This document shows, one piece after another, positions 1-64,000 of a DNA stretch of 64,000 nucleotides (positions within the stretch are counted from its first letter, which is position 1; every line of letters begins with the position of its first letter). The position numbers and the translations under genes are program-made. A model generated the notes under the pieces. That model had not been told where the DNA came from. It did not search any database and saw only the letters and a list, made by a program, of their open reading frames with translations. Origin of the DNA: Rhodobacterales bacterium RIFCSPHIGHO2_02_FULL_62_130 (GTDB lineage: Bacteria > Pseudomonadota > Alphaproteobacteria > Rhodobacterales > Rhodobacteraceae); the NCBI GenBank assembly GCA_001828855.1, contig MHZT01000040.1, positions 239,064-303,063 of the forward strand. The letters are read 5' to 3'.

Positions 1-2
1 AG

Positions 3-428
3 GCGTTGCAGGCGTTGCGGGTCGTGATCGAAGAATATCCCGACAGCGAATATGCCAAATCCGCGATTCTGAAGTTTGATCTGGCCTTTGATCATCTGGC
101 AGCCAAAGATATGGAAGTCGGGCGCTATTATCTGAAGCGGCGCAACTATACGGCGGCGATCAACCGGTTCCGCACTGTTGTGCAGGATTTCCAGACCACG
201 ACCCATACCGCCGAAGCCTTGCACCGTCTGGTCGAATGTTATCTGGCGCTGGGTCTTACGGACGAGGCGCAGACGGCGGCGGCAATTCTGGGCTATAACT
301 ATCAGTCCAGCCCCTTCTATGACGACAGCTTCCGTCTGCTGAAAGATCGCGGCCTTGCACCCGAGGCCAAAGGCACCAACTGGCTGTCAACGGTCTACCG
401 TCAGATGATCAAGGGCGAGTGGTTGTAA
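3..428 (+). CDS. bamD: Outer membrane assembly lipoprotein BamD, C-terminal part (start lies outside the window)
   Basis: The visible 141 residues are the C-terminal part of BamD, a TPR-repeat lipoprotein of the BAM complex that folds beta-barrel proteins into the outer membrane. Helical pairs such as GRYYLKRRNYTAAINRFR followed by EALHRLVECYLALGL are TPR-like, and the ending (SSPFYDDSFRLL) is typical of the family. The reading frame is open at the left edge, so the lipobox and first repeats are missing. recN follows after 45 bases on the same strand. A bamD-recN order is common in Rhodobacterales. What else it could be: another YbgF/BamD-like TPR protein, which I think unlikely. Confidence 0.88.
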   Translation, partial: ALQALRVVIEEYPDSEYAKSAILKFDLAFDHLAAKDMEVGRYYLKRRNYTAAINRFRTVVQDFQTTTHTAEALHRLVECYLALGLTDEAQTAAAILGYNYQSSPFYDDSFRLLKDRGLAPEAKGTNWLSTVYRQMIKGEWL

Positions 429-473
429 TGCAGGCACCCTGCGTCGTGACTGCGCGCCCTTCGGGGGCATAAG

Positions 474-2117
474 GTGCTACGCTCGCTTGATATTCGGGAT
501 GTGCTGATCATCGATCGGCTGACCCTTGATCTGGGGACTGGCCTGAACGTGCTGACCGGTGAAACCGGCGCGGGCAAGTCGATCCTGCTGGATGCCTTGG
601 GCTTTGTACTGGGTTGGCGCGGGCGCGCCGAACTGGTCCGTGCGGGGGCGGCACAGGGCGAAGTCACGGCCGTTTTCGATCTGCCCGAGGGCCATGCCGC
701 AAGGGATGTGCTGTCCGCTGCAGGGATCAGTGCAGGGGATGAATTGATCCTGCGCCGGATCAATACCGCCGATGGACGAAAGACAGCCTTTGTGAATGAC
801 CGTCGGGTTTCGGGCGAGGTGCTGCGCGATCTGTCCGATGTTCTGGTCGAATTGCACGGCCAGCATGATGACCGTGGCCTGTTGAACCCGCGCGGGCATC
901 GGGTGTTGCTGGACCAGTTTGGCGGCATTGATGCGGGCGAAGCGCGCAGCGCGTGGCGGACAAGGGCGCAGGCGCGCACGGCGCTTGAAGCCGCCGAGGC
1001 CGCATTGGGCCGCGCACAGGCCGAAGAAGATTTCCTGCGCCATGCCGTCGCCGAACTGGACAAACTGGACCCGAAACCGGGCGAAGAAGCGGTGCTGGAC
1101 GCGCGTCGTCGCACCATGCAAGGGGCCGAACGCATCCGCACCGACATCGCACGCGCCAACAATGCGATTGCCGCCGAGGGGGCCGAAGGTGCGATGCGGG
1201 ACGCGCTGCGCTGGCTGGAAGGCGCGTCGGATCGGGCCGAGGGCAAACTGGATCGCGCTCTGGCGGCGCTGAACCGTGCGCTGATCGAACTGGGCGAGGC
1301 GCAGGGCGGTGTGGAAGACTGTTTGCGCCAGTTGGATTTCAATCCGGCCGAACTTGAGGCGCTGGAAGAGCGGTTGTTTGCGATCCGGGCGCTGGCGCGC
1401 AAATATGGCGTGCTGCCGGATGATCTGGGCAACCATGCCGAAACCCTGCGGACGCGGCTTGCCGTGATTGACGGCGGCGCGGCGGGGCTTGCCAAATTGC
1501 AGCGCAGCGTGGCCGAGGCCGATGCGATCTATGCCCGCGCGGCGGCGGCTCTGACACTGGCAAGGCGGGCGGCAGCGGTGCGGCTGGATGCGGCGATGGC
1601 AGCCGAACTGGCACCGCTGAAGATGGAGCGCGCGGTTTTCAAAACCGAGATCGCTGTGACCGAGGCGGGGCCGGACGGAATGGACGCTGTGACCTTCACG
1701 GTTGCCACCAACCCCGGCGCGCCGTCGGGACCGCTCAACCGTATCGCTTCGGGCGGTGAGTTATCGCGCTTTCTTCTGGCGCTGAAGGTCTGTCTGACGG
1801 GCGATGCGCCGGGCTTGACGCTGATCTTTGACGAGATTGACCGTGGTGTCGGTGGCGCGACTGCAGATGCGGTCGGGCGGCGGTTGCAGGCGCTATCCGG
1901 CACGGCGCAGGTCTTGGTTGTGACGCATAGCCCGCAGGTGGCAGCTCTTGGTGGCCATCATTGGCGGGTGGAAAAGCGTGTCGAGGCGGGGCAAACCCTG
2001 TCAACGGTGACCGTGCTGGATGCCGGTCAGCGCATCGAGGAAATAGCCCGCATGCTGGCTGGCGACCGTATCACCGAAGCCGCACGCGAGGCGGCACGGG
2101 TCTTGCTGGGTGCCTAG
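474..2117 (+). CDS. recN: DNA repair protein RecN
   Basis: RecN is an SMC-like ATPase acting in double-strand break repair. The 547-residue product has the N-terminal Walker A GETGAGKS at about residues 30-37, a long central coiled-coil region rich in Ala, Glu and Arg, and the C-terminal ABC half with the signature ASGGELSRFLLALK followed by the Walker B segment LIFDEIDRGVGG and the switch region VLVVTHSPQVAA. Length fits the family (about 550). The start is a GTG; the upstream sequence shows only a weak ribosome-binding site. Transcription probably continues from bamD. The gene ends just before a large perfect hairpin at 2124-2183. Confidence 0.96.
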   Translation: MLRSLDIRDVLIIDRLTLDLGTGLNVLTGETGAGKSILLDALGFVLGWRGRAELVRAGAAQGEVTAVFDLPEGHAARDVLSAAGISAGDELILRRINTADGRKTAFVNDRRVSGEVLRDLSDVLVELHGQHDDRGLLNPRGHRVLLDQFGGIDAGEARSAWRTRAQARTALEAAEAALGRAQAEEDFLRHAVAELDKLDPKPGEEAVLDARRRTMQGAERIRTDIARANNAIAAEGAEGAMRDALRWLEGASDRAEGKLDRALAALNRALIELGEAQGGVEDCLRQLDFNPAELEALEERLFAIRALARKYGVLPDDLGNHAETLRTRLAVIDGGAAGLAKLQRSVAEADAIYARAAAALTLARRAAAVRLDAAMAAELAPLKMERAVFKTEIAVTEAGPDGMDAVTFTVATNPGAPSGPLNRIASGGELSRFLLALKVCLTGDAPGLTLIFDEIDRGVGGATADAVGRRLQALSGTAQVLVVTHSPQVAALGGHHWRVEKRVEAGQTLSTVTVLDAGQRIEEIARMLAGDRITEAAREAARVLLGA

Positions 2118-2123
2118 GCGGGG

Positions 2124-2183
2124 GTAGGGTGTGTGCTTGCACGCACCTTGGCCCGAAGCGGTGCGTGCAAGCACACACCCTAC
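2124..2183. repeat. Perfect 24-bp inverted repeat downstream of recN
   Basis: The arms 2124-2147 and 2160-2183 are exact reverse complements over 24 bases, with a 12-base loop. There is no T-run on either side, so it is not a classic intrinsic terminator. It sits between the end of recN and the convergent gene ending at 2269. It probably belongs to a family of dispersed palindromes found in Rhodobacterales gaps, which is from memory and was not checked here. It could still act as an RNA 3' end stabiliser for recN. Confidence 0.9.
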
Positions 2184-2268
2184 ACTGATCCTGTCAGGCT
2201 TGGCGTTTGCCCTCCGGTTTCGTGGCGGCTTTGCTACAGTCGGCAGAGGTGGTCGACGGGAGCGGCAG

Positions 2269-2649
2269 TCAGGTCAGTGCGGTGAAGGACAGGTTCAGCG
2301 CTGTGCATTCTGTCCGGCTGTGCCGGAGAACGGCAACCAGCATGGCACCGAATCTGGGCAGTTCCTCGCCCGGCCCTGCAAGTGCCCCTGTCACCACGAA
2401 TCTTTGCCGCAGCAGGGCGGTGGTTGGGCCAAGTTGCTCAAGGCTACCCTTGCCCGTGACCAGCCGTGCCTGGGCAAAGATGCCTTCAAACTCGGCCTGA
2501 AAGATGTCTTGGGCCGCGGCGCGGCCTTCGGCCCAAGCACCGGTCAAGGTCAGGGCGGTGCCTGTCGTCTCGATCAGGGCGGCAAGGGCTTCGGCGTCCT
2601 GAGCGGCGAAGGCGGAGGCAAAGCTGCGGGCGAACTCAAAGGGGTTCAT
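2269..2649 (-). CDS. SnoaL/DUF4440-like NTF2-fold protein
   Basis: A 126-residue soluble protein with no signal peptide. The N-terminus MNPFEFARSFASAFAAQDAEALAAL looks like the first helix of an NTF2-like (SnoaL/DUF4440) domain, and a later RFVVTGAL...MLVAVLRHS segment would be beta strands. Its start codon overlaps the stop of the FAD-linked oxidase upstream by four bases (ATGA), so the two are probably translated together. The domain often binds small hydrophobic molecules, but no catalytic residue can be assigned. Function unknown; a role beside the oxidase is inference from the overlap. Confidence 0.7.
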   Translation of the reverse strand: MNPFEFARSFASAFAAQDAEALAALIETTGTALTLTGAWAEGRAAAQDIFQAEFEGIFAQARLVTGKGSLEQLGPTTALLRQRFVVTGALAGPGEELPRFGAMLVAVLRHSRTECTALNLSFTALT

Positions 2650-4049
2650 GTCTGTGGCACCAGCTTTCCGGGGTTCATCAGGTTCAGCGGGTCAAGCGCG
2701 CGCTTGATGTCGCCCATCACACCCCAGCCCGAGCCGTGTTCGGCGGCCATCAGGGCAAGCTTGCCTGCGCCAATGCCATGCTCTCCCGTGATGGTGCCAC
2801 CAAGGGCCAGTGCGCGTTCCGCCATGCGGTGGGCAAGCGCCTGTGCCACGGCATGCTCGGTCGGATCATCGGGCCGGATCAGCAGGATGGCGTGGAAGTT
2901 GCCATCACCGACATGGCCAAGGATCGGGCCGGGGATGGGGCTGGCGGCGATATCGGCCTGTGTTTCGGCTACGGCTTGGGCCAGTGCGGAAATCGGCACA
3001 CAGACATCCGTGACAATCGCCACCGCGCCGGGACGGGCAGCAAGGATCGCCGGATAGGCGGCGTGGCGCATCTTCCAAAGCCGGCTGCGGTCTTCCTGCG
3101 CCTTGGCCCAGAGAAACCCGTGCGAGCCGAAGTCGCGGGCAATGGTGCCAAAGCGTTCTGCCTGTTCGGCCACGCCTGCGGGCGAGCCATGAAACTCGAC
3201 CATCAGTTGCGGCGCAAGTGGCAGGCTGGTGCCGGACCAGACGTTGCAGGCGGCAACGGTGGCCTCGTCCAGAAACTCGATCCACGCCATCGGGATACCG
3301 GATTGGATGGTGGCAATTACACAATCGACGGCGGCCGTGATGCTGGGAAAGCCGCAAGTTGCGGCCGAGATCGCCTCGGGCTGGCCATGCAGGCGCAGGG
3401 TCAGCTCGGTGATCAGGCCAAGCGTGCCTTCGGACCCGACCATCAGGGCGGTCAGATCATACCCTGCCGCGGTTTTCGGAGCCAAGGTGCCGGTGCGGAT
3501 CACGCGGCCACCCGCCAGAACCACCTCAAGCCCCAGCACATTGTCGCGCATAGTGCCGTAGCGCACGGCGGCGGTGCCAGAGGCGCGAGTGGCCGCCATG
3601 CCGCCAAGGCTGGCATCCGCGCCCGGATCGACGGGGAAGAACAGACCCGTGTCACGCAGCGCATGGTTCAGCGCCACGCGGGTGAGGCCGGGTTGCACGA
3701 CCGCGCGCATGTCTTGGGGAGAGACCGCCAGCACCTTGTTCATGCGGGAAAAGTCGATGGTGAGGCCGCCCTGAACCGCCAAGGCATGGCCCTCCAGAGA
3801 AGTGCCTGCGCCCCATGCCACCATCGGCACCTTATGGCGGGCGCACATGGCGCTGATCTGGGCGACCTCGTCTGTGGTTTCGGGAAAGGCCACGGCATCA
3901 GGGCTGCGGGCGCGGATGTGGGATTCGCTTTGGGCGTGATGCTCCAGCACCGCCGGGGCCGTGGAAAGCCGGTCGCCAAGGGTGGCGCGCAGATCGGAAA
4001 GGGCTTCGGGGCGGAACATCGGGGCAGGGTAAAGCCAGCCGACCGGCAA
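2646..4049 (-). CDS. FAD-linked oxidase, D-lactate dehydrogenase (cytochrome)/glycolate oxidase family
   Basis: This 467-residue flavoprotein oxidises a 2-hydroxy acid, most likely D-lactate or a relative, and passes electrons to the respiratory chain. An FAD-binding domain of the PCMH/VAO type fills the first half (VPMVAWGAGTSLEGHA, then GGMAATRASGTAAVRYGTMRDNVL). The second half is the FAD-oxidase C-terminal domain, with GHVGDGNFHAILL and TGEHGIGAGK and the closing NPGKLVP. No signal peptide is seen. A start at Met11 (MFRPEALSDLR) is equally possible and would give 457 residues. It shares four bases with the small NTF2-fold gene downstream. The exact substrate cannot be told from sequence. 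Confidence 0.88.
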   Translation of the reverse strand: MPVGWLYPAPMFRPEALSDLRATLGDRLSTAPAVLEHHAQSESHIRARSPDAVAFPETTDEVAQISAMCARHKVPMVAWGAGTSLEGHALAVQGGLTIDFSRMNKVLAVSPQDMRAVVQPGLTRVALNHALRDTGLFFPVDPGADASLGGMAATRASGTAAVRYGTMRDNVLGLEVVLAGGRVIRTGTLAPKTAAGYDLTALMVGSEGTLGLITELTLRLHGQPEAISAATCGFPSITAAVDCVIATIQSGIPMAWIEFLDEATVAACNVWSGTSLPLAPQLMVEFHGSPAGVAEQAERFGTIARDFGSHGFLWAKAQEDRSRLWKMRHAAYPAILAARPGAVAIVTDVCVPISALAQAVAETQADIAASPIPGPILGHVGDGNFHAILLIRPDDPTEHAVAQALAHRMAERALALGGTITGEHGIGAGKLALMAAEHGSGWGVMGDIKRALDPLNLMNPGKLVPQT

Positions 4050-4113
4050 GGCAAGTTGCCGTGCCGCCAGTCTTGGCGTTTGATCTGTCAGGACAGGGGG
4101 ATCGAAGCCCGCT

Positions 4114-5151
4114 TTACCGGGTGAAATCGGTGATCACGGCCACGCCGGGCGGCATCGGCGCGTTGAAGGCGCGCAGCTCTGCACTGGCATCTGACAGCGC
4201 GACCTGACGCGCGACGATGGGGCGCACATCGATGCGGCCCGTCTCGATCATGGTCAGAAGCGACGGATAGCGCCAGCTTGGCATCCCGCGCGTGCCGTAA
4301 AGTGCCAGTTGCTTCATATAGACCGCGTTCATGTTGATATTCATCCGCGCGGTGTGGCCGGTGGGCAGGCCCACCTGCACATGGCGACCCAAGGGGCGCA
4401 GACATTCGATCGAGCCGTTGGTGGTGGCTTCGATCCCCAGCGCCTCGACCGAAACATGCGCGCCACCGCCCGTGGACTCGGCAATGCGGGCGGCCACCTC
4501 GCCGTCGCGGGCGTCGATGGCGATCTCGGCCCCCAAGGACAGCGCATGGTCCAGCCGTTCCGGCACCACATCGACCACGATCACCCGCGCGCCCAAGGCG
4601 CGACCGATCAGCAGCACCGACAGGCCAATCCCGCCCGTGCCATGCACCGCAAGCCATTCCCCCGCCTGCAAGGCCGCACGCCCTGTCAGCGCGTGCCATG
4701 CGGTTGTCACGCGGCAGCCAAGGCCAGCGGCAAGGGCGGGTGTCAGGCTGTCGGGCAGGCGGGCAAGGTTATGGGCATGCGGGGCCGAGACATATTCGGC
4801 ATAGGCCCCCGGCTCGCCAAACCCCGGAACGCGCTGATTCTTGCAGGTGGTGGATTGGCCGGACTGACATTCGGGGCATGACCCGCAGGCAAGGATAAAG
4901 GGGGCGATCACCCGATCCCCCACCCGCCATTTCGCAAGCGGACCGGCCTGCACCACCTCGCCGCAATATTCATGGCCGGGGATTGCGCCGGGTTTCACGC
5001 GGGGATGTTCACCAACCCAGCCGTGCCAGTCGCTGCGGCAGATGCCACAGGCAAGCACCTTGAGAACCACGCCATCGGCTTCGCAGACCGGATCGGCCAC
5101 GCTCTCCAAGGAAAGATCGCTGTTATAGCTGCGAATGACGGCGGCGCGCAT
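4114..5151 (-). CDS. Zinc-dependent alcohol dehydrogenase (MDR family)
   Basis: A 345-residue medium-chain dehydrogenase. Catalytic zinc ligands are seen in CGICRSDWHG and GHEYCGEV, the structural zinc site in CGSCPECQSGQSTTC, and the nucleotide-binding fold in VHGTGGIGLSVLLIGRALGARVI followed by an acidic residue (VVDVV), which suggests NAD rather than NADP. Substrate unknown: the family handles alcohols, polyols and aldehydes. It stands alone between the FAD-linked oxidase (65 bases away, same strand) and purS, and a shared transcript with the oxidase is possible. Confidence 0.87.
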   Translation of the reverse strand: MRAAVIRSYNSDLSLESVADPVCEADGVVLKVLACGICRSDWHGWVGEHPRVKPGAIPGHEYCGEVVQAGPLAKWRVGDRVIAPFILACGSCPECQSGQSTTCKNQRVPGFGEPGAYAEYVSAPHAHNLARLPDSLTPALAAGLGCRVTTAWHALTGRAALQAGEWLAVHGTGGIGLSVLLIGRALGARVIVVDVVPERLDHALSLGAEIAIDARDGEVAARIAESTGGGAHVSVEALGIEATTNGSIECLRPLGRHVQVGLPTGHTARMNINMNAVYMKQLALYGTRGMPSWRYPSLLTMIETGRIDVRPIVARQVALSDASAELRAFNAPMPPGVAVITDFTR

Positions 5152-5236
5152 GGGGGACTCCGGTGTTTTGCCGGATTGGCGCGCAAAGGCCGCCCAAGGT
5201 CAAGCCCCGCCAGGGACGGCGGGGCCGGTTGCAACC

Positions 5237-5476
5237 TTAGAGAATCTCGACGCGGTAGCTTTCGATCACCGTGTTCGACAGCAGCTTTTCGCACATCGCC
5301 TTGACGGCGGTTTCGGCGGCAGCGGCATCGGTTTCGGCCAGATCAAGTTCGATCACCTTGCCTTGGCGCACGCCGTTCACTCCGGCAAATCCCAAAGTGC
5401 CAAGCGCGTGGCGCACGGCCTCGCCCTGCACATCCAAAACACCGCTTTTCAGCATGACAGTGACGCGGGCTTTCAT
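5237..5476 (-). CDS. purS: Phosphoribosylformylglycinamidine synthase subunit PurS
   Basis: PurS is the small structural subunit of the three-part FGAM synthase (PurS-PurQ-PurL) in purine synthesis. The 79 residues (MKARVTVMLKSGVLDVQGEAV...) match the family in length and pattern. I chose the ATG at 5476 because GGAG lies six bases before it, while an in-frame ATG six bases further upstream would have no spacing. purC precedes it on the same strand with a hairpin in between. purQ lies about 5 kb away at 10922, and purL is not in the window. Confidence 0.93.
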   Translation of the reverse strand: MKARVTVMLKSGVLDVQGEAVRHALGTLGFAGVNGVRQGKVIELDLAETDAAAAETAVKAMCEKLLSNTVIESYRVEIL

Positions 5477-5540
5477 GGACATCTCCAAGCTTGCAAATTT
5501 CGCCGGAGCCTTACCGCCCAAGGGGCGATGCGGCAAGGGG

Positions 5541-5569
5541 CTAAAGCGGATTGTGTCGATCCGCTTTAG
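5541..5569 (-). repeat. Hairpin covering the purC stop codon
   Basis: The 11-bp arms 5541-5551 and 5559-5569 are perfect complements with a 7-base loop, and the purC stop codon (5566-5568) lies inside one arm. No T-run follows on the minus strand, so read-through into purS is likely. It may set the relative amounts of the two mRNAs. Confidence 0.7.
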
Positions 5570-6330
5570 TTGATCAGGGTCGGTTTCGTGGTGTGGGTGA
5601 CGTTCGACGGCATGACACCCAACCGCCGCGCCAGTTCCGAGTAGACATCGGCCAGCGGCCCCGGCTCGGGGATCGGCGCGCCATCGCCACGGTCGGCCAG
5701 CCCGCGCAAATCCCACAGGCGGCAGGAATCGGGGCTGATTTCATCGGCCACGATCAGGCGCATGAAGTCGCCTTCCCAGATCCGGCCCACTTCGATACGG
5801 AAATCGGCAAGACGGATGCCCACGCCCATCATCACGCCCGACAAAAAGTCGTTCACCCGCAACGACAAGGCGATGATGTCATCCAGATCCTGCTGTGTGG
5901 CCCAGCCAAAGGCGATGATATGTTCTTCGGACACCATCGGCGAGGATAGCCGGTCGTCCTTGTAGTAATACTCGACAATCGGGCGGGGCAGGGGCGTGCC
6001 TTCGGGGATGCCCAGCCGTTCGGAAATCTCGCCTGCGGCAAAGTTCCGCACCACCACTTCCAGCGGAATGATCTCGGCCATCCGCACCAGTTGCTCGCGC
6101 ATGTTCAGGCGGCGGATGAAATGCGTCGGCACTCCGATGGAATTCAGGCCGGTCATGAAGAATTCCGAAAGCCGGTTGTTGAGCACGCCTTTGCCTTCGA
6201 CGGCGGCAGGCTTTGCCTCGGTCGCGGTGGGGGCGGTGTCATCCTTGAAATACTGAATCAGAGTGCCAGGCTCTGGCCCTTCGTAAAGGATCTTTGCCTT
6301 GCCTTCGTAGACCTTCTTGCGACGCGCCAT
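5566..6330 (-). CDS. purC: SAICAR synthetase (phosphoribosylaminoimidazole-succinocarboxamide synthase)
   Basis: PurC joins CAIR and aspartate using ATP in purine synthesis. The product starts [20 protein letters not shown], where [11 protein letters not shown] is the classic N-terminal motif. Later landmarks are VVRNFAAGE, the [10 protein letters not shown] segment and [12 protein letters not shown]. With 254 residues it has normal length. The frame stays open further upstream, but that part has no family similarity, so the ATG at 6330 is preferred. It is transcribed away from the DUF1476 gene, and purS follows 89 bases downstream. Confidence 0.95.
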
Positions 6331-6532
6331 GAATGCTCCGATACCAATAGGAAACGGGGCGGCTTTTGCCACCCTTCTCCCTTTGCCTGCGCTATAAGCC
6401 AAGGATCGGCGCACGGCAAGGCAGAGACAGACACGGGCGCAAGCGACGCAGCCTGAATATGCGTTTAGACTTGAAGCGCCGCGCGGGGGGGGGCATATGG
6501 AGAGAAAGCACCAGTGACCCAGAGGGCCAGCC

Positions 6533-6847
6533 ATGACAACGTTTGACGACCGCGAAACCGCTTTTGAATCCAAGTTCGCCCATGATGCAGACATGCAGTT
6601 CCGTGCCGAAGCGCGCCGCAACAAGCTGGCGGGCCTTTGGGCTGCCGGACTGCTGGGCAAATCCGGCGATGAGGCCCAGGCCTATGCGATGGAAGTTGTC
6701 TCGGCTGATTTCGAAGAGGCTGGCATCGAAGATGTGGTTCGCAAGCTTGCGGGTGATCTGGCAGGCAAGGCCAGCGCCGATGACATCCGCGCCGAACTGG
6801 GCAGGCTGCTGGCGGTTGCCAAGGCGCAACTGATGGAAGAATTCTGA
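6533..6847 (+). CDS. ATP synthase inhibitor, zeta-type (DUF1476)
   Basis: The 104-residue helical protein ([38 protein letters not shown]...) matches the alphaproteobacterial DUF1476 family, whose Paracoccus denitrificans member is the zeta subunit that inhibits F1-ATPase by inserting its N-terminal segment. In this family the N-terminal 20 or so residues are the inhibitory part; a similar charged segment is present here. It is transcribed alone and ends in a strong terminator at 6872. It shares a 200-bp promoter region with purC on the other strand. Confidence 0.9.
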
Positions 6848-6871
6848 TCTGACCTGACGGCAGATCACGCG

Positions 6872-6905
6872 GGCCGCCTCTTCCAAGGGGCGGCCTTTTG
6901 TTTTT
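6872..6905 (+). terminator. Intrinsic terminator after the DUF1476 gene
   Basis: A GC-rich stem (GGCCGCC at 6872-6878 with GGCGGCC at 6889-6895) is followed by TTTTGTTTTT. It lies 24 bases after the stop codon. Confidence 0.9.
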
Positions 6906-6997
6906 CAGCCTGATCGAACAAGATCATGCGGAATATGAAATTGCACCGCTGCCCGACCCGTGGCAGAGCTTTGGCAACATCATTTCAGAGGTAGGCC

Positions 6998-8014
6998 ATG
7001 TCGCAGGACGCCCTTTCCAAACTGCTTTCCACCCATGACTGGCTGATGGCCGACGGCGCCACCGGCACCAACCTGTTCAACATGGGGCTGTCCTCGGGCG
7101 AGCCGCCCGAGTTCTGGAACGTCGATCAGCCCGACAATATCCGCAAACTGTATCGCGGCGCGGTCGAGTCGGGGTCGGATATCTTCCTGACCAATACCTT
7201 TGGCGGCAATGCCAGCCGGTTGAAGCTGCACGGTGCGCAGGGCCGTGTGCGCGAGCTGAACCGCATTGGCGCGGCGCTGGGCCGCGAGATTGCCGATGCG
7301 TCGGGGCGCACGGTGGTTGTGGCCGGTTCTGTTGGCCCGACGGGCGAGATTTTCGAGCCGATGGGAACGCTGACCCATGCCGCCGCTGTCGAGATGTTCC
7401 ATGAGCAGGCCGAAGGCCTGAAAGAGGGCGGCGCGGATGTGCTGTGGGTGGAAACCATTTCCTCGCCCGAAGAATACAAGGCAGCGGCCGAGGCTGCGGC
7501 TTTGGCGGGGATGCCGTGGTGTGGCACCATGAGCTTTGACACCGCAGGCCGCACGATGATGGGGATGACCTCATCCGCGATGGCCGAAATGGTGGAAGGT
7601 CTGGCCAACCCGCCGATCGCCTTTGGGGCGAATTGCGGCGTCGGGGCGGCGGATCTGCTGCGGACGGTCTTGGGCTTTGCCGCCGTTGGCTCCAGCCGCC
7701 CACTGATCGCCAAGGGCAATGCCGGGATTCCGAAGTATCACGACGGCCATATCCATTATGACGGCACGCCCGAGTTGATGGCGGAATATGCCGTGCTGGC
7801 CCGCGATGCGGGTGTGCGGATCATCGGCGGTTGCTGTGGCACCGTGCCGGAGCATCTGAAAGCGATGCGCGCTGCGCTGGAAAGCCGCCCCAAAGGTCCG
7901 CGCCCGACGCTTGAAACGATTTCCGCCGCACTGGGCGGGTTCTCGTCGGCATCTGACGGCACGGGCGATACCTCGGGCGATCCCAAGCGGGAACGGCGGG
8001 GGCGTCGCGGCTAG
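6998..8014 (+). CDS. bmt: Homocysteine S-methyltransferase domain protein (betaine-homocysteine methyltransferase type; MetH piece)
   Basis: The 338-residue protein is a Zn-dependent homocysteine methyltransferase barrel. The N-terminus MADGATGTNLFNMGL, the first zinc-ligand region GANCGVG, and the C-terminal GGCCGTVPEHL give the three-cysteine site. It is often annotated as betaine-homocysteine methyltransferase. With a corrinoid protein gene and DUF1638 close by, it is more likely the homocysteine half of a split cobalamin-dependent methionine synthase; the pterin-binding part is not in this window. The tail after about residue 300 is low-complexity. It ends overlapping the opposite-strand radical SAM gene by four bases. 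Confidence 0.88.
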   Translation: MSQDALSKLLSTHDWLMADGATGTNLFNMGLSSGEPPEFWNVDQPDNIRKLYRGAVESGSDIFLTNTFGGNASRLKLHGAQGRVRELNRIGAALGREIADASGRTVVVAGSVGPTGEIFEPMGTLTHAAAVEMFHEQAEGLKEGGADVLWVETISSPEEYKAAAEAAALAGMPWCGTMSFDTAGRTMMGMTSSAMAEMVEGLANPPIAFGANCGVGAADLLRTVLGFAAVGSSRPLIAKGNAGIPKYHDGHIHYDGTPELMAEYAVLARDAGVRIIGGCCGTVPEHLKAMRAALESRPKGPRPTLETISAALGGFSSASDGTGDTSGDPKRERRGRRG

Positions 8015-9099
8015 AACAGGGTCAACTGGTCGCCCGCGCGCTCGGGCGGCCGGAACAGATCGCAGCGCAGGGCAGGCTGGCGCGCGTCCAGACCCAGCCG
8101 CGCTGTGGCCTTGGCAAAGCGTTGCGCCATCAGATCGGCCCAAAGCCCCTCGCCGCGCATCCGCTTGCCAAAGGCCGGATCATAATCGCGCCCGCCATGC
8201 ATCTCGCGCACCCGCGCCATCACCTTGGCGGCGCGATCGGGGACGTGACGCGCCAGCCAGTCCTGAAACAGTCCCGACACCTCGCGCGGCAGGCGCAGTG
8301 CGATAAAACTGGCGGCGATGGCCCCCGCCTCTGCAACCGCCTGCAGAATCGGCTCGATCTCGGGGTCGGTCAGGCCCGGCACGACAGGAGCGACCATCGC
8401 CCGCACGGGGATGCCCGCATCGGTCAGGCGGCGGATGGTGGTCAATCTTCTGGACGGGGCGGCAGCGCGCGGTTCCATCCGGCGCGACAGGTCTGCGTCA
8501 AGCGTTGTGACCGAAATGCCCACCCGCACCAGCCCCTTGGCCGCCATCGGGGCCAGCAGATCAATGTCGCGTTCCACCAGCGTGCCTTTGGTGGTGATGG
8601 CGACGGGGTGGTTGCAATCGGACAGAACCTGCAAAATCTCGCGCATGACTCGGTGGGTCTGCTCGCAGGGCTGATAGGGGTCGGTATTTGTGCCAATGGC
8701 GATGGCGGCGGGGCGGTAGGATCTGGCGCGCAACTCATCCGCCAGAACGGCGGAAATCCCCGGTCGTGCGATCAGCTTTGTCTCGAAATCCAGCCCCGCC
8801 GAAAGATTCAAAAAGGCGTGGCTGGGGCGGGCAAAGCAATAGACACAGCCATGTTCGCAGCCGCGATAGGGGTTGATTGATCGATCAAACGGCAGGTCGG
8901 GCGAACGATTATAACTCAACGCTGAACGCGGGGTTTCAAGCCGCACCTCGGTTCGCAGCAGCCGGTCGGTTTCCGGCAGATCCCAGCCATCGTGAAAGCT
9001 GATGCGGGCGTGGGATTCGAACCGGCCCACAGCGTTTTCCGCCGTGCCGCGCGCCCGCAGCCTTTGGCCTTGCAACAGTGTGGTTTCCTTGTCTGGCAT
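8011..9099 (-). CDS. PA0069-family radical SAM protein
   Basis: A 362-residue radical SAM enzyme, related to spore photoproduct lyase-like proteins, of unknown reaction. The iron-sulfur motif is in NPYRGCEHGCVYCFARP (CxxxCxxC), followed by the barrel strands AIAIGTNTDPYQPCE, VAITTKGTLVERD and GISVTTLD. The C-terminus has a conserved RGEGLWADLMAQRF. It is transcribed against the methionine-synthase genes on both sides. Gene presence inside the metH-like locus is probably positional only. Confidence 0.88.
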   Translation of the reverse strand: MPDKETTLLQGQRLRARGTAENAVGRFESHARISFHDGWDLPETDRLLRTEVRLETPRSALSYNRSPDLPFDRSINPYRGCEHGCVYCFARPSHAFLNLSAGLDFETKLIARPGISAVLADELRARSYRPAAIAIGTNTDPYQPCEQTHRVMREILQVLSDCNHPVAITTKGTLVERDIDLLAPMAAKGLVRVGISVTTLDADLSRRMEPRAAAPSRRLTTIRRLTDAGIPVRAMVAPVVPGLTDPEIEPILQAVAEAGAIAASFIALRLPREVSGLFQDWLARHVPDRAAKVMARVREMHGGRDYDPAFGKRMRGEGLWADLMAQRFAKATARLGLDARQPALRCDLFRPPERAGDQLTLF

Positions 9100-9252
9100 C
9101 GTCGAAATCTAGAACGAAAAGTGAACATTTACCAGAGAATTTTCTGTGGGCGACCCCTTGCTGTCGGCTTTCATCCGGGGCATGTCGTAAATCGAAAAGT
9201 CCTTTGCGGCCTTTGGCCTCATGCACAGGGTAACTGCCCAAGGAGCGCTGAT

Positions 9253-9951
9253 ATGGCCGACGAAGACGAAATCATCCTGTCCGAGCTTTCTGACGACGAA
9301 CTTGTTCTTCAGATGCATGACGATCTTTACGACGGTCTGAAGGAAGAGATCGAAGAGGGCGTGAATATTCTGATCACGCGCGGCTGGGCGCCCTATGACG
9401 TGCTGACCAAGGCGCTTGTGGCGGGCATGACCATCGTGGGCGCCGACTTCCGCGACGGCATCCTGTTCGTTCCCGAAGTGCTGCTGGCCGCCAACGCAAT
9501 GAAGGGTGGCATGTTCATCCTGAAGCCGCTGCTGATCGCCACGGGCGCTCCGCGTATGGGCAAGATGGTGATCGGCACCGTCAAAGGCGACATCCACGAC
9601 ATCGGCAAGAACCTTGTCGGCATGATGATGGAAGGCGCTGGCTTCGAGGTCAAAGACCTTGGCATCAACAACTCGGTCGAGAAGTATCTGGAAGCGCTGG
9701 AAAGCGAAAAGCCCGATATCCTTGGCATGTCGGCCCTGCTGACCACCACCATGCCCTATATGAAAGTCGTGATCGATACGATGAAGGAAAAGGGCATGCG
9801 CGAGGATTACATCGTTCTGGTCGGCGGTGCGCCCTTGAACGAGGAATTCGGCAAGGCCATCGGTGCCGACGCCTATTGCCGTGACGCAGCTGTGGCTGTG
9901 GAAACCGCCAAGCAGTTCGTGGCACGCAAGCATAACCAGCTGGGCAACTGA
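9253..9951 (+). CDS. Cobalamin-binding corrinoid protein (B12 module of split methionine synthase)
   Basis: A 232-residue two-domain corrinoid protein. The N-terminal helical cap domain holds EEGVNILITRGWAPYDVLTKALV and the MKGGMFILKPLL segment. The cobalamin domain has the lower-ligand motif GDIHDIGKN (His115), then MSALLTTTMPYMK and VGGAPLNEEF. It would shuttle the methyl group between a methyltetrahydrofolate enzyme and homocysteine methyltransferase. The ATG at 9253 was chosen because AGGAG lies 8 bases upstream; the frame is open further up but without similarity. It ends in a strong terminator at 9976. Confidence 0.93.
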   Translation: MADEDEIILSELSDDELVLQMHDDLYDGLKEEIEEGVNILITRGWAPYDVLTKALVAGMTIVGADFRDGILFVPEVLLAANAMKGGMFILKPLLIATGAPRMGKMVIGTVKGDIHDIGKNLVGMMMEGAGFEVKDLGINNSVEKYLEALESEKPDILGMSALLTTTMPYMKVVIDTMKEKGMREDYIVLVGGAPLNEEFGKAIGADAYCRDAAVAVETAKQFVARKHNQLGN

Positions 9952-9975
9952 TCTGCCCTGACAGGTTTCGCAACG

Positions 9976-10000
9976 GCCCCGGACTTGTTCCGGGGCTTTT
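9976..10000 (+). terminator. Intrinsic terminator after the corrinoid protein gene
   Basis: An 8-bp perfect stem (9976-9983 with 9989-9996), five-base loop and TTTT. It lies 24 bases after the stop. Confidence 0.88.
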
Positions 10001-10039
10001 GCATTCCCACCTAGACCTTGGGACATGAGGGGGGCTGCC

Positions 10040-10198
10040 ATGCCGTTGATCGCTTTTGCCGCGCTGATTCTGGTTGTGATTGCCGCAGCGGGGGCCAGCA
10101 TTGCCTTGGTGCAGGCGGCGGGCGTCTCGATGGTCTGGCTGGGTGTTGCGGCGCTGGGTGTGGCGGTTCTGCTGCGGGGGATCGTGGCATGGAAATGA
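10040..10198 (+). CDS. 52-residue membrane protein overlapping the DUF1638 gene
   Basis: A short gene starting ATG at 10040 with GAGGGGGG about 7 bases upstream. The product begins MPLIAFAALILVVIAAAG and has a second hydrophobic stretch (VWLGVAALGVAVLL), so it looks like a two-helix inner membrane protein ending in Arg/Lys residues. Its last ten bases overlap the start of DUF1638 in another frame (ATG at 10189), which suggests translational coupling. No family recognised. It could also be an untranslated leader by chance, but the ribosome-binding site, hydrophobicity and overlap all argue for a real gene. Confidence 0.65.
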   Translation: MPLIAFAALILVVIAAAGASIALVQAAGVSMVWLGVAALGVAVLLRGIVAWK

Positions 10199-10833
10199 TC
10201 CCCGATGACGTGACGCTGACCGAAGTTGGTCTTGCGCCGGACCACAAGGGCCGCGTGCTGCTGATTGCGTGCGGTGCGCTGGCGCATGAGGTGGTGGCGC
10301 TGAAGCGGCTGAACGGCTGGGACCATATGGACCTGCAATGCCTGCCCGCCAACCTGCACCTGTGGCCTGACAGGATCACCGAGGCCGTGGCCGCTGCGGT
10401 GGCCGAACACCGCGACACTTACGGGTCGATCTTCATCCTTTATGCCGACTGCGGCACCGGCGGCCTTTTGTTCGAAAAGTGCAAGGAAATGGGCGTCGAG
10501 ATGATCGCAGGCCCGCATTGCTATTCGTTTTTTGAAGGCAATGATCGCTTTGCCGAACATCTGGAGTCCGAGATTTCCGCATTTTACCTGACTGATTTTC
10601 TGGTGCGGCAGTTTGATGCCTTTGTCTGGCGTCCGATGGGGCTGGACCGGCATCCGCAGCTTCGTGACATGTATTTCGGCAATTACACCAAGCTGGTTTA
10701 TCAGGCGCAGACCGATGATCCCGCGCTGGATGCCAAGGCTCAGGACTGCGCCCGCCGTCTTGGACTGACCTACGAGCGGCGCTTTACCGGCTATGGCGAT
10801 CTGGCCACAACTTTGACCGCTTGGGCGGGCTGA
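10189..10833 (+). CDS. DUF1638 family protein (corrinoid/methionine-linked)
   Basis: The 214-residue protein carries DUF1638: [18 protein letters not shown], then a conserved [10 protein letters not shown] and [10 protein letters not shown]. Its conserved Cys and His residues suggest a metal or corrinoid interaction, unproven. In related bacteria DUF1638 genes sit with split methionine synthase parts and corrinoid methyltransferases; I recall that mutant fitness data in Phaeobacter inhibens linked it to methionine synthesis. Start ATG at 10189 (MEMIPDD) lies inside the end of the small membrane protein gene. No terminator is obvious before purQ. Confidence 0.85.
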
Positions 10834-10921
10834 TATTTTCACGCAGCACCCAAGTAGGGGTAGCGGCGGGCGGCGTTTCGCGCTATGCGCCCGCCATCCC
10901 ACATCAGCCAAGGGTTTGCCC

Positions 10922-11590
10922 ATGAAAGCCGCCGTCGTCACTTTCCCCGGATCGAATTGCGACCGTGATCTTGCCGTGGCGTTCGAGCGCGCGGGTTTCG
11001 AGGTGGCGCGGGTCTGGCACAAGGACCACGACCTGCCTGCGGGCGTCGATGTGGTCGGTGTTCCGGGCGGGTTTTCCTTTGGCGATTATCTGCGCTGCGG
11101 TGCGATTGCGGCGCAGTCTCCGATTGCCGGCGCTGTAAAGACCCATGCGGCGCGCGGCGGCTATGTGCTGGGCATCTGCAACGGCTTTCAGGTTGTGACC
11201 GAGATGGGGCTGCTGCCGGGGGCTTTGATGCGGAATGCGGGGCTGAAATTTGCCTGCAAGCGGGTCGAGTTGACCGTGGCCAGCACCGACAGCGCCTTTA
11301 CTTCTGGCTACAAGGCGGGGCAGGTGATCACCTATCCCATCGCCCACCATGACGGCAACTACACCATTGATTCCGAAGGGCTGGCCCGCCTGAAGGGCGA
11401 AGATCGCGTCGCCCTGCGCTATGTGTCCAACCCGAATGGTTCGGTCGATGACATTGCAGGCGTGCTGTCGGAAAATCGCCGTGTTCTGGGCATGATGCCC
11501 CATCCCGAGCGTGTGGTAGACCCCATTCAGGGCGGCACCGATGGCGCGGCGCTGTTTGCGGCTCTGATGGGCGGGATGGCGCTGGCCTGA
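10922..11590 (+). CDS. purQ: Phosphoribosylformylglycinamidine synthase subunit PurQ
   Basis: The glutaminase subunit of FGAM synthase, supplying ammonia to PurL. The 222-residue class I amidotransferase shows FPGSNCDRD at the N-terminus, the nucleophile cysteine in GICNGFQ, and the His-Glu pair in MMPHPERV. It follows DUF1638 by 88 bases on the same strand. Translation could begin two codons earlier at a TTG, but the ATG fits the family. Confidence 0.96.
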
Positions 11591-11636
11591 CCCCCTTTGG
11601 CTTGAGGCGGCCCCTTTGGCAGCCTAAAGTCCGGCT

Positions 11637-13400
11637 ATGCAGCTGAGCAATCTTCCCAATCCTTTGCCGGACTCGCCCCAGCTTTCGAACTGGTGGTTGC
11701 GGCTTGCGGCGGGCGTGCTGATTCTGCTCGCCGTGGGCGTGGTGCTGGTTACAAACCGCTGGCTGTCCGAGCGGTTTACCGAAACCACCCGCAACCGTGC
11801 CGAACTGCGGCTTGCGCTTTATTCCGGCAATATGTTGTCAGAGTTGCAGCGGACCTCGGTGGTGCCGCTGTTGCTGGTCGATGATCCGGCGATCCGCGAT
11901 GCGCTGCTGAAGGGCAGTTTCACCGACACCACGCTGCGCCTGATCAAGGTGCAGGGTGAAATCGGCGTCGCCTCGATCCTTTTGCTGGATGGCGACGGGC
12001 GGGCGGTGGGGGCCACCGACCGTAACCTTCTGGGCAGCATGCATGGCGAGGCGGCTTATTTTGTCGAGGCACAGCGCACGCGGGATACGGTGTTTTCGGC
12101 AACACCCCGCGAAGGCGGCGGCTATAATTTCACCTATTCCCGTGTGGTGCAGGCCGATGGCCGTGCGCTGGGGGTGATCGTGGTGGGTGTCGATCTGATG
12201 AAGCATGAGCGGGCTTGGGCAGGCCTGCAGGATGCGGTTCTGGTGACGGACACCGAAGGCACCGTTCTATTGGCGACCGAACCTGTCTGGCGTGGCCACC
12301 CATCAGAAGAGGCATTGGGCAAGCCCGATAGCCCCTCGGCCTTTGGGCGTGCGCTGAAAGGGGCGGCGGATTGGGCGCAAAACCCGCCCGACGCCTATCT
12401 GTCCGGCGAAGCCGTGCTGCGGACCGAAGCGCGGGTGCCGTTCCGTGGCTGGAAGATGGTCACCTTTACCGCCTATGATTCGGTGCGCGAACGGGTGAAC
12501 GGCGTGATCGCGCTGGAAATCATGGGCTTTGCGATTCTGGCCGCGCTGACCTTCTACATTCTCTCGCGCAGGGCATGGTCGCAATCGATGTCGTTCCGGC
12601 GCGAGTCGGCCGAGTTGCGGCTGCTGAACGCGCGGCTGTCGCGCGAAATCGCCGAGCGCGAGAAGGTGCAGAAAAATCTTGAGGTTGCCGAGCTGACCTT
12701 GGCGCAGTCGTCGAAACTGGCGGCCTTGGGCGAAATGTCGGCGGCGGTCAGCCATGAATTGAACCAACCTCTGGCCGCGATGAAAACCTATCTGGCCGGC
12801 GCGCGGCTGCTGCTGCAACGCAAGCGCCCTGATGAGGCGTTAAGCTCTTTCCAGCGGATTGATGATCTGATCGACCGGATGGGGGCGATCACGCGGCAGT
12901 TGAAATCCTATGCCCGCAAGGGCGGCGAGGCGTTCGAGCCTGTCGATCTGCGGAATTGTCTCTCCTCGGCCCTGTCAATGATGGAGCCGCAGTTGAAGCT
13001 GCGCGTGGTGCGGATCACCCGAACCCTGCCGCGCACGCCGGTGATGGTGATGGCCGACCGCATCCGGCTGGAGCAGGTTATCATCAACCTGCTGCGGAAC
13101 GCGCTCGATGCCACCAAAGACGTGGCGCAGCCGCAGATTGACCTGCTGTTGACTGCCGGTGAAACCGCCGTTCTTTCGGTGCGCGACAATGGCCACGGGA
13201 TTGCCGAACTCGATAACGTGTTCGAGCCGTTCTATACGACGAAAAAGCCCGGAGAGGGCGTGGGGCTTGGCCTTGCGATTTCCTCTGGCATTGTGACCGA
13301 CCTTGGCGGGCGGCTGACGGCGCATAATGGCGACGGCGGTGGCGCGGTGTTCGAGGTGCATCTGCCCGTCTTGGGCAAAGAAATCGAAGCAGCAGAATGA
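11637..13400 (+). CDS. Sensor histidine kinase, DctB type
   Basis: A 587-residue membrane sensor kinase. A first transmembrane helix (about residues 22-40, WWLRLAAGVLILLAVGVVLV) and a second at about 290-310 (IALEIMGFAILAALTFYIL) enclose a periplasmic PDC-type sensor domain. Then come a coiled coil (ESAELRLLNARLSREIAEREK), the H-box SHELNQPLAAMKTYL with phospho-acceptor His373, the N-box LRNALDAT, and the ATP-binding DNGHGI and GEGVGLGLAIS. The layout and H-box are those of DctB, which senses C4-dicarboxylates. The usual dctP transporter genes are absent here, so the ligand is open. dctD follows after seven bases. Confidence 0.85.
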   Translation: MQLSNLPNPLPDSPQLSNWWLRLAAGVLILLAVGVVLVTNRWLSERFTETTRNRAELRLALYSGNMLSELQRTSVVPLLLVDDPAIRDALLKGSFTDTTLRLIKVQGEIGVASILLLDGDGRAVGATDRNLLGSMHGEAAYFVEAQRTRDTVFSATPREGGGYNFTYSRVVQADGRALGVIVVGVDLMKHERAWAGLQDAVLVTDTEGTVLLATEPVWRGHPSEEALGKPDSPSAFGRALKGAADWAQNPPDAYLSGEAVLRTEARVPFRGWKMVTFTAYDSVRERVNGVIALEIMGFAILAALTFYILSRRAWSQSMSFRRESAELRLLNARLSREIAEREKVQKNLEVAELTLAQSSKLAALGEMSAAVSHELNQPLAAMKTYLAGARLLLQRKRPDEALSSFQRIDDLIDRMGAITRQLKSYARKGGEAFEPVDLRNCLSSALSMMEPQLKLRVVRITRTLPRTPVMVMADRIRLEQVIINLLRNALDATKDVAQPQIDLLLTAGETAVLSVRDNGHGIAELDNVFEPFYTTKKPGEGVGLGLAISSGIVTDLGGRLTAHNGDGGGAVFEVHLPVLGKEIEAAE

Positions 13401-13407
13401 GGTTGAT

Positions 13408-14739
13408 ATGGCCCGCGCAATGAAAGTGGCGATCGTCGATGATGAGGCGGATATGCGCCAGTCGATCAGCCAGTGGCTGGCCCTGTCGGGGTTCGATACC
13501 GAGACTTACCCCTCGGCAGAAGAGGCGCTGAAGGCCATCGGCCCCGAGTTTCCGGGGGTGGTGGTGTCTGACATCAAGATGCCGGGCATGGATGGCATGG
13601 CCTTTCTGAAAAAGCTGATGGGGATGGATTCGGGCCTTCCGGTGATCCTGATCACCGGACATGGCGATGTGCCGATGGCGGTCGAGGCGATGCGGGTCGG
13701 GGCCTATGATTTTCTGGAAAAGCCGTTCAACCCAGACCGGATGACCGAACTGGCGAAACGCGCGACGATGGCGCGGCGGATGACGCTGGACAACCGCGCG
13801 CTGCGGCGGGAATTGTCGGACGGCTCGGTCCTGATGAAAAAACTGGTAGGCAACAGCCCCGTGATGGAGCGTCTGCGCGAGGATATTCTTGATCTGGGTC
13901 AGGCAGATAGCCATGTGCTGATCGATGGCGAAACCGGCACGGGCAAGACGCTGGTGGCCCATGCGCTGCATGCCGTGGGGCCGCGGGCAGGGCGCAAGTT
14001 TGTCACGATTTCCTGTGCCGCATGGTCCGAAGATCAACTGGCGGCCAAGCTGTTCGGCCCCGGTGAGGACGGCGCGATCCCGTTGATCGAAGAGGCGCGC
14101 GGTGGAACCTTGTGTCTTGAGGACATTGAATCGCTGTCGCATGCGCTGCAGTCGCGACTGCTGACGCTGATCAACGATCAGGGCGCGCCGCCCGAAACCC
14201 GCATCATTGCGATCTGCAACGAACACGCGCCGGACAAGACGCTTGAGGATGTGCTGCGGCCCGATCTGTTTTATCGCCTCGGGGCGATGACGATCATCTG
14301 CCCGCCGCTGCGGATGCGCGGCGAGGATATTCTGACGCTGTTCACCCGCGCCTCGGAACAGTTCGCCGAGGAATATGGCTGCGACGCGCCGCAAGTCACC
14401 GCGCAAGAGGCCGCGCAACTGTTGCAAGCGCCTTGGCCGGGCAACGTTCGCCAGATGGTCAATATCGCCGAACGTGCGGTCTTGCAGAACCGGCGCGGGT
14501 CGGGGTCGATCGCCAGCCTGCTGATGGCAGATAACGAGGCCTCCGGCCCCGCTCTGACCACCGAAGGCAAGCCACTGAAAGACTATGTCGAAGCGTTTGA
14601 GCGGATGCTGATCGACAACACCATGCGCCGCCACAAGGGCAGCATCACCGCCGTGATGGACGAATTGTGCCTGCCGCGCCGGACCTTGAACGAGAAGATG
14701 GCCAAGTATGGCCTGCAGCGTCAGGACTACGTCTCGTAG
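13408..14739 (+). CDS. DctD-like response regulator lacking the sigma-54 contact loop
   Basis: The 443-residue partner of the preceding kinase. It has a receiver domain (phospho-acceptor Asp55 in VVSDIKMPGMDG), a AAA+ domain with Walker A GETGTGKT and Walker B GGTLCLEDIE, and a C-terminal Fis-type helix-turn-helix (RHKGSITAVMDELCLPRRTLNEKM). The region between LFGPGEDGA and RGGTLC is shortened, and the GAFTGA motif needed to contact sigma-54 is missing. It may therefore activate sigma-70 promoters or only bind DNA, as is known for Rhodobacter capsulatus NtrC. The stop codon lies inside a dispersed palindromic repeat. Confidence 0.85.
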   Translation: MARAMKVAIVDDEADMRQSISQWLALSGFDTETYPSAEEALKAIGPEFPGVVVSDIKMPGMDGMAFLKKLMGMDSGLPVILITGHGDVPMAVEAMRVGAYDFLEKPFNPDRMTELAKRATMARRMTLDNRALRRELSDGSVLMKKLVGNSPVMERLREDILDLGQADSHVLIDGETGTGKTLVAHALHAVGPRAGRKFVTISCAAWSEDQLAAKLFGPGEDGAIPLIEEARGGTLCLEDIESLSHALQSRLLTLINDQGAPPETRIIAICNEHAPDKTLEDVLRPDLFYRLGAMTIICPPLRMRGEDILTLFTRASEQFAEEYGCDAPQVTAQEAAQLLQAPWPGNVRQMVNIAERAVLQNRRGSGSIASLLMADNEASGPALTTEGKPLKDYVEAFERMLIDNTMRRHKGSITAVMDELCLPRRTLNEKMAKYGLQRQDYVS

Positions 14740-14906
14740 GGCGGGGTTCACCCCGCCACGCGGCGCGATCAAAGTCGGGGTGAACCCCGACCTACGGGTG
14801 GGAGTTTTGCTCCGTCAGTCACCCCGCCAATACGGAACGCTGATGTCGGGGTGAACCCCGACCAACGGGCGCGGCGGTTCTGTTGTAGGGCGGGGTTCAC
14901 CCCGCC
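14736..14906. repeat. Cluster of dispersed palindromic repeats after dctD
   Basis: Four copies of a roughly 22-bp element with a central palindrome. The GGCGGGGTTCACCCCGCC form begins at 14736 and 14885; the GTCGGGGTGAACCCCGAC form spans 14774-14791 and 14845-14862 in the opposite orientation. A half copy sits near 14818. The alternating direction lets the units pair into larger hairpins. The first copy supplies the stop codon of the response regulator gene. A further copy occurs at 48334-48351 in this window, so the element is dispersed. Confidence 0.88.
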
Positions 14907-15229
14907 ATTACTCAAATCACCCATTGTCTTTGCCAGCTCTTTCCCGTTAGGGTCGCAAGAGGCAAGTTTTTGCCACGGAATTCTCTGCCCTTGCGGCTCT
15001 GGCGCACCATATGCGCCGATATGCAGGGCGGTCGGATCGACCGAAAGGTCGGGTTATTGCCTGTAAGTCTATGACAAAGCGGGCTTTTTAAGGTGGTCGG
15101 CGCAAGCTGGCCAGACGTGAACCGCGATGACGTGCGCGACATTGGCAATGCAGGACGAGGAATGCCCACAGGGCATGACCCGCCCGGCCCGCCGGTCAGG
15201 GGCCTGCGCTTGGGGCGCAATGGATTGAT
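14907..15229 (+). promoter_or_regulatory. Long leader region of the RNase E gene
   Basis: These 323 bases hold no convincing gene. They probably contain the rne promoter and a long 5' untranslated region, as RNase E genes in other bacteria regulate themselves through the leader. I could not assign a specific conserved stem or a promoter. Confidence 0.4.
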
Positions 15230-17908
15230 ATGTCTAAGAAAATGCTCATCGACGCCACCCATGCCGAGGAAACTCGGGTGGTCGTGGTCGACGGAAACAA
15301 GGTCGAAGAATTCGATTTTGAGACCGTAAACAAACGCCAGCTTGCCGGAAACATCTACCTTGCCAAAGTAACCCGCGTGGAGCCTTCGCTTCAGGCGGCC
15401 TTTGTGGATTACGGTGGAAACCGGCACGGGTTCCTCGCGTTCGCCGAGATCCATCCCGATTATTACCAGATCCCCGTCGCGGATCGCAAAGCGCTGCTGG
15501 AAGAAGAGCGCGCTTTCAACCGGGCCGAGGATGAAGAAGACAACCGACGCTCGCGCAATCGCCAGCGCCCGCCGCGCCCTGCCGCCAAGGCCGAGGCCGT
15601 GTCGGGGGACGAGGTGCAGCAGGCCGAAATCTCGGGCATGGATGTCGTTGATCTGGGCGAGGAAACCGGTGCCGATGCGCTGGTGGAAACCTCGAACACC
15701 ATCATTGCTCCGGTTGAATCCGAAGAAAACGGCGCGCCCTACCGCTCCATCGACCACGCTTCCGACACTGACGATGAAATCGAATCCATCGCCGAAGAGG
15801 ATGTGGCCGAAGAAATCTCGGCCCCGCGTAAACCACGTTCGCGTCGGTATAAAATCCAAGAAGTGATCAAGGTCCGGCAGATCATGCTGGTTCAGGTCGT
15901 CAAGGAGGAACGCGGCAACAAGGGGGCTGCGCTGACCACATATCTGTCGCTGGCGGGCCGCTATTGCGTTCTGATGCCCAATACCGCGCGCGGTGGTGGC
16001 ATTTCGCGCAAGATCACCCAAGCCGCCGACCGCAAGAAGCTGAAAGAAATCGCGACAGAGATCGAAGTGCCGGAAGGCGCTGGCCTGATCATCCGCACCG
16101 CAGGGGCCAAGCGCACCAAGGCGGAAATCAAGCGCGATTACGAATATCTGATGCGCCTGTGGGAGCAGATCCGCGAATTGACGCTGAAGTCGATTGCGCC
16201 CGCTGCAATCTACGAGGAAGGCAACCTGATCAAACGCTCGATCCGCGATCTTTACAGCCGCGAGATTGACGAAGTGCTGGTCGAGGGCGAGGCAGGCTAT
16301 CGCACTGCCAAGGACTTCATGCGGATGATTATGCCCAGCCATGCCAAGCTGGTGCAGCGTTACGACGAACAGATGCCGCTTTTCGCCCGCTTTCAAGTCG
16401 AAAGCTATCTCGGAGGCATGTTCAACCCCGTGGTGCAGCTGAAATCCGGCGGTTACATCGTCATCGGCATCACCGAGGCGCTGGTTGCCATCGACGTGAA
16501 CTCGGGCCGCGCCACCAAGGAAGGCTCGATCGAGGACACCGCCGTCAAGACCAACCTTGAGGCCGCCGAAGAGATCGCCCGCCAGTTGCGCCTGCGCGAC
16601 TTGGCCGGTCTGATCGTCATCGACTTCATCGACATGGAAGAGCGTCGTAACAACGCCGCCGTCGAGAAGAAGCTGAAAGACAAGCTGAAAACCGACCGCG
16701 CGCGGATTCAGGTGGGCCGGATTTCCGGCTTTGGCCTGATGGAAATGTCGCGCCAGCGCCTGCGTCCGGGCATGCTGGAATCGACCACCCAGCCTTGCTC
16801 GCATTGCCACGGCACCGGCCTGATCCGCTCGGACGACAGCCTTGGCCTGCAGGTTTTGCGCGCGCTGGAAGAGGAAGGCACGCGTAAACGCTCCAAAGAG
16901 GTGCTGCTGAAAGCGCCGATTGGCATCGTGAACTTCCTGATCAACCAGAAGCGCGAGCATATCGCGCTGATCGAGGCCCGCTATGGCATGTCGGTGCGGA
17001 TCGAATGTGATCCCTCGCTGATCAGCCCCGATTACTCGATTGAAAAGTTCAAGACCGCGACGCGGGTTGTACCGGAAATCTCGTCCGTCATCTCGGGCAA
17101 CGCCAGCCTGATGGGCGCGCCTGTGGCCGAGGAAGAAGAGGATGATTTCGTCGAAGAGGATATCCTCGACGAGGTGGAAGAGGCGGAAGAGGCCACCGAG
17201 GTTGCAGAAAAGGCTCCGGCTCCTGCGGCAGATGGTGGCAATGGTCAGGGCAAGAAAAAGCGCCGTCGTCGTCGTCGTCGCAAGGGTCCGGCAGGGGCGA
17301 ATGGCGCTGCCGACGCAGCGGGCGCTTCGGATGAGGACGGCGATGCCGAAGGGGATGAGGACGACAGCGAGGCAGGGGATGCCCCCGCCGAGGCTGCTGC
17401 CGCCGAACCCGAAGCAGCCCCTGAGGCCGAGCAAGCCGCGCCCAAAAAGCGCACCCGCACCCGTGGTGGCAAGTCCAAGGTGGTGAAGCCCGAAGCCGAA
17501 GTTGCTGCCGAAGCCGCCCCGGTTGAGGCCGAAGTCGCCCCCGAAGCCCCCGTCGAAGCGGTCGTGGCCGAGGCCAAGCCCAAATCGCGCAGCCGCAAGC
17601 CGAAGGCACCGGTGGAAGGCGCGGCTGACGAGGCCGCGGCCGAACCCGCAGCCAAACCGGCCCGCAGCCGCAGCCGTGGTGGCAAAGCCAAGGCAGAAGC
17701 TGCCGCCGAACCGGTTGTGGCCGAAGCTCCTGTGGCTGAAGCGCCTGTTGTGGAAGCGCCTGTCGAGGCTCCGTCCTTCCCGGTCGATCCGGCGATTGAG
17801 GTGACGAATGCGGCGGCCCCCGTCGCCGCCGCGCCCGAAGCCGCAGCGCCGGAAGATGACGGCCCGTCCAAGCCCAAGCGCAAGGGCTGGTGGTCCTTGG
17901 GCCGCTGA
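15230..17908 (+). CDS. rne: Ribonuclease E
   Basis: RNase E is the main mRNA-decay endonuclease and degradosome scaffold. The 892-residue protein starts MSKKMLIDATHAEETRVVVVDGNKVEEFDFE. An S1 domain follows, split by an acidic insert of roughly 120 residues (about 100-220). Catalytic aspartates are Asp422 in AIDVNSGRAT and Asp465 in VIDFIDM, and the zinc-link cysteines are Cys523 and Cys526 (PCSHCHG). The C-terminal part from about residue 620 is low-complexity Ala/Glu/Pro with an Arg-rich patch of eight arginines preceded by three lysines, typical of alphaproteobacterial RNase E. The last residues GWWSLGR are conserved in relatives. The gene ends in a stem-loop terminator. Confidence 0.96.
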   Translation: MSKKMLIDATHAEETRVVVVDGNKVEEFDFETVNKRQLAGNIYLAKVTRVEPSLQAAFVDYGGNRHGFLAFAEIHPDYYQIPVADRKALLEEERAFNRAEDEEDNRRSRNRQRPPRPAAKAEAVSGDEVQQAEISGMDVVDLGEETGADALVETSNTIIAPVESEENGAPYRSIDHASDTDDEIESIAEEDVAEEISAPRKPRSRRYKIQEVIKVRQIMLVQVVKEERGNKGAALTTYLSLAGRYCVLMPNTARGGGISRKITQAADRKKLKEIATEIEVPEGAGLIIRTAGAKRTKAEIKRDYEYLMRLWEQIRELTLKSIAPAAIYEEGNLIKRSIRDLYSREIDEVLVEGEAGYRTAKDFMRMIMPSHAKLVQRYDEQMPLFARFQVESYLGGMFNPVVQLKSGGYIVIGITEALVAIDVNSGRATKEGSIEDTAVKTNLEAAEEIARQLRLRDLAGLIVIDFIDMEERRNNAAVEKKLKDKLKTDRARIQVGRISGFGLMEMSRQRLRPGMLESTTQPCSHCHGTGLIRSDDSLGLQVLRALEEEGTRKRSKEVLLKAPIGIVNFLINQKREHIALIEARYGMSVRIECDPSLISPDYSIEKFKTATRVVPEISSVISGNASLMGAPVAEEEEDDFVEEDILDEVEEAEEATEVAEKAPAPAADGGNGQGKKKRRRRRRRKGPAGANGAADAAGASDEDGDAEGDEDDSEAGDAPAEAAAAEPEAAPEAEQAAPKKRTRTRGGKSKVVKPEAEVAAEAAPVEAEVAPEAPVEAVVAEAKPKSRSRKPKAPVEGAADEAAAEPAAKPARSRSRGGKAKAEAAAEPVVAEAPVAEAPVVEAPVEAPSFPVDPAIEVTNAAAPVAAAPEAAAPEDDGPSKPKRKGWWSLGR

Positions 17909-17916
17909 ACATAAAG

Positions 17917-17947
17917 GGGCGGTGGGGAAACCCGCCGCCCTTTCCTT
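17917..17947 (+). terminator. Terminator after rne
   Basis: A 10-bp GC-rich stem with one G-T wobble (17917-17926 with 17931-17940) is followed by TTTCCTT. It lies between the convergent ends of rne and tusA. Confidence 0.75.
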
Positions 17948-18173
17948 ATCCGCGCCGGATCAGATAGCGCGTGGCCCCCTCGGCGGGTTCCGACCCCAGA
18001 AATTCGTGCCCCGCCTGCGTGCAGAAATGCGGCAGATCAATCGCCGCCATCGCATCCGTTGCCAGCACCGCCAGCACTTGCCCCGCTTCCATCCCGATCA
18101 ACCGCTTGCGCGCACGCAAGACGGGCAGCGGGCACAAAAGCCCCGCGCAGTCCAGTTCAAGATCACTCTGCAT
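17946..18173 (-). CDS. TusA-family sulfurtransferase
   Basis: A 75-residue sulfur carrier of the TusA/SirA family. The conserved CPxP site is in GLLCPLPVLRARK, with the sulfur-carrying Cys14. Start chosen at the ATG at 18173, which has AGAGGA eight bases upstream; the frame is open beyond that but without family similarity. The ribosome-binding site lies inside a dispersed repeat (see 18179-18209). Transcribed away from ccdA. Function in tRNA thiolation or molybdenum cofactor sulfur supply cannot be separated from sequence. Confidence 0.88.
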   Translation of the reverse strand: MQSDLELDCAGLLCPLPVLRARKRLIGMEAGQVLAVLATDAMAAIDLPHFCTQAGHEFLGSEPAEGATRYLIRRG

Positions 18174-18178
18174 CCGAA

Positions 18179-18209
18179 ATCCTCTCTGCCCAAATATCCC
18201 CGCCGGAGG
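18179..18209 (-). repeat. Dispersed repeat with GGGATATTTG core, upstream of tusA
   Basis: On the minus strand the sequence reads CTCCGGCGGGGATATTTG followed by GGCAGAGAGGA. A second copy of the same pattern is at 30168-30195 on the plus strand (CGCGGGATATTTG then AACGAAGAGGA). The AGAGGA end provides the tusA ribosome-binding site. Such elements are frequent in Rhodobacterales genomes by my recollection. Confidence 0.6.
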
Positions 18210-18304
18210 CTCCAACGCCAGCCGAAAGTGCCGCACGGGGATGTGACGCGCAAAGGGGTGACGCAAGCGCCCATCCGCGCTAAGTCCCACCAAAAGGAGC
18301 CATC

Positions 18305-19045
18305 ATGTTCGGCATTGATATTTTCGACGCGAGTCTGCTTCCGGCCATGATCGTGGCGCTGCTGGCGGGGGTTTTGTCCTTCCTCAGCCCCTGCGTGCTG
18401 CCCATCGTGCCGCCCTATCTGGCCTATATGAGCGGAATTTCCGTGGGCGAGATGAAGGGTGGACGCTCTCCCATCCTTGCGGCGCTGTTCTTTGTGCTGG
18501 GCCTTTCGACGGTGTTCCTGCTGCTGGGCCTTGCGGCTTCGGCCTTCGGCGCGTTCTTTCTGGGCAATGCCGATACCTTTGCCACCATCGCAGGTGTCGT
18601 GGTGATGGTGTTTGGCGCGCATTTCGTTGGGGTCTACCGGATTGGTTTCCTTGACCGCGAGATGCGGCTGGATGCAGGCGACCAAGGCGGCTCGGCGCTG
18701 GGGGCCTATGTGCTGGGTCTTGCCTTCGCCTTTGGCTGGACGCCTTGCATCGGCCCGCAACTGGGCGCGATCCTGTCGCTGGCGGCACAAGAGGGCAATG
18801 TCGGGCGCGGCATGACGCTGCTGGCTGTCTATGCTGCGGGGCTGGGCCTGCCGTTTCTGGCCGTCGCCGCCTTCTTTGCCCGCCTTGCGCCGGTGGTCAA
18901 CTTCCTGAAACGCCATGCCGAGCGGATCGAGAAGATCATGGGCCTGCTTCTGTGGACCATCGGTTTGCTGATGCTGACGGGCGGGTTTTCGTCCTTCTCG
19001 TACTGGCTGCTGGAAAACGTGCCGTTTCTGGCCAATCTTGGCTAA
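18305..19045 (+). CDS. ccdA: Cytochrome c biogenesis protein CcdA
   Basis: CcdA carries reducing power from cytoplasmic thioredoxin across the inner membrane to cytochrome c maturation proteins. The 246-residue protein has six predicted membrane helices. The two redox cysteines lie in LSFLSPCVLPIVPPYLAYM and in GWTPCIGPQLGAIL, the family hallmarks. An AAAAGGAG-like site precedes the ATG at 18305. It faces tusA across a 131-bp gap and is followed by the hydrolase gene 56 bases downstream. Confidence 0.95.
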   Translation: MFGIDIFDASLLPAMIVALLAGVLSFLSPCVLPIVPPYLAYMSGISVGEMKGGRSPILAALFFVLGLSTVFLLLGLAASAFGAFFLGNADTFATIAGVVVMVFGAHFVGVYRIGFLDREMRLDAGDQGGSALGAYVLGLAFAFGWTPCIGPQLGAILSLAAQEGNVGRGMTLLAVYAAGLGLPFLAVAAFFARLAPVVNFLKRHAERIEKIMGLLLWTIGLLMLTGGFSSFSYWLLENVPFLANLG

Positions 19046-19101
19046 GCTTTCCCCATAGATTTGCCCGGATTTCCTGCCATGATCGCGGCGAAAGGACCGG
19101 C

Positions 19102-20325
19102 ATGACAGATGCAGCACCTCCAGATCACGCCGATGCCCCGCCTGTGTTCCGCAGGCGGGTGTTCTACATTCCCGGATATGACCCGATTCACCCCCGCCGC
19201 TACCGCGAGCTTTACCGCCGCGAGGGGCAGGATCAGGCGAAGATATCGGGCTATAGCCTTGAACTGACGCCGAAAAAGGTCAAAGGCCCCTACGGCTGGC
19301 ATGTGAACACGGAAATCAACGGCGCACGGGCGCAGGCCGATATCGAGGTGCTGGTCTGGGCCGATATCGTGAAATCCTCGATGGAGCGGGGGATCGCGGG
19401 CACCTATCTGCAACTGGTGCGCACGGCATGGGCCTATATCGGCTCGGGCGCGCTGTTCCGGCTGGCAGGGTTGCGCAAGGGGCCGATGATTGCGGCGCTT
19501 TATCCCATCGTGTTTTTGTTGGCGCAGCTTTTGCTGGCCTGTCTGGCGGGCTGGGGGCTTGGCCAGCTTGTCGGAGGCCTGCATCCGGTCTTGGGCTGGA
19601 TGGCGGCGCTGGGGCTGATCTGGGTCATGCTGCGCGCCTTCAAACGCTGGGATAACAAGGTGTTCGCCTATTATCTGATGCATGACTACGCCTATTCGGC
19701 ACAGGCGGGCGGAGCCAATCCGCCCGAACTGGAGGCGCGCATGGCGCAATTCCGTCAGACCATTTCCGAGGCGCTAACCCGCGACTTCGATGAGGTTCTG
19801 GTGGTTGGCCATTCGTCGGGCGCACATCTTGCAGTATCGATTCTGGCGGACATGATCCGGGCTGGCCTGCCTGAAAATCGCCCCGAATTGGCGCTGTTGT
19901 CCTTGGGGCAGGTGGTTCCGATGGTGTCATTCCTTCCCGAAGCGCGACGGCTGCGCGCCGACCTCCGGTTTCTGTCGGCGCGGGACGAATTGGTTTGGAT
20001 AGATGTGACGGCACCGGGCGACGGCTGTGCCTTTGCGCTTTGCGATCCGGTGTCTGTCAGCGGCGTGGCACCTGAAGATAAGCGCTGGCCTCTGGTGATC
20101 TCGGCGGCCTTTACGCAAACCCTGTCCCCAGAACGCTGGAAGGTGCTGCGCTGGCGGTTTTTTCGTCTGCATTTCCAATATCTTTGCGCCTTTGACCGCC
20201 CCCGTGATTACGATTATTTCCGCATCACCGCCGGACCCGTGACGCTTGCCGAACGCTTCAGGGATCGGCCCGCGTCAAAAAGCCGGATCGAAACGGCGGT
20301 GTCCGGGTATAGAACCGTCGCATGA
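19102..20325 (+). CDS. Membrane-associated alpha/beta hydrolase, lipase-like
   Basis: A 407-residue protein with a GHSSG nucleophile elbow (VLVVGHSSGAHLAVS), the Gx[S]xG pattern of serine hydrolases. Two hydrophobic stretches lie near residues 130-180 (PMIAALYPIVFLLAQLLLACLAGWGLG and VLGWMAALGLIWVML). The N-terminal RRRVFYIPGYDP resembles the start of lipase folds. The start ATG at 19102 has AAAGGA upstream. Its stop overlaps the start of the P450 gene by four bases, so the two are coupled. Substrate unknown; a membrane lipid or ester that the P450 also uses is a reasonable inference. Confidence 0.75.
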   Translation: MTDAAPPDHADAPPVFRRRVFYIPGYDPIHPRRYRELYRREGQDQAKISGYSLELTPKKVKGPYGWHVNTEINGARAQADIEVLVWADIVKSSMERGIAGTYLQLVRTAWAYIGSGALFRLAGLRKGPMIAALYPIVFLLAQLLLACLAGWGLGQLVGGLHPVLGWMAALGLIWVMLRAFKRWDNKVFAYYLMHDYAYSAQAGGANPPELEARMAQFRQTISEALTRDFDEVLVVGHSSGAHLAVSILADMIRAGLPENRPELALLSLGQVVPMVSFLPEARRLRADLRFLSARDELVWIDVTAPGDGCAFALCDPVSVSGVAPEDKRWPLVISAAFTQTLSPERWKVLRWRFFRLHFQYLCAFDRPRDYDYFRITAGPVTLAERFRDRPASKSRIETAVSGYRTVA

Positions 20326-21665
20326 TCCCGCCCAAACCAACACCACGACCTGACCGCGTTTCGCTGTGGCGCTATGTCCGGCTGTTCAGGCAAGACATCC
20401 TGTCGGCCCAACCCGCGCGGCTTTATCGCGCGTGGATGGCCGAGTTTCGCACGCCCTTCTTCCGCAGCTATATGTGCAACGATCCGGCGCTTGTGCGGCG
20501 GGTGTTGAACGAGCGCCCCGATGATTTCCCCAAATCCAACCGCATCCGCGAGGGGCTGAATCCGCTTCTTGGCAACTCGGTTTTCGTGACCAATGGCGAG
20601 GTCTGGAAACGCCAGCGCCGGATCATTGATCCGGCCTTTGAAGGCGGGCGGCTGCGCGACACCTATCCGGCGATGTGGGCGGCGGGGCAGGCGGCGGTGG
20701 CGCGGATGCCGCAAGGCACGGTTGAGGTGGAAGAGGAAATGAGCCACGCCGCCGCCGATGTGATCTTCCGCACCCTCTTTTCCATCCCCATCGAGCATGA
20801 AATCGCCTCGGCCGTCTTTGCCGAGTTTCGCACCTACCAGCGCACGCAACCTATTCTGAACCTTGCGGCTTTCCTGCCTTTGCCGCGTTGGGTTCCGCGG
20901 TTTCACCGCCGCGCCACCAAACGCTCGGCAGCGGTCATCCGTAATCTGATCACACGGTTGACCGAAGGTCGGGCCGCCGAAATCGCGGCAGGCACGGCAC
21001 CCGATGATCTGGCGACCAAGATCATGGTGACGGTCGATCCGCAAACCGGCCAGCGGTTTGAAACGTCGGAGATGGTCGATCAGGTCGCGATTTTCTTTCT
21101 TGCAGGACATGAAACCAGCGCATCGGCGCTGGCATGGGCGCTTTATCTTCTGGCGCTTTATCCTGACATACAGGCGCGCGTTGCAGCCGAGGCTGCGGAT
21201 TTGGGCGACACACCCGAATTCGCCGCGATGTCAAAGCTGAAGTATACCCGCGATGTGTTCCGCGAGGTGCTGCGGCTTTACCCCCCCGTGCCGATGATGG
21301 TGCGCGAAAACCGCTGCCCCGAGGAGATGCGCGGGCGGCAAGTGGCGGCGGGCGCGCAGATCGTGCTAAGTCCGTGGCACCTGCACCGGCATGAACGGAT
21401 ATGGGAGCGGCCTGACGATTTCGACCCCGACCGTTGGCAGACCGACGCCGGCCGCCTGTGCGCGCGCGATGCCTATATGCCGTTTTCCTCTGGTCCCCGC
21501 GTTTGCACGGGGGCGGGGTTTGCGATGGTAGAGGGGGTGCTGCTGCTGGCTATGTTCGCGCGCGCCTTCCGGTTTGAGGCGATCAAGGGGGATGAACCGG
21601 TGCCGGTGGCGCATCTGACCGTGCGCGCGAAGGATGGAATCCGTTTGAAAATAACGCGACGCTAG
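20322..21665 (+). CDS. Cytochrome P450
   Basis: A soluble bacterial P450 of 447 residues. The heme-binding segment FSSGPRVCTGAGFAM gives the axial Cys395. The oxygen-binding I-helix AGHETSASALAWAL and the ExxR motif EVLRLY are present. It has no ferredoxin partner gene nearby. It is translationally coupled with the upstream hydrolase (ATGA overlap). The substrate cannot be predicted; fatty acid or terpenoid oxidation is common in the wider family. The stop codon runs into a perfect palindrome shared with the convergent gene. Confidence 0.93.
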   Translation: MIPPKPTPRPDRVSLWRYVRLFRQDILSAQPARLYRAWMAEFRTPFFRSYMCNDPALVRRVLNERPDDFPKSNRIREGLNPLLGNSVFVTNGEVWKRQRRIIDPAFEGGRLRDTYPAMWAAGQAAVARMPQGTVEVEEEMSHAAADVIFRTLFSIPIEHEIASAVFAEFRTYQRTQPILNLAAFLPLPRWVPRFHRRATKRSAAVIRNLITRLTEGRAAEIAAGTAPDDLATKIMVTVDPQTGQRFETSEMVDQVAIFFLAGHETSASALAWALYLLALYPDIQARVAAEAADLGDTPEFAAMSKLKYTRDVFREVLRLYPPVPMMVRENRCPEEMRGRQVAAGAQIVLSPWHLHRHERIWERPDDFDPDRWQTDAGRLCARDAYMPFSSGPRVCTGAGFAMVEGVLLLAMFARAFRFEAIKGDEPVPVAHLTVRAKDGIRLKITRR

Positions 21666-21722
21666 AAAATTCTTCGACGAAGAATTTTCGGGTTCAGAAG
21701 AATTTTCGTCGAAAATTCTTCT
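21665..21722. repeat. Two related perfect palindromes filling the gap between convergent genes
   Basis: Positions 21665-21689 form a palindrome with 12-bp arms and one central base; 21696-21722 form another with 13-bp arms and one central base. Both are built from the same word, GAAGAATTTTCG and its complement. The stop codons of P450 (21663-21665) and of the ribbon-helix-helix gene (21721-21723) touch the outer ends. It can act as a two-way transcription end or is a mobile palindromic element. Confidence 0.88.
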
Positions 21723-21936
21723 ACGTCGGACGATGGTTTTGCAGCACGAAAACGCGGATGGCCGAGGCAAGCCCAACATCGCCGCGCATGCTGTCGATTT
21801 CGGCGGTCAGATCGTTCAGGGATTGCCCGCGCGCTGCTGCAATGGCGCGAAAGGCCACCCAGAACGCCTCTTCCAAGGAAATGCTGGTGCGGTGGCCTTT
21901 CAGGGTGACCGAGTGTTTGACGGGCCGCCCGCTCAT
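21721..21936 (-). CDS. Ribbon-helix-helix domain protein
   Basis: A 71-residue protein (MSGRPVKHSVTLKGHRTSISLEEAFWVAFRAIAAARGQSLNDLTAEID...) with a short beta strand followed by two helices, matching the RHH_4-type DNA-binding family found next to fumC in Rhodobacterales. It may bind DNA as a dimer. It overlaps DUF4169 by four bases (ATGA), the third gene of the fumC operon. Its target is unknown. Confidence 0.8.
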   Translation of the reverse strand: MSGRPVKHSVTLKGHRTSISLEEAFWVAFRAIAAARGQSLNDLTAEIDSMRGDVGLASAIRVFVLQNHRPT

Positions 21937-22106
21937 TCGCGCTTGGCCCCGTCAAGATCGCGCTTGGCCTTGTCGGCCTGCGCCTTTGCCAAGGCGCGTT
22001 CCGCCTTGGTCTGGCCGAATTTCGCAGCGTTTTCGTCACCTTTCGCGCGGGCTTCGGCCTTGGACTTGGCCTTCCGCACCGCGCGCAGGTTGACGATTTC
22101 CGCCAT
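21933..22106 (-). CDS. DUF4169 family protein, 57 residues
   Basis: A small basic helical protein starting MAEIVNLRAVRKAKSKAEAR and ending in DGAKRE. The N-terminal MAEIVNLR plus the Lys/Ala-rich helix is the DUF4169 signature. It starts one base after the fumC stop and overlaps the ribbon-helix-helix gene by four bases. The function is unknown. It is easily missed because of its length. Confidence 0.85.
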   Translation of the reverse strand: MAEIVNLRAVRKAKSKAEARAKGDENAAKFGQTKAERALAKAQADKAKRDLDGAKRE

Positions 22107-22107
22107 G

Positions 22108-23502
22108 TCAGCCCTTGGGGCCGATCATGTCTTCGGGCCGCACTACGCGGTCGAAGGTTTCGGCATCGACGTAGCCCAAGGCAATCGCCTCTTCGCGCAA
22201 GGTCGTGCCGTTCTTGTGCGCGGTTTTGGCAACCTTGGTGGCCGCGTCATAGCCGATGGTGGGGGCAAGGGCAGTCACCAGCATCAAAGATTCCTGCATC
22301 AGCTTTTCGATCCGCGTGGTGTTGGCGGTGGTGCCAACCACCATGTTGTCGGTAAAGCTGCCCGCCGCATCGCCCAAAAGCTGCATGGATTGCAGCACGT
22401 TATAGGACATCATCGGGTTGTAGACGTTCAGCTCGAAATGGCCTTGGCTGCCGGCAAAGCCCACGGCGGCGTCATTGCCCATCACTTGCGCGCAGACCAT
22501 GGTCAGCGCCTCGGCCTGCGTCGGGTTCACCTTGCCCGGCATGATCGAGCTGCCCGGCTCGTTTTCCGGCAGGCTAAGTTCGCCCAGACCCGAGCGCGGG
22601 CCAGACCCCAGCAGGCGCATGTCATTGGCGATCTTGAACAGGCTGGCGGCTACGGTTTTCAGCGCACCCGAGAACATCACCATCGCGTCATGCGCGGCCA
22701 GCGCCTCGAACTTGTTCGGCGCGGTGACGAAGGGCAGGCCGGTGATCGCGGCAATCTGGGCCGCGACGCGGGTATCCCAGCCGACGCGTGTGTTCAGGCC
22801 GGTGCCGACAGCAGTGCCGCCCTGTGCCAACTCGTAAATGTCGGGCAGGCACATCTTGACCCGCGCGATGCCCTTTTCAACCTGCTTGGCATAGCCCGAG
22901 AATTCCTGACCCAAGGTCAGCGGCGTTGCATCCTGCGTATGGGTGCGGCCGATCTTGATGATATCCTTGAACTCTTCCACCTTGACCAGCAGCGCCGCAT
23001 GCAGCTTTTCCAGACCCGGCAGCAGCACATCGCGCGCGACCATGCCGATGGCGACATGCATCGCGGTGGGGAACGTGTCGTTCGAGGATTGCCCCATATT
23101 CACATGGTCATTCGGGTGAACCGGCTTTTTGCTGGCCATCACCCCGCCCATCATTTCAATCGCGCGGTTCGAGATTACCTCGTTGGCGTTCATGTTCGAC
23201 TGGGTGCCGGAACCGGTCTGCCAGACCACCAGCGGGAAGTTGTCGTCAAATTTGCCCTCGATCACCTCGGTTGCGGCGGCGGCAATCGCGTTGCCCAGTT
23301 CTGCCGAGATATCGCCTTGGGCGATATTCACCAGCGCGCAGGCCTTCTTGATCACGCCAAGCGCGCGGACGATGGCGATGGGCTGGCGCTCCCACCCGAT
23401 GGGGAAATTCTGGATCGACCGCTGGGTCTGTGCGCCCCAGTATTTGTCGGCGGGAACTTCCAGCGGGCCAAAGCTGTCGGTTTCGGTACGGGTGGCGGAC
23501 AT
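22108..23502 (-). CDS. fumC: Class II fumarate hydratase
   Basis: FumC interconverts fumarate and malate in the TCA cycle without an iron-sulfur cluster. The 464-residue protein has the family signature [13 protein letters not shown], together with [28 protein letters not shown] and [17 protein letters not shown]. The start ATG at 23502 has AAGGAGG seven bases upstream; an upstream extension in the same frame has no similarity. The small genes DUF4169 and ribbon-helix-helix follow at once. Confidence 0.97.
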
Positions 23503-23539
23503 GGCAAGCCTCCTTGGATGGGTTGCGCGTCTTTTACGA

Positions 23540-24142
23540 TCAGGTCCGCGCGGAATCAATTGGCATACCGTCGTATACCGAATTTGCCGCAGCCTTTTTG
23601 CGGAATGTGTAGACGGTCGCAGGCGGCAGGTTCAGCCAGACCTTGCGGCCCGCGTCCACTTCAAGACCCAACCGCGCAATCAACTCGTCGCTGACGGGAG
23701 GGCGCGGGCCGTAGGTGAACTGCACGAAGATGCCATCTGGGGCCAGAATATCTACCGCTGCCTTTACGATGGATTCGCGGATCAGCGCAGGCATCGACAG
23801 CAGGGGCAGGCCGGAAATTACCGCGCCAACCTGACCCTGGATGCGATTGGGGGCCTCTTGCGCGCCGGTGTGATGCAGGGTCACGCCCGGAAAGCGTTGC
23901 CGCAAATGCGCAGCGAAATCACCGTTCATCTCGAACAGGGTCAGATCCCGTGTGGCGACTCCGCTGGCCAGAATCGCCTCGGTCAGACGGCCCGTGCCGG
24001 GACCAAATTCAACAACCCGTCCGACATCCGGCCCAAGGTCGCGCGCCATCGCCCGGCCAAGCCAACGGGATGACGGCGCAATCGCCGAAATATCCTTTGG
24101 ATTGGTGAACAATTGGCGAAGAAATAGCAAAGCTTCCGGCAT
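23540..24142 (-). CDS. Class I SAM-dependent methyltransferase, phospholipid N-methyltransferase-like
   Basis: A 200-residue methyltransferase. The start [27 protein letters not shown] resembles Sinorhizobium-type phosphatidylethanolamine N-methyltransferase (PmtA) and rRNA dimethylase relatives. The SAM-binding motif is [16 protein letters not shown]. The conserved GLPLLSMP follows the next strand. It would methylate phosphatidylethanolamine toward phosphatidylcholine if the assignment holds. It lies between sspB (41 bases) and fumC (37 bases), same strand. Substrate not proven. Confidence 0.75.
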
Positions 24143-24183
24143 GTTCTGGCCTTCCTAGGGATCGGTGCGGCCCGAATGCCGGG

Positions 24184-24642
24184 TTATTGCTTGCGGAATT
24201 TGTCAAGCCGGACGATCTGCGCGTCCTGATGCGGCGGCGTCGGATCGTCGTCAGGTCCGTCGTCCTCTTCATCCTCGTCGTCCTCTTCTTCATGCGTTTC
24301 AAAGCGCAGGCCGAATTCGACGGAAGGGTCGACAAAGGTGCGAACGGAATCAAAGGGAATCACAAGCGGTTCAGGATTGTTGCCAAAGTTCAGCGTGACC
24401 GAAAAGCCATCATCGGTGACGATCAGGTTTTCGAACCAATGCTGGATCACCACCGTCATTTCTTCGGGATAGCGCGCATGCAGCCAATCCGCGATCTTCA
24501 CGCCCGCCACATTGGTGTCGAAGGTGATAAAGAAGTGATGCGCGCCGGGCAGGCCGTTTGCAGCCACGTCCTTGAGAACGGTCTGAATCAAGCCCCGCAT
24601 CGCGCGGTGCATCAGGTTCCCGTAATCAATCGATTTCGCCAT
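24184..24642 (-). CDS. sspB: SspB-family ClpXP adaptor
   Basis: The 152-residue protein resembles alphaproteobacterial SspB, which binds tmRNA-tagged proteins and delivers them to ClpXP. It starts MAKSIDYGNLMHRAMRGLIQTVL, has the binding-fold HHFFITFDTNVAGVKIADWLHARYP, then a flexible acidic linker (EEEDDEDEEDDGPDDD) and the C-terminal ClpX-docking tail VRLDKFRKQ. The tmRNA gene itself lies 1.4 kb away at 26040. The ATG at 24642 fits the family and has AAAGGGTG just upstream. Confidence 0.93.
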   Translation of the reverse strand: MAKSIDYGNLMHRAMRGLIQTVLKDVAANGLPGAHHFFITFDTNVAGVKIADWLHARYPEEMTVVIQHWFENLIVTDDGFSVTLNFGNNPEPLVIPFDSVRTFVDPSVEFGLRFETHEEEDDEDEEDDGPDDDPTPPHQDAQIVRLDKFRKQ

Positions 24643-24706
24643 ACTGCACCCTTTCTCCAATTCAGCCAGCATAGGGGATTCGATCCCGAAGGAAAGGGGG
24701 GGCGGG

Positions 24707-25954
24707 TCAGATCAACGCAAAGCCTGCGCTGGTCAGGGCGGTCAGGGCCAACACCGCAGGCAAGGGCCAGTGCCGCCAAAGCAGCAGATAGGCGGCAACA
24801 AGTGCCAAAACGCTGGCGAAAAGGCGCAGGCTTTGGGGGTCTGGCAGGATCAGGTGCAGCGGGCCTGCCTCGAACATTGCGACCTTTGCGAAAAAGACAT
24901 GGGTCGCAAACCATAGCGACAGATTGGCGATGACGCCCACCACGGCTGCGGTGATGGCGGCCAAAGCCTGTCCAAGGCGCGGTTGGGCGGTCAGGCGGGC
25001 CAGATAGGGCGCGCCGGCAAATATCCAAAGGAAACAAGGCACAAAGGTCATCCACAGCGCCACAGCCGCCGCCAGCAGGCCCAGACCCGGACCGCCCTGA
25101 CGATAGCCCGCCATATAGCCCACGAATTCCGTCACCAGAATCAGCGGCCCCGGCGTGGTTTCCGCCAGCCCCAGCCCGTCCATCATCTGCGGCAGCGTCA
25201 GCCAGCCCTTGTCCTGCACCACCGCCTGCGCCATCCACGCAAGCACCGCATAGGCCCCACCAAAGGTCACGACGGCCAGCTTGGAAAAGAACAGCCCGAT
25301 CTGGAACAGCAGCCCGCCCTCTATCAACCAAAGTGCGGCCAAGGGCAGCAGCCAAACCGCAAGCCAGATTGCAACCGTCTGCCCTGTTTTGGCATTTTGC
25401 GGGGGTGGGGCCGCACTGGTTTGGCCGGGTGTTGATAAAAGCCCCCAAACTCCGGCGGCCAGAATGACGACAGGAAACGGCACAGCAAAGGCGAACAGCG
25501 CCAAGAACGCAAGCCCCGCAATGACCCAATGGCCGCGCCGCTTTAGAGCGCGTTTGGCCACGCGGAGCAGGGACTCGACCACAATGGCAACCACGGCGGC
25601 CTGCACGCCGGTGAACAGGGCCGCGACCAAGGGCAGTTGCCCGAAGGCGGCGTAGATTATCGACAGTGCCAGCACTACAAAGGCGCCGGGCAGCACGAAC
25701 AGCAGCCCCGCAACCAGCCCGCCGCGCGTGCCATGGGTGCGCCAGCCGATCCATGTGGCCAGTTGCATCGCCTCGGGACCGGGCAAGAGCATGCAAAACG
25801 ACAGCGCCGAAAGATACTCGGCTTCGCTGATCCAGCGCCTTTCCTCGACCAGCCTGCGGTGCATCAGCGCGATTTGCGCGGCGGGGCCGCCAAAGGATAA
25901 CAGCCCGATGCGGGCAAATTCACGGGTCAGGTCGGACAGGCTGGGGCTTTGCAT
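24707..25954 (-). CDS. chrA: Chromate transporter, two-domain ChrA
   Basis: A 415-residue inner-membrane protein with two homologous CHR halves and about ten membrane helices. The first half has FARIGLLSFGGPAAQIALMHRRLVEE and LPGPEAMQLATWIGWRTHGTRGG; the second has FFSKLAVVTFGGAYAVLAWMAQAVV and GLAETTPGPLILVTEFVGYMAGYR. These pairs are the CHR-domain signature. It would export chromate, perhaps other anions. No chrB regulator is present. sspB follows 64 bases downstream on the same strand. Confidence 0.92.
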   Translation of the reverse strand: MQSPSLSDLTREFARIGLLSFGGPAAQIALMHRRLVEERRWISEAEYLSALSFCMLLPGPEAMQLATWIGWRTHGTRGGLVAGLLFVLPGAFVVLALSIIYAAFGQLPLVAALFTGVQAAVVAIVVESLLRVAKRALKRRGHWVIAGLAFLALFAFAVPFPVVILAAGVWGLLSTPGQTSAAPPPQNAKTGQTVAIWLAVWLLPLAALWLIEGGLLFQIGLFFSKLAVVTFGGAYAVLAWMAQAVVQDKGWLTLPQMMDGLGLAETTPGPLILVTEFVGYMAGYRQGGPGLGLLAAAVALWMTFVPCFLWIFAGAPYLARLTAQPRLGQALAAITAAVVGVIANLSLWFATHVFFAKVAMFEAGPLHLILPDPQSLRLFASVLALVAAYLLLWRHWPLPAVLALTALTSAGFALI

Positions 25955-26039
25955 GACGGCAGTCTAAGCCGTGGTCATGACAGAAGGAAGACAGCACTAG
26001 CCGATGCAGGCCGCCCGCAAAACCGATGCAAAATCAGGG

Positions 26040-26395
26040 GTAAGGTGCCGGATTCTGTTGCCAGGTTCCGGCGGACCCCGCCTTACGCGGCTAAGCGCAA
26101 GGACTTAGTTTCGGCTACTCGAACTGCTTACGCAGCCAGAGCATATGCCGGAGCACGGTTGTCATTGGCAACTGTACGTTTGCACCGATAACGGTGGTAG
26201 CTCACCGAGCAAAAGCTGGCCCCTTTAGACGTTCGTCGATCCTGTTTCGACCCCAATCGCCCGCAATGCCGGGAATGTTGGTGGAGTCGCCGGGTACCGC
26301 CCCCGGGTCCGAGCCGTTTATTATGGGTGCGTTTATCGCCATAGTCCGGATTGCTCCGGACACTGGCAATATAGGTGGCGGCTTGCGGCTTCACA
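26040..26395 (-). ncRNA. ssrA: Circularly permuted two-piece tmRNA
   Basis: Trans-translation RNA encoded on the minus strand. The acceptor piece ends in a CCA (26279-26281), and the coding piece begins GGGGTCGAAACAGGATCGAC at 26254. The first seven bases pair perfectly with the acceptor strand CGACTCC, including the G-U third pair used by alanyl-tRNA synthetase. The tag open reading frame is at 26128-26169 and encodes ANDNRAPAYALAA, ending in the usual LAA. The order acceptor-first, coding-second is the alphaproteobacterial permuted form. Outer ends are approximate; the piece junction is removed in vivo as a spacer of about 24 bases (26255-26278). Confidence 0.93.
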
Positions 26396-26441
26396 AGCCC
26401 GCGCGCGGCGTGGGGTAGGAATTTCCCTTCGCGGCAAAAGC

Positions 26442-26466
26442 AAAGGCGCGCCATCTGGCGCGCCTT
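26442..26466 (-). terminator. Terminator of the PDZ protein gene
   Basis: A perfect 10-bp stem (26443-26452 with 26457-26466) with a four-base loop. On the minus strand it is followed by TTTGCTTTT. It lies 23 bases past the stop of the secreted PDZ gene. Confidence 0.88.
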
Positions 26467-26488
26467 CTTCGGGCCGAACGATCTGACT

Positions 26489-27688
26489 TCAGCAGATCAG
26501 ATTGCCTTCATCGTCATAATAGCACTCGCCACCGTCACCAGAGTCCTGCGCGGGTTCCTCATAAGCCGGTTCTTCATATGCAGGCTCTTCGGGGGCGGGT
26601 TCCTCGTAGGCGGGTTCTTCGGGAGCTGGCTCTTCGGGAGCAGGCTCTTCGTAGGCGGGTTCTTCAGCAAGAGGCTCCTCGTAGGATTCCTCCTGCATGG
26701 GGTCTTCATAGCTTTGGTCGTCTGCTGGCTCTTCATAGGCTTGGTCCGCTTCCGGTTCCGCATAGGCTTCATCCTGCGAAGCGTCGTCGTAAGTCTCTGG
26801 CACCTGCTCATCTGTCGCAGGATCTTCATAGGTTTGATCCTGCGATGCCTCGTCATAAGCATCGGCATCAGGCTCTGCCGTTGCGGCATCATCATAGCCT
26901 TGGTCTTCGTAAACCTGCGCCTCGGGCTGATCGTCGTAGTAAACCTCGGTCGAGGTGTATTCCGAATAGAATTCTTCGGAATAGACGTATTCGTTCACTT
27001 CGGTGATGTAATCCTCGTCATGCCACACCAGATCATCGGACGGGGTGTCATAGTAGAACACCGTTTCGGTGGATTCGATTGCGGTGATATAGGTTTCGGT
27101 GATGATCACCTGCTCGACATAATAGGTCGAATATTCGTAGATCTCGTAGAAACGCGGCTCGTAATAGGTATAATACTCAATGTAATTAAAGCTTTGGGAG
27201 GTGTATCCCCGCCACCGCCCCACGGTTTCAAGCGCCACGGGCTGTTGGTAAACTTCGGCGGCGATCTCGACAATGGCGCGCTTTTTGCGGTTCTTGCGGG
27301 TGCCGTCAAAGGTGAAATAGCTGTTCCCCTTGTTCAGCCAATAACGCACCATACTGTCCACATCGACGGGGCGGCGGATCAGCTTGCCATCGACCTGCGA
27401 AATCACATCGCCGGGTTCAAAGCCATAAAGCTCGCCAATCCCGCCCGGTTGCACCGAAACCACAACCGCGCCTGCGGCTTTCTTGCCCAGCTTGAACTTG
27501 GACCGCACCTCTTTGGTGACAGGCATCAGCACGACATCAAGGGCTTGGGACACATAGGGCTCGGGCAAAGCCCCCTTGGCCTGTACCGAGGTTGCACCGA
27601 TCACAACCGACAGCGCCAAGGCTCCCGCCAGACAAAAAGACAACAAGCGATGCCAGACAACACGCGGGTAAAACTGGACAGACGGCAT
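26489..27688 (-). CDS. Secreted PDZ-domain protein with Tyr-rich and Glu/Pro repeat tail
   Basis: A 399-residue exported protein. Residues 1-37 form a signal peptide ending SVQA. Residues about 45-150 resemble a PDZ domain (AGAVVVSVQPGGIGELYGFEPGDVISQVDGK). From about 160 to 260 the chain is extremely Tyr-rich (for example FNYIEYYTYYEPRFYEIYEY). From about 290 on it is acidic, with repeated EEPAYEEPAPEEP units, and ends CYYDDEGNLIC. The two terminal-region cysteines could cross-link. No catalytic site is visible. A surface or matrix protein is possible but unproven. It has its own terminator. Confidence 0.78.
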   Translation of the reverse strand: MPSVQFYPRVVWHRLLSFCLAGALALSVVIGATSVQAKGALPEPYVSQALDVVLMPVTKEVRSKFKLGKKAAGAVVVSVQPGGIGELYGFEPGDVISQVDGKLIRRPVDVDSMVRYWLNKGNSYFTFDGTRKNRKKRAIVEIAAEVYQQPVALETVGRWRGYTSQSFNYIEYYTYYEPRFYEIYEYSTYYVEQVIITETYITAIESTETVFYYDTPSDDLVWHDEDYITEVNEYVYSEEFYSEYTSTEVYYDDQPEAQVYEDQGYDDAATAEPDADAYDEASQDQTYEDPATDEQVPETYDDASQDEAYAEPEADQAYEEPADDQSYEDPMQEESYEEPLAEEPAYEEPAPEEPAPEEPAYEEPAPEEPAYEEPAYEEPAQDSGDGGECYYDDEGNLIC

Positions 27689-27824
27689 TAGGCACTCCGG
27701 GGCAATTTCAATCTCGAAAGATCAAACGGCGCGGCAGGCTTTGTCCAACGATATTTCTGAATGTTTTGGCCGAGATAGGCGTGGCGGGCGAAAAAGACAC
27801 ATTTGCCCTGTGGCATATTCGCAT

Positions 27825-27854
27825 GAAAAAAACCGCCCGAAAGATCGGGCGGTT
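27825..27854 (-). terminator. Terminator of the solute-binding protein gene
   Basis: A perfect 10-bp stem (27831-27840 with 27845-27854), four-base loop, followed on the minus strand by six or more T. It lies 23 bases after the stop at 27878. Confidence 0.9.
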
Positions 27855-27877
27855 CTATTGCGCTGACAGTCAGAAGA

Positions 27878-28927
27878 TCAGAAGCCAGACTTGATCAGTT
27901 CAAACTCTTGGGTCATGCGATCACGCATGGCCGGATCAATCGGAACCTGGCTCAACAAGGTGCCGGTGACAGGATCGACATCACCCGCAGCCAGTTCTTC
28001 ATTGCTGATCATCGCCATTGCCGCATCATTGGAATGGGCATAGCCAAAGTTTTCCAGCAAACCTTTGGCCGAGCCGTGATCCAGCCAAGCGTTGATGAAG
28101 TCATAGGCCTTGTCTTCGCTGCCGGGGGCGTCCTTGAAGTTGACGTAACCACAGAACCACGTCGCCACACCTTCGGTCGGGGTGCGGTTGAAGGCTACGG
28201 GGATATTTTCGGCCTTCATTGCGGCAACGCCATCATTCCACGACCACGACACCACAACCTCGCCCGTTTTCATCAACTGGGCGTTTTCCGAAGGGTCGGC
28301 CCAATAGGTGCGGACATTGGCATGGGCCTGACGCAGCCAAGCGGCGGCGGCGGCGAATTGTTCTTCGGTGATGTTGGACCAATCCGAAACGCCGGTGGCC
28401 AGAAGCGCCAGCGACCACGTATCGTCGGTGTTGTTCGGCAGGGCAATGCGGCCCGCAAAGGCCGGATCGATAAACACATTCAGCGAGGCGACCTGCTCGG
28501 GCTTCACCTGCTCGGTGTTATAGGCAATCGCGGTGTAGGCGTAGTCGGTGGGGATATACCAGACGCCAGTGTCATCCGCGAAAATCTTGGAATCCTTGAA
28601 GCGCGCGGCGATATTGCCGTATTCGGGAATACGCGCGACATCCCACGGTTCGATCAACCCCGCGTCACGGTATTTCTGCACCATCTGCGAGCAGGGATGC
28701 GCCACGTCGGCCTTGAAGCCCGACGACACTTTCTGGAACGCCTCGTCATCATCGCCGAAGAAGGCATAGGTCGGCATGTCGTCATGTTTGGCCACATAGC
28801 CCTCGATGAGGGCCTGATTCTCGAAACCGGCCCAGTCGAAAACGGTCAGTTCGGGATCGGCAGCCGAAGCGGCTGTGGCAAGCGCCAGAACGGCGGCTCC
28901 GGCAAGCAGATAGGTGGAACGGGTCAT
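27878..28927 (-). CDS. Polyamine-type ABC transporter substrate-binding protein
   Basis: A 349-residue periplasmic binding protein. A signal peptide ends near residue 22 (ATAASA). The N-terminal ELTVFDWAGFEN and the segments PTDYAYTAIAYNTEQV and YWADPSENAQLMKTGEVVVSWSWNDG are those of the PotD/PotF-type family binding spermidine or putrescine, or of related amines. No permease or ATPase gene is next to it, so it is an orphan binding protein that may serve a transporter elsewhere. It is transcribed divergently from acuI and has its own terminator. Confidence 0.87.
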   Translation of the reverse strand: MTRSTYLLAGAAVLALATAASAADPELTVFDWAGFENQALIEGYVAKHDDMPTYAFFGDDDEAFQKVSSGFKADVAHPCSQMVQKYRDAGLIEPWDVARIPEYGNIAARFKDSKIFADDTGVWYIPTDYAYTAIAYNTEQVKPEQVASLNVFIDPAFAGRIALPNNTDDTWSLALLATGVSDWSNITEEQFAAAAAWLRQAHANVRTYWADPSENAQLMKTGEVVVSWSWNDGVAAMKAENIPVAFNRTPTEGVATWFCGYVNFKDAPGSEDKAYDFINAWLDHGSAKGLLENFGYAHSNDAAMAMISNEELAAGDVDPVTGTLLSQVPIDPAMRDRMTQEFELIKSGF

Positions 28928-29101
28928 AAAGGCTCCTTCGGTTGTGCTTGCGACCTTGGCCGTTGCGCGGGCCGGTCACGATGACAACAGTTTAGTGCTG
29001 GTTTTCGGTCATGCAATTAATAAGATTTGTCAGGCACGGTCGCAGGCGGCATTTCGGCTGCGTGACCGCGGAAAATACTGGCAGAAAAAGGGGCGCAGGC
29101 G

Positions 29102-30094
29102 ATGTTTCGGGCTTTGGTGCTGGAAAAAGGGGCAGACGGGGCGGCTTTGGCCTCGGTGCAGGAGGTGGACGAGGCGCGCTTGCCCGAGGGTGAGGTGACC
29201 GTTGCGGTCGAGTATTCGACGCTGAACTACAAGGACGGGCTGTGCCTGTCGGCCAATGGCGGCGGGTTGGTGCGGAGCTATCCGCATGTGGCCGGGGTCG
29301 ATTTCGCGGGGGTGGTCGAGGCATCGTCCGATCCGCGTTATAGCGCGGGCGACCGTGTGGTGCTGACCGGCTGGCGCGTGGGCGAGGTGCATTGGGGCGG
29401 CTATGCCACCCGCGCGCGGGTGCGGGCCGACTGGCTGGTGCCGCTGCCCGCCACGATTTCAACGCGCGACGCGATGGCGGTCGGCACGGCAGGTTTTACC
29501 GCGATGCTGGCGGTGATGGCGCTGGAGGATCACGGACTGACGCCTGCGGCGGGCGAGGTTCTGGTGACAGGTGCTGCGGGCGGCGTCGGGTCGGTCGCCG
29601 TGGCGGTGCTGGCGGCGCGGGGCTATCAGGTGGCCGCCGTGACAGGGCGGCCCGAGACGGAACCCTATCTGCGCGCTTTGGGGGCATCGCGGATCATCCC
29701 GCGCGCCGATCTGGCCGAGACGGTAAAGCGTCCTTTGGAATCAGAGGTTTGGGCGGGCTGCATCGATGCTGTTGGCGGCGCGATGCTGGCGCGGGTCTTG
29801 GGCCAGATGAAACACCGCGCCAGCGTAGCGGCTGTGGGGCTGGCAGGCGGCGCGGCGCTGCCTGCCACGGTGATCCCCTTCCTTTTACGCGGGGTCAATC
29901 TGCTTGGCATCGATTCCGTGCTGTCACCCTTGTCCGAACGGCTGCGGGCTTGGGGGCGGATTGCATCGGAACTGCCGATGGCAAAGCTGGCGGCGATGGT
30001 GACCGAGGTCGGTTTGGCCGAGGTTCCGGCCTTGGGCGCTGCCATTCTGCGCGGCGAGGTGCAGGGGCGGATCGTGGTGGATGTGCGTCGCTAG
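29102..30094 (+). CDS. acuI: Acrylyl-CoA reductase AcuI (MDR family)
   Basis: A 330-residue quinone-oxidoreductase-like MDR enzyme of the YhdH/AcuI group, which reduces acryloyl-CoA to propionyl-CoA with NADPH and protects from acrylate formed from DMSP or 3-hydroxypropionate. Markers are STLNYKDGLCLSANG, VAGVDFAGVVE, the nucleotide-binding GAAGGVGSVAVAVLAARGYQV and LLRGVNLLGIDSV. No zinc ligands are present, as expected. The acuR and dddL genes common elsewhere are absent here, so its carbon source link is open. Confidence 0.9.
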   Translation: MFRALVLEKGADGAALASVQEVDEARLPEGEVTVAVEYSTLNYKDGLCLSANGGGLVRSYPHVAGVDFAGVVEASSDPRYSAGDRVVLTGWRVGEVHWGGYATRARVRADWLVPLPATISTRDAMAVGTAGFTAMLAVMALEDHGLTPAAGEVLVTGAAGGVGSVAVAVLAARGYQVAAVTGRPETEPYLRALGASRIIPRADLAETVKRPLESEVWAGCIDAVGGAMLARVLGQMKHRASVAAVGLAGGAALPATVIPFLLRGVNLLGIDSVLSPLSERLRAWGRIASELPMAKLAAMVTEVGLAEVPALGAAILRGEVQGRIVVDVRR

Positions 30095-30406
30095 GACCGT
30101 CTGCTTGGCGGGCTGCGATGGGGGTTTCACACCCCCAAACCTGTGTTTTCTTGCAGAAAACACAGGCCCCCCGCGGGATATTTGAACGAAGAGGATGACA
30201 ATTTTAGGAAAATTGTCGGGGTCTCCGGCGGGGGTTTACCGCGCAAAATGGCTTGGTTAAGGTAGCGGCGATGACCTGCGGCGGATGCCGTTCGGTCTCT
30301 GCCACGGCACCTTTGCGGGGCTTTGGCTGGCTGGAAGACCTGCCGCGGCTTGGGGAGTTGCCCGAGGGTAAGGGATTTCGCCGGCCACAGTCTGGAACGC
30401 AATGCA
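30095..30406. repeat. Gap with palindromes and a dispersed repeat
   Basis: No gene is visible in these 312 bases. They hold a perfect 11-bp hairpin (30141-30151 with 30155-30165), a perfect 9-bp hairpin (30197-30205 with 30209-30217), and between them a copy of the GGGATATTTG repeat (30168-30195) also found upstream of tusA. The first palindrome may end acuI transcription, although no long T-run follows. Confidence 0.7.
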
Positions 30407-31651
30407 ATGGTTTCTGTGATGACCCAACTTGATCTGAACTTCGTCCGCAGCCAGTTTCCGGCCTTTGACAGTCCTGTGCTGTCGGGCCATTCCTTCTTTG
30501 AGAACGCAGGCGGGTCTTACCCCTGCCGTCAGGTGGTGGACCGGCTGCACCGGTTCTATCTGGACCGAAAGGTTCAGCCCTATGGTCCCTATCCCGGCGC
30601 GCAGGCGGGCGGGGCCGAGATGGACGAGGCGCGCGCGCGGCTGGCTGCGATGATGGGGGTTGCGGGGCCGCAGGTGTCCTTCGGGCCTTCGACTTCGGCG
30701 AATACCTATGTTCTGGCGCAGGCGGTGCGGGTCTGGCTGCGCGGGGCCAATGCCGCGATTGTGGTGACAAATCAGGATCATGAGGCGAACTCTGGCGTTT
30801 GGCGGCGGCTGGCGGATGAGGGTATCGAAGTGCGGGAGTGGCAGGTTGATCCGCAGACCGGATCGCTGAACCCCGCCGATCTGGGCAAGTTGCTGGCGGA
30901 TGAGCGGGTGAAGCTGGTGTGTTTCCCGCATTGCTCGAACGTGGTGGCCGAGATCAATGATGTGGCCGCGATTTCCGCGCAGGCCAAGGCCGCAGGCGCG
31001 CGGGTGGTGGTGGATGGCGTGTCCTACGCCCCGCATGGCTTTCCCGATTTCAACGCGCTTGGCTGCGATGTTTACCTGTTCTCGGCCTACAAGACCTATG
31101 GGCCGCATCAGGGCATCATGGTGATCGCAGAAGATTTCGGCGCAGAGCTACCCGCGCAGGGGCATTATTTCAATGCAGGCAGCCTTTATAAACGCTTCAC
31201 CCCTGCCGGACCGGATCACGCGCAGATCGCGGCCTGTGCTGGGATGGCGGACTATATCGACGCGCTGCATGCACATCACTTTGGCGCGGAACCCGATGCG
31301 GCGGCGCGCAACCGTGCGGTGCATGATCTGATGCGGGCGCAAGAGGTGGCCGTGGTGGCACCGCTGCTGGACTATCTGGCCGCGCGCAACGATCTGCGGC
31401 TGATCGGGCCGCGCCGTGCCGAGGATCGCGCGCCGACCGTGGCCGTAGCGCTGGACCGCGCGGCAGAGCCCGTCTCGGAGGCCTTGGGGCGCGACGGCAT
31501 TGCCTGCTGGGCGGGTGATTTCTATGCCGTGCGACCCCTGACCGCGATGGGGGTTGATCTGGGCAAGGGCGTGCTGCGGCTGTCCTCGGTGCATTACACC
31601 AGTGCCGAGGATGTCAGCCGTCTGATCGCGGCGCTGGATCGGGTGTTATGA
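30407..31651 (+). CDS. Cysteine desulfurase-like aminotransferase class V protein
   Basis: A PLP enzyme of 414 residues related to cysteine desulfurases (CsdA/SufS-like, VC1184 group). PLP-binding Lys229 lies in FSAYKTYGPHQG, preceded by VVVDGVSYAPHGFPDF, and the start has ENAGGSYPCRQVV. No active-site loop cysteine typical of SufS is obvious, so it may act on another amino acid or amine. Start at 30407 or 30419 (both ATG, in frame). It stands alone; the photolyase operon follows 81 bases downstream on the same strand but has its own promoter. Confidence 0.83.
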   Translation: MVSVMTQLDLNFVRSQFPAFDSPVLSGHSFFENAGGSYPCRQVVDRLHRFYLDRKVQPYGPYPGAQAGGAEMDEARARLAAMMGVAGPQVSFGPSTSANTYVLAQAVRVWLRGANAAIVVTNQDHEANSGVWRRLADEGIEVREWQVDPQTGSLNPADLGKLLADERVKLVCFPHCSNVVAEINDVAAISAQAKAAGARVVVDGVSYAPHGFPDFNALGCDVYLFSAYKTYGPHQGIMVIAEDFGAELPAQGHYFNAGSLYKRFTPAGPDHAQIAACAGMADYIDALHAHHFGAEPDAAARNRAVHDLMRAQEVAVVAPLLDYLAARNDLRLIGPRRAEDRAPTVAVALDRAAEPVSEALGRDGIACWAGDFYAVRPLTAMGVDLGKGVLRLSSVHYTSAEDVSRLIAALDRVL

Positions 31652-31680
31652 CCTCTGCACGATAAAACATCTTGCGAAAG

Positions 31681-31710
31681 TGATCCGTCCCGCGCTGCCT
31701 TGCGTAAACC
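31681..31710 (+). promoter_or_regulatory. Predicted RpoE-type ECF promoter of phr-cfa-trgA-trgB
   Basis: TGATCC (31681-31686), an 18-base spacer and TAAACC (31705-31710), about 20 bases before the phr start. In Rhodobacter sphaeroides the RpoE-ChrR singlet-oxygen regulon uses TGATCC-N18-TA-type promoters, and phrA and cfaA belong to it. The match of both sequence and gene content makes this a strong inference, not proof. Confidence 0.7.
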
Positions 31711-31731
31711 CTTGAAAGAGCGCGGGACGTG

Positions 31732-33147
31732 ATGACTGACAAGCCTTTGATCCTCTGGTTCCGCCGCGATCTGCGGCTGACCGGCCATCCGATGCTGGCG
31801 GCTGCCGTGGCGACGGGGCGGCCCCTTATTCCCCTGTTTATCCTTGATCCGGAAACAGAAAGCCTTGGGGCCGCGCCGAAATGGCGGCTGGGGCTGTCGG
31901 TTGACCGCTTTGCCGGTGATCTGGCCGCCATCGGCTCGCGTCTGGTGTTGCGGCGAGGGGCGGCTTTGCCGGTGATCGAGGCGCTTGCTGCGGAAACCGG
32001 CGCGGCGGGGGTGATGTGGCAGCGGATGTATGATCCTGCTGCCAAGGCCCGCGATACCGACGTGAAGGCAGCACTTAAGGCGCGCGGGTTAATTGCCGAA
32101 AGCCATGCAGGCGCGCTGCTGTTCGAGCCTTGGGACGTGCAGACAGGGCAGGGTGGCTATTACAAGGTATATTCGCCGTTCTGGCGGGCGGTGTCGGGGC
32201 GTGACGTGGCAGCGCCCTTGCCAGCGCCGTCGCGGTTGCGCGCGCCTTCGGTCTGGCCTGCGTCGGACAATCTGGATGACTGGCAGATGGGCGCAGCAAT
32301 GCGGCGCGGGGCGGCGGTGATGTTGCCGCATCAGCATGTGGGCGAGGCTGCGGCGCTGGCCCAGCTTGATGCCTTCATTGACGCGCCTGTGCAGAGCTAC
32401 AAACAGGACCGCGACTTTCCGGCGTTGACAGGGGCGACCTCGGGCCTGTCAGAAAATCTTGCCTGGGGCGAGATTGGCCCCCGCACGATCTGGGCGGCAG
32501 GCCAGCGCGCAGTCCAGCAAGGCGCAGACGGGGCCGAGCATTTCCTGAAAGAACTGGTCTGGCGTGAGTTTGCCTATCATCTTATGCACCACGCACCGCA
32601 AATGCTGACCGAAAACTGGCGCGAGGGCTGGGAGACTTTCCCGTGGCGGGCAGATAACCCCGACGCGGAACGCTGGCGGCGCGGCATGACGGGCGAACCT
32701 TTCGTCGATGCCGCCATGCGCGAGATGTATGTCACAGGCCGGATGCACAATCGCGCGCGGATGATCGTCGCCAGCTATCTGACCAAGCATCTGATGACCG
32801 ATTGGCGCGTGGGGCAGGCATGGTTTGCCGACTGCCTGACCGATTTTGACCCTGCCGCCAATGCGATGGGCTGGCAATGGGTGGCAGGGTGCGGCCCCGA
32901 CGCAGCCCCCTATTTCCGCGTCTTCAACCCTGCGGGTCAAGCCGAGAAATTCGACAAGGACAGCCGCTATATCCGCCGCTTTGTGGCCGAACTTGGCCGC
33001 CCGCCATCCGCCACGGCGCTGTCTTATTTCGATGCCGTGCCAAAGGCATGGGGCCTGCGCGCGACGCAAGCCTACCCTTCGCCCGTGATTGATCTTGCCG
33101 CAGGTCGCGCCCGCGCCCTTGCTGCCTATGGAGAACGAAATGCTTGA
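31732..33147 (+). CDS. phr: Deoxyribodipyrimidine photolyase, class I
   Basis: A 471-residue light-driven DNA repair enzyme that splits pyrimidine dimers. The N-terminal antenna domain starts ILWFRRDLRLTGHPML. The C-terminal FAD domain has ELVWREFAYHLMHH, MREMYVTGRMHNRARMIVASYLTKHL and DPAANAMGWQWVAG, with the Trp residues of the electron chain. A GTG three bases earlier is a possible alternative start. The stop overlaps the start of cfa by eight bases. Confidence 0.96.
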   Translation: MTDKPLILWFRRDLRLTGHPMLAAAVATGRPLIPLFILDPETESLGAAPKWRLGLSVDRFAGDLAAIGSRLVLRRGAALPVIEALAAETGAAGVMWQRMYDPAAKARDTDVKAALKARGLIAESHAGALLFEPWDVQTGQGGYYKVYSPFWRAVSGRDVAAPLPAPSRLRAPSVWPASDNLDDWQMGAAMRRGAAVMLPHQHVGEAAALAQLDAFIDAPVQSYKQDRDFPALTGATSGLSENLAWGEIGPRTIWAAGQRAVQQGADGAEHFLKELVWREFAYHLMHHAPQMLTENWREGWETFPWRADNPDAERWRRGMTGEPFVDAAMREMYVTGRMHNRARMIVASYLTKHLMTDWRVGQAWFADCLTDFDPAANAMGWQWVAGCGPDAAPYFRVFNPAGQAEKFDKDSRYIRRFVAELGRPPSATALSYFDAVPKAWGLRATQAYPSPVIDLAAGRARALAAYGERNA

Positions 33148-34405
33148 GCGGCCCGCGACAATCTGGAACGATACGGCAAAGGCCCATGGGGGAGACATGG
33201 ACTATCTGACCACGATCAAGGGCCAGACCGGCCTGCCGCGCTATTTCGCTGCCGTGTTCGAGGTGGCCAAGCGCCTGCACCGCGGGCGGCTGGATTTTGT
33301 GCTGCCCGATGGCCGCCGCTTTCGCATCGAAGGCAAGACCGCCGGTCCCGTGGCGGAACTGGACGTGCATGACCCCGATATTTTCGCCCGCCTGATCCGC
33401 GATGGTGATCTGGGTTTTTGTGAGGCCTATCTGGATGGCGGCTGGTCCACCCCCGATCTGCAAGCCTTCATGGACCTGATGCAGGACGGCAATGCCGACG
33501 TTTACGACGGTTTTCCGGGCATGGGGCTGGTGCGCGCCTATGAACGGCTGCGGTTCTGGATGCAGTCGAATTCGAAAAAACAGGCACGCAAGAACATCGC
33601 GCATCACTATGATCTGGGGAATGATTTTTACAGCCTGTGGCTTGATGACAGCATGACCTATTCCTCGGCGCTGTTCCGCACCGGGCAGGAAAGTCTGGAA
33701 AAGGCGCAAGAGCAGAAATACGCCAGCATGGTGGATCAGATGGGCGCAAAGCCCGGTGATCATGTGCTGGAAATCGGCTGCGGCTGGGGCGGCTTTGCCG
33801 AATATGCCGCCAAGGAGCGCGGCCTGCGCGTGACGGCGCTGACCATCAGTCAGGCCCAGCATGACTATGCCGTAGCGCGGATGCAGGCGGCGGGCCTGTC
33901 GGACCGCGTGGAAATAAAGCTGCAGGACTACCGCGACGAACGCGGCCTTTATGACGGCATTGCCAGTATCGAGATGTTCGAAGCGGTGGGCGAACGCTAT
34001 TGGCCGACCTATTTCAACACCGTGCGCGACCGGCTGAAACCGGGGGCCAATGCCACGCTGCAAATCATCACCACCCAAGATGCACGCTTTGAAACCTATC
34101 GCAAAAGCGTTGATTTCATCCAGAAATACATCTTTCCGGGGGGGATGCTGCCTTCGCCCTCGGCGCTGCGGCGCGAAGTGGAAAAGGCCGGTCTGCGGGT
34201 GAAAGGCTCGATCGAGTTCGGGCAAAGCTATAGTCTGACCCTGCGGCGCTGGCATGAAACCTTCAACGCGCGCTGGGCGGATGTGGCGCGCTTGGGCTTT
34301 GACGACCGGTTCCGCCGCATGTGGAACTTTTATCTGACCTCTTGCGCTGGCTCTTTTCAGGGCGGAAACTGCGATGTGACGCAGATTACCATCATGCGTC
34401 CCTGA
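33140..34405 (+). CDS. cfa: Cyclopropane-fatty-acyl-phospholipid synthase
   Basis: A 421-residue membrane-associated methyltransferase that adds a methylene bridge to unsaturated phospholipid acyl chains. SAM motif VLEIGCGWGGFAEYAA, the substrate segment YDLGNDFYSLWLDDSMTYSSALF, and the active-site region SIEMFEAVGERYW identify it. The ATG at 33140 was selected because GGAG lies six bases before it, inside the end of phr; an ATG at 33128 has no such site. In Rhodobacter, cfaA is part of the singlet-oxygen response, in line with the promoter upstream of phr. Confidence 0.95.
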   Translation: MLERPATIWNDTAKAHGGDMDYLTTIKGQTGLPRYFAAVFEVAKRLHRGRLDFVLPDGRRFRIEGKTAGPVAELDVHDPDIFARLIRDGDLGFCEAYLDGGWSTPDLQAFMDLMQDGNADVYDGFPGMGLVRAYERLRFWMQSNSKKQARKNIAHHYDLGNDFYSLWLDDSMTYSSALFRTGQESLEKAQEQKYASMVDQMGAKPGDHVLEIGCGWGGFAEYAAKERGLRVTALTISQAQHDYAVARMQAAGLSDRVEIKLQDYRDERGLYDGIASIEMFEAVGERYWPTYFNTVRDRLKPGANATLQIITTQDARFETYRKSVDFIQKYIFPGGMLPSPSALRREVEKAGLRVKGSIEFGQSYSLTLRRWHETFNARWADVARLGFDDRFRRMWNFYLTSCAGSFQGGNCDVTQITIMRP

Positions 34406-34428
34406 TCCCGCTTTTCCAGAGGTCCGCC

Positions 34429-34869
34429 ATGCCCACCGCCGCCAAACTTGTCGCTGCCGTGATGTTTGCAGCGGTGGGGTTCCTTGCCGCGCAGGCCTAT
34501 GTGCCGTCTTTGCCCGAAGGCACCCAGATCGGCTTTCTGCGTGAGATTTGCGCGGGTCTGGGACTTGTCATCGGCTGGTTTGTTATGGGGCGGTTGGTGG
34601 GTAAGGGCTATGTCGAGGCGGTTGGCTTTGGCATCCGCACATCGGTCACCGTGCTGTTCTGGGCGGTTCTGGGCTTTTCCATCTACGAGATGATCCTGCG
34701 CTCGACCAAGATGATGTATGACGGCCCGATGGAGGCGCTGTTGGGCGTGTTCGATCTGGTGATCTATTATGGCAAGATGATGGGATCGCCAGAGTTCATT
34801 GGCACACTGCTGATTGGCGGGGTCTTGGGGGGGATTGCCGCCGAATGGGCGGGGCGGCGCTGGTCCTGA
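34429..34869 (+). CDS. trgA: TrgA family membrane protein
   Basis: A 146-residue inner membrane protein with four to five hydrophobic segments (for example AAKLVAAVMFAAVGFLAA and TSVTVLFWAVLGFSIYEMIL). It matches the tellurite-resistance protein TrgA of Rhodobacter sphaeroides in size, hydrophobic pattern and position before trgB. The start ATG at 34429 has AGAGG nine bases upstream. It is in one run with phr and cfa. Its molecular role is not known. Confidence 0.85.
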   Translation: MPTAAKLVAAVMFAAVGFLAAQAYVPSLPEGTQIGFLREICAGLGLVIGWFVMGRLVGKGYVEAVGFGIRTSVTVLFWAVLGFSIYEMILRSTKMMYDGPMEALLGVFDLVIYYGKMMGSPEFIGTLLIGGVLGGIAAEWAGRRWS

Positions 34870-34871
34870 GA

Positions 34872-35978
34872 ATGGCGGATTTCTTTTTCTATGGCACTTT
34901 GTGCCATGCCGGTCTGGTGCAGATCGTGTTGGGGCGCAAGGTGCAGGCCGAGCCTGCGCTTTTGCCGGACCATGCGGTCTATTGGGCAAAAGATCATGCG
35001 TTTCCGCTGATCATGGCCGAAACCGGCGCAAAGGCGGCAGGTGTGCTGGTGCGGGATCTGTCGCCCGAAGATGTGGCACGGCTGGATTTCTATGAGGGCG
35101 GCTTTGGCTATCAGACGCGCGAGACCTTGGTGCATAGCGCATCGGGGCCATTCCGCGCGCAGGTCTATTTTCCTGATCCGGGTCAGTGGGTTGCGGGGCG
35201 CGCATGGTCTTTGACCGAGTGGGAGATACAGTTCGGGCCGACGGTGACGGCCACCGCCCGCGATGTCATGGCGCTTTATGGCGTCAAACCCGCGCAAGCG
35301 GTGCAGGCGCGCCATGCCCAGATGCTGGTGCGCGGCGCGGCACGGGTGCGGGCGGGCGCGACGCACCCTGTGACGTTACGCCTGTCAGGTGATGTGCAGG
35401 TGGCGGCACGGCGCGAACCCTATGCGCGCTTTTTCGCGGTGGAGGAATACGACCTGTCCTTCCGCCGTTTTGATGGCACCCCCAGCCCTGCCGTCACCCG
35501 CGCGGTGTTCATTTCGGGCGATGCGGTGACAGTGCTGCCCTATGACCCCGTGCGCGACCGTGTGCTGGTGGTCGAGCAGTTCCGCTCTGGCCCCTTCGCG
35601 CGGGGCGACAGCCAGCCTTGGCAGATCGAAGCGATTGCAGGCCGGATCGACACTGGCGAAACCCCCGAAGACGCCGCGCGCCGTGAGGCGGAGGAAGAGG
35701 CGGGGTTGACTTTGGGCGCGCTGCTTCCGGTGGCACAATATTACCCGACGCCGGGGATCTGTGCCGAATACCTCTATTCCTATGTCGCAGTCACTGACCT
35801 GCCCGACGGGTCGGCGGGGGTGTTCGGGGTCGAAGGCGAGGCCGAGGATATTCGCGGTCACCTCATCGGATTTGACGATCTGATGGCGCTGGTTGCATCC
35901 GGTGAGGTGTCAAACGCACCGCTGATTCTGACGGCGTTCTGGTTGCAATCCCGCAGGGCAGAATTGCGCGGGGGCTGA
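34872..35978 (+). CDS. trgB: TrgB: gamma-glutamylcyclotransferase-like domain fused to a NUDIX domain
   Basis: A 368-residue two-domain protein. Residues 1-110 are an AIG2/gamma-glutamylcyclotransferase fold (FFFYGTLCHAGLVQIVLG, then ARLDFYEGGFGYQTRE). The second part is a NUDIX hydrolase of the ADP-ribose pyrophosphatase kind, with the box AGRIDTGETPEDAARREAEEEAGL. It matches the Rhodobacter tellurite-resistance protein TrgB. The start ATG follows the trgA stop by two bases. With trgA it would act in metalloid or oxidative stress, maybe clearing toxic nucleotide-sugar forms. It ends 14 bases before a convergent gene. Confidence 0.87.
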   Translation: MADFFFYGTLCHAGLVQIVLGRKVQAEPALLPDHAVYWAKDHAFPLIMAETGAKAAGVLVRDLSPEDVARLDFYEGGFGYQTRETLVHSASGPFRAQVYFPDPGQWVAGRAWSLTEWEIQFGPTVTATARDVMALYGVKPAQAVQARHAQMLVRGAARVRAGATHPVTLRLSGDVQVAARREPYARFFAVEEYDLSFRRFDGTPSPAVTRAVFISGDAVTVLPYDPVRDRVLVVEQFRSGPFARGDSQPWQIEAIAGRIDTGETPEDAARREAEEEAGLTLGALLPVAQYYPTPGICAEYLYSYVAVTDLPDGSAGVFGVEGEAEDIRGHLIGFDDLMALVASGEVSNAPLILTAFWLQSRRAELRGG

Positions 35979-35992
35979 CCCCGCGCCAGATC

Positions 35993-37162
35993 TTACAACG
36001 CCAGCTTCACCCAAGCCGCGTTCTTGGCCGAGGATCGCACGCAGGCATCGACAAAGGCAACGCCCTCTAGCCCCTCTTTCAGGCCGGGGAAGGTCACGGC
36101 GGCGTCCAGCGCCACGCCGTCACGGCGCGCGATGATGGCGCGGGCGGCTTCGGCGTAGATATTGGCGAAGCCTTCCAGATAGCCTTCGGGATGGCCTGCG
36201 GGAATACGGCTGACGCGGGCGGCGGCTTCACCCGTGCCGGACCCACCACGGGTCAGCCGATAGCGCGGCGCGCCAAGTGGTGTAACCCACAGATAATTCG
36301 GGTTTTCCTGCTCCCACTCGATGCCGGCCTTGGTGCCGTAAATCCGCAAGCGCAGCCCGTTTTCCTGACCCGAGGCGACCTGACTGCACCACAGCATCCC
36401 CCGCGCGCCCGAGGTATAGCGCATCAGGATATGGCCGTTGTCATCCACCCTACGCCCCGGAACAAAGGCTTGCAGATCGGCGGCAAGGCTGTCGAGCGTC
36501 AGGCCGGAAACGAAATTGGCAAGGTTGAAGGCATGGGTGCCGATGTCCCCCGTGGCGCCACCCGCGCCCGAACGCGCCGGATCGGTGCGCCAGTCAGCCT
36601 GCTTTTGCCCCGAGTTTTCCAGCGGTTCGGCCAGCCAGTCCTGCGCGTATTCGACATTGACCAGACGGATATCGCCCAAGACGCCCGCCGCGATCATCTC
36701 TTTCGCCTGCCGGATCATCGGATAGCCGGTGTAGTTATGCGTCAGCGCAAAGACCACGCCCGAGGCTTCGGCGGCCTTGGCCAGTTTCTTGGCCTCGGGC
36801 AGGGTGGCGGTCAGCGGCTTGTCGCAGATCACATGGATGCCACGCTTCAGGAATTGCAGCGCCACAGGGGCGTGCATGTGGTTGGGGGTGACAATCGCCA
36901 CCGCCTCGATCCCGTCTTTGCGGCGGGCTTCCTTCTGCGCCATCTCCTCGAAAGAGCCATAGCTGCGCGCCACGCCCAGATCGGCGGCAGAGGCTGCGGA
37001 TTTCTCGGGGTCAGACGAAAAGCTGCCCGCGACCAGCTTATACTGGTCGTCGATCCGGCTGGCGATGCGGTGAACGGCGCCGATAAAGGCGCCACGCCCG
37101 CCGCCGACCATACCCAGACGGATACGGGGGGCGCGGGCGACATGGGCGGCGGTGATGGCCAT
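35993..37162 (-). CDS. Gfo/Idh/MocA family dehydrogenase (first copy)
   Basis: A 389-residue NAD(P)-dependent dehydrogenase of sugars or inositol. N-terminal Rossmann motif MVGGGRGAFIGAVHRI, followed by the catalytic CDKPLTATLPEAK (EKP-like lysine) and later GATGDIGTHAFNLANFVSGL. It begins three bases after the stop of the isomerase-like gene, in an operon with lacI. The substrate is likely a sugar or sugar acid made available by the mannoside locus. Confidence 0.9.
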   Translation of the reverse strand: MAITAAHVARAPRIRLGMVGGGRGAFIGAVHRIASRIDDQYKLVAGSFSSDPEKSAASAADLGVARSYGSFEEMAQKEARRKDGIEAVAIVTPNHMHAPVALQFLKRGIHVICDKPLTATLPEAKKLAKAAEASGVVFALTHNYTGYPMIRQAKEMIAAGVLGDIRLVNVEYAQDWLAEPLENSGQKQADWRTDPARSGAGGATGDIGTHAFNLANFVSGLTLDSLAADLQAFVPGRRVDDNGHILMRYTSGARGMLWCSQVASGQENGLRLRIYGTKAGIEWEQENPNYLWVTPLGAPRYRLTRGGSGTGEAAARVSRIPAGHPEGYLEGFANIYAEAARAIIARRDGVALDAAVTFPGLKEGLEGVAFVDACVRSSAKNAAWVKLAL

Positions 37163-37165
37163 GGC

Positions 37166-38221
37166 TTACTCCAATCCAAGCATGCGGCGGTTTGCAGCCC
37201 GATCTGTGCCAGCATCCGCGAAATCGTCAAAGGCTTTTTCGGTGACGCGGATGATATGGGCGTTCACAAACTCGGCCCCTTCGCGCGCGCCATCTTCGGG
37301 ATGCTTCAGGCAGCATTCCCATTCCACCACGGCCCAGCCGTCAAAGCCGTATTGCGTCAGTTTCGAGAAGATGCCCGCAAAATCAACCTGCCCGTCGCCA
37401 AGGCTGCGGAAGCGGCCCGCGCGGTTCACCCAAGACTGAAAGCCGCCGTAAACGCCTTGGCGGCCTGTCGGGTTCAACTCGGCATCCTTGACGTGGAACA
37501 TCTTGATCCGGTCATGGTAGATGTCGATATTGTCAAGATAATCAAGGTGTTGCAGAACATAATGGCTGGGATCATACAGCATGTTGGCGCGTTTGTGCCC
37601 GCCCACACGGTCAAGGAACATCTCGAACGAGATGCCGTCGTGCAAATCCTCGCCGGGGTGGATTTCATAGGCAAGATCAACGCCGCAATCTTCGGCATGA
37701 TCCAGAATGGGCATCCAGCGGCGGGCTAGTTCGTCGAACGCCTCTTCCACAAGCCCCGCAGGCCGCTGCGGCCACGGGTAAAGATAGGGCCAAGCCAGCG
37801 CGCCCGAAAAGGTCGCATGCGCGGTCAGGCCAAGGTTTTCCGAGGCCAGCAGCGCCTTTTTCACCTGATCCACCGCCCAAGCCTGCCGCGCCTTGGGGTT
37901 GCCGCGCACTTCCGGCGCTGCAAAGCCGTCAAACTGGCTGTCATAGGCCGGATGCACAGCTACCAACTGGCCCTGCAAATGGGTCGATAACTCCGTAATC
38001 TCAATGCCATTCGCTGCGGCAATGCCCTTGATCTCGTCGCAATAGGTTTTCGAGGTGGCGGCCTTGTCCAGATCAATCAGGCGGGCGTCCCATGACGGGA
38101 TTTGCACGCCCTTATAGCCTAGCCCAGCGGCCCATTTCGTGATCGAATCCAAGCTGTTGAACGGTGCGGCATCGCCTGCGAACTGCGCCAGAAACAGCGC
38201 GGGGCCTTTGATGGTTTTCAT
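37166..38221 (-). CDS. Sugar phosphate isomerase/epimerase-like TIM barrel protein (first copy)
   Basis: A 351-residue AP-endonuclease-fold sugar isomerase (xylose isomerase-like). Metal-ligand strands are visible in LAYEIHPGEDLHDG, MLYDPSHYVLQHLD, KMFHVKDAELNPTG and WAVVEWECC. The ATG at 38221 has GGAGAACACC just upstream. It lies 10 bases after lacI. Together with the dehydrogenase it likely converts an unusual monosaccharide; the exact substrate is not known. Confidence 0.88.
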   Translation of the reverse strand: MKTIKGPALFLAQFAGDAAPFNSLDSITKWAAGLGYKGVQIPSWDARLIDLDKAATSKTYCDEIKGIAAANGIEITELSTHLQGQLVAVHPAYDSQFDGFAAPEVRGNPKARQAWAVDQVKKALLASENLGLTAHATFSGALAWPYLYPWPQRPAGLVEEAFDELARRWMPILDHAEDCGVDLAYEIHPGEDLHDGISFEMFLDRVGGHKRANMLYDPSHYVLQHLDYLDNIDIYHDRIKMFHVKDAELNPTGRQGVYGGFQSWVNRAGRFRSLGDGQVDFAGIFSKLTQYGFDGWAVVEWECCLKHPEDGAREGAEFVNAHIIRVTEKAFDDFADAGTDRAANRRMLGLE

Positions 38222-38231
38222 GGTGTTCTCC

Positions 38232-39266
38232 CTAAACTGCGCTGCGGAAGTCCGACAGTTGCGGCACCTCCAGCCCTTGTCCTTCATCCGGCGCGCGCCC
38301 CTCGATCGCAGCCATCACGGCGCGGGCCAGAAAATTCCCCGCGCGGCCGACATCTTCCTGAACAACGATCATTTCCTTGCGGAAACGGTGCAAGAACCGG
38401 ATCGCCTCTTTCGAGACCAGATCGAAATCACGCCCCAGCATCAGCCCGGCATGTTCCGCGCCCGTTGTGGCCGCGATTGCCGAGGTGGTGGACCCCGAGA
38501 TGATGGCATCGGGGCGGTTGGGTTGGCCAAAGCGCGCCGCCATCGCGGCCTCGACATCGGCGGCGGGGCTGTCACTGGTGACGGTGGTGCAGACTTCAAA
38601 CGTCAGGTCATGCGCGGCGGCAGCCTCGACCGCACCAAGGATCATGTGACGCGAATACATATGGTTGCGCGGCGGTGCGACCATCAGGATATGCCGCCGC
38701 CCTTTTTTCGCCAAAACCTCGACGGCAAGCCGCCCGAAGGCTTCGTTGTCAAAGTCGAAATAGGGGTGGTCCAGCCCCATATCGGTACGGCCATGGGTGG
38801 CGAAGGGGAAGCTGTGATCCACCATATAGCGGATGCGCGGGTCGTCCGGCTTGGTCTGGTTCAGGATAATGCCGTCCGCGCTTTCGGTTTCCACGATATA
38901 GCGCACGGTGTCCAACGGGTCTTGATCGGGAAAGAACGGCATCACCACAAGATGATAGGCGGTGCCACGCAACGCCTCGGCGATCGAATAGATCAGCTTT
39001 GAGGTGTGGTTCATCACATCGGATTCGGTGGACAGCAACAAGGCAATGACATTGGTCTTGCCTGTGCGTAGGCGCACAGCAGCGCGATTTTGCCGGTAGC
39101 CAAGACGCTGCGCGGTCTCGCGCACGCGTTGCTTGGTTTCCGCGCCGATATCGGGGGCATCTTTCAGCGCCCGACTGACCGTCGCAATGGCAAGGCCGGT
39201 TTCGGCGGCGATGGTTTTCAGCGTGGGGCGTTCCGTCCCGACAAGGGGCAGGGGTGATTCTGTCAT
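38232..39266 (-). CDS. LacI family transcriptional regulator
   Basis: A 344-residue LacI-type repressor. The DNA-binding helix-turn-helix is PTLKTIAAETGLAIATVSRALKDAPDIGAETKQRVRETAQRLGY, followed by a periplasmic-binding-like domain (VIALLLSTESDVMNHTSKLIYSIAE). The ATG at 39266 is used; an in-frame ATG 27 bases upstream is possible. It is divergent from the ABC-transporter operon and likely binds the palindromes at 39537-39571, releasing them when a sugar is bound. It also starts the downstream isomerase-dehydrogenase pair. Confidence 0.93.
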   Translation of the reverse strand: MTESPLPLVGTERPTLKTIAAETGLAIATVSRALKDAPDIGAETKQRVRETAQRLGYRQNRAAVRLRTGKTNVIALLLSTESDVMNHTSKLIYSIAEALRGTAYHLVVMPFFPDQDPLDTVRYIVETESADGIILNQTKPDDPRIRYMVDHSFPFATHGRTDMGLDHPYFDFDNEAFGRLAVEVLAKKGRRHILMVAPPRNHMYSRHMILGAVEAAAAHDLTFEVCTTVTSDSPAADVEAAMAARFGQPNRPDAIISGSTTSAIAATTGAEHAGLMLGRDFDLVSKEAIRFLHRFRKEMIVVQEDVGRAGNFLARAVMAAIEGRAPDEGQGLEVPQLSDFRSAV

Positions 39267-39607
39267 GACTTCCAATCCCAACGCAGGCCGCATGTTGTGC
39301 AGGGTATTCCCCGAATTTTCCAGCCCCCCGATTCTTCCGCTTTGCCCTCCGACGGCGGGAAAACAGCGGGTGTCTGGCCGCCCCCGGTTCCCGTGCAAGG
39401 TGAAAACACCCCGCAATTTCAGATGGTTCCCAAGGTCGGCAAGGGTCGGGCAGGTGTCGCATCCGGTCAATACCAAGTCGTATTCAAAGCCGGAACGGGG
39501 CCGCCGACAAGCGAAAAGATTGCTTGATTGAAAAAACTATAACGTTATAGATTTCAACTATAACGATTTAGAAACTGCAAAAACGACCAATAAACCGGGA
39601 GGACTAC
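39267..39607. promoter_or_regulatory. Divergent regulatory region of the LacI sugar locus
   Basis: A 341-bp gap between the divergent lacI and ABC-transporter genes. It holds two operator-like palindromes near its right end and no gene. I cannot fix a -35/-10 pair; the AT-rich stretch at 39520-39575 is the likely promoter area for the right-hand operon. Confidence 0.6.
39537..39571. promoter_or_regulatory. Two LacI-type operators
   Basis: CTATAACGTTATAG at 39537-39550 is a perfect palindrome with the central CG common to LacI-family operators. CTATAACGATTTAG at 39558-39571 keeps its left half. Centres are 21 bp apart, so the sites lie on one face of the helix. They sit 37 bases and more before the binding-protein start. 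Confidence 0.75.
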
Positions 39608-40837
39608 ATGAAGACTTGGAAACTGGCCGCTGGCCTGATGCTTACGGTTGCGCTGCCGCAGGCGGGCTTTGCGACGGATCTGGAAATCACCCATTGGTGG
39701 ACCTCGGGCGGTGAAGCCGCCGCGGTGGCCGAATTGGCCAAGGCCTTTGATGCGTCGGGCGACAAGTGGATCGACGGCGCCATTGCAGGCGGCGGCGATA
39801 CCGCGCGTCCGGTGATGATCAGCCGGATCACCGGCGGCGATCCGATGGGGGCGACACAGTTCAACCACGGGCAACAGGCGATGGAACTGGTAGAGGCCGG
39901 TCTGATGCTGGACCTGACCGACGTGGCCGAGGCGAATGACTGGAAAAACAAGATCTACCCGCCGTCGCTGCTGGATGCCTGCACTGTTGACGGTAAGGTT
40001 TACTGTGCGCCTGTGAACATTCACTCGCCGGAATGGCTGTGGCTGTCGAACAAGGTCTACAATGATCTGGGTATTCCGGTTCCGACCAACTGGACCGAAT
40101 TCGTCGCCACCGCCCCGCAGGTCGAAGCAGCGGGCAAGATTCCGCTGGCACTGGGCAACCAGCCTTGGCAGTCGAACCTTGCTTTCGGCGCGATCACCGT
40201 CGGTATCGGCGGGCTTGAACTTTGGAAGAAGGTCAACGTCGAAAAGGACATGGAGGCCGCAGCCGGACCTGAAATGGCCGCCGTGTTCCAGGCCGCAGCC
40301 GATGCGCGCAAACTGGCCGCGAAATCCACCGTGCAGGACTGGAATCAGGCCACCAACATGGTCATCACCGGCGAGGCCGCCGGCCAGATCATGGGTGACT
40401 GGGCGCAGGGCGAATTCGCCGTGGCAGGCAAGGTGGCTGGCACCGATTACACCTGCCTTCCGGGTCTGGGCATGAACGCCTACCTGTCCACTGGTGGCGA
40501 CGCTTTCTACTTCCCGAAACTGGATGATCCGGAAAAAGAAGCCGCGCAAAAGCGTCTGGCGGCCCTTCTGGTCAGCCCCGAAGTGCAGGTGGCCTTCAAC
40601 CTCAAGAAAGGCTCGCTGCCGATCCGAGGCGACGTCGATCTGGCTGCTGCCAACGACTGCATGAAGAAAGGTCTTGAAGTTCTGGCCTCGGGCAACCTGC
40701 TTCCGACCAGCGATATGGTGTGGTCGCCCGACGTTCAGACGCAGGCAGGCGATCTGATGGTCGAATTCTGGAAGACCGACATGTCCCCCGAAGACGCGCA
40801 GGCCAAGTGGGTGGAAATCCTGCAATCGGGTCTGTGA
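39608..40837 (+). CDS. Sugar ABC transporter substrate-binding protein
   Basis: A 409-residue periplasmic sugar-binding protein with a signal peptide ending near residue 22 (AGFA). The mature start DLEITHWWTSGGEAAAVAEL, then ITGGDPMGATQFNHGQQAMELVEAG and WTEFVATAPQVEAAGKIPLALG, place it with carbohydrate uptake family 1 (CUT1) proteins. GGGAGGA precedes the ATG by 7 bases. It is the first gene of an operon with two permeases, an ATPase and a beta-mannosidase-like enzyme, suggesting mannosides or manno-oligosaccharides. Confidence 0.92.
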   Translation: MKTWKLAAGLMLTVALPQAGFATDLEITHWWTSGGEAAAVAELAKAFDASGDKWIDGAIAGGGDTARPVMISRITGGDPMGATQFNHGQQAMELVEAGLMLDLTDVAEANDWKNKIYPPSLLDACTVDGKVYCAPVNIHSPEWLWLSNKVYNDLGIPVPTNWTEFVATAPQVEAAGKIPLALGNQPWQSNLAFGAITVGIGGLELWKKVNVEKDMEAAAGPEMAAVFQAAADARKLAAKSTVQDWNQATNMVITGEAAGQIMGDWAQGEFAVAGKVAGTDYTCLPGLGMNAYLSTGGDAFYFPKLDDPEKEAAQKRLAALLVSPEVQVAFNLKKGSLPIRGDVDLAAANDCMKKGLEVLASGNLLPTSDMVWSPDVQTQAGDLMVEFWKTDMSPEDAQAKWVEILQSGL

Positions 40838-40853
40838 TCCTCTGACACCTGCG

Positions 40854-40880
40854 GAGCCGCCCGCCTTTCGGGCGGCTCTT
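40854..40880 (+). terminator. Attenuating hairpin between binding protein and permease genes
   Basis: A perfect 10-bp stem (GAGCCGCCCG with CGGGCGGCTC; 40854-40863 and 40869-40878) but only two T after it. It fits a processing or partial-termination site that keeps the binding-protein mRNA more abundant than the permease mRNA. Confidence 0.75.
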
Positions 40881-40909
40881 GCATCTATAAAGCTGCGGAG
40901 GGGATGCAG

Positions 40910-41803
40910 ATGGCTACCAGTTCACGGGGCGCCCGTGTGTTTCGCAATCTGAATGCAAAGATTGCAGCGATACCGATGATTTTCACCGCCGTCGTGGTTT
41001 TTGCGGGGTTCTCGGTTTGGACGGTGGTTTATTCCTTTACCAACTCCAAACTGCTGCCCAAGGCGAATTTTGTGGGGCTAGACCAGTATGAGAGGCTTTG
41101 GTCCAACAGCCGCTGGCTGATCTCGATCCAGAACCTGATGATCTACGGGGCCTTGGCCTTGGTGTTCACCATCGTGATCGGCTTTGTGCTGGCGGTGTTG
41201 ATGGATCAGAAAATCCGGTTTGAAGACACCTTCCGCACCATCATGCTGTATCCTTTCGCGCTGTCCTTCATCGTGACGGGCCTTGCGTGGCAATGGATTT
41301 TGAACCCGCAACTGGGCATCCAGAACGTTATCCGCGAGATGGGCTGGACCAGTTTTACCTTCGATCCGCTGAACAACCCCGATCTGGTGCTTTATGGCCT
41401 GCTGATCGCAGGGCTGTGGCAAGGCACGGGCTTTGTGATGTGCATCATGCTGGCGGGTCTGCGTGGGATTGATGAGGACATCTGGAAAGCCACCCGCGTT
41501 GACGGCATCGGCACATGGAAAACCTATATCGTCGTCATCATCCCGATGATGCGCCCCGTGTTCATCACCACGCTGGTTCTGGTCGCGGCGGGCATCATCA
41601 AGCTTTACGATCTGGTGATCGCCCAAACCTCCGGCGGGCCGGGAAATGCGTCCCAAGTGCCTGCAATGTATGTCTATTCCTACATGTTTCAGGCGCAAAA
41701 TCTGGCACAGGGCTTTGCGGCTTCGACCATGATGCTGCTGACGGTTCTGATCGTGCTGATCCCGTGGGCCTATCTGGAATTCGGAGGCAAGAAGAATGGT
41801 TGA
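40910..41803 (+). CDS. Sugar ABC transporter permease, MalF type
   Basis: A 297-residue inner membrane protein with six helices. The EAA motif region is IDEDIWKATRVDGIGTWKTYIVVIIPMMRP. The ATG at 40910 was chosen because GGAGGGG lies six bases upstream; an ATG two codons earlier is too close. It pairs with the next gene to form the CUT1 permease. Confidence 0.92.
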   Translation: MATSSRGARVFRNLNAKIAAIPMIFTAVVVFAGFSVWTVVYSFTNSKLLPKANFVGLDQYERLWSNSRWLISIQNLMIYGALALVFTIVIGFVLAVLMDQKIRFEDTFRTIMLYPFALSFIVTGLAWQWILNPQLGIQNVIREMGWTSFTFDPLNNPDLVLYGLLIAGLWQGTGFVMCIMLAGLRGIDEDIWKATRVDGIGTWKTYIVVIIPMMRPVFITTLVLVAAGIIKLYDLVIAQTSGGPGNASQVPAMYVYSYMFQAQNLAQGFAASTMMLLTVLIVLIPWAYLEFGGKKNG

Positions 41804-42704
41804 TGCCAGTGTAAACGCGATGGCAGGGCCGCGCGGCTCCAAACCCCAACGCCGCTTTTCAAGTCGCAACCTGATGCTTTACGGCACGCTGATCGTGGTC
41901 AGCCTGTATTACATCCTGCCGCTGTGGGTGATGGTGATGACCTCTCTCAAGGGCATGCCCGAAGTGCGGCTGGGCAATATCTTCGGCCCCCCGCTTGAGG
42001 TAACCTTCCAGCCTTGGGTCAAGGCATGGTCCGAGGCCTGCACCGGCCTGAACTGTGATGGCCTCAGCCGTGGCTTCTGGAACTCGGTCCAGATCACTGT
42101 GCCATCAGTGATCCTGTCGATCATCGTGGCATCCGTGAACGGCTATGCCCTGATCAACTGGAGGTTCAAAGGATCGGAAGTCTTCTTCACCATCCTGATT
42201 TTCGGCTCGTTCATCCCCTATCAGGTCATGCTCTATCCGATGGTGGTGATGCTGCGCGAGATGGGGATTTACGGCACGCTGACCGGCCTTGTGATCGTTC
42301 ACACCATCTTTGGCATGCCGATCCTGACCCTGCTGTTCCGCAACTACTTTGCCTCGATCCCCGAGGAATTGTTCAAGGCCGCGCGGGTGGATGGGGCGGG
42401 ATTCTGGGGCATCTACTTTAATATCATGCTGCCGATGAGCCTGCCGATCTTCGTGGTCGCCCTGATCCTGCAGATCACCGGCATCTGGAACGATTTCCTG
42501 TTCGGCGTGGTCTTTATCTCCAAGGCCGACAACTACCCGATGACGGTTCAGTTGAACAACATCGTCAACTCGGTTCAGGGCGTGAAGGAATATAACGTTA
42601 ACATGGCGGCGACCATGCTGACCGGCCTTGTTCCCCTGATCATCTACTTCATATCCGGCAAACTTTTCGTTCGCGGCATCGCCGCCGGCGCCGTGAAAGG
42701 CTGA
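41796..42704 (+). CDS. Sugar ABC transporter permease, MalG type
   Basis: A 302-residue inner membrane protein with six helices. The EAA motif is IPEELFKAARVDGAGFWGIYFNIMLPMSLP. It overlaps the previous gene by eight bases with GGAGG nine bases before the ATG. The last residues KLFVRGIAAGAVKG are typical for MalG-like permeases. Confidence 0.93.
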   Translation: MVDASVNAMAGPRGSKPQRRFSSRNLMLYGTLIVVSLYYILPLWVMVMTSLKGMPEVRLGNIFGPPLEVTFQPWVKAWSEACTGLNCDGLSRGFWNSVQITVPSVILSIIVASVNGYALINWRFKGSEVFFTILIFGSFIPYQVMLYPMVVMLREMGIYGTLTGLVIVHTIFGMPILTLLFRNYFASIPEELFKAARVDGAGFWGIYFNIMLPMSLPIFVVALILQITGIWNDFLFGVVFISKADNYPMTVQLNNIVNSVQGVKEYNVNMAATMLTGLVPLIIYFISGKLFVRGIAAGAVKG

Positions 42705-42707
42705 CAC

Positions 42708-43787
42708 ATGACCCATTCCATCCAAGTCAAAGACCTGACGCTGAATTTCGGTGCGGTCTCGGTGCTGAAAACCCTGAACCTTGATGTGGCAGAGGGCGAG
42801 TTCATCGTGCTGCTGGGGCCGTCGGGCTGCGGGAAATCCACGCTGCTGAACTGCCTTGCGGGTCTGCTGGACATCACCGACGGGCAGATTTTCATCAAGG
42901 GCAAGAACGTGACATGGGCGGAACCGTCCGATCGCGGCATCGGCATGGTGTTCCAGTCCTACGCGCTTTATCCGCAGATGACGGTGCGCGGGAATCTGTC
43001 TTTCGGGTTGAAGAACGCCAAGCTGCCAAAAGAGGAGATCGACAAACGCGTCGCCCGCGCCTCCGAAATCCTGCAAATCGAACCGCTCTTGGACCGCAAA
43101 CCGGGGGCTTTGTCGGGCGGTCAGCGCCAGCGCGTCGCCATTGGCCGCGCCTTGGTCCGCGATGTCGATGTGTTCCTGTTTGACGAACCGCTGTCCAACC
43201 TTGACGCCAAACTCCGCTCTGAACTGCGCGTGGAAATCAAGCGTCTGCACAGCCGGTTGAAGAATACGATGGTCTATGTGACCCATGACCAGATTGAGGC
43301 GCTGACGCTGGCCGACAGGATTGCCGTCATGCGCGGCGGTATCATCCAGCAGCTAGATGCGCCGCAAACCATCTACAACCGCCCGTCGAACCTGTTTGTG
43401 GCCGGTTTTATCGGCAGCCCGTCGATGAATTTCCTGCATGGGGCCACGGTGGATGGCGGTCGCGCCTTCCTGTTTGGCGATACCCGCATTGATCTTGCAG
43501 GCTATGACGGTGGCGCGGTGCTGGAGCGCAGCAAGGCCATCCTTGGCCTGCGCCCCGAACACCTGCACATCCAGATGGAACCCGAAGCAGGCCATACCAT
43601 CCCCGCGCTGGTCGAGATTGACGAACCGATGGGCGCAGACAGCCTTGTATGGCTGAAAGCGGGCGAAACCCAGATGTCGGTGCGCGTGCCGGTCGAACGT
43701 CGCCTTGCCCCCGGCACCCATGTGCATCTGAAGGTCGATATTTCCAAGGCATCGATCTTTGACACCGCGTCCGAGCAGCGGGTCTGA
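42708..43787 (+). CDS. Sugar ABC transporter ATP-binding protein (MalK/UgpC type)
   Basis: A 359-residue ATPase. Walker A GPSGCGKST, Q-loop MVFQSYALYPQMTV, signature LSGGQRQRVAIGRAL and Walker B VFLFDEPLSNLD are all present. A C-terminal TOBE/regulatory domain follows (ILGLRPEHLHIQMEPEAG). It drives import of the sugar bound by the first gene of the operon. Three bases separate it from the upstream permease and three from the glycosidase. Confidence 0.96.
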   Translation: MTHSIQVKDLTLNFGAVSVLKTLNLDVAEGEFIVLLGPSGCGKSTLLNCLAGLLDITDGQIFIKGKNVTWAEPSDRGIGMVFQSYALYPQMTVRGNLSFGLKNAKLPKEEIDKRVARASEILQIEPLLDRKPGALSGGQRQRVAIGRALVRDVDVFLFDEPLSNLDAKLRSELRVEIKRLHSRLKNTMVYVTHDQIEALTLADRIAVMRGGIIQQLDAPQTIYNRPSNLFVAGFIGSPSMNFLHGATVDGGRAFLFGDTRIDLAGYDGGAVLERSKAILGLRPEHLHIQMEPEAGHTIPALVEIDEPMGADSLVWLKAGETQMSVRVPVERRLAPGTHVHLKVDISKASIFDTASEQRV

Positions 43788-43790
43788 ACC

Positions 43791-46172
43791 ATGCTTGATC
43801 TTGCAGGGATCTGGACCTTGGCCGAGGTGGGTGGGGCAAGAACTGCGCCGATGCCCATCCCCGGTGACGGAATCTCCGCGCTGCATGACGCAGGGGTGAT
43901 CCAAGATCCCTATTTTGGCCGCAACGAATACGATTTGCGCTGGATTTGCGGGCGCGATTGGGTGATCGCGCGCAGTTTTTTCCATGACGGTGCGGCTGGC
44001 GAACTCTGTATCGAAGGCCTTGATACGCTGGCCGAGGTTCAGATCAACGGTCGCGTCATTCTGAACGCCAGCAATGCGTTCCGGCGCTGGCGGGTGGATG
44101 TGTCGCAAGCCCTGAAACCGGGGCAGAATGACATCTCGATCCGCTTTGCCTCGGTGCTGCGTGAAGGCGCGGCCCTGCAGGCGGCGCAACCGTTCCATGT
44201 GCCTTATGCCGCGCAGAATTGCCCAATCCCAAACGGCAACATGATCCGCAAGCCCGCTTGCGATTTCGGCTGGGATTGGAACATCGCGCTGGCCCCCTTT
44301 GGCATCTGGGGTGGTATCCGGCTGGAACCCGTCGCCCCCCGCATCCGCGATGTGATCGTCAGCCAGAGCCACCATGACGGGCTGGCAGAAGTCGCGGTCG
44401 AGGTTCATGCCGACGGCTCCGAGGTGACGGTTTCGCTTTGCGGCGTCAGCCAGACCGCGCCTGTTCGGGGCGGCAAGGCGCGACTGGTCCTTGCCATCGC
44501 AAACCCCGTGCTGTGGTGGCCTGCGGGGCAGGGCGCGCAGGTCTTGCATGAATTGCGCGTGACGATGGGCGATGCCACTGCCACCCGCCAGATCGGGTTG
44601 CGCCAGCTTGATCTGGTCAGCGCACCCGACGCCGCGGGCCGGTCTTTCGGCTTCCGGGTCAATGGCCGCGATGTCTTTGCCAAGGGGGCCAACTGGATTC
44701 CCGCCGATGCCCTGCATGGCCGCATCACCCAAGCGGCGGTGCGCGATCTGCTGCAATCGGCGGTCCTTGCCAATATGAACATGATCCGCATCTGGGGCGG
44801 CGGGCGGTATGAACCGGACTGGTTCTACGATCTGTGCGACGAACTTGGCCTGATGGTCTGGCAGGACTTCATGTTCGCCTGCAACCTTTACCCTTCAACC
44901 CCCGATTTTCTGGCCGAGGTGGATGCCGAGGTGCGCGATGTGGTCGCCCGTATCAACCATCACGCCTGCATTGCGGTCTGGTGTGGCGACAACGAATTGA
45001 TCGGCGCGCTGACGTGGTTTGACGAATCCCGCAAGGACCGCGACCGCTATCTGGTCAGCTATGACCGTCTGAACCGCACCATCGAGACGGCCCTGCTGCA
45101 AACCCAACCCGCTGCAAATTGGTGGCCCTCCAGCCCCTCTCCCGGCCCGATGGCTTTTGGCGATGCGTGGCATGATGACAGTGCGGGCGACATGCATTTC
45201 TGGAGCGTCTGGCACGAGGGCCGCGATTTCGACCACTACCGCGATGTAAGTCCACGGTTCTGTTCGGAATTCGGGTTCCAAAGCTATCCCAGCCTTGACG
45301 TGATCCGCCGCTTTGCCGCAGCGCAGGATTTCAACATCGCCGCCCCCGTGATGGAAAGCCACCAGAAGAACGCGGGCGGCAATGCGCGGATTGCGGAAAC
45401 CATGTTCCGCTATTTCCGCTTTCCGGTGGATTTTGAAAACTTCGTCTATCTCAGTCAGGTGCAGCAAGGCCTTGCGATCAAGACCGCCGTGACGCACTGG
45501 CGCAGCCTCAAGCCGCATTGCATGGGCGCGCTGATCTGGCAGTTGAACGACACTTGGCCGGTGTGTTCATGGTCCAGCCTTGACCACGGCGGCGGCTGGA
45601 AGCTGTTGCACCATATGGCAAAAGCGTTCTTCCAGCCGGTGCTGGTGTCGGCTGTTCCGGTTGCAGGCGGGATCGAGTTACGCGCGTCGAATGACACGGC
45701 CACACCCGTCACCCTGACCGTCGGGGCCGTCGCCGTTGCCATGGACGGCACCACCCGCCCGTTGAACCGCATGACGGCCACGGTCGGCGCTGACGCGGCG
45801 CTGTTGGTGCAGACGGTTGCGGTGGATCAGATCGGCCCGCAGGAAATGTTGGCCTTTGTCTGGGTGGGCAGTGACGGCACCCGCGCGGGCGATGTGTTCG
45901 CGCCGCAGCCCTACAAGCACTATGATCTGCTGCCGCCGAAAATCGCCCATACTGTGACCGAGGCCAACGGCCGCTATACCCTGACCCTGACCGCCGAAAC
46001 CCTCGCGCTGTTCGTCGCGGTTGAATCCGATCAGCCGGGCCGCGTCTCGGTCAACGCCTTCTCCCTGTTCCCCGACCACCCGGCGACGGTGGTCTTTACC
46101 CCCCAAACCGCAGGGCAAGCGCCCCGCTTTACCATCCGTGATCTTCATTCCGCGACCTACGGGACGCATTGA
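43791..46172 (+). CDS. Glycoside hydrolase family 2, beta-mannosidase-like
   Basis: A 793-residue glycosidase. An N-terminal jelly-roll domain (LAGIWTLAEVGG to about residue 180), an immunoglobulin-like domain, then the TIM barrel with KGANWIPADALHGRIT and MNMIRIWGGGRYEPDWFYDLCDELGLMVWQDFMFACNLYP. The catalytic acid/base is Glu402 in VWCGDNELIG and the nucleophile Glu493 in CSEFGFQSYP. No signal peptide is present, so it works in the cytoplasm on imported oligosaccharides. Among GH2 enzymes the W-G-G-G-Y-E and DFMFAC patterns favour beta-mannosidase. Locus: CUT1 importer upstream, sugar isomerase and dehydrogenase downstream. Confidence 0.88.
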   Translation: MLDLAGIWTLAEVGGARTAPMPIPGDGISALHDAGVIQDPYFGRNEYDLRWICGRDWVIARSFFHDGAAGELCIEGLDTLAEVQINGRVILNASNAFRRWRVDVSQALKPGQNDISIRFASVLREGAALQAAQPFHVPYAAQNCPIPNGNMIRKPACDFGWDWNIALAPFGIWGGIRLEPVAPRIRDVIVSQSHHDGLAEVAVEVHADGSEVTVSLCGVSQTAPVRGGKARLVLAIANPVLWWPAGQGAQVLHELRVTMGDATATRQIGLRQLDLVSAPDAAGRSFGFRVNGRDVFAKGANWIPADALHGRITQAAVRDLLQSAVLANMNMIRIWGGGRYEPDWFYDLCDELGLMVWQDFMFACNLYPSTPDFLAEVDAEVRDVVARINHHACIAVWCGDNELIGALTWFDESRKDRDRYLVSYDRLNRTIETALLQTQPAANWWPSSPSPGPMAFGDAWHDDSAGDMHFWSVWHEGRDFDHYRDVSPRFCSEFGFQSYPSLDVIRRFAAAQDFNIAAPVMESHQKNAGGNARIAETMFRYFRFPVDFENFVYLSQVQQGLAIKTAVTHWRSLKPHCMGALIWQLNDTWPVCSWSSLDHGGGWKLLHHMAKAFFQPVLVSAVPVAGGIELRASNDTATPVTLTVGAVAVAMDGTTRPLNRMTATVGADAALLVQTVAVDQIGPQEMLAFVWVGSDGTRAGDVFAPQPYKHYDLLPPKIAHTVTEANGRYTLTLTAETLALFVAVESDQPGRVSVNAFSLFPDHPATVVFTPQTAGQAPRFTIRDLHSATYGTH

Positions 46173-46190
46173 CCGCCAAGGAGGCCGCCC

Positions 46191-46940
46191 ATGTTCAGCT
46201 ATCAACTCTTTTCTTCGCGCAATTTTCCGCCGCTGTCGGACACGCTGAAAATGCTGGCCGAGGTGGGCTATGCGGGGGCCGAAGGCTTTGGCGGGCTTTA
46301 TGCCGACAAGGCGGGGCTGGCCGAGATGGCGGCGGGGCTGAAGGCCAACGGGTTGAAGATGCGCTCGGGCCATTTCGGGATTGATCAGGTGGAACAGACC
46401 CCCGATTGGGCAATCGAGGTGGCAACCACTTTGGGCATGGAAACCGTGATCGTGCCGTGGCTGCACCCCGACCAGCGCCCGAAGGACGGCGCGGGCTGGC
46501 ATGCGCTGGGCGCGCGGCTGCAAAAGGCGGGCGCACCCATCCGCGCGGCGGGGCTGCAATTCGGCTGGCACAACCATGACTTCGAATTCTTCAAGACCCC
46601 CGATGGTGCAATCCCCCAGACCGCCCTGTTCGATGGCGGTCCCGATCTGAAATGGGAGATGGACGTGGCTTGGGTCGTGCGCGGCGGGGCGGACCCCTTG
46701 GAGTGGATCAAGGACCACGCCCACCGCATCGTGGCAGCCCATGTGAAGGACATCGCGCCCAAGGGCGAGAACCTGAACGAAGACGGCTGGGCCGATGTCG
46801 GCCACGGCACGGTGGATTGGAAAACCATCCTGCCCGCCCTGCGCGCCATCGGTGTGACCAATTTCGTGATGGAGCATGACAACCCGTCCGATCACCGCCG
46901 TTTCGCCACCCGCGCGCTGGCCTCGGCGCGATCCTACTAA
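46191..46940 (+). CDS. Sugar phosphate isomerase/epimerase-like TIM barrel protein (second copy)
   Basis: A 249-residue TIM-barrel isomerase. Motifs are LQFGWHNHDFEFFK (metal-ligand His and Glu), LKWEMDVAWVVRGGADP, IVAAHVKDIAPKG and GVTNFVMEHDNPSD. GGAGG nine bases upstream supports the ATG at 46191. It is shorter than and distinct from the copy at 37166, so the two may act on different sugars or at different steps. It lies 18 bases after the glycosidase. Confidence 0.88.
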   Translation: MFSYQLFSSRNFPPLSDTLKMLAEVGYAGAEGFGGLYADKAGLAEMAAGLKANGLKMRSGHFGIDQVEQTPDWAIEVATTLGMETVIVPWLHPDQRPKDGAGWHALGARLQKAGAPIRAAGLQFGWHNHDFEFFKTPDGAIPQTALFDGGPDLKWEMDVAWVVRGGADPLEWIKDHAHRIVAAHVKDIAPKGENLNEDGWADVGHGTVDWKTILPALRAIGVTNFVMEHDNPSDHRRFATRALASARSY

Positions 46941-46964
46941 GCCCACCTAATGCAAGGATATAAC

Positions 46965-48098
46965 ATGGCAAATCTGGGCATCGGCATCATCGGATGCGGC
47001 AATATCTCGACCTCATACCTGCGGCTTGCGCCCTTGTTCAAAGGGCTGGAGGTGCGGGCTGTGGCCGATGTGAACATGGCGGCGGCCACAGCACGGGCGG
47101 CGGAATTCAACACCCGCGCGCAGTCGGTCGATGATCTGCTGGCGAACAAGGATGTGGATGTGGTCATCAACCTGACCATTCCCGACGCCCATTATGCCGT
47201 CACGCGGCGGATATTGGAGGCGGGCAAGCACGCCTATTCTGAAAAGCCGCTGGTGCTGACTTTGGCCGAAGGTGTGGCTCTGCGTGATCTGGCAGCCGCC
47301 AAAGGGCTGGCCGTGGGCTGCGCGCCCGATACCTTTCTGGGCGGCACCCATCAGCAGGCCCGCGCCCTGATCGACGAGGGCCGTCTTGGCACCATCACCA
47401 CCGGCAACGCCGCGATCCAAGGCCACGGCCCCGAAAGCTGGCACCCGAACCCCGAGTTCTTCTATCTGCCCGGCGCGGGTCCGGTCATGGATATGGGGCC
47501 GTATTACATCGCCAACCTGATCAACCTGCTTGGCCCCGTCCGCCGTGTGGGGGCGCTGACCTCATCCGCCACGCCCACCCGCACCATCGGGTCGGGTGAC
47601 CGCGCTGGCCAAGAGATTCCGGTGAAAACGCCCTCGAACATTCAGGCGCTGCTGGAGTTTCATTCCGGTGCCACTATCGCCTTTTCCGCAAGCTGGGACG
47701 TCTGGAGCCACAAGCGCAACCATTTTGAACTCTACGGCACCGAAGGCTCGCTTTATGTGCCGGACCCGAACTTTTTCGGCGGCCCGCTGGAAATCGCAGG
47801 CCGTGATGGCGTGATTCAGGCGGTGGCCCCGTGGGACCACCCCTTTGGCATCATCAACCAGAAGGGCCATCGCGGCGAGGATCTGGCGAATTACCGTACC
47901 GCAGGCATGGCCGATATGGTGCTGGCCGTCACCGAAGGCCGCGACGCGCGCTGTTCCTTGGAGCGGACCCTGCACGGGGTCGATGTGATGACGGCGGCGC
48001 TGAAATCGGGTGAGACGGGGCAGTTCATCACCCTGACCACCACCTGCACGCGGCCCGCAGCGCTGGGGCCGGATCAGGCGCGGGCGTTGTTGCGATAG
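46965..48098 (+). CDS. Gfo/Idh/MocA family dehydrogenase (second copy)
   Basis: A 377-residue sugar dehydrogenase. Rossmann motif GIIGCGNISTSYLRLAP, EKP motif SEKPLVLTLAEG, and VMDMGPYYIANLINLLGPV. The ATG at 46965 has AAGGA seven bases upstream; an in-frame ATG five codons earlier has none. Its partner isomerase lies upstream. It ends the operon. Confidence 0.91.
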   Translation: MANLGIGIIGCGNISTSYLRLAPLFKGLEVRAVADVNMAAATARAAEFNTRAQSVDDLLANKDVDVVINLTIPDAHYAVTRRILEAGKHAYSEKPLVLTLAEGVALRDLAAAKGLAVGCAPDTFLGGTHQQARALIDEGRLGTITTGNAAIQGHGPESWHPNPEFFYLPGAGPVMDMGPYYIANLINLLGPVRRVGALTSSATPTRTIGSGDRAGQEIPVKTPSNIQALLEFHSGATIAFSASWDVWSHKRNHFELYGTEGSLYVPDPNFFGGPLEIAGRDGVIQAVAPWDHPFGIINQKGHRGEDLANYRTAGMADMVLAVTEGRDARCSLERTLHGVDVMTAALKSGETGQFITLTTTCTRPAALGPDQARALLR

Positions 48099-48486
48099 GG
48101 CCAAGTGTCGGATCGGGCGGCGAAGGAAAAGCACTGCTTTTCCCCGCCTGAAGGCGCAACGCCTCGGCAAAACCGTTTGAGCAAGACCGACATAGGTCGG
48201 CGCCCGACCCGGCGGGCGCTGGCCGGTTGCTTTGGGCCACCGGCTTGGTCTGGGGCTGGCCTAGCGCGTGACCTCGGCGGGGGCCTCGGTCAATGGTGGC
48301 TGGTTTTGTTTTGTGCTGAAAAGGGGGGGCAGAGTCGGGGTGAACCCCGACCTACGGGTCGGTTTGGGGTGGCGGCACAGCCCCGATTGTGTCGCCCCAG
48401 CTGCGATTTGATCATTTCTGCAACGCGGGCTTGCAAGACGGGCTTCAGGCGGCATATCTGGACCATTCTCTGCATCGAGTGACCGC
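48099..48486. repeat. Structured gap with hairpins and one dispersed palindrome
   Basis: No gene is seen in this 388-bp gap. It holds an 8-bp hairpin at 48125-48143, a 7-bp GC-rich hairpin at 48200-48219, and a copy of the GTCGGGGTGAACCCCGAC element at 48334-48351 followed by CTACGGG. The first hairpin may end the sugar operon. An operator-like ATTTGATCAT sits at 48406, before gntR. Confidence 0.7.
48406..48415. promoter_or_regulatory. GntR operator-like site upstream of gntR
   Basis: ATTTGATCAT, centred on TGATCA, is shared with the sites at 49166 and 49196. It lies about 72 bases before the gntR start and suggests self-regulation. Confidence 0.5.
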
Positions 48487-49146
48487 ATGACCGACGACGC
48501 CCGCAAGATCCCCACCCACGAGGTCACTTATACGCGGTTGCGCGATATGATCCTGTTCGGGATTCTTGAACCGGGCCAGCCCGTCACCATCCAAGGGCTG
48601 ACTGCCGATCTGGACGCCGGAATGACCCCCGTGCGCGAGGCGATCCGCCGTCTGACTGCCGAAGGCGCGCTGCTGCCGCAAGGCAACCGCCGCGTGACCG
48701 TGCCGCGCCTGACGCCCTCGATCCTTGATCAGGTGGCCTTTGCCCGCCTGACTATCGAGCCGCGCCTTGCCGAACTTGCGGGCGCCGCTGTCACCCCCGA
48801 TCTGATCGCGCGGCTTGAGGCGATTGATGCCCGCGTCGATGCCGCCATCGCCGCCGATGCGGTGCCAGCCTATCTGGAAAGCAACCACGCCTTCCACTTT
48901 GCGTTGTATGAGGCATCGGGGGCGGCAGTGCTGCTGGATATGGCGCGCTCGCTCTGGCTGCGGTTCGGGCCGTCCTTGCGGGTGGTGTCGGCGCGCAACG
49001 GGGCGGCGGCGCTGCCCGATGCCCATAAAGAGGCGCTGGCCGCGATGCGGGCGGGTGATGCGGCGGCTTTGGCCCGCGCGATGGAACGGGATATCGCGCA
49101 AGGCGTAGATCAGGTGCGGGCGGCCTTGGCGCGCGGCGAGATCTGA
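48487..49146 (+). CDS. GntR family transcriptional regulator, FCD type
   Basis: A 219-residue regulator. The winged helix-turn-helix has THEVTYTRLRDMILFGILEPGQPVTIQGLTADLDAGMTPVREAIRRLTAEGALL, and the helical FCD domain has metal ligands near ESNHAFHFALYEASG and AHKEALAAMRAGD. The TGATCA palindromes upstream of the aminotransferase gene and of gntR itself are its likely targets. It probably controls amino acid or polyamine use through the next gene. Confidence 0.9.
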   Translation: MTDDARKIPTHEVTYTRLRDMILFGILEPGQPVTIQGLTADLDAGMTPVREAIRRLTAEGALLPQGNRRVTVPRLTPSILDQVAFARLTIEPRLAELAGAAVTPDLIARLEAIDARVDAAIAADAVPAYLESNHAFHFALYEASGAAVLLDMARSLWLRFGPSLRVVSARNGAAALPDAHKEALAAMRAGDAAALARAMERDIAQGVDQVRAALARGEI

Positions 49147-49165
49147 GGATTTACGCGCTTCAAAT

Positions 49166-49207
49166 AATTTGATCAAATTCCTTGATCGGCGGATCGTTTG
49201 ATCATAT
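49166..49207. promoter_or_regulatory. GntR operator pair upstream of the aminotransferase gene
   Basis: AATTTGATCAAATT at 49166-49179 is a perfect 14-bp palindrome, and GTTTGATCATAT at 49196-49207 is a related site 29 bp away (centre to centre). Both lie 70-110 bases before the aminotransferase start. Confidence 0.65.
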
Positions 49208-49276
49208 CCTGATCGCAAGCGCCTTGGCCGGATTCGGGCCAGACCGGCGCGCAAGCATAGCCGCGAGGGTCCGCCG

Positions 49277-50671
49277 ATGAACAAGATCACCAACCACATG
49301 CCGACTGCCGAGCTTCAGGCGCTGGACGCGGCCCACCACATGCACCCCTTCACCGACAATTCCGCGCTGGCCCAAGAGGGTGCGCGGATCATGGTGTCGG
49401 GCAAAGGTGTCTGGCTGAAGGACACCGAAGGCCACGAGATTCTGGACGCCATGGCGGGTCTGTGGTGCGTCAATATCGGCTATGGCCGCACCGAACTGGG
49501 CGACGCCGCCAAGCGCCAGATGGACGAGCTGGCTTATTACAACACCTTCTTCCAGACCTCCCATGTTCCGGCCATCGCGCTGGCCGCCAAGATCGCGGAA
49601 ATCGCGCCGGAAGGCATGAACCATGTGTTCTTTGCAGGCTCTGGCTCGGAAGCAAACGACACCAACATCCGCATGGTGCGGCGCTATTGGGACATCAAGG
49701 GCCAGCCTGAAAAGCGCATCATCATCGCGCGCAAGAATGGCTACCACGGGTCCACCATGGGCGGCGGGTCTTTGGGCGGCATGTCGGGCATCCACGCCCA
49801 TGGCGGCAAGATCGCGGGCATCACCCATATCGGAGAGCCGAACTGGTGGGAGCAGGGCGGCGACATGACCCCCGAGGACTTCGGCCTGATGCGCGCGCAA
49901 GAGCTGGAAAAGGCGATCCTTGAACTGGGCGTCGAGAACGTCGCGGCCTTTATCGGCGAGCCCGTGCAGGGCGCGGGCGGGGTGATCATTCCGCCTTCGA
50001 CCTATTGGCCGGAAATCCAGCGGATCGTTGACAAATACGGCATCTTGCTGATCGCGGATGAGGTCATCACCGGCTTTGGCCGCACTGGCAACTGGTTCGG
50101 TTCGACCACCTTCGGGATCAAGCCGCACATCATGACTATCGCAAAGGGTCTGTCCTCGGGCTATCAGCCGATTGGCGGGTCGATCGTGTGCGACGAGGTC
50201 GCCGAGGTGATGGGCTCGGCGGGCGATTTCAACCATGGCTACACCTATTCGGGGCATCCGGTGGCGGCGGCTGTGGCGCTGGAAAACATCCGCATCCTGC
50301 AGGAAGAAAAGATCATCGAGCATGTGCGCGATGTGGCGCATCCCTACCTTGCGGAAAAATGGGCGGGGCTGACGGATCATCCGATGGTGGGCGAGGCCAA
50401 GCTGGTAGGATTGATGGGGTCCATCGCGCTGACCCCGAACAAGGCCACGCGGGCGAAGTTTGCCAGTGACACCGGCACGGTCGGGTATCGCTGCCGCGAG
50501 CGGTGCTTTGCCAACAATCTGATCATGCGGCATGTGGGGGACCGGATGATCATCTCGCCGCCGCTGGTCATCACGCCTGCGGAAATCGACGTGCTGATCG
50601 CGCGCGCCCGCAAGAGCCTTGATGAGTGCTATGCGGGGCTGAAAGCGGACGGGCTTTTCGTTGCCAAATAG
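49277..50671 (+). CDS. Class III aminotransferase (omega-amino acid/polyamine aminotransferase type)
   Basis: A 464-residue PLP enzyme. The PLP lysine is Lys290 in MTIAKGLSSGYQPIGG, and the Asp that binds the pyridine nitrogen is in ILLIADEVITGFGRTG. The N-terminal HHMHPFTDNSALAQEGARIM is typical for putrescine/beta-alanine-pyruvate aminotransferases. Substrate not certain: omega-amino acids, taurine or polyamines. It lies 131 bases after gntR, with operator-like palindromes in between, and ends in a terminator at 50704. Confidence 0.9.
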   Translation: MNKITNHMPTAELQALDAAHHMHPFTDNSALAQEGARIMVSGKGVWLKDTEGHEILDAMAGLWCVNIGYGRTELGDAAKRQMDELAYYNTFFQTSHVPAIALAAKIAEIAPEGMNHVFFAGSGSEANDTNIRMVRRYWDIKGQPEKRIIIARKNGYHGSTMGGGSLGGMSGIHAHGGKIAGITHIGEPNWWEQGGDMTPEDFGLMRAQELEKAILELGVENVAAFIGEPVQGAGGVIIPPSTYWPEIQRIVDKYGILLIADEVITGFGRTGNWFGSTTFGIKPHIMTIAKGLSSGYQPIGGSIVCDEVAEVMGSAGDFNHGYTYSGHPVAAAVALENIRILQEEKIIEHVRDVAHPYLAEKWAGLTDHPMVGEAKLVGLMGSIALTPNKATRAKFASDTGTVGYRCRERCFANNLIMRHVGDRMIISPPLVITPAEIDVLIARARKSLDECYAGLKADGLFVAK

Positions 50672-50703
50672 GCGGCTGTAAGAGATGAATCTTCTACCAG
50701 AAT

Positions 50704-50736
50704 GGGGGCGGGCAGGGGATGCCTTGCCCCCTTTTT
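50704..50736 (+). terminator. Terminator after the aminotransferase gene
   Basis: Stem GGGGGC (50704-50709) with GCCCCC (50726-50731) plus inner GGCA/TGCC pairing, followed by TTTTT. Confidence 0.85.
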
Positions 50737-50760
50737 GCTGCGGTCCCGACTCGAGACTTT

Positions 50761-50814
50761 TATAATGCATGCATTATCAAGGGGTTGACCCTGTGGCGTT
50801 AACGGAAATTTAAC
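50761..50814 (+). promoter_or_regulatory. Palindromic operator and promoter region of cysK
   Basis: ATAATGCATGCATTAT at 50762-50777 is a perfect 16-bp palindrome, and a consensus -10 (TATAAT) at 50761-50766 overlaps its left half. A second possible promoter is TTGACC (50785-50790) with TTTAAC at 50809-50814. The palindrome is a strong repressor-site candidate; the protein that binds it is not known. Confidence 0.65.
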
Positions 50815-50927
50815 CTTTGGCCGCAAAGCCGCCCCATGCCAGCTTGCGCGGTTTTGCGCCAGCAGTGCTTGAGTTTGCCCCGCAGCCCGCCTAAACCTTG
50901 AACAAAGACAATAAGGATGGCGTCCCC

Positions 50928-51962
50928 ATGCGGATTCACAGTGATCTGGCCGACACAATCGGCAACACCCCGCTTTTGAAGCTGAAGCGCGCGTCGGAAC
51001 TGACCGGCTGCACCATCCTTGGCAAATGCGAGTTTCTGAACCCCGGCCAGTCGGTGAAGGACCGCGCCGCCCTTTACATGATCCGCGATGCGGTGGCCAA
51101 AGGGCAGTTGAAACCGGGTGGCACGATTGTCGAAGGCACGGCCGGAAACACCGGCATCGGACTTGCGCTGGTGGGGGCGTCGATGGGCTTTCGCACCGTC
51201 ATCGTGATCCCCGAAACGCAAAGTCAGGAAAAGAAAGACATGCTGCGGCTGGCGGGCGCGGAACTGGTGCAGGTTCCGGCGGCTCCCTACAAGAACCCCA
51301 ACAATTACGTGCGCTATTCGGGCCGTCTGGCCGAGGCGCTGGCGCGGACCGAACCGAATGGCGCGATCTGGGCCAACCAGTTCGACAACGTGGCCAACCG
51401 TCTGGCCCATATCGAAACCACGGGGCCGGAAATCTGGGAACAGACCGGCGGCAAGGTGGATGGTTTCATCTGTGCGGTGGGGTCGGGCGGCACTTTGGCG
51501 GGCGTGGGCATGGCCTTGCAGCCCAAAGGCGTGAAGATCGGTCTGGCCGATCCCGAGGGCGCGGCGCTGCATTCCTTCTACACCAACGGTACATTTGACG
51601 CGCCCGGCACCTCGATCACCGAGGGCATCGGGCAGGGGCGGATCACCGCGAACCTTGAAGGCTTTACCCCCGATTTCAGCTATCGCATCCCCGACGCCGA
51701 GGCGCTGCCCTTGGTGTTCGAGATGCTGGAGGACGAGGGCATCTGCCTTGGCGGATCGTCGGGCATCAACATTGCGGGCGCGATCCGCATGGCGCATGAA
51801 ATGGGGCCGGGTAAGACCATTGTCACCATCCTGTGCGATTACGGCAACCGCTATCAATCCAAGCTGTATAACCCTGCCTTCCTGAAGGAAAAGGGTCTGC
51901 CGGTGCCGGAATGGCTGGACCGCGCGCCGCGCGCTATCCCTGCGGTGTTCGAGGACGCATGA
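50928..51962 (+). CDS. cysK: Cysteine synthase A (O-acetylserine sulfhydrylase)
   Basis: A 344-residue PLP enzyme making cysteine from O-acetylserine and sulfide. Catalytic Lys44 in SVKDRAALYM, the substrate loop EGTAGNTGIGLAL, the phosphate loop GSGGTLAG and the GGSSGIN segment identify it. The start at 50928 has AAGGA upstream. In Rhodobacter, cysK together with trgAB gives tellurite resistance; here the two sites are 15 kb apart. The stop overlaps the MscS gene by four bases. Confidence 0.94.
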   Translation: MRIHSDLADTIGNTPLLKLKRASELTGCTILGKCEFLNPGQSVKDRAALYMIRDAVAKGQLKPGGTIVEGTAGNTGIGLALVGASMGFRTVIVIPETQSQEKKDMLRLAGAELVQVPAAPYKNPNNYVRYSGRLAEALARTEPNGAIWANQFDNVANRLAHIETTGPEIWEQTGGKVDGFICAVGSGGTLAGVGMALQPKGVKIGLADPEGAALHSFYTNGTFDAPGTSITEGIGQGRITANLEGFTPDFSYRIPDAEALPLVFEMLEDEGICLGGSSGINIAGAIRMAHEMGPGKTIVTILCDYGNRYQSKLYNPAFLKEKGLPVPEWLDRAPRAIPAVFEDA

Positions 51963-54544
51963 CCCTGAGGCCGCACTGGCAAGCGTGGGCTGAAACCGCG
52001 CGCGCAGCTTGTGCGGCGGTGATGCTGGCGCTGTTGCCGGTTGCGGCACCGGTTCCGGCGGGGGCGCAGGCCACGGTGGACGGGCCAACGCGGCAGGTGG
52101 ACGACACCGGTGCGCTGTTGCCGCGCGTGGATGCCGATGGCGCGCTGGTGACGGCGGATGCGCCTGTGGGTCCGGTCAATGGCAAGCCTGCCAAGGGCGG
52201 CAGCGGCGGGGCGGCGCCTTCATCCTTTGACTATGCCGCGTGGGACCGCATGGCCAAGCGGACCGAAAAGGCGATTGAATCGACGGTGACGACATCCGTG
52301 GCGCTGGAGCATATCCGCGCGCAACTGGTGGACTGGCGGGCGGCGTTGCTGGGGGCGCAAAGCTCCAACTCGGACCGGATTGCGACGCTGCGGACCCAGA
52401 TCGAGGCTTTGGGGCCACCCCCTGCCGAGGGCGAGGAAGAGGCCGCCGAGATTGCCAAGCGGCGCACGGAATTGTCGGCGCAACTGGTGCGGTTGCAAGC
52501 GCCGGGGATTGCGGCGGACGAGGCCTATCAGCGCGCCGATGGTCTGATCCGCGAGATTGACCGGGTGCTGCGCGAACGGCAGGCGGATCAGCTTTTGCAG
52601 CTATGGCCGATGCCGATCAATCCGGCGAACTGGCCGGACGGGTTGCGGGCGCTGTCGGATACCGCCGTTGCGCTGTGGTCGGAAACGCAGACGCAGATCG
52701 GGCGTGATGAGGCGCGGGCGCAGTTGACCGACAATCTGCCGGTGGTGCTGGCCTATCTGGCGCTGGCGCTGGCGATCCTGTGGCGCGGGCGGCAGTGGAT
52801 CGATGCGCTGACGCTGCGCTTGCAGGACCGGGCGTCAGAGCAGGGGCGGCGGATCTGGGCGTTTCTGGCCTCGCTGGGGCAGATCGTGGTGCCGATTGCG
52901 GGGGTGGTGCTACTGTCGGTGGCCTTGGCACGGACGGGGATGCTGGGGGTGATGGGGCGGGTTATCGTGGATAACCTGCCGAATATGGGGCTGATGTTCT
53001 TTGCTGCGGTGTGGCTGGGCGGGCGGCTGTTTCCGCAGGGGCAGAACGCCTATGCGCCGTTGAACCTGTCGGACGAACGCCGGGCCGAAGGGCGGTTCCT
53101 GTCGGCGGCTTTCGGGGTGCTGCTGGCGACGGAGTCGTTGCGTCAGGTGGCGATGGATCAGTTGGACGCGACCGAGGCGGCGACCTCGGTGCTGTCCTTT
53201 CCGGTGCTGGTGCTGACGGGGTTGCTTCTGCTGCGGATCGGCCAGTTGATGCGCCGCCATGTCGCCAATGAAGAGGCCACGGATGAGGGGCGCAGCTATG
53301 GCACCCGTCTGATGGGGATACTGGCGCGCGGCGCGATGGCGGTGGGGGTGATCGGCCCAAGTCTGGGCGCGGTGGGCTATATCTCGGCGGCCTCGGCGAT
53401 GGTGTTTCCGGCGGTGCTGTCGCTGGCGCTGGTGGGCATCCTGTCGGTGATGCAGCATCTGGTCGGTGAGGTATACGCCATGCTGACGGGGCGGCGCGCG
53501 GTCGAGGGGCGCGACGGTCTGGTGCCGGTGCTGATCGGATTTGCGCTGACGCTGGCGACGCTGCCGCTGTTCGCGCTGATCTGGGGCGCGCGGATGGCCG
53601 ATCTGACGGAGCTGTGGACGCGGTTCCGCGAGGGGATACAACTGGGCGATACCCGCATCTCGCCCACGGTGTTTTTGTTCTTTGCGGTGGTGTTCGGCAT
53701 CGGTTTCACCCTAACGCGGCTGTTTCAGGGGGCGCTGAAAACCTCGATCCTGCCGCGCACGGGGTTGGATCAGGGCGGGCAGAACGCCACCGTCTCGGGC
53801 GTGGGCTATGTCGGCATTTTCCTGTCGGCGCTGATTGCGATCAACGCGGCGGGGATCGATCTGTCCGGCCTTGCCATTGTGGCCGGTGCCTTGTCGGTCG
53901 GTATCGGTTTCGGTTTGCAGACCATCGTGTCGAATTTCGTCTCGGGCATCATCCTGCTGATTGAACGGCCCGTGTCCGAGGGCGACTGGATCGAGGTTGG
54001 TACGACCACCGGCATCGTCAAATCCATCTCGGTGCGGTCCACCCGCATCCAGACCTTTGACCGATCTGATGTGATCGTGCCGAACTCGGACCTGATTTCG
54101 GGGCGGGTGACGAACTGGACGCGGTTCAACCTGTCAGGTCGGTTGGTGGTGCCTGTGGCGGTGCCGTTCACCACCGACTCCCGCCGAGTCGAAGCCATCC
54201 TGCGCCAGATCGCCGAGGCGCAGCCCCTCGCCATGCTGAACCCGCCGCCCGTGGTGGCGCTGATGGGCTTTGGCGCAGAGACGATGAACTTTGAAATCCG
54301 CCTGATCCTGCGCGATGTGAATTTTCAGGTGCAGGTGCGGTCGGAAATCAACCACCAGATCGCCGCCCGCTTTGCCGCCGAGGGCATCATGTTCTCGAAC
54401 GCCCATCGCGACCACCTGAAACGCGAGGCTGATGCCGCCGCCCTTGAGTCTGAAGAGGCCGCCGAGGCCAGCCAGCATCAGGCCGAGGTGGCCGCCCTTC
54501 TGGCCCCTTCCGCCCGCCTGCTCCCCCCGAAAGACCCCGCATGA
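51959..54544 (+). CDS. Large MscS-type mechanosensitive channel with DUF3772 domain
   Basis: An 861-residue membrane protein. A signal peptide ends near residue 37 (AGA), then a long periplasmic DUF3772 domain with coiled-coil features (residues 60-250), about ten membrane helices, and the MscS pore and beta domain (GALSVGIGFGLQTIVSNFVSGIILLIERPVSEGDWIEVG...VPNSDLISGRVTNWT). It opens under membrane tension and protects from osmotic downshock. It is coupled to cysK and to the AlaX-like gene by four-base overlaps, an unusual grouping whose meaning is unclear. Confidence 0.91.
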   Translation: MTLRPHWQAWAETARAACAAVMLALLPVAAPVPAGAQATVDGPTRQVDDTGALLPRVDADGALVTADAPVGPVNGKPAKGGSGGAAPSSFDYAAWDRMAKRTEKAIESTVTTSVALEHIRAQLVDWRAALLGAQSSNSDRIATLRTQIEALGPPPAEGEEEAAEIAKRRTELSAQLVRLQAPGIAADEAYQRADGLIREIDRVLRERQADQLLQLWPMPINPANWPDGLRALSDTAVALWSETQTQIGRDEARAQLTDNLPVVLAYLALALAILWRGRQWIDALTLRLQDRASEQGRRIWAFLASLGQIVVPIAGVVLLSVALARTGMLGVMGRVIVDNLPNMGLMFFAAVWLGGRLFPQGQNAYAPLNLSDERRAEGRFLSAAFGVLLATESLRQVAMDQLDATEAATSVLSFPVLVLTGLLLLRIGQLMRRHVANEEATDEGRSYGTRLMGILARGAMAVGVIGPSLGAVGYISAASAMVFPAVLSLALVGILSVMQHLVGEVYAMLTGRRAVEGRDGLVPVLIGFALTLATLPLFALIWGARMADLTELWTRFREGIQLGDTRISPTVFLFFAVVFGIGFTLTRLFQGALKTSILPRTGLDQGGQNATVSGVGYVGIFLSALIAINAAGIDLSGLAIVAGALSVGIGFGLQTIVSNFVSGIILLIERPVSEGDWIEVGTTTGIVKSISVRSTRIQTFDRSDVIVPNSDLISGRVTNWTRFNLSGRLVVPVAVPFTTDSRRVEAILRQIAEAQPLAMLNPPPVVALMGFGAETMNFEIRLILRDVNFQVQVRSEINHQIAARFAAEGIMFSNAHRDHLKREADAAALESEEAAEASQHQAEVAALLAPSARLLPPKDPA

Positions 54545-55257
54545 CCGAGCTTTTGTTCCGTGACGACGCCTATCTGCAAGAGGCCGAAGCGACCATCCTT
54601 GCCTATACCCCCGAGGGCGGGCTGGTGGTGGACCGGTCGGTGTTCTACGCCACTGCGGGCGGGCAACCGGGGGATAACGGCTGGCTGGACTGGGACGGTG
54701 GCCGTCTGGCGATTGCAACGGCGGTGAAGGTCGAAGGCGGGCGTATTGCCCTTGTGCCAGCCGAGGCCGCCGCCATGCCCCCCGTCGGCGCGCAGGTTCT
54801 GCAACGGCTGGATTGGGGCCGCCGCCACCGCCACATGCGCGTGCATACCGCGCTGCATCTGTTGTCGGTGGTGATCCCTTTGCCGGTCACAGGCGGGCAG
54901 ATCGGGGCCGAGCGGGGCCGGCTTGATTTCGACATGCCCGATCCGCCCTCGGACATCGCAGCACTGGATGCGGCGTTGAATGCGCTGATCGACCGCGACC
55001 TGACGGTGACGGATGAGTGGATCACCGACGCGGAGCTTCTGGCCAATCCGGGTCTGGTGAAAACCATGTCGGTGATGCCGCCGATGGGGCAGGGCCGCGT
55101 GCGGCTGGTCCGCATCGGGCAGGGGACCGATCTGATTGATCTGCAACCCTGCGGCGGCACCCATGTCGCCCGCACCGCCGAGATCGGGCGGGTCGAGATC
55201 GGCAAGATCGAGAAAAAAGGCCGCCAGAACCGCAGGGTCAGCCTGACCTTGCTTTGA
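54541..55257 (+). CDS. Alanyl-tRNA editing protein (AlaX-like)
   Basis: A 238-residue free-standing editing domain that hydrolyses mischarged Ser- or Gly-tRNA(Ala). Zinc ligands are in RVHTALHLLS (HxxxH) and PCGGTHVART (CxxxH). DRSVFYATAGGQPGDNG is the usual start region of the editing fold. It overlaps the MscS gene stop by four bases. Type (AlaX-M or -L) is not certain. Confidence 0.92.
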   Translation: MTELLFRDDAYLQEAEATILAYTPEGGLVVDRSVFYATAGGQPGDNGWLDWDGGRLAIATAVKVEGGRIALVPAEAAAMPPVGAQVLQRLDWGRRHRHMRVHTALHLLSVVIPLPVTGGQIGAERGRLDFDMPDPPSDIAALDAALNALIDRDLTVTDEWITDAELLANPGLVKTMSVMPPMGQGRVRLVRIGQGTDLIDLQPCGGTHVARTAEIGRVEIGKIEKKGRQNRRVSLTLL

Positions 55258-55730
55258 AAGCGGGGCTGCAAGGTGTTTTGCAGCAAACTTCGGGGCAGCG
55301 CGTTCCGGTTTTTCGCGGCAGAGCGCCAGCGCGGCGTAGGGTCCGCTCCGGCGCTTTGCCGCGCTGTCATGGGAAGTCTGCAAGCTTGGGGCCAACCGTT
55401 TGGGGTGGCAGATGGGTCTTGGCGGGCCGGATGATCCTGCCGGAAAACGCCCACCCATGCAGGCGAAGCGGGGGCTGCCCGTTTTGCGCCAGAATCAAGC
55501 GCCGTCCCTTGCCGGATTTTCGGCATCACCGCAGGCTTTGGGGATGATGTTCGTGACCATATCATCCCCAGCCGCCCCACCGTCACGCGCCGCAGTCTTG
55601 TGGTGCAACCGCCCTTGCAGCGCCACAAAGCTTGGTGCATGGGCCTTGCCTGCCGCAAGCCCACGCTTTCCTGCAATTTTCACCAAACCCCCTTGCAACC
55701 GCCCTCCCAGCCCCTATAAACCGCAGCAAC
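55258..55730. other. Gap before the tRNA gene, no gene seen
   Basis: I see no convincing protein gene in these 473 bases. Open frames here show no family features. The right end holds the tRNA promoter. Confidence 0.55.
55693..55720 (+). promoter_or_regulatory. Promoter of tRNA-Ser
   Basis: TTGCAA (55693-55698), 16 bases, TATAAA (55715-55720), about 10 bases before the tRNA start. A good sigma-70 match for a stable RNA gene. Confidence 0.7.
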
Positions 55731-55820
55731 GGACAGGTGGCCGAGTGGTCGAAGGCGCACGCCTGGAAAGTGTGTAGGCGGGGAACCGTCTCGAGGGTTC
55801 GAATCCCTCTCTGTCCGCCA
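55731..55820 (+). tRNA. tRNA-Ser(GGA)
   Basis: A 90-base class II tRNA with a perfect cloverleaf including a long variable arm. The acceptor stem GGACAGG pairs with TCTGTCC (one G-T), the anticodon loop reads CTGGAAAG giving GGA, the T loop is GGTTCGAATCC, and CCA is encoded at 55818-55820. Confidence 0.97.
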
Positions 55821-56040
55821 TTCATTCCAGACAAGACATTGATAAATTAAAGAAAAGTCTGATCTGGATTTGCAGCATCCCACACATCACCCCCCACCTT
55901 GCGCCGCTAGGCTGTCGCGTCGGGCAGCATAGTGCCAATTTTGCCCCCCCTTTTTATAGACGGGAAGATGCGAAAGCCCTGCGCTGGGCGGGACCTTCTG
56001 TTTGCTTGCCTTCGGGCCTGACAAAATCCAAGCGCGCTAG

Positions 56041-56172
56041 AAGTTCGGGCGGTCAGGTCGCGGGAGTCTTTCAGCCACAGAAGCCATCCGAAAGGCCCTA
56101 GAGGCTCATGGCGTCCAGTTTCTTGAAGCGGGGCAGGTGGCGACGGGGGCGGGCGTGGCGATTCGCCGCTAG
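56041..56172 (+). pseudogene. C-terminal remnant of an XRE-family regulator
   Basis: The frame bounded by TAG codons at 56038-56040 and 56170-56172 encodes SATEAIRKALEAHGVQFLEA then GQVATGAGVAIRR, the typical end of small XRE helix-turn-helix regulators in Rhodobacterales (IRxALExxGVxFL...GPGVRLR). The DNA-binding part is missing upstream, so this is a decayed fragment. It sits 220 bases after the tRNA gene in a stretch that looks accessory. Confidence 0.65.
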
Positions 56173-56191
56173 CTTGATCGCCGCAAATGCT

Positions 56192-56731
56192 TCAATTGAA
56201 TGGATTCACGCCATCATTAGCATTGAAGGGGTTTCGTCCAGCAGGTCCGGTTGCTTGGTTCTTCCAGCATTCCCCGACCCGCTCCAACGCTGACTCGGTG
56301 CCAACTAGCTCTATGCTAAAAGCACTTCCATCTGGGAACACGACAGAAAGATGCTCTCCCCTCTTCATTGCATCCAAGACTTCTTTGTAGTCTGACTTCG
56401 CGGGAGTGAGAAACATGGCTGAGGTAGTTGCACGGTCGGTGCTGGGCGCAGAAGCCGCAGACACAATAAAGGTGTCCGCCTTGAACTCCAAAGCAACGCT
56501 TCCCAAGACTTGCCCGACAGGAAGGGCTAAGGAATACTGAATGAAGAAGAAGTCCATTTCCTCGCCATATATGCGCGCAATCATCGCACCGTCTCGGTAG
56601 TCTATCCGGGCATTGCAACTCGTTATCTGATCGGCGTTTTCACCCACAGCGTACTCAAATTCCCACGACTGTGCGCTGGCCGTGGAAGCCGAAAAGACAG
56701 ATGCCAAGAATACACAAACCAATGGACGCAA
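56192..56731 (-). CDS. Secreted protein of unknown function, TTG start
   Basis: A 179-residue exported protein; I do not recognise the family. A TTG at 56731 is favoured as start because GGAGGAA lies five bases upstream, and it gives a clean signal peptide (RPLVCVFLASVFSASTASA) cleaved before QSWEFEY. The mature chain has beta-rich segments such as MDFFFIQYSLALPVGQVLGSVALEFKADTFIVSA and two widely spaced cysteines. The neighbourhood (tRNA, XRE remnant) and lower GC suggest acquired DNA. Confidence 0.6.
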   Translation of the reverse strand: MRPLVCVFLASVFSASTASAQSWEFEYAVGENADQITSCNARIDYRDGAMIARIYGEEMDFFFIQYSLALPVGQVLGSVALEFKADTFIVSAASAPSTDRATTSAMFLTPAKSDYKEVLDAMKRGEHLSVVFPDGSAFSIELVGTESALERVGECWKNQATGPAGRNPFNANDGVNPFN

Positions 56732-56911
56732 GGCTTCCTCCGCACGCTCTCGAACCATCCGAATCGTTTAGACCATCTCAGCGCATTACTGCGCCCACAC
56801 CAATAGTGAATTTTTTGGCAGACCCGCCTTATAAGTCCCAAAGTGGCCCCCACTGCTCACGGGCTGGCCGTGCCTAGTCCAGTGCACGAGGCAGAGCGCG
56901 CCGACTCAGAT

Positions 56912-58237
56912 CTAGCTGCGTGATTTCAGGGCGTTGGGGCGGGATTGCCGCAGGCGGCGGATCTCGCCGCGGCGGATCAGGACGAAGGTCAGCCAACCTA
57001 CGAACAGGCAGCCGACCAGAAAGCCGCCATAGGCCAAGGGCCAAGGGATTTCTGCCGTCATCATCGAGAATTCGGACATGCCGCCCATGCCGGACAGGAT
57101 ATTGATCGGCATGAACACCAGACCGAAAATTGTCAGCTGCGACACGCGTTTGTTCTGGTTGATGTTGATGAAACCGATGGTCGCATCCATCAGGAAGTTG
57201 ATCTTGTCGAACAGGAAGGCGGTGTGGCTGTTCAGAGAATCGATATTCCGCAGGATCTGTTTGACAGCGGTGGCCTGACCTTTTTGCAGCGTGCGTGCCT
57301 GCATCAGGAAGTTGATGGCGCGCTGGGTGTCCATGATGTTGGACCGGATACGCCCGTTCAGGTCTTCCTCTTCTGCAATTTCCGACAGCACCGAAGCGGC
57401 CTCTTGGTCGGTCATGGTTTCGGACAGGACATGACGGCCGGCCTTGCCCAGCGTGCGGTAGATATCCTCCAGCGAATCCGCTGAATATTCCACATCCGCC
57501 CCGTAAAGGGCGATGAGCAGGTCGATGCAATCTTGCTGTTGGCCGATCGGCAGGGTGGCCAGACGCCGCCGCAACAGGCGGAACACCGGCAATTCCTCGT
57601 TCCGCAGCGAAAACAGGATCTGGCCGGGAATGGCAAAGGCCACCGGCACGCTGCGGGACGCGCCTTCGCGGTCCAGCAGAAAGTTGGAGTGCAACCGGAT
57701 CGCGCCAGCCTCGTCCACCTGAAAGCGCGTGCTGACCTCCAGATCGGTTTCCTCGCCCGGATCAGGCAGATCGACGCCGTAATGGGCGCCGATCAGCCGT
57801 CGTTCGGCAGGGCTTGCCTCCAGCAGGTCGATCCAGACCGGCGTTACCCCCTGCAAATCGGCGGCGCTGCGGATCTGGCGAAAGCGCACACGCCCGTCCA
57901 CACGCTCATACAAGGTGATCCGGTTTTCGCCAAAGCGAGGCTCGGAGGTTCCGTCCAGAAGCTCGCGCAGGGGTTGGGAGAGGAACCACGCAACATCGCT
58001 GGTGCGCGCAGAGCGCAGTGATTGCCACAGCACCTTTGCATCCGATACGTCCAGCGTTTCCAGCACGGCGGCGATGGCTTCGGGGGTCATCCGGTTCAGG
58101 TGGGCTTCAAGCTCTGCGGCTTGCTGGCGATGGACCAGTGAATCCACCACATCCTGACCCGACTTGCGTGCGGTTTGCGACAGCCCCGCCACAAGGCGTT
58201 GCTTCCGCAGCAGTTCGGCTATGGCTTCGCGCGACAT
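56912..58237 (-). CDS. CorA-like divalent metal transporter with altered GMN motif
   Basis: A 441-residue protein. The N-terminal region has an MgtE_N-like segment (HLNRMTPEAIAAVLETLDV) and the middle a CorA-type cytoplasmic funnel with a long helix (NFLMQARTLQKGQATAVKQILRNIDSLN). Two C-terminal membrane helices follow; the first one ends in MPINILSGMGGMSEFSMMT, where typical CorA has GMN and a Phe/Trp. The site is GMGGM here. It may carry another metal or be a variant family known from other Alphaproteobacteria. It is transcribed alone on the minus strand. Confidence 0.82.
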   Translation of the reverse strand: MSREAIAELLRKQRLVAGLSQTARKSGQDVVDSLVHRQQAAELEAHLNRMTPEAIAAVLETLDVSDAKVLWQSLRSARTSDVAWFLSQPLRELLDGTSEPRFGENRITLYERVDGRVRFRQIRSAADLQGVTPVWIDLLEASPAERRLIGAHYGVDLPDPGEETDLEVSTRFQVDEAGAIRLHSNFLLDREGASRSVPVAFAIPGQILFSLRNEELPVFRLLRRRLATLPIGQQQDCIDLLIALYGADVEYSADSLEDIYRTLGKAGRHVLSETMTDQEAASVLSEIAEEEDLNGRIRSNIMDTQRAINFLMQARTLQKGQATAVKQILRNIDSLNSHTAFLFDKINFLMDATIGFININQNKRVSQLTIFGLVFMPINILSGMGGMSEFSMMTAEIPWPLAYGGFLVGCLFVGWLTFVLIRRGEIRRLRQSRPNALKSRS

Positions 58238-58288
58238 TTGCCCCCCTTTTCAGGCAACGCAGCAAGGCGGTCCCGACGCGTGGGGGTA

Positions 58289-59191
58289 TTAGTATTTCGG
58301 TGGGACGTAAAGCTCGGGCGGCAGAACCGCGCGTTCATAATCGGGATTGAACACGCGGTCGGGCAACGTCACATCGTCATGCGGGATCGGCTGATAGGGG
58401 ATCAGGCCCAGAAGATGGTCGATGCAGTTCAGGCGTGCGCGCTTTTTATCATTGCCTTCAACGATATACCAAGGGGCTTCGGCGATGTTGGTGCGCGCCA
58501 TCATCTCTTCCTTGGCTTTGGTATAGTGTTCCCAGCGCACGCGCGATTGCAGGTCCATCGGAGACAGTTTCCACTGTTTCATCGGATCGTGAATCCGCAT
58601 CAGGAAGCGCATCTGCTGTTCTTCATCGGTGATCGAGAACCAGTATTTCACCACCGTGATGCCGGACCGCACCAGCATCCGTTCAAATTCCGGCACGTCG
58701 CGGAAAAACTCTTCGACCTGATCTTCCGAGGCAAAGCCCATCACGCGTTCAACCCCGGCGCGGTTATACCATGACCGGTCGAACAGCACGATTTCCCCAC
58801 CCGCAGGCAGGTGCGAGATATAGCGCTGGAAATACCATTGGGTTTTCTCGCGGTCCGATGGCGCGGGGAGGGCGACAACCCGCACCACGCGCGGGTTAAG
58901 CCGCTGCGAAATGCGCTTGATCACGCCGCCCTTGCCCGCGCTGTCGCGCCCTTCAAACAGCACGACGACCTTTTTCTTGTGATACTGCACCCAATCCTGA
59001 AGCTTGATCAGCTCTGCCTGAAGCCGGATCAGCGACTGGAAATAGACCTTGCGATCAATCATTTCAGGGTGATTGTCACGGTAGATGCGCGAAATCTCGC
59101 GCGACAGAACCGCGTCCTCCAGATCAAGCTCGAACTCTTCGTCGAAACTTTCGGCCAGTTCGGCCTCTAGCCAGTCCTTTGCATCGGTCAT
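58289..59191 (-). CDS. ppk2: Polyphosphate kinase 2
   Basis: A 300-residue PPK2, which uses polyphosphate to phosphorylate nucleotides. Walker A VVLFEGRDSAGKGGVIKRI, the lid segment PAPSDREKTQWYFQRYISHLP, and IVLFDRSWYNRAGVERVMGF (Walker B region) are all present. The end YVPPKY is common in the family. Start at 59191 (MTDAKDW) is chosen over a more upstream ATG. Class (I to III) cannot be set with certainty. Confidence 0.94.
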   Translation of the reverse strand: MTDAKDWLEAELAESFDEEFELDLEDAVLSREISRIYRDNHPEMIDRKVYFQSLIRLQAELIKLQDWVQYHKKKVVVLFEGRDSAGKGGVIKRISQRLNPRVVRVVALPAPSDREKTQWYFQRYISHLPAGGEIVLFDRSWYNRAGVERVMGFASEDQVEEFFRDVPEFERMLVRSGITVVKYWFSITDEEQQMRFLMRIHDPMKQWKLSPMDLQSRVRWEHYTKAKEEMMARTNIAEAPWYIVEGNDKKRARLNCIDHLLGLIPYQPIPHDDVTLPDRVFNPDYERAVLPPELYVPPKY

Positions 59192-59390
59192 GCTGTGCTG
59201 AAATCCAGTGAGTTGCGCGTGGGTCTTGGTCCGCCCGCTGCATGTCACGGAAAGATCACAGCCGTATGACGCCGCCGCGCTGCAACCACAGAGCGGCAAA
59301 CTTCATCGGAGTGATACGGATGCTTTACAAAAACGTTCCCTCGGGCTGGAAAACAGGGCGCTGACAGGGTGATTGCATCAGCGAGGCCGC

Positions 59391-60278
59391 ATGACCGTTC
59401 CGTCCATCGACCATCGCTTGCCCCGCCACCATCGCGCGCTGTTCCTGTCGGATCTGCATCTGGGGTCGCTTGGCTGTCGCGCCGATCTTGTTCTGGACTT
59501 CCTGCAGGCAAATTCGGCGCCGGTCATCTATCTGGTCGGCGATGTTCTGGACATCTGGCATCCGCTGCACGTCCACTGGACCGCCACGCATGATGCGATC
59601 ATCGCCCATCTGGCAAGGCTGGCCGATGTCGGGGTGCAACTGGTCTATCTGGTCGGAAACCACGATTCCGAGATGCGGCAAGACCCGCGCAAGCATCTGT
59701 TTCCCGTCACCATCGCGGATCAGGTGGTGCATCAGACTGCCGATGGAAAGCGGTTTCTTGTCCTGCACGGTGATGTCTGTGATGCGCGGGTGTTGCGTTG
59801 GCATATTTGCACCCGCATCGGAAGCCATGTCGATAGCCTGCTGCGGCTGGCAGACCACGCCTTGCGCCGTCTGGGACGCCGGGTTCGCCCCGAAGATCGC
59901 AGTCTGGTTCAGGCTTTGCTGTCTTGGGTCAATTCGGCGCTGGCCTTCGGGCATGGCCATGAAAAGCGCCTTGTCGCGCTGGCGCGTGCGGGCGGGCATG
60001 ACGGGGTGATCTGCGGTCACTTCCATCTGGCTGAACTGCATGACACCCACGGGCTGATCTATGCCAATTGCGGCGATTGGGTGGACAGCTTTACCGCCCT
60101 TGCCGAAGATCAATCCGGCCAACTGACCATTCTGGGCGGGCGCGCAGCCCTTGCCGCAACCTCTGCCGGCGGTCTGGCCAGCACACAGATTTCCCCCGCT
60201 GGCGGTCTGGCCAGCACACAGATTTCCCCCGCTGGCAGTCTGGCCAGCACACAGATTTCCATGGAGCGCGGATGTTGA
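59391..60278 (+). CDS. UDP-2,3-diacylglucosamine diphosphatase-like metallophosphoesterase
   Basis: A 295-residue metallophosphoesterase of the LpxH-like family. Metal-ligand motifs are FLSDLHLGSL, GDVLDIWH, VGNHDSEMR, VLHGDVCD and CGHFHLAEL. It could be a lipid A-pathway pyrophosphatase or a glycolipid phosphatase; the two glycosyltransferase genes following it favour the second. The C-terminus carries three tandem copies of GGLASTQISPA caused by a 33-bp DNA repeat. Its stop overlaps the next gene by seven bases. Confidence 0.83.
   Translation: MTVPSIDHRLPRHHRALFLSDLHLGSLGCRADLVLDFLQANSAPVIYLVGDVLDIWHPLHVHWTATHDAIIAHLARLADVGVQLVYLVGNHDSEMRQDPRKHLFPVTIADQVVHQTADGKRFLVLHGDVCDARVLRWHICTRIGSHVDSLLRLADHALRRLGRRVRPEDRSLVQALLSWVNSALAFGHGHEKRLVALARAGGHDGVICGHFHLAELHDTHGLIYANCGDWVDSFTALAEDQSGQLTILGGRAALAATSAGGLASTQISPAGGLASTQISPAGSLASTQISMERGC
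60168..60260 (+). repeat. 33-bp tandem repeat, nearly three copies, in the metallophosphoesterase gene
   Basis: Units start at 60168, 60201 and 60234. The first two are identical and the third differs by one base and stops after 27 bases. They are in frame and encode GGLASTQISPA, GGLASTQISPA and GSLASTQIS. Copy number may vary between strains by slippage. Confidence 0.93.
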
Positions 60279-61402
60279 GCCTGACACTGGCCGCCTTTGC
60301 CAGCGCAATCGCGGCGGCCCATCTGATAACGACCGGCCTTGTCTTGCGGCGCAGCGCCAAGACAAGCCACAATCATATAGCTGTGGCTGACCTGCCCTTC
60401 GTCACCCTGCTGCGTCCGGTCTGCGGGCTTGACCCTTTTGATGCCGAAACGCTTGGCTCCAGCTTTGTGCAGGACTACCCGCGCTATGAGATCATCTTTT
60501 GCGTGGCGCGTGCCGATGATCCTGTTGTGCCGCTGGTCCGAGAGTTGATCTTGCAGCATCCGCAACGGCCCGCGCGGCTTTTGGTCGGCGATAGCCGCGT
60601 GACCGCAAACCCGAAGCTGAACAATCTGCATAAGGGCTGGATGAACAGTGCTGCCGACTGGATCGTGATGACGGACAGCAACCTGCTTTTGCCGTCGGAT
60701 TATCTGCAAACGCTTGTGGCGGCTTGGCGCTATGACAGCGGGCTTGTCTCGGCACCGCCTGTCGGTATTCGTCCCGAAGGGCTTGCAGCCTCGGTCGAAT
60801 GTGCGTTTCTGAACGGCAATCAGGCGCGGTTGCAGTTGGCTGCGGATTCGCTGGGCATGGGCTTTGCCCAAGGCAAGACCCTGTTCTGGCGCCGCGATAT
60901 TCTTGAAAGGGCAGGCGGACTTCGGGCGCTTGGCGAAGATCTGGCAGAAGACGCCTGTGCGACCAAGCTGGTGCGCGGTCTGGCGCGCCGCGTGACGCTG
61001 ACGCCGCAGCCCTTTCCCCAGCCAATCGGCAGGCGCAGCTTGCGGGCGGTCTGGGACCGGCAGTTGCGCTGGTCCCGTGTGCGCCGTGACGGCTTTCCGA
61101 CCCTGTTTATTGCCGAGGTGCTGAACACGCCGGTGCTTCCGGCCCTTGCGATCGGGCTTGGCTTTGGCCCGATCGCGGCGGCGGCGCTGCTTTGCGTGCT
61201 TTATGCAGCCGAGGCTGTCTTGCTCTGGCGCTGCGGGTGGCCGCACGGCTGGCGTGATCTGCTGGCCATGCCGATCCGCGACGCCCTGATCCTGCCGCTT
61301 TGGCTGACTACCTTTGCCGCGCGGGGCTTTCAATGGCGTGGCACGGAGATGGCCCCCCCTGCCGCCGCAGAGGCAGGCCAGCCTGTGCTGAGTGCAGAAT
61401 GA
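60272..61402 (+). CDS. Ceramide glucosyltransferase-like GT21 family glycosyltransferase
   Basis: A 376-residue membrane glycosyltransferase. An N-terminal helix (TLAAFASAIAAAHLITTGLVL), the GT21 catalytic signatures DSNLLLPSDY and EDLAEDACATK, and the RQLRWSR motif ((Q/R)xxRW) are seen, followed by C-terminal membrane helices. It would transfer a sugar to a lipid such as ceramide or diacylglycerol. GGAG precedes the ATG at 60272 by five bases. It overlaps the metallophosphoesterase stop. Confidence 0.85.
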   Translation: MLSLTLAAFASAIAAAHLITTGLVLRRSAKTSHNHIAVADLPFVTLLRPVCGLDPFDAETLGSSFVQDYPRYEIIFCVARADDPVVPLVRELILQHPQRPARLLVGDSRVTANPKLNNLHKGWMNSAADWIVMTDSNLLLPSDYLQTLVAAWRYDSGLVSAPPVGIRPEGLAASVECAFLNGNQARLQLAADSLGMGFAQGKTLFWRRDILERAGGLRALGEDLAEDACATKLVRGLARRVTLTPQPFPQPIGRRSLRAVWDRQLRWSRVRRDGFPTLFIAEVLNTPVLPALAIGLGFGPIAAAALLCVLYAAEAVLLWRCGWPHGWRDLLAMPIRDALILPLWLTTFAARGFQWRGTEMAPPAAAEAGQPVLSAE

Positions 61403-61448
61403 TCCGGCCGATTTCAACCCGCGTTCCAGACGCCCAAGGAGGTGACCA

Positions 61449-62126
61449 ATGCGCCTGAGTTGCATAATCCCCGCCTATAACGAGGCTGCGCGCATCGGTG
61501 CCGTGCTGGATGCTGTTCTGGGTCATCCGTGGGTGGACGAGGTTATCGTCGTGGATGACGGGTCAACCGACCAGACCGCACGGGTTGCGGCGCGCAAGGG
61601 CGTGCGGCTGTTGCACATGACGCAAAACGGCGGCAAGGCGCGGGCCTTGGCCGCCGGAACCGCGCTTGCAACGGGCGAGTGGCTGATGTTCATCGACAGC
61701 GATCTGATCGGTCTGACCCATGACGATCTGACCCGCCTGATCCAACCGGTTCTGACAGGGCAAGCCCATACCGCGATCAGCCTGCGCCGCAACGCCCCCT
61801 TGCTGTGGCGGCTGATCGGACTCGATTATATTTCGGGCGAACGGGTGATGCCGAAAGAGATGCTTGCCGGTTGCCTGCACCAGTTGGACCGGATGCCGCG
61901 CTTTGGGGTCGAGGTGTTTCTGAACACGCTCTGGATCGCCTCGGCCCGACGTATCGCCGTTGTGCGATGGGACAGAGTTGAAAGCCCGTCCAAAGCCCGC
62001 AAACATGGGCTGTTGCGGGGGTTGAATGGCGATTTTGGCATGTTGCGCGACATTTTCCAGACGGTGGGCGCCCCAAGCGCCGCCCGCCAGATCCTGCAAC
62101 TTCTGGCGCAACGCGTCCGTCCCTGA
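61449..62126 (+). CDS. Glycosyltransferase family 2
   Basis: A 225-residue GT-A fold enzyme starting MRLSCIIPAYNEAARIGAVLDAVL with DDGSTDQT and FIDSDLIG (DxD-type). It has no clear membrane helix, so it is soluble or peripherally bound. AAGGAGG-like site (caaggaggtg) lies nine bases before the ATG. With the two genes upstream it likely adds a second sugar or activated sugar to the same lipid. Acceptor unknown. Confidence 0.87.
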   Translation: MRLSCIIPAYNEAARIGAVLDAVLGHPWVDEVIVVDDGSTDQTARVAARKGVRLLHMTQNGGKARALAAGTALATGEWLMFIDSDLIGLTHDDLTRLIQPVLTGQAHTAISLRRNAPLLWRLIGLDYISGERVMPKEMLAGCLHQLDRMPRFGVEVFLNTLWIASARRIAVVRWDRVESPSKARKHGLLRGLNGDFGMLRDIFQTVGAPSAARQILQLLAQRVRP

Positions 62127-62262
62127 CGCCTTTGGCTGAATGCGGGGGTATTGCCCGCTCTGCGCCTTGCGCGGCGTTCGCGAAAGCCAAGGCTGTTCCG
62201 TCAGGTTTTGCGCTGGTTTTCAGGGCAGGTTTGCGGCCCGTGATCACGAAGCCGCGAGCGTT

Positions 62263-62288
62263 GTAACACATCCGCCTCTTTCCGCGAA
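62263..62288 (+). promoter_or_regulatory. ECF SigF-like promoter of the bufferin operon
   Basis: GTAACA (62263-62268), 16 bases, CGAA (62285-62288). The Caulobacter SigF consensus, as I recall it, is GTAACC-N16-CGAA and drives a homologous bufferin operon under metal stress. Here five of six -35 bases and all four -10 bases match. Confidence 0.72.
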
Positions 62289-62292
62289 TTGT

Positions 62293-62323
62293 AGGATGAA
62301 GGGCAAACAGGCCCTTCCATCCT
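62293..62323 (+). repeat. Hairpin in the bufA leader
   Basis: AGGATGAAGGGC (62293-62304) pairs with GCCCTTCCATCCT (62311-62323) with one bulged base and a six-base loop, just upstream of the bufA ribosome-binding site. It may stabilise the mRNA or tune translation. Confidence 0.6.
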
Positions 62324-62337
62324 AAAGGGAGATTGAG

Positions 62338-62646
62338 ATGACCGCGATGACGTCCCGCCTGGTTCTTGGTGCCTCGCTTGCTTGCGCGCTTGGCGCGATG
62401 GCGGCAACGCCTGTGATGGCAGAAGACATGGAGAAATGCTTCGGTGTTGCACTGGCCGGGCAGAATGACTGCGCCGCCGGGCCTGGCACGACCTGCGCCG
62501 GCACCTCGAAGGCCGATTATCAGGGCAATGCGTGGAAGCTGGTTCCGGCTGGCACCTGCCTGACGATGGAACTGCCGGCAGCCGAAGACGGCATGATGCG
62601 GGCCGGATCGCTTGAGGCGCTGGAGCGCGACGTTCCGAAAGCATGA
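62338..62646 (+). CDS. bufA1: Bufferin precursor peptide BufA1 (DUF2282)
   Basis: A 102-residue precursor with a signal peptide ending near VMA (residue 28). The core has the DUF2282 pattern with Cys34, Cys45, Cys53 and Cys74: [30 protein letters not shown] and PAGTC. Known bufferins are exported, cysteine-modified by an MNIO enzyme (BufB) and buffer copper in the periplasm. AAGGGAGA seven bases upstream supports the ATG. A hairpin with T-run follows. Confidence 0.9.
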
Positions 62647-62653
62647 TGAAAAT

Positions 62654-62684
62654 GGGCGCGCGGTCACACGCGCGCCCGCTTTTT
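62654..62684 (+). terminator. Attenuating terminator between bufA and bufB
   Basis: A perfect 9-bp stem GGGCGCGCG/CGCGCGCCC (62654-62662 with 62669-62677), a six-base loop and TTTTT at 62680-62684. It would keep precursor mRNA in excess over the modification enzymes. Confidence 0.85.
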
Positions 62685-62700
62685 GGAAAGGGGACAGGAC

Positions 62701-63546
62701 ATGCTGCCAGCCTTGGCCGGAGTGGGTTTCAAACCCGACCATTTCGCCGCGATCCGCAAGGATGCTGCGGATGTCGGTTTCTTTGAAATCCATGCCGAGA
62801 ATTACATGGGCGAGGGCGGGCTGCCCCATGCCCAGCTTGCGGCGATCCGGTCGGACTATCCGCTGTCCATCCACGGGGTTGGCCTGTCGATCGGAGGTGC
62901 GCGGGGGCTGGATGCCGATCATCTGGAGCGCCTGCGCCGTCTATGTGACCGCTATGAACCCGACAGCTTTTCCGAGCATCTGGCATGGTCCAGCCACGGG
63001 GCGGAGTATCTGAACGATCTGCTGCCGCTGCCCTATACCGGGGAAACCCTTGGGCTGGTCTGCGATCATGTTGACCACGTTCAATCCGTGTTGCGGCGGC
63101 GGATGCTGCTTGAGAACCCCGCGACCTATCTGTGTTTTGCACAATCGACGATCCCCGAGACCGAATTTCTGGCCGAGGTGGCGCGCCGGACGGGATGCGG
63201 GTTGTTGCTGGATGTGAACAATGTCTTTGTGTCCTGCACAAATCACGGCACCAATTCGCGCGACTGGCTGGCGGCAATTCCGTTGCATCTGGTTGGGGAA
63301 ATCCATCTGGGGGGCCATGATACCGAGGAGTTGCCCTCTGGACCGCTGCTGATCGACAGTCATGGTGCAGCCGTCGCCGATCCGGTCTGGTCGCTTTATG
63401 CCGAGGTCGTGTCAAGGATCGGGCCTTTGCCGACCTTGGTTGAATGGGACAACAATCTGCCCGACTGGCCTGTGCTTTTGGCCGAAGCGGCGCGGGCGGG
63501 GGCCATTCTTGCGGCAAGGGGGGCTGGCCTTGCCCGCGCATCCTGA
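62701..63546 (+). CDS. bufB: BufB, MNIO (DUF692) peptide-modifying enzyme
   Basis: A 281-residue multinuclear iron oxygenase of the DUF692 family that modifies BufA cysteines. Motifs are [63 protein letters not shown] and [11 protein letters not shown], which carry the His/Asp/Glu iron ligands. The ATG at 62701 follows AAGGGGA. The stop overlaps the bufC start. Confidence 0.93.
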
Positions 63547-64000
63547 CTTTGTATTCGGATTTGATGCTGCCCTGCGCGGCGGGGCGCTGCCAACCGGCCT
63601 GATCGCGCGCGACATGACCGAGGTGGAGCGTCGCTTTGCCGTCTATCGTAACAACGTGGCGGTCAGCCTGTCCGAGGCGCTGGCTGCGCGCTTTCCCGTG
63701 ATCCGGCGGCTGGTGGGGGAGGCGTTCTTTACCCCGCTTGCCCGGCTTTATGCGGAAACCGACAGGCCCAGAACGCCGGTGCTTGCGGAGTGGGGTGCGG
63801 GGTTTGCGGGATTTCTGGAAGGCTTCCCCCCCTTGGCGGCCTATCCCTATCTGGCCGATGTGGCGCGCATCGAATTTGCACGCGGGCGGGCCTTCCACGC
63901 TGCCGATGCACCGCCTGTCGCGCCCGAGATCCTTGCCGTGGCCGATCCTGAACGGATCAGGCTGATGCTGCATCCTTCGGTGATCCTGTTGCGGCTTCGC
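63530..64000 (+). CDS. bufC: BufC partner protein (DUF2063), 5' part only
   Basis: The first 157 residues of a DUF2063 protein that helps BufB in peptide modification. It starts at a TTG (63530) with AAGGGG 9-10 bases before, inside the end of bufB. Typical segments are [71 protein letters not shown]. The gene continues beyond the window end. Confidence 0.88.

What the first reader, a model, noticed from the sequence alone, without database searches (positions are those of the whole stretch)
62263..64000. Bufferin operon: copper-buffering modified peptide with BufB and BufC
bufA1 (DUF2282 precursor with signal peptide and four core cysteines), bufB (MNIO, DUF692) and bufC (DUF2063) lie in order with overlapping ends. 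This is a recently described class of ribosomally made, post-translationally modified metallophore. Seen: motifs and order. Known: bufferins of Caulobacter bind copper. Inference: the same role here. Differences in the core peptide could give other metal preference.
Basis: partly seen in the sequence, partly recalled or inferred. Interest (0 to 1): 0.72.

Follow-up and report, generated by a model that had tools for sequence, protein, structure and literature searches.

The report
Copper-buffering peptide operon with redox pair
This looks like a known kind of bacterial copper-buffering peptide operon, here with its own stress switch and, unusually, with two genes for a membrane-crossing thiol-reducing relay built into the same unit.

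Summary
In detail: a type-1 bufferin operon starts at an ECF16/sigma-F-type promoter motif (62263-62288) and runs bufA (62338-62646, DUF2282), bufB (62701-63546, MNIO; above NCBI's BufB cut-off) and bufC (from TTG 63530, cut by the window end). "Overlapping ends" is true only for bufB/bufC; bufA and bufB are 54 bases apart, with a strong hairpin between them. Beyond the window follow, on the same strand with gaps of at most 15 bases, doxX (bufD), ccdA (DsbD-type membrane protein), a periplasmic-type thioredoxin, an ECF sigma factor and its anti-sigma NrsF. The BufA core is ordinary (four cysteines; 36 of 40 consensus positions), so nothing suggests another metal. What is not standard is the embedded ccdA-trx pair: nine bufferin operons in the genome loci I fetched have it (Rhodobacter, Gemmobacter, Paracoccus and unnamed kin), and an annotated Paracoccus plasmid shows it too. 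A sigma-F-controlled DsbD-like/thioredoxin pair is already known in Bradyrhizobium, and bufferin clusters with sigma factor and NrsF are already published; their merger into one operon I did not find in print in the searches I made. New variant of a known kind. Copper buffering and the relay's target are inferred, not shown.

The parts
62263..62288 (+). ECF16/sigma-F-type promoter motif, tGTAACA-N16-CGAA
   Evidence: only exact GTAACM-N16-CGAA match in the window, 0.11 expected; a GTAAC-N16/17-CGAA site lies upstream of bufA in 17 of 24 loci with SigF/NrsF in the stretch and in 2 of 48 without; in the nine eight-gene operons it is exact in 5 and one mismatch off in 4
62338..62646 (+). bufA, bufferin-1 precursor (DUF2282), signal peptide plus four cysteines
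   Evidence: Pfam PF10048 E 1e-25; core against 81 rows including itself
62653..62678 (+). GC-rich hairpin followed by CTTTTT between bufA and bufB, terminator/attenuator-like
   Evidence: z -3.56; 56 of 68 measured bufA-bufB gaps hold a stem that at most 5% of shuffles reach
62701..63546 (+). bufB, MNIO (DUF692) maturase
   Evidence: Pfam PF05114 350.8 bits; NF050167 above cut-off; best solved relative by sequence 3bww, E 1.8e-38
63530..64000 (+). bufC (DUF2063, MNIO partner), TTG start, cut by the window end (whole gene L002:5594-6343, that is to 64279 in window numbering). Outside the window, all on the same strand, window numbering = L002 + 57936: doxX/bufD L002:6344-6784, ccdA L002:6785-7495 (cysteines in INPC and WSPC), thioredoxin L002:7511-7918 (RR start, WCSTC), sigF-like L002:7915-8547, nrsF L002:8544-9185 (cysteines 130, 180, 202)
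   Evidence: Pfam: DUF2063 79 bits; DoxX 66; DsbD_TM 38.3 against 27.1; Thioredoxin 31.6 against 23.5; Sigma70_r2 29.3 against 24 and Sigma70_r4_2 21.1, below its cut-off 25.7; NrsF 131.9. NCBIfam NrsF model not reached, 51.1 of 300. Sequences, junctions

Best explanation
One stress-switched transcription unit makes a periplasmic copper buffer together with the means to keep periplasmic thiols reduced. NrsF in the membrane holds the sigma factor; oxidation or thiophilic metal acting on its cysteines (130, 180) frees it; sigma-F reads the promoter at 62263 and so its own operon. BufA is made; BufB with BufC turns the two middle cysteines into thiooxazoles before Sec export; the mature peptide binds copper in the periplasm. 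The hairpin after bufA lets part of the transcripts end there, so that more precursor than enzyme is made. CcdA takes electrons from the cytoplasm and passes them to the exported thioredoxin, which re-reduces thiols that copper or oxidant has oxidised: most likely bufferin cysteines and NrsF itself (which would switch the response off again). Shown here: gene content, order, promoter motif, hairpin, kinship, and linkage of the redox pair to sigF-nrsF. Inferred from relatives: modification, copper binding, NrsF sensing, use of the promoter. Inference only: the relay's target and the role of the hairpin.
For: Families. One strand, gaps of 54, -17, 0, 0, 15, -4 and -4 bases. Promoter motif; 17 of 24 against 2 of 48 loci, Fisher 3e-9, reversed pattern 0 of 72; in the nine eight-gene operons exact in 5 and one mismatch off, with the same spacing, in 4. 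BufB of the window falls in a 22-row clade (SH-aLRT 98) whose rows are all sigma-linked types; one of them, G231, was so labelled by hand, its contig ending inside sigF. Redox pair: of the 19 sampled family genomes that hold both the thioredoxin (E up to 1e-12) and NrsF (over cut-off), 7 have them within 5 kb (in an eighth, G231, contig ends lie between them); among 80 named thioredoxin loci 6 have buf plus sigF-nrsF, 4 sigF-nrsF alone, 1 buf alone, 69 neither, 19 of these 69 being cut by a contig end; linked rows need 4 changes on the thioredoxin tree, 15.2 in shuffles. Precedent: B. japonicum EcfF/OsrA controls bll1027-bll1026, a DsbD-like protein and a periplasmic thioredoxin, from GTAAC promoters (PMC3420878, passages). 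Copper and thiooxazole: PMC12452194 (passages and section 14) and PMC12668002 (passages and section 10).
Against: No expression, mass or metal data. Presence of the thioredoxin and of NrsF is not correlated across 394 family genomes (19 with both, about 20.4 expected from 53 and 152): only their adjacency stands out. Of sigF- or nrsF-bearing loci, only 2 of 14 and 1 of 19 (and that one had been picked for it) hold the pair (recount). Close kin lack it: G064, whose BufB lies inside the eight-gene clade, and Paracoccus marcusii and P. aestuarii plasmids; so it is not needed for a bufferin operon. Bufferin's outer cysteines are described as a disulphide (PMC12452194), which a reductant would break. 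The exact promoter motif is missing in 7 of 24 sigF-linked loci and in 4 of the 9 eight-gene operons; genome-wide, exact GTAAC-N17-CGAA sites (7) are fewer than those of the reversed pattern (31).
Confidence: 0.62

Rival explanations
1. Ordinary bufferin operon; ccdA-trx is a neighbour carried along or a general stress member of the sigma-F regulon that serves other periplasmic proteins, for instance a periplasmic methionine sulfoxide reductase.
For: In B. japonicum the pair is proposed to feed a periplasmic MetSO reductase. In a species of the window's own genus (G004) sigF-nrsF stands divergent from MsrB, a DsbD_TM/thioredoxin fusion and MsrA. The window's genome has two MsrB matches, one with an N-terminal MLRRHFL signal-like start (L260). 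Most ccdA-trx pairs lie apart from buf genes: 69 of 80 named loci show neither buf nor sigF-nrsF, 19 of them cut by a contig end.
Against: No msr gene in this operon; the pair sits between doxX and sigF in all nine eight-gene operons (in G231 sigF is only a fragment at a contig end), across Rhodobacter, Gemmobacter and Paracoccus.
Confidence: 0.4
2. The relay's main target is NrsF: it is a negative feedback loop that re-reduces the sensor cysteines and ends the response.
For: Cysteine 180 stands where C179 of B. japonicum OsrA (needed for the H2O2 response) and C181 of Caulobacter NrsF (needed for basal repression) stand by number; the pair also lies next to sigF-nrsF without buf at the locus in 5 genomes (L115, L116, L125, L187, L188).
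Against: Most sigF-nrsF loci lack the pair nearby (12 of 14, 18 of 19; recount), so the feedback is not general.
Confidence: 0.3
3. The peptide serves another metal (chromate, cadmium, zinc, gold) rather than copper.
For: Caulobacter sigma-F genes respond to chromate and cadmium (PMC3511200, passages); gig operons of C. metallidurans and Legionella were linked to gold (title, listing and one passage only).
Against: Core peptide is ordinary; published bufferins and kin bind copper.
Confidence: 0.12

Closest known systems
Bufferin-1 operon of Caulobacter (CC3254-CC3257) with sigF-nrsF (CC3253-CC3252)
   Same: DUF2282, DUF692, DUF2063, DoxX in that order under a GTAACC-N16-CGAA sigma-F promoter, sigF-nrsF next door by gene number (PMC3511200, passages)
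   Different: there sigF-nrsF is an operon of its own, and no ccdA-trx stands in the table of sigma-F genes shown; here all eight genes are colinear. The Caulobacter sequences themselves were not fetched
EcfF/OsrA regulon of Bradyrhizobium japonicum
   Same: ECF16 sigma, DUF1109 anti-sigma with two conserved cysteines, GTAAC promoters, DsbD-like protein plus periplasmic thioredoxin under its control (PMC3420878, passages)
   Different: the redox pair is elsewhere in the genome and was proposed to serve a MetSO reductase; no bufferin gene is named in its Table 3 as shown (some entries are 'hypothetical protein'). Sequence kinship of the two pairs was not tested
Captophorins (fontiphorin, oxazolin, gonophorin)
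   Same: MNIO plus DUF2063-type partner, thiooxazole copper ligands (PMC12668002, passages and section 10)
   Different: EGKCG-repeat precursors rather than a DUF2282 precursor
Paracoccus liaowanqingii plasmid NZ_CP040764 locus (annotation only)
   Same: DUF2282, DUF692, DUF2063-type, DoxX, DsbD_TM, thioredoxin, sigma, DUF1109 in one row
   Different: DoxX and the DsbD_TM protein are one reading frame there

Membership tests
Bufferin 1 (Buf1) | DUF2282 precursor with signal peptide and four conserved cysteines | tested here: met
   Pfam 89.9 bits against 22.4; cysteine spacing. The signal peptide was judged by eye; no NCBIfam model matches BufA
Bufferin 1 (Buf1) | MNIO enzyme encoded next to it | tested here: met
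   (equivalog MNIO_BufB above cut-off)
Bufferin 1 (Buf1) | DUF2063 partner and DoxX | tested here: met
   Pfam. NCBIfam HvfC and HvfX models stay below cut-off (52.8 of 142; 53.7 of 80)
Bufferin 1 (Buf1) | thiooxazoles on the middle cysteines and copper binding | not testable with these tools
   needs mass spectrometry and metal binding
ECF16 sigma-F/NrsF module | ECF sigma with DUF1109/NrsF anti-sigma next to it | tested here: met
   Pfam; NCBIfam NrsF model below cut-off (51.1 of 300)
ECF16 sigma-F/NrsF module | two conserved cysteines near 130 and 180 of the anti-sigma | tested here: met
   cysteines 130, 180 and 202; published positions 131/181 and 129/179; correspondence by number, no alignment with those proteins was made
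ECF16 sigma-F/NrsF module | GTAAC-N17-CGAA target promoter | tested here: met
   motif only; transcription not tested
CcdA/DsbD-type electron relay | DsbD_TM membrane protein with two membrane cysteines plus exported thioredoxin with CxxC | tested here: met
   INPC, WSPC, WCSTC; RR and WCxTC invariant in 17 sequences; export judged by eye
CcdA/DsbD-type electron relay | electron transfer to a periplasmic substrate | not testable with these tools
   needs biochemistry

The most novel reading that the evidence does not exclude
A bufferin system that carries its own dedicated trans-membrane thiol reductant: CcdA and thioredoxin restore oxidised bufferin (or free its copper by changing its redox state), so that the peptide is a re-usable, redox-cycled copper buffer, with sigma-F/NrsF reading the same thiol state.
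Probability: 0.25. Interest if true: 0.62.

Novelty: new variant of a known kind. Interest (0 to 1): 0.4.

Why it matters
Bufferins are newly described; how copper is released after export, whether the peptide is re-used and how its thiol ligands stay reduced in an oxidising compartment are not answered in the passages that I read. An operon that adds a thiol-reducing relay and the sigma-F switch to bufABCD makes those questions directly testable in one unit, and it joins two branches of the sigma-F/ECF16 response (metal buffering and thiol or methionine repair) that I saw described only apart.

Tried and rejected
(1) Unusual metal preference from the core peptide: rejected, the core is ordinary. 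(2) Co-occurrence of thioredoxin and NrsF over the family as evidence for a link: tested and not found (19 genomes with both against about 20.4 expected); only adjacency was used. (3) A clean sequence mark of linked thioredoxins: for a while DFW against DFK before WCxTC looked like one, but G212 and G425 have NrsF with a DFK type, and L189, L237 and L243 are DFW without sigF-nrsF at the locus; dropped. (4) Further sigma-F targets in the genome: 7 exact GTAAC-N17-CGAA sites against 31 of the reversed pattern, so apart from the buf site they carry no weight. (5) Conserved neighbours of the ccdA-trx pairs in 80 named loci: the clustering of stop-to-stop frames gave many frames opposite to genes and mixed neighbours; no functional hint taken. 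(6) Paper search for hairpin and terminator: the word-start match caught 'buffering', useless; so did.

L172 is a wild row in that tree (branch length 10). One search left out L183 (same record as L113); too. L114/G231 was labelled as an eight-gene operon by hand because its contig ends inside sigF. One search measured 68 of 72 bufA-bufB gaps (one of 15 bases and three over 250 left out). One search used the 72 bufA loci fetched by place, not the 80 named loci; the eight-gene ones among those were looked at afterwards.

Statements on print: 'thioredoxin' and 'DsbD' do not occur in the main text of PMC12452194 nor 'hairpin'; 'thioredoxin' and 'DsbD' do not occur in PMC12668002; whole words MNIO and thioredoxin together: 0 papers; NrsF, sigma factor and CcdA together: 0 papers; DUF2282 and thioredoxin: 2 papers, of which I saw passages of one, PMC3511200, and the listing of the other. 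Supplements were not available, the tool says that subscription papers are mostly missing, and the first bufferin paper was not read.

Full report
What is there. In the window, bufA lies at 62338-62646 (Pfam DUF2282, 1e-25), bufB at 62701-63546 (PF05114, 5.3e-105) and bufC from TTG 63530 to the window end. NCBI's curated model for bufferin maturases, MNIO_BufB, is passed (386 bits, cut-off 310). The window lies in G000:C40:239064-303063, so the genome could be read on (locus L002; window position = L002 + 57936). After bufC come doxX, a DsbD_TM protein (ccdA), a thioredoxin, an ECF sigma factor and NrsF. The junctions are tight: 54 bases between bufA and bufB, bufB and bufC overlap by 17, bufC/doxX and doxX/ccdA abut, 15 bases to the thioredoxin gene, then two overlaps of 4 bases. 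The next gene that I recognised after nrsF, a glycosyltransferase, is on the other strand. The unit is therefore eight genes long. Scores of some parts are modest: sigma region 4 is below its Pfam cut-off, and the NCBIfam models for HvfC, HvfX and NrsF are not reached.

The promoter motif. The finding's first base, 62263, begins GTAACA-N16-CGAA, one mismatch from the sigma-F site GTAACC-N16-CGAA of Caulobacter (PMC3511200, passages) and an exact match to the ECF16 consensus GTAAC-N17-CGAA as quoted in PMC8315932 (passages). It is the only exact hit in the window (0.11 expected) and ends 49 bases before the bufA start codon. I asked whether the motif goes with the sigma factor in relatives: of 72 bufA loci fetched by place, 24 have SigF or NrsF in the stretch and 17 of these have the motif upstream of bufA, against 2 of 48 without (Fisher 3e-9); the reversed pattern is found in 0 of 72. 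One of the two exceptions is G231, whose contig ends inside sigF. In the nine eight-gene operons described below the site is exact in 5 and one mismatch off, with the same spacing, in 4. Counted over the whole genome the motif is not enriched (7 exact sites, 31 of the reversed pattern).

Distribution. DUF2282 occurs in 30 of 61 genomes searched as relatives, the window's own included, and in 182 of 246 family genomes (at least 90% complete asked for), so a bufferin precursor as such is common here. BufB relatives are also found on 353 of 72,556 plasmid records, the best at 76% identity on a Paracoccus plasmid. In the window's own genus 4 of 14 other species have DUF2282, and the three of them with a BufB in the tree (G002, G010, G014) showed no sigF in the stretch read. 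The BufB tree puts the window in a clade of 22 rows (98 SH-aLRT), all of sigma-linked types, apart from a larger group mostly without sigF (quick tree, 36 of 72 forks open, some long rows outside the family). Two lineages within one genus suggest transfer or differential loss; I did not test which.

The redox pair. The thioredoxin has an invariant RR near its start and an invariant WCxTC site in 17 aligned sequences. Relatives at E up to 1e-12 occur in 152 of 394 family genomes. A ccdA gene is found at 20 of 20 thioredoxin loci and at 97 of 99 (not at L196, cut by the contig end, nor at L255). NrsF occurs over its cut-off in 53 of 394 family genomes. The two do not co-occur more than chance (19 genomes, counted by hand from the two tables; about 20.4 expected), but where both exist they are adjacent far too often: 7 of 19 within 5 kb, an eighth (G231) split over contigs. 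Among 80 named loci (the best 80 of 443) 6 have the eight-gene operon (Rhodobacter amnigenus HSP-20, Rhodobacter sp. CACIA14H1, a Gemmobacter nectariphilus MAG, a Rhodobacter MAG with the contig length of G281, Paracoccus saliphilus, P. gahaiensis), 4 have ccdA-trx divergent from sigF-nrsF without buf at the locus, 1 has buf divergent from ccdA-trx, and 69 have neither, 19 of these cut by a contig end. With the window, G282 and G231 that makes nine different eight-gene operons. Their thioredoxins stand together in the tree (seven of them, the window included, in a starred set of 98), and linked rows of all kinds need 4 changes where shuffles need 15.2 (few columns, quick tree). A tenth operon, on a plasmid of Paracoccus liaowanqingii, came up in annotated records. 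In G424 the pair lies convergent to bufD. G064 has bufABCD-sigF-nrsF colinear without the pair although its BufB lies inside the eight-gene group: a likely loss. P. marcusii and P. aestuarii plasmids show the same six-gene order. Of loci with sigF or nrsF, 2 of 14 and 1 of 19 hold the pair, so it is an uncommon addition.

What it means. ECF16 systems with NrsF-type anti-sigma factors respond through cysteines near 130 and 180 (PMC3420878 and PMC3511200, passages); the window genome's NrsF has cysteines at 130, 180 and 202. In B. japonicum the EcfF regulon holds bll1027-bll1026, a DsbD-like protein and a periplasmic thioredoxin, and the authors speculate that they feed a MetSO reductase. In G004, a species of the window's genus, sigF-nrsF stands divergent from MsrB, a DsbD_TM/thioredoxin fusion and MsrA, with a GTAAC-N16-CGAA site on that side. 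So thiol relays recur beside this sigma factor, and here the client next door is a bufferin. The most economical reading is a combined response: buffer the copper, and re-reduce what it oxidised. Whether the relay acts on bufferin, on NrsF, on a periplasmic MsrB (the genome has one with a signal-like start) or on all is open. Against bufferin: its outer cysteines are described as a disulphide (PMC12452194 section 14), and the bufferin operons seen here mostly do without the pair.

The hairpin. Between bufA and bufB lies a hairpin of 10 pairs, 9 of them GC, followed by CTTTTT (folding z -3.56). In 68 measured bufA-bufB gaps, the window's included, 56 have a perfect stem whose number of GC pairs is reached by at most 5% of shuffles of the same gap (55 of 61 in the family, 1 of 7 outside it); by folding energy the signal is weaker (32 of 68 below z -2), and only 19 of 68 have four or more T in the eight bases after the stem. 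A partial terminator that sets the precursor-to-enzyme ratio is the likely role; an RNA stabiliser is the alternative. I saw no mention of it in the passages that I read, but did not read the first bufferin paper.

Novelty. Bufferin operons, and Buf1 clusters with sigma factor and NrsF, are published (PMC12452194, passages and section 14), which also says that additional conserved genes occur in extremely low proportions. The merger with ccdA-trx into one sigma-F operon I did not find in print with the searches named under Tried and rejected. I rate it a new variant of a known kind, of moderate interest.

Noticed in passing
L262:8067-9233 (Paracoccus liaowanqingii plasmid NZ_CP040764): DoxX and the DsbD_TM (CcdA) protein form one open frame of 388 aa with both Pfam domains; could be a true fusion or a sequencing slip near the DoxX end.
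   Followed up: partly
L141:3598-6500 (G004, same genus as the window): sigF-nrsF divergent from MsrB (with a signal-like start), a DsbD_TM/thioredoxin fusion and MsrA, with a GTAAC site in between; no DUF2282 match in that genome.
   Followed up: partly
L167:2950-8575 (G000:C44): HlyD-type adaptor, AcrB-family pump and an outer-membrane-factor-like gene (the last judged by eye) with a GTAAC-N17-CGAA site (G000:C44:98549-98574) just upstream; such sites are no more common than the reversed pattern in this genome, so only a lead.
   Followed up: partly
window:60130-60260: Short in-frame tandem repeats (GQTASGGNLCA-like on one strand) at the junction of a phosphoesterase gene and a glycosyltransferase gene, seen in the ORF list; limits approximate.
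   Followed up: no
L065, L068, L081: Tandem bufA copies before one bufB.
   Followed up: no
L033, L034, L036 against L002: Species of one genus carry two different bufferin lineages, with and without the sigma-F motif.
   Followed up: partly
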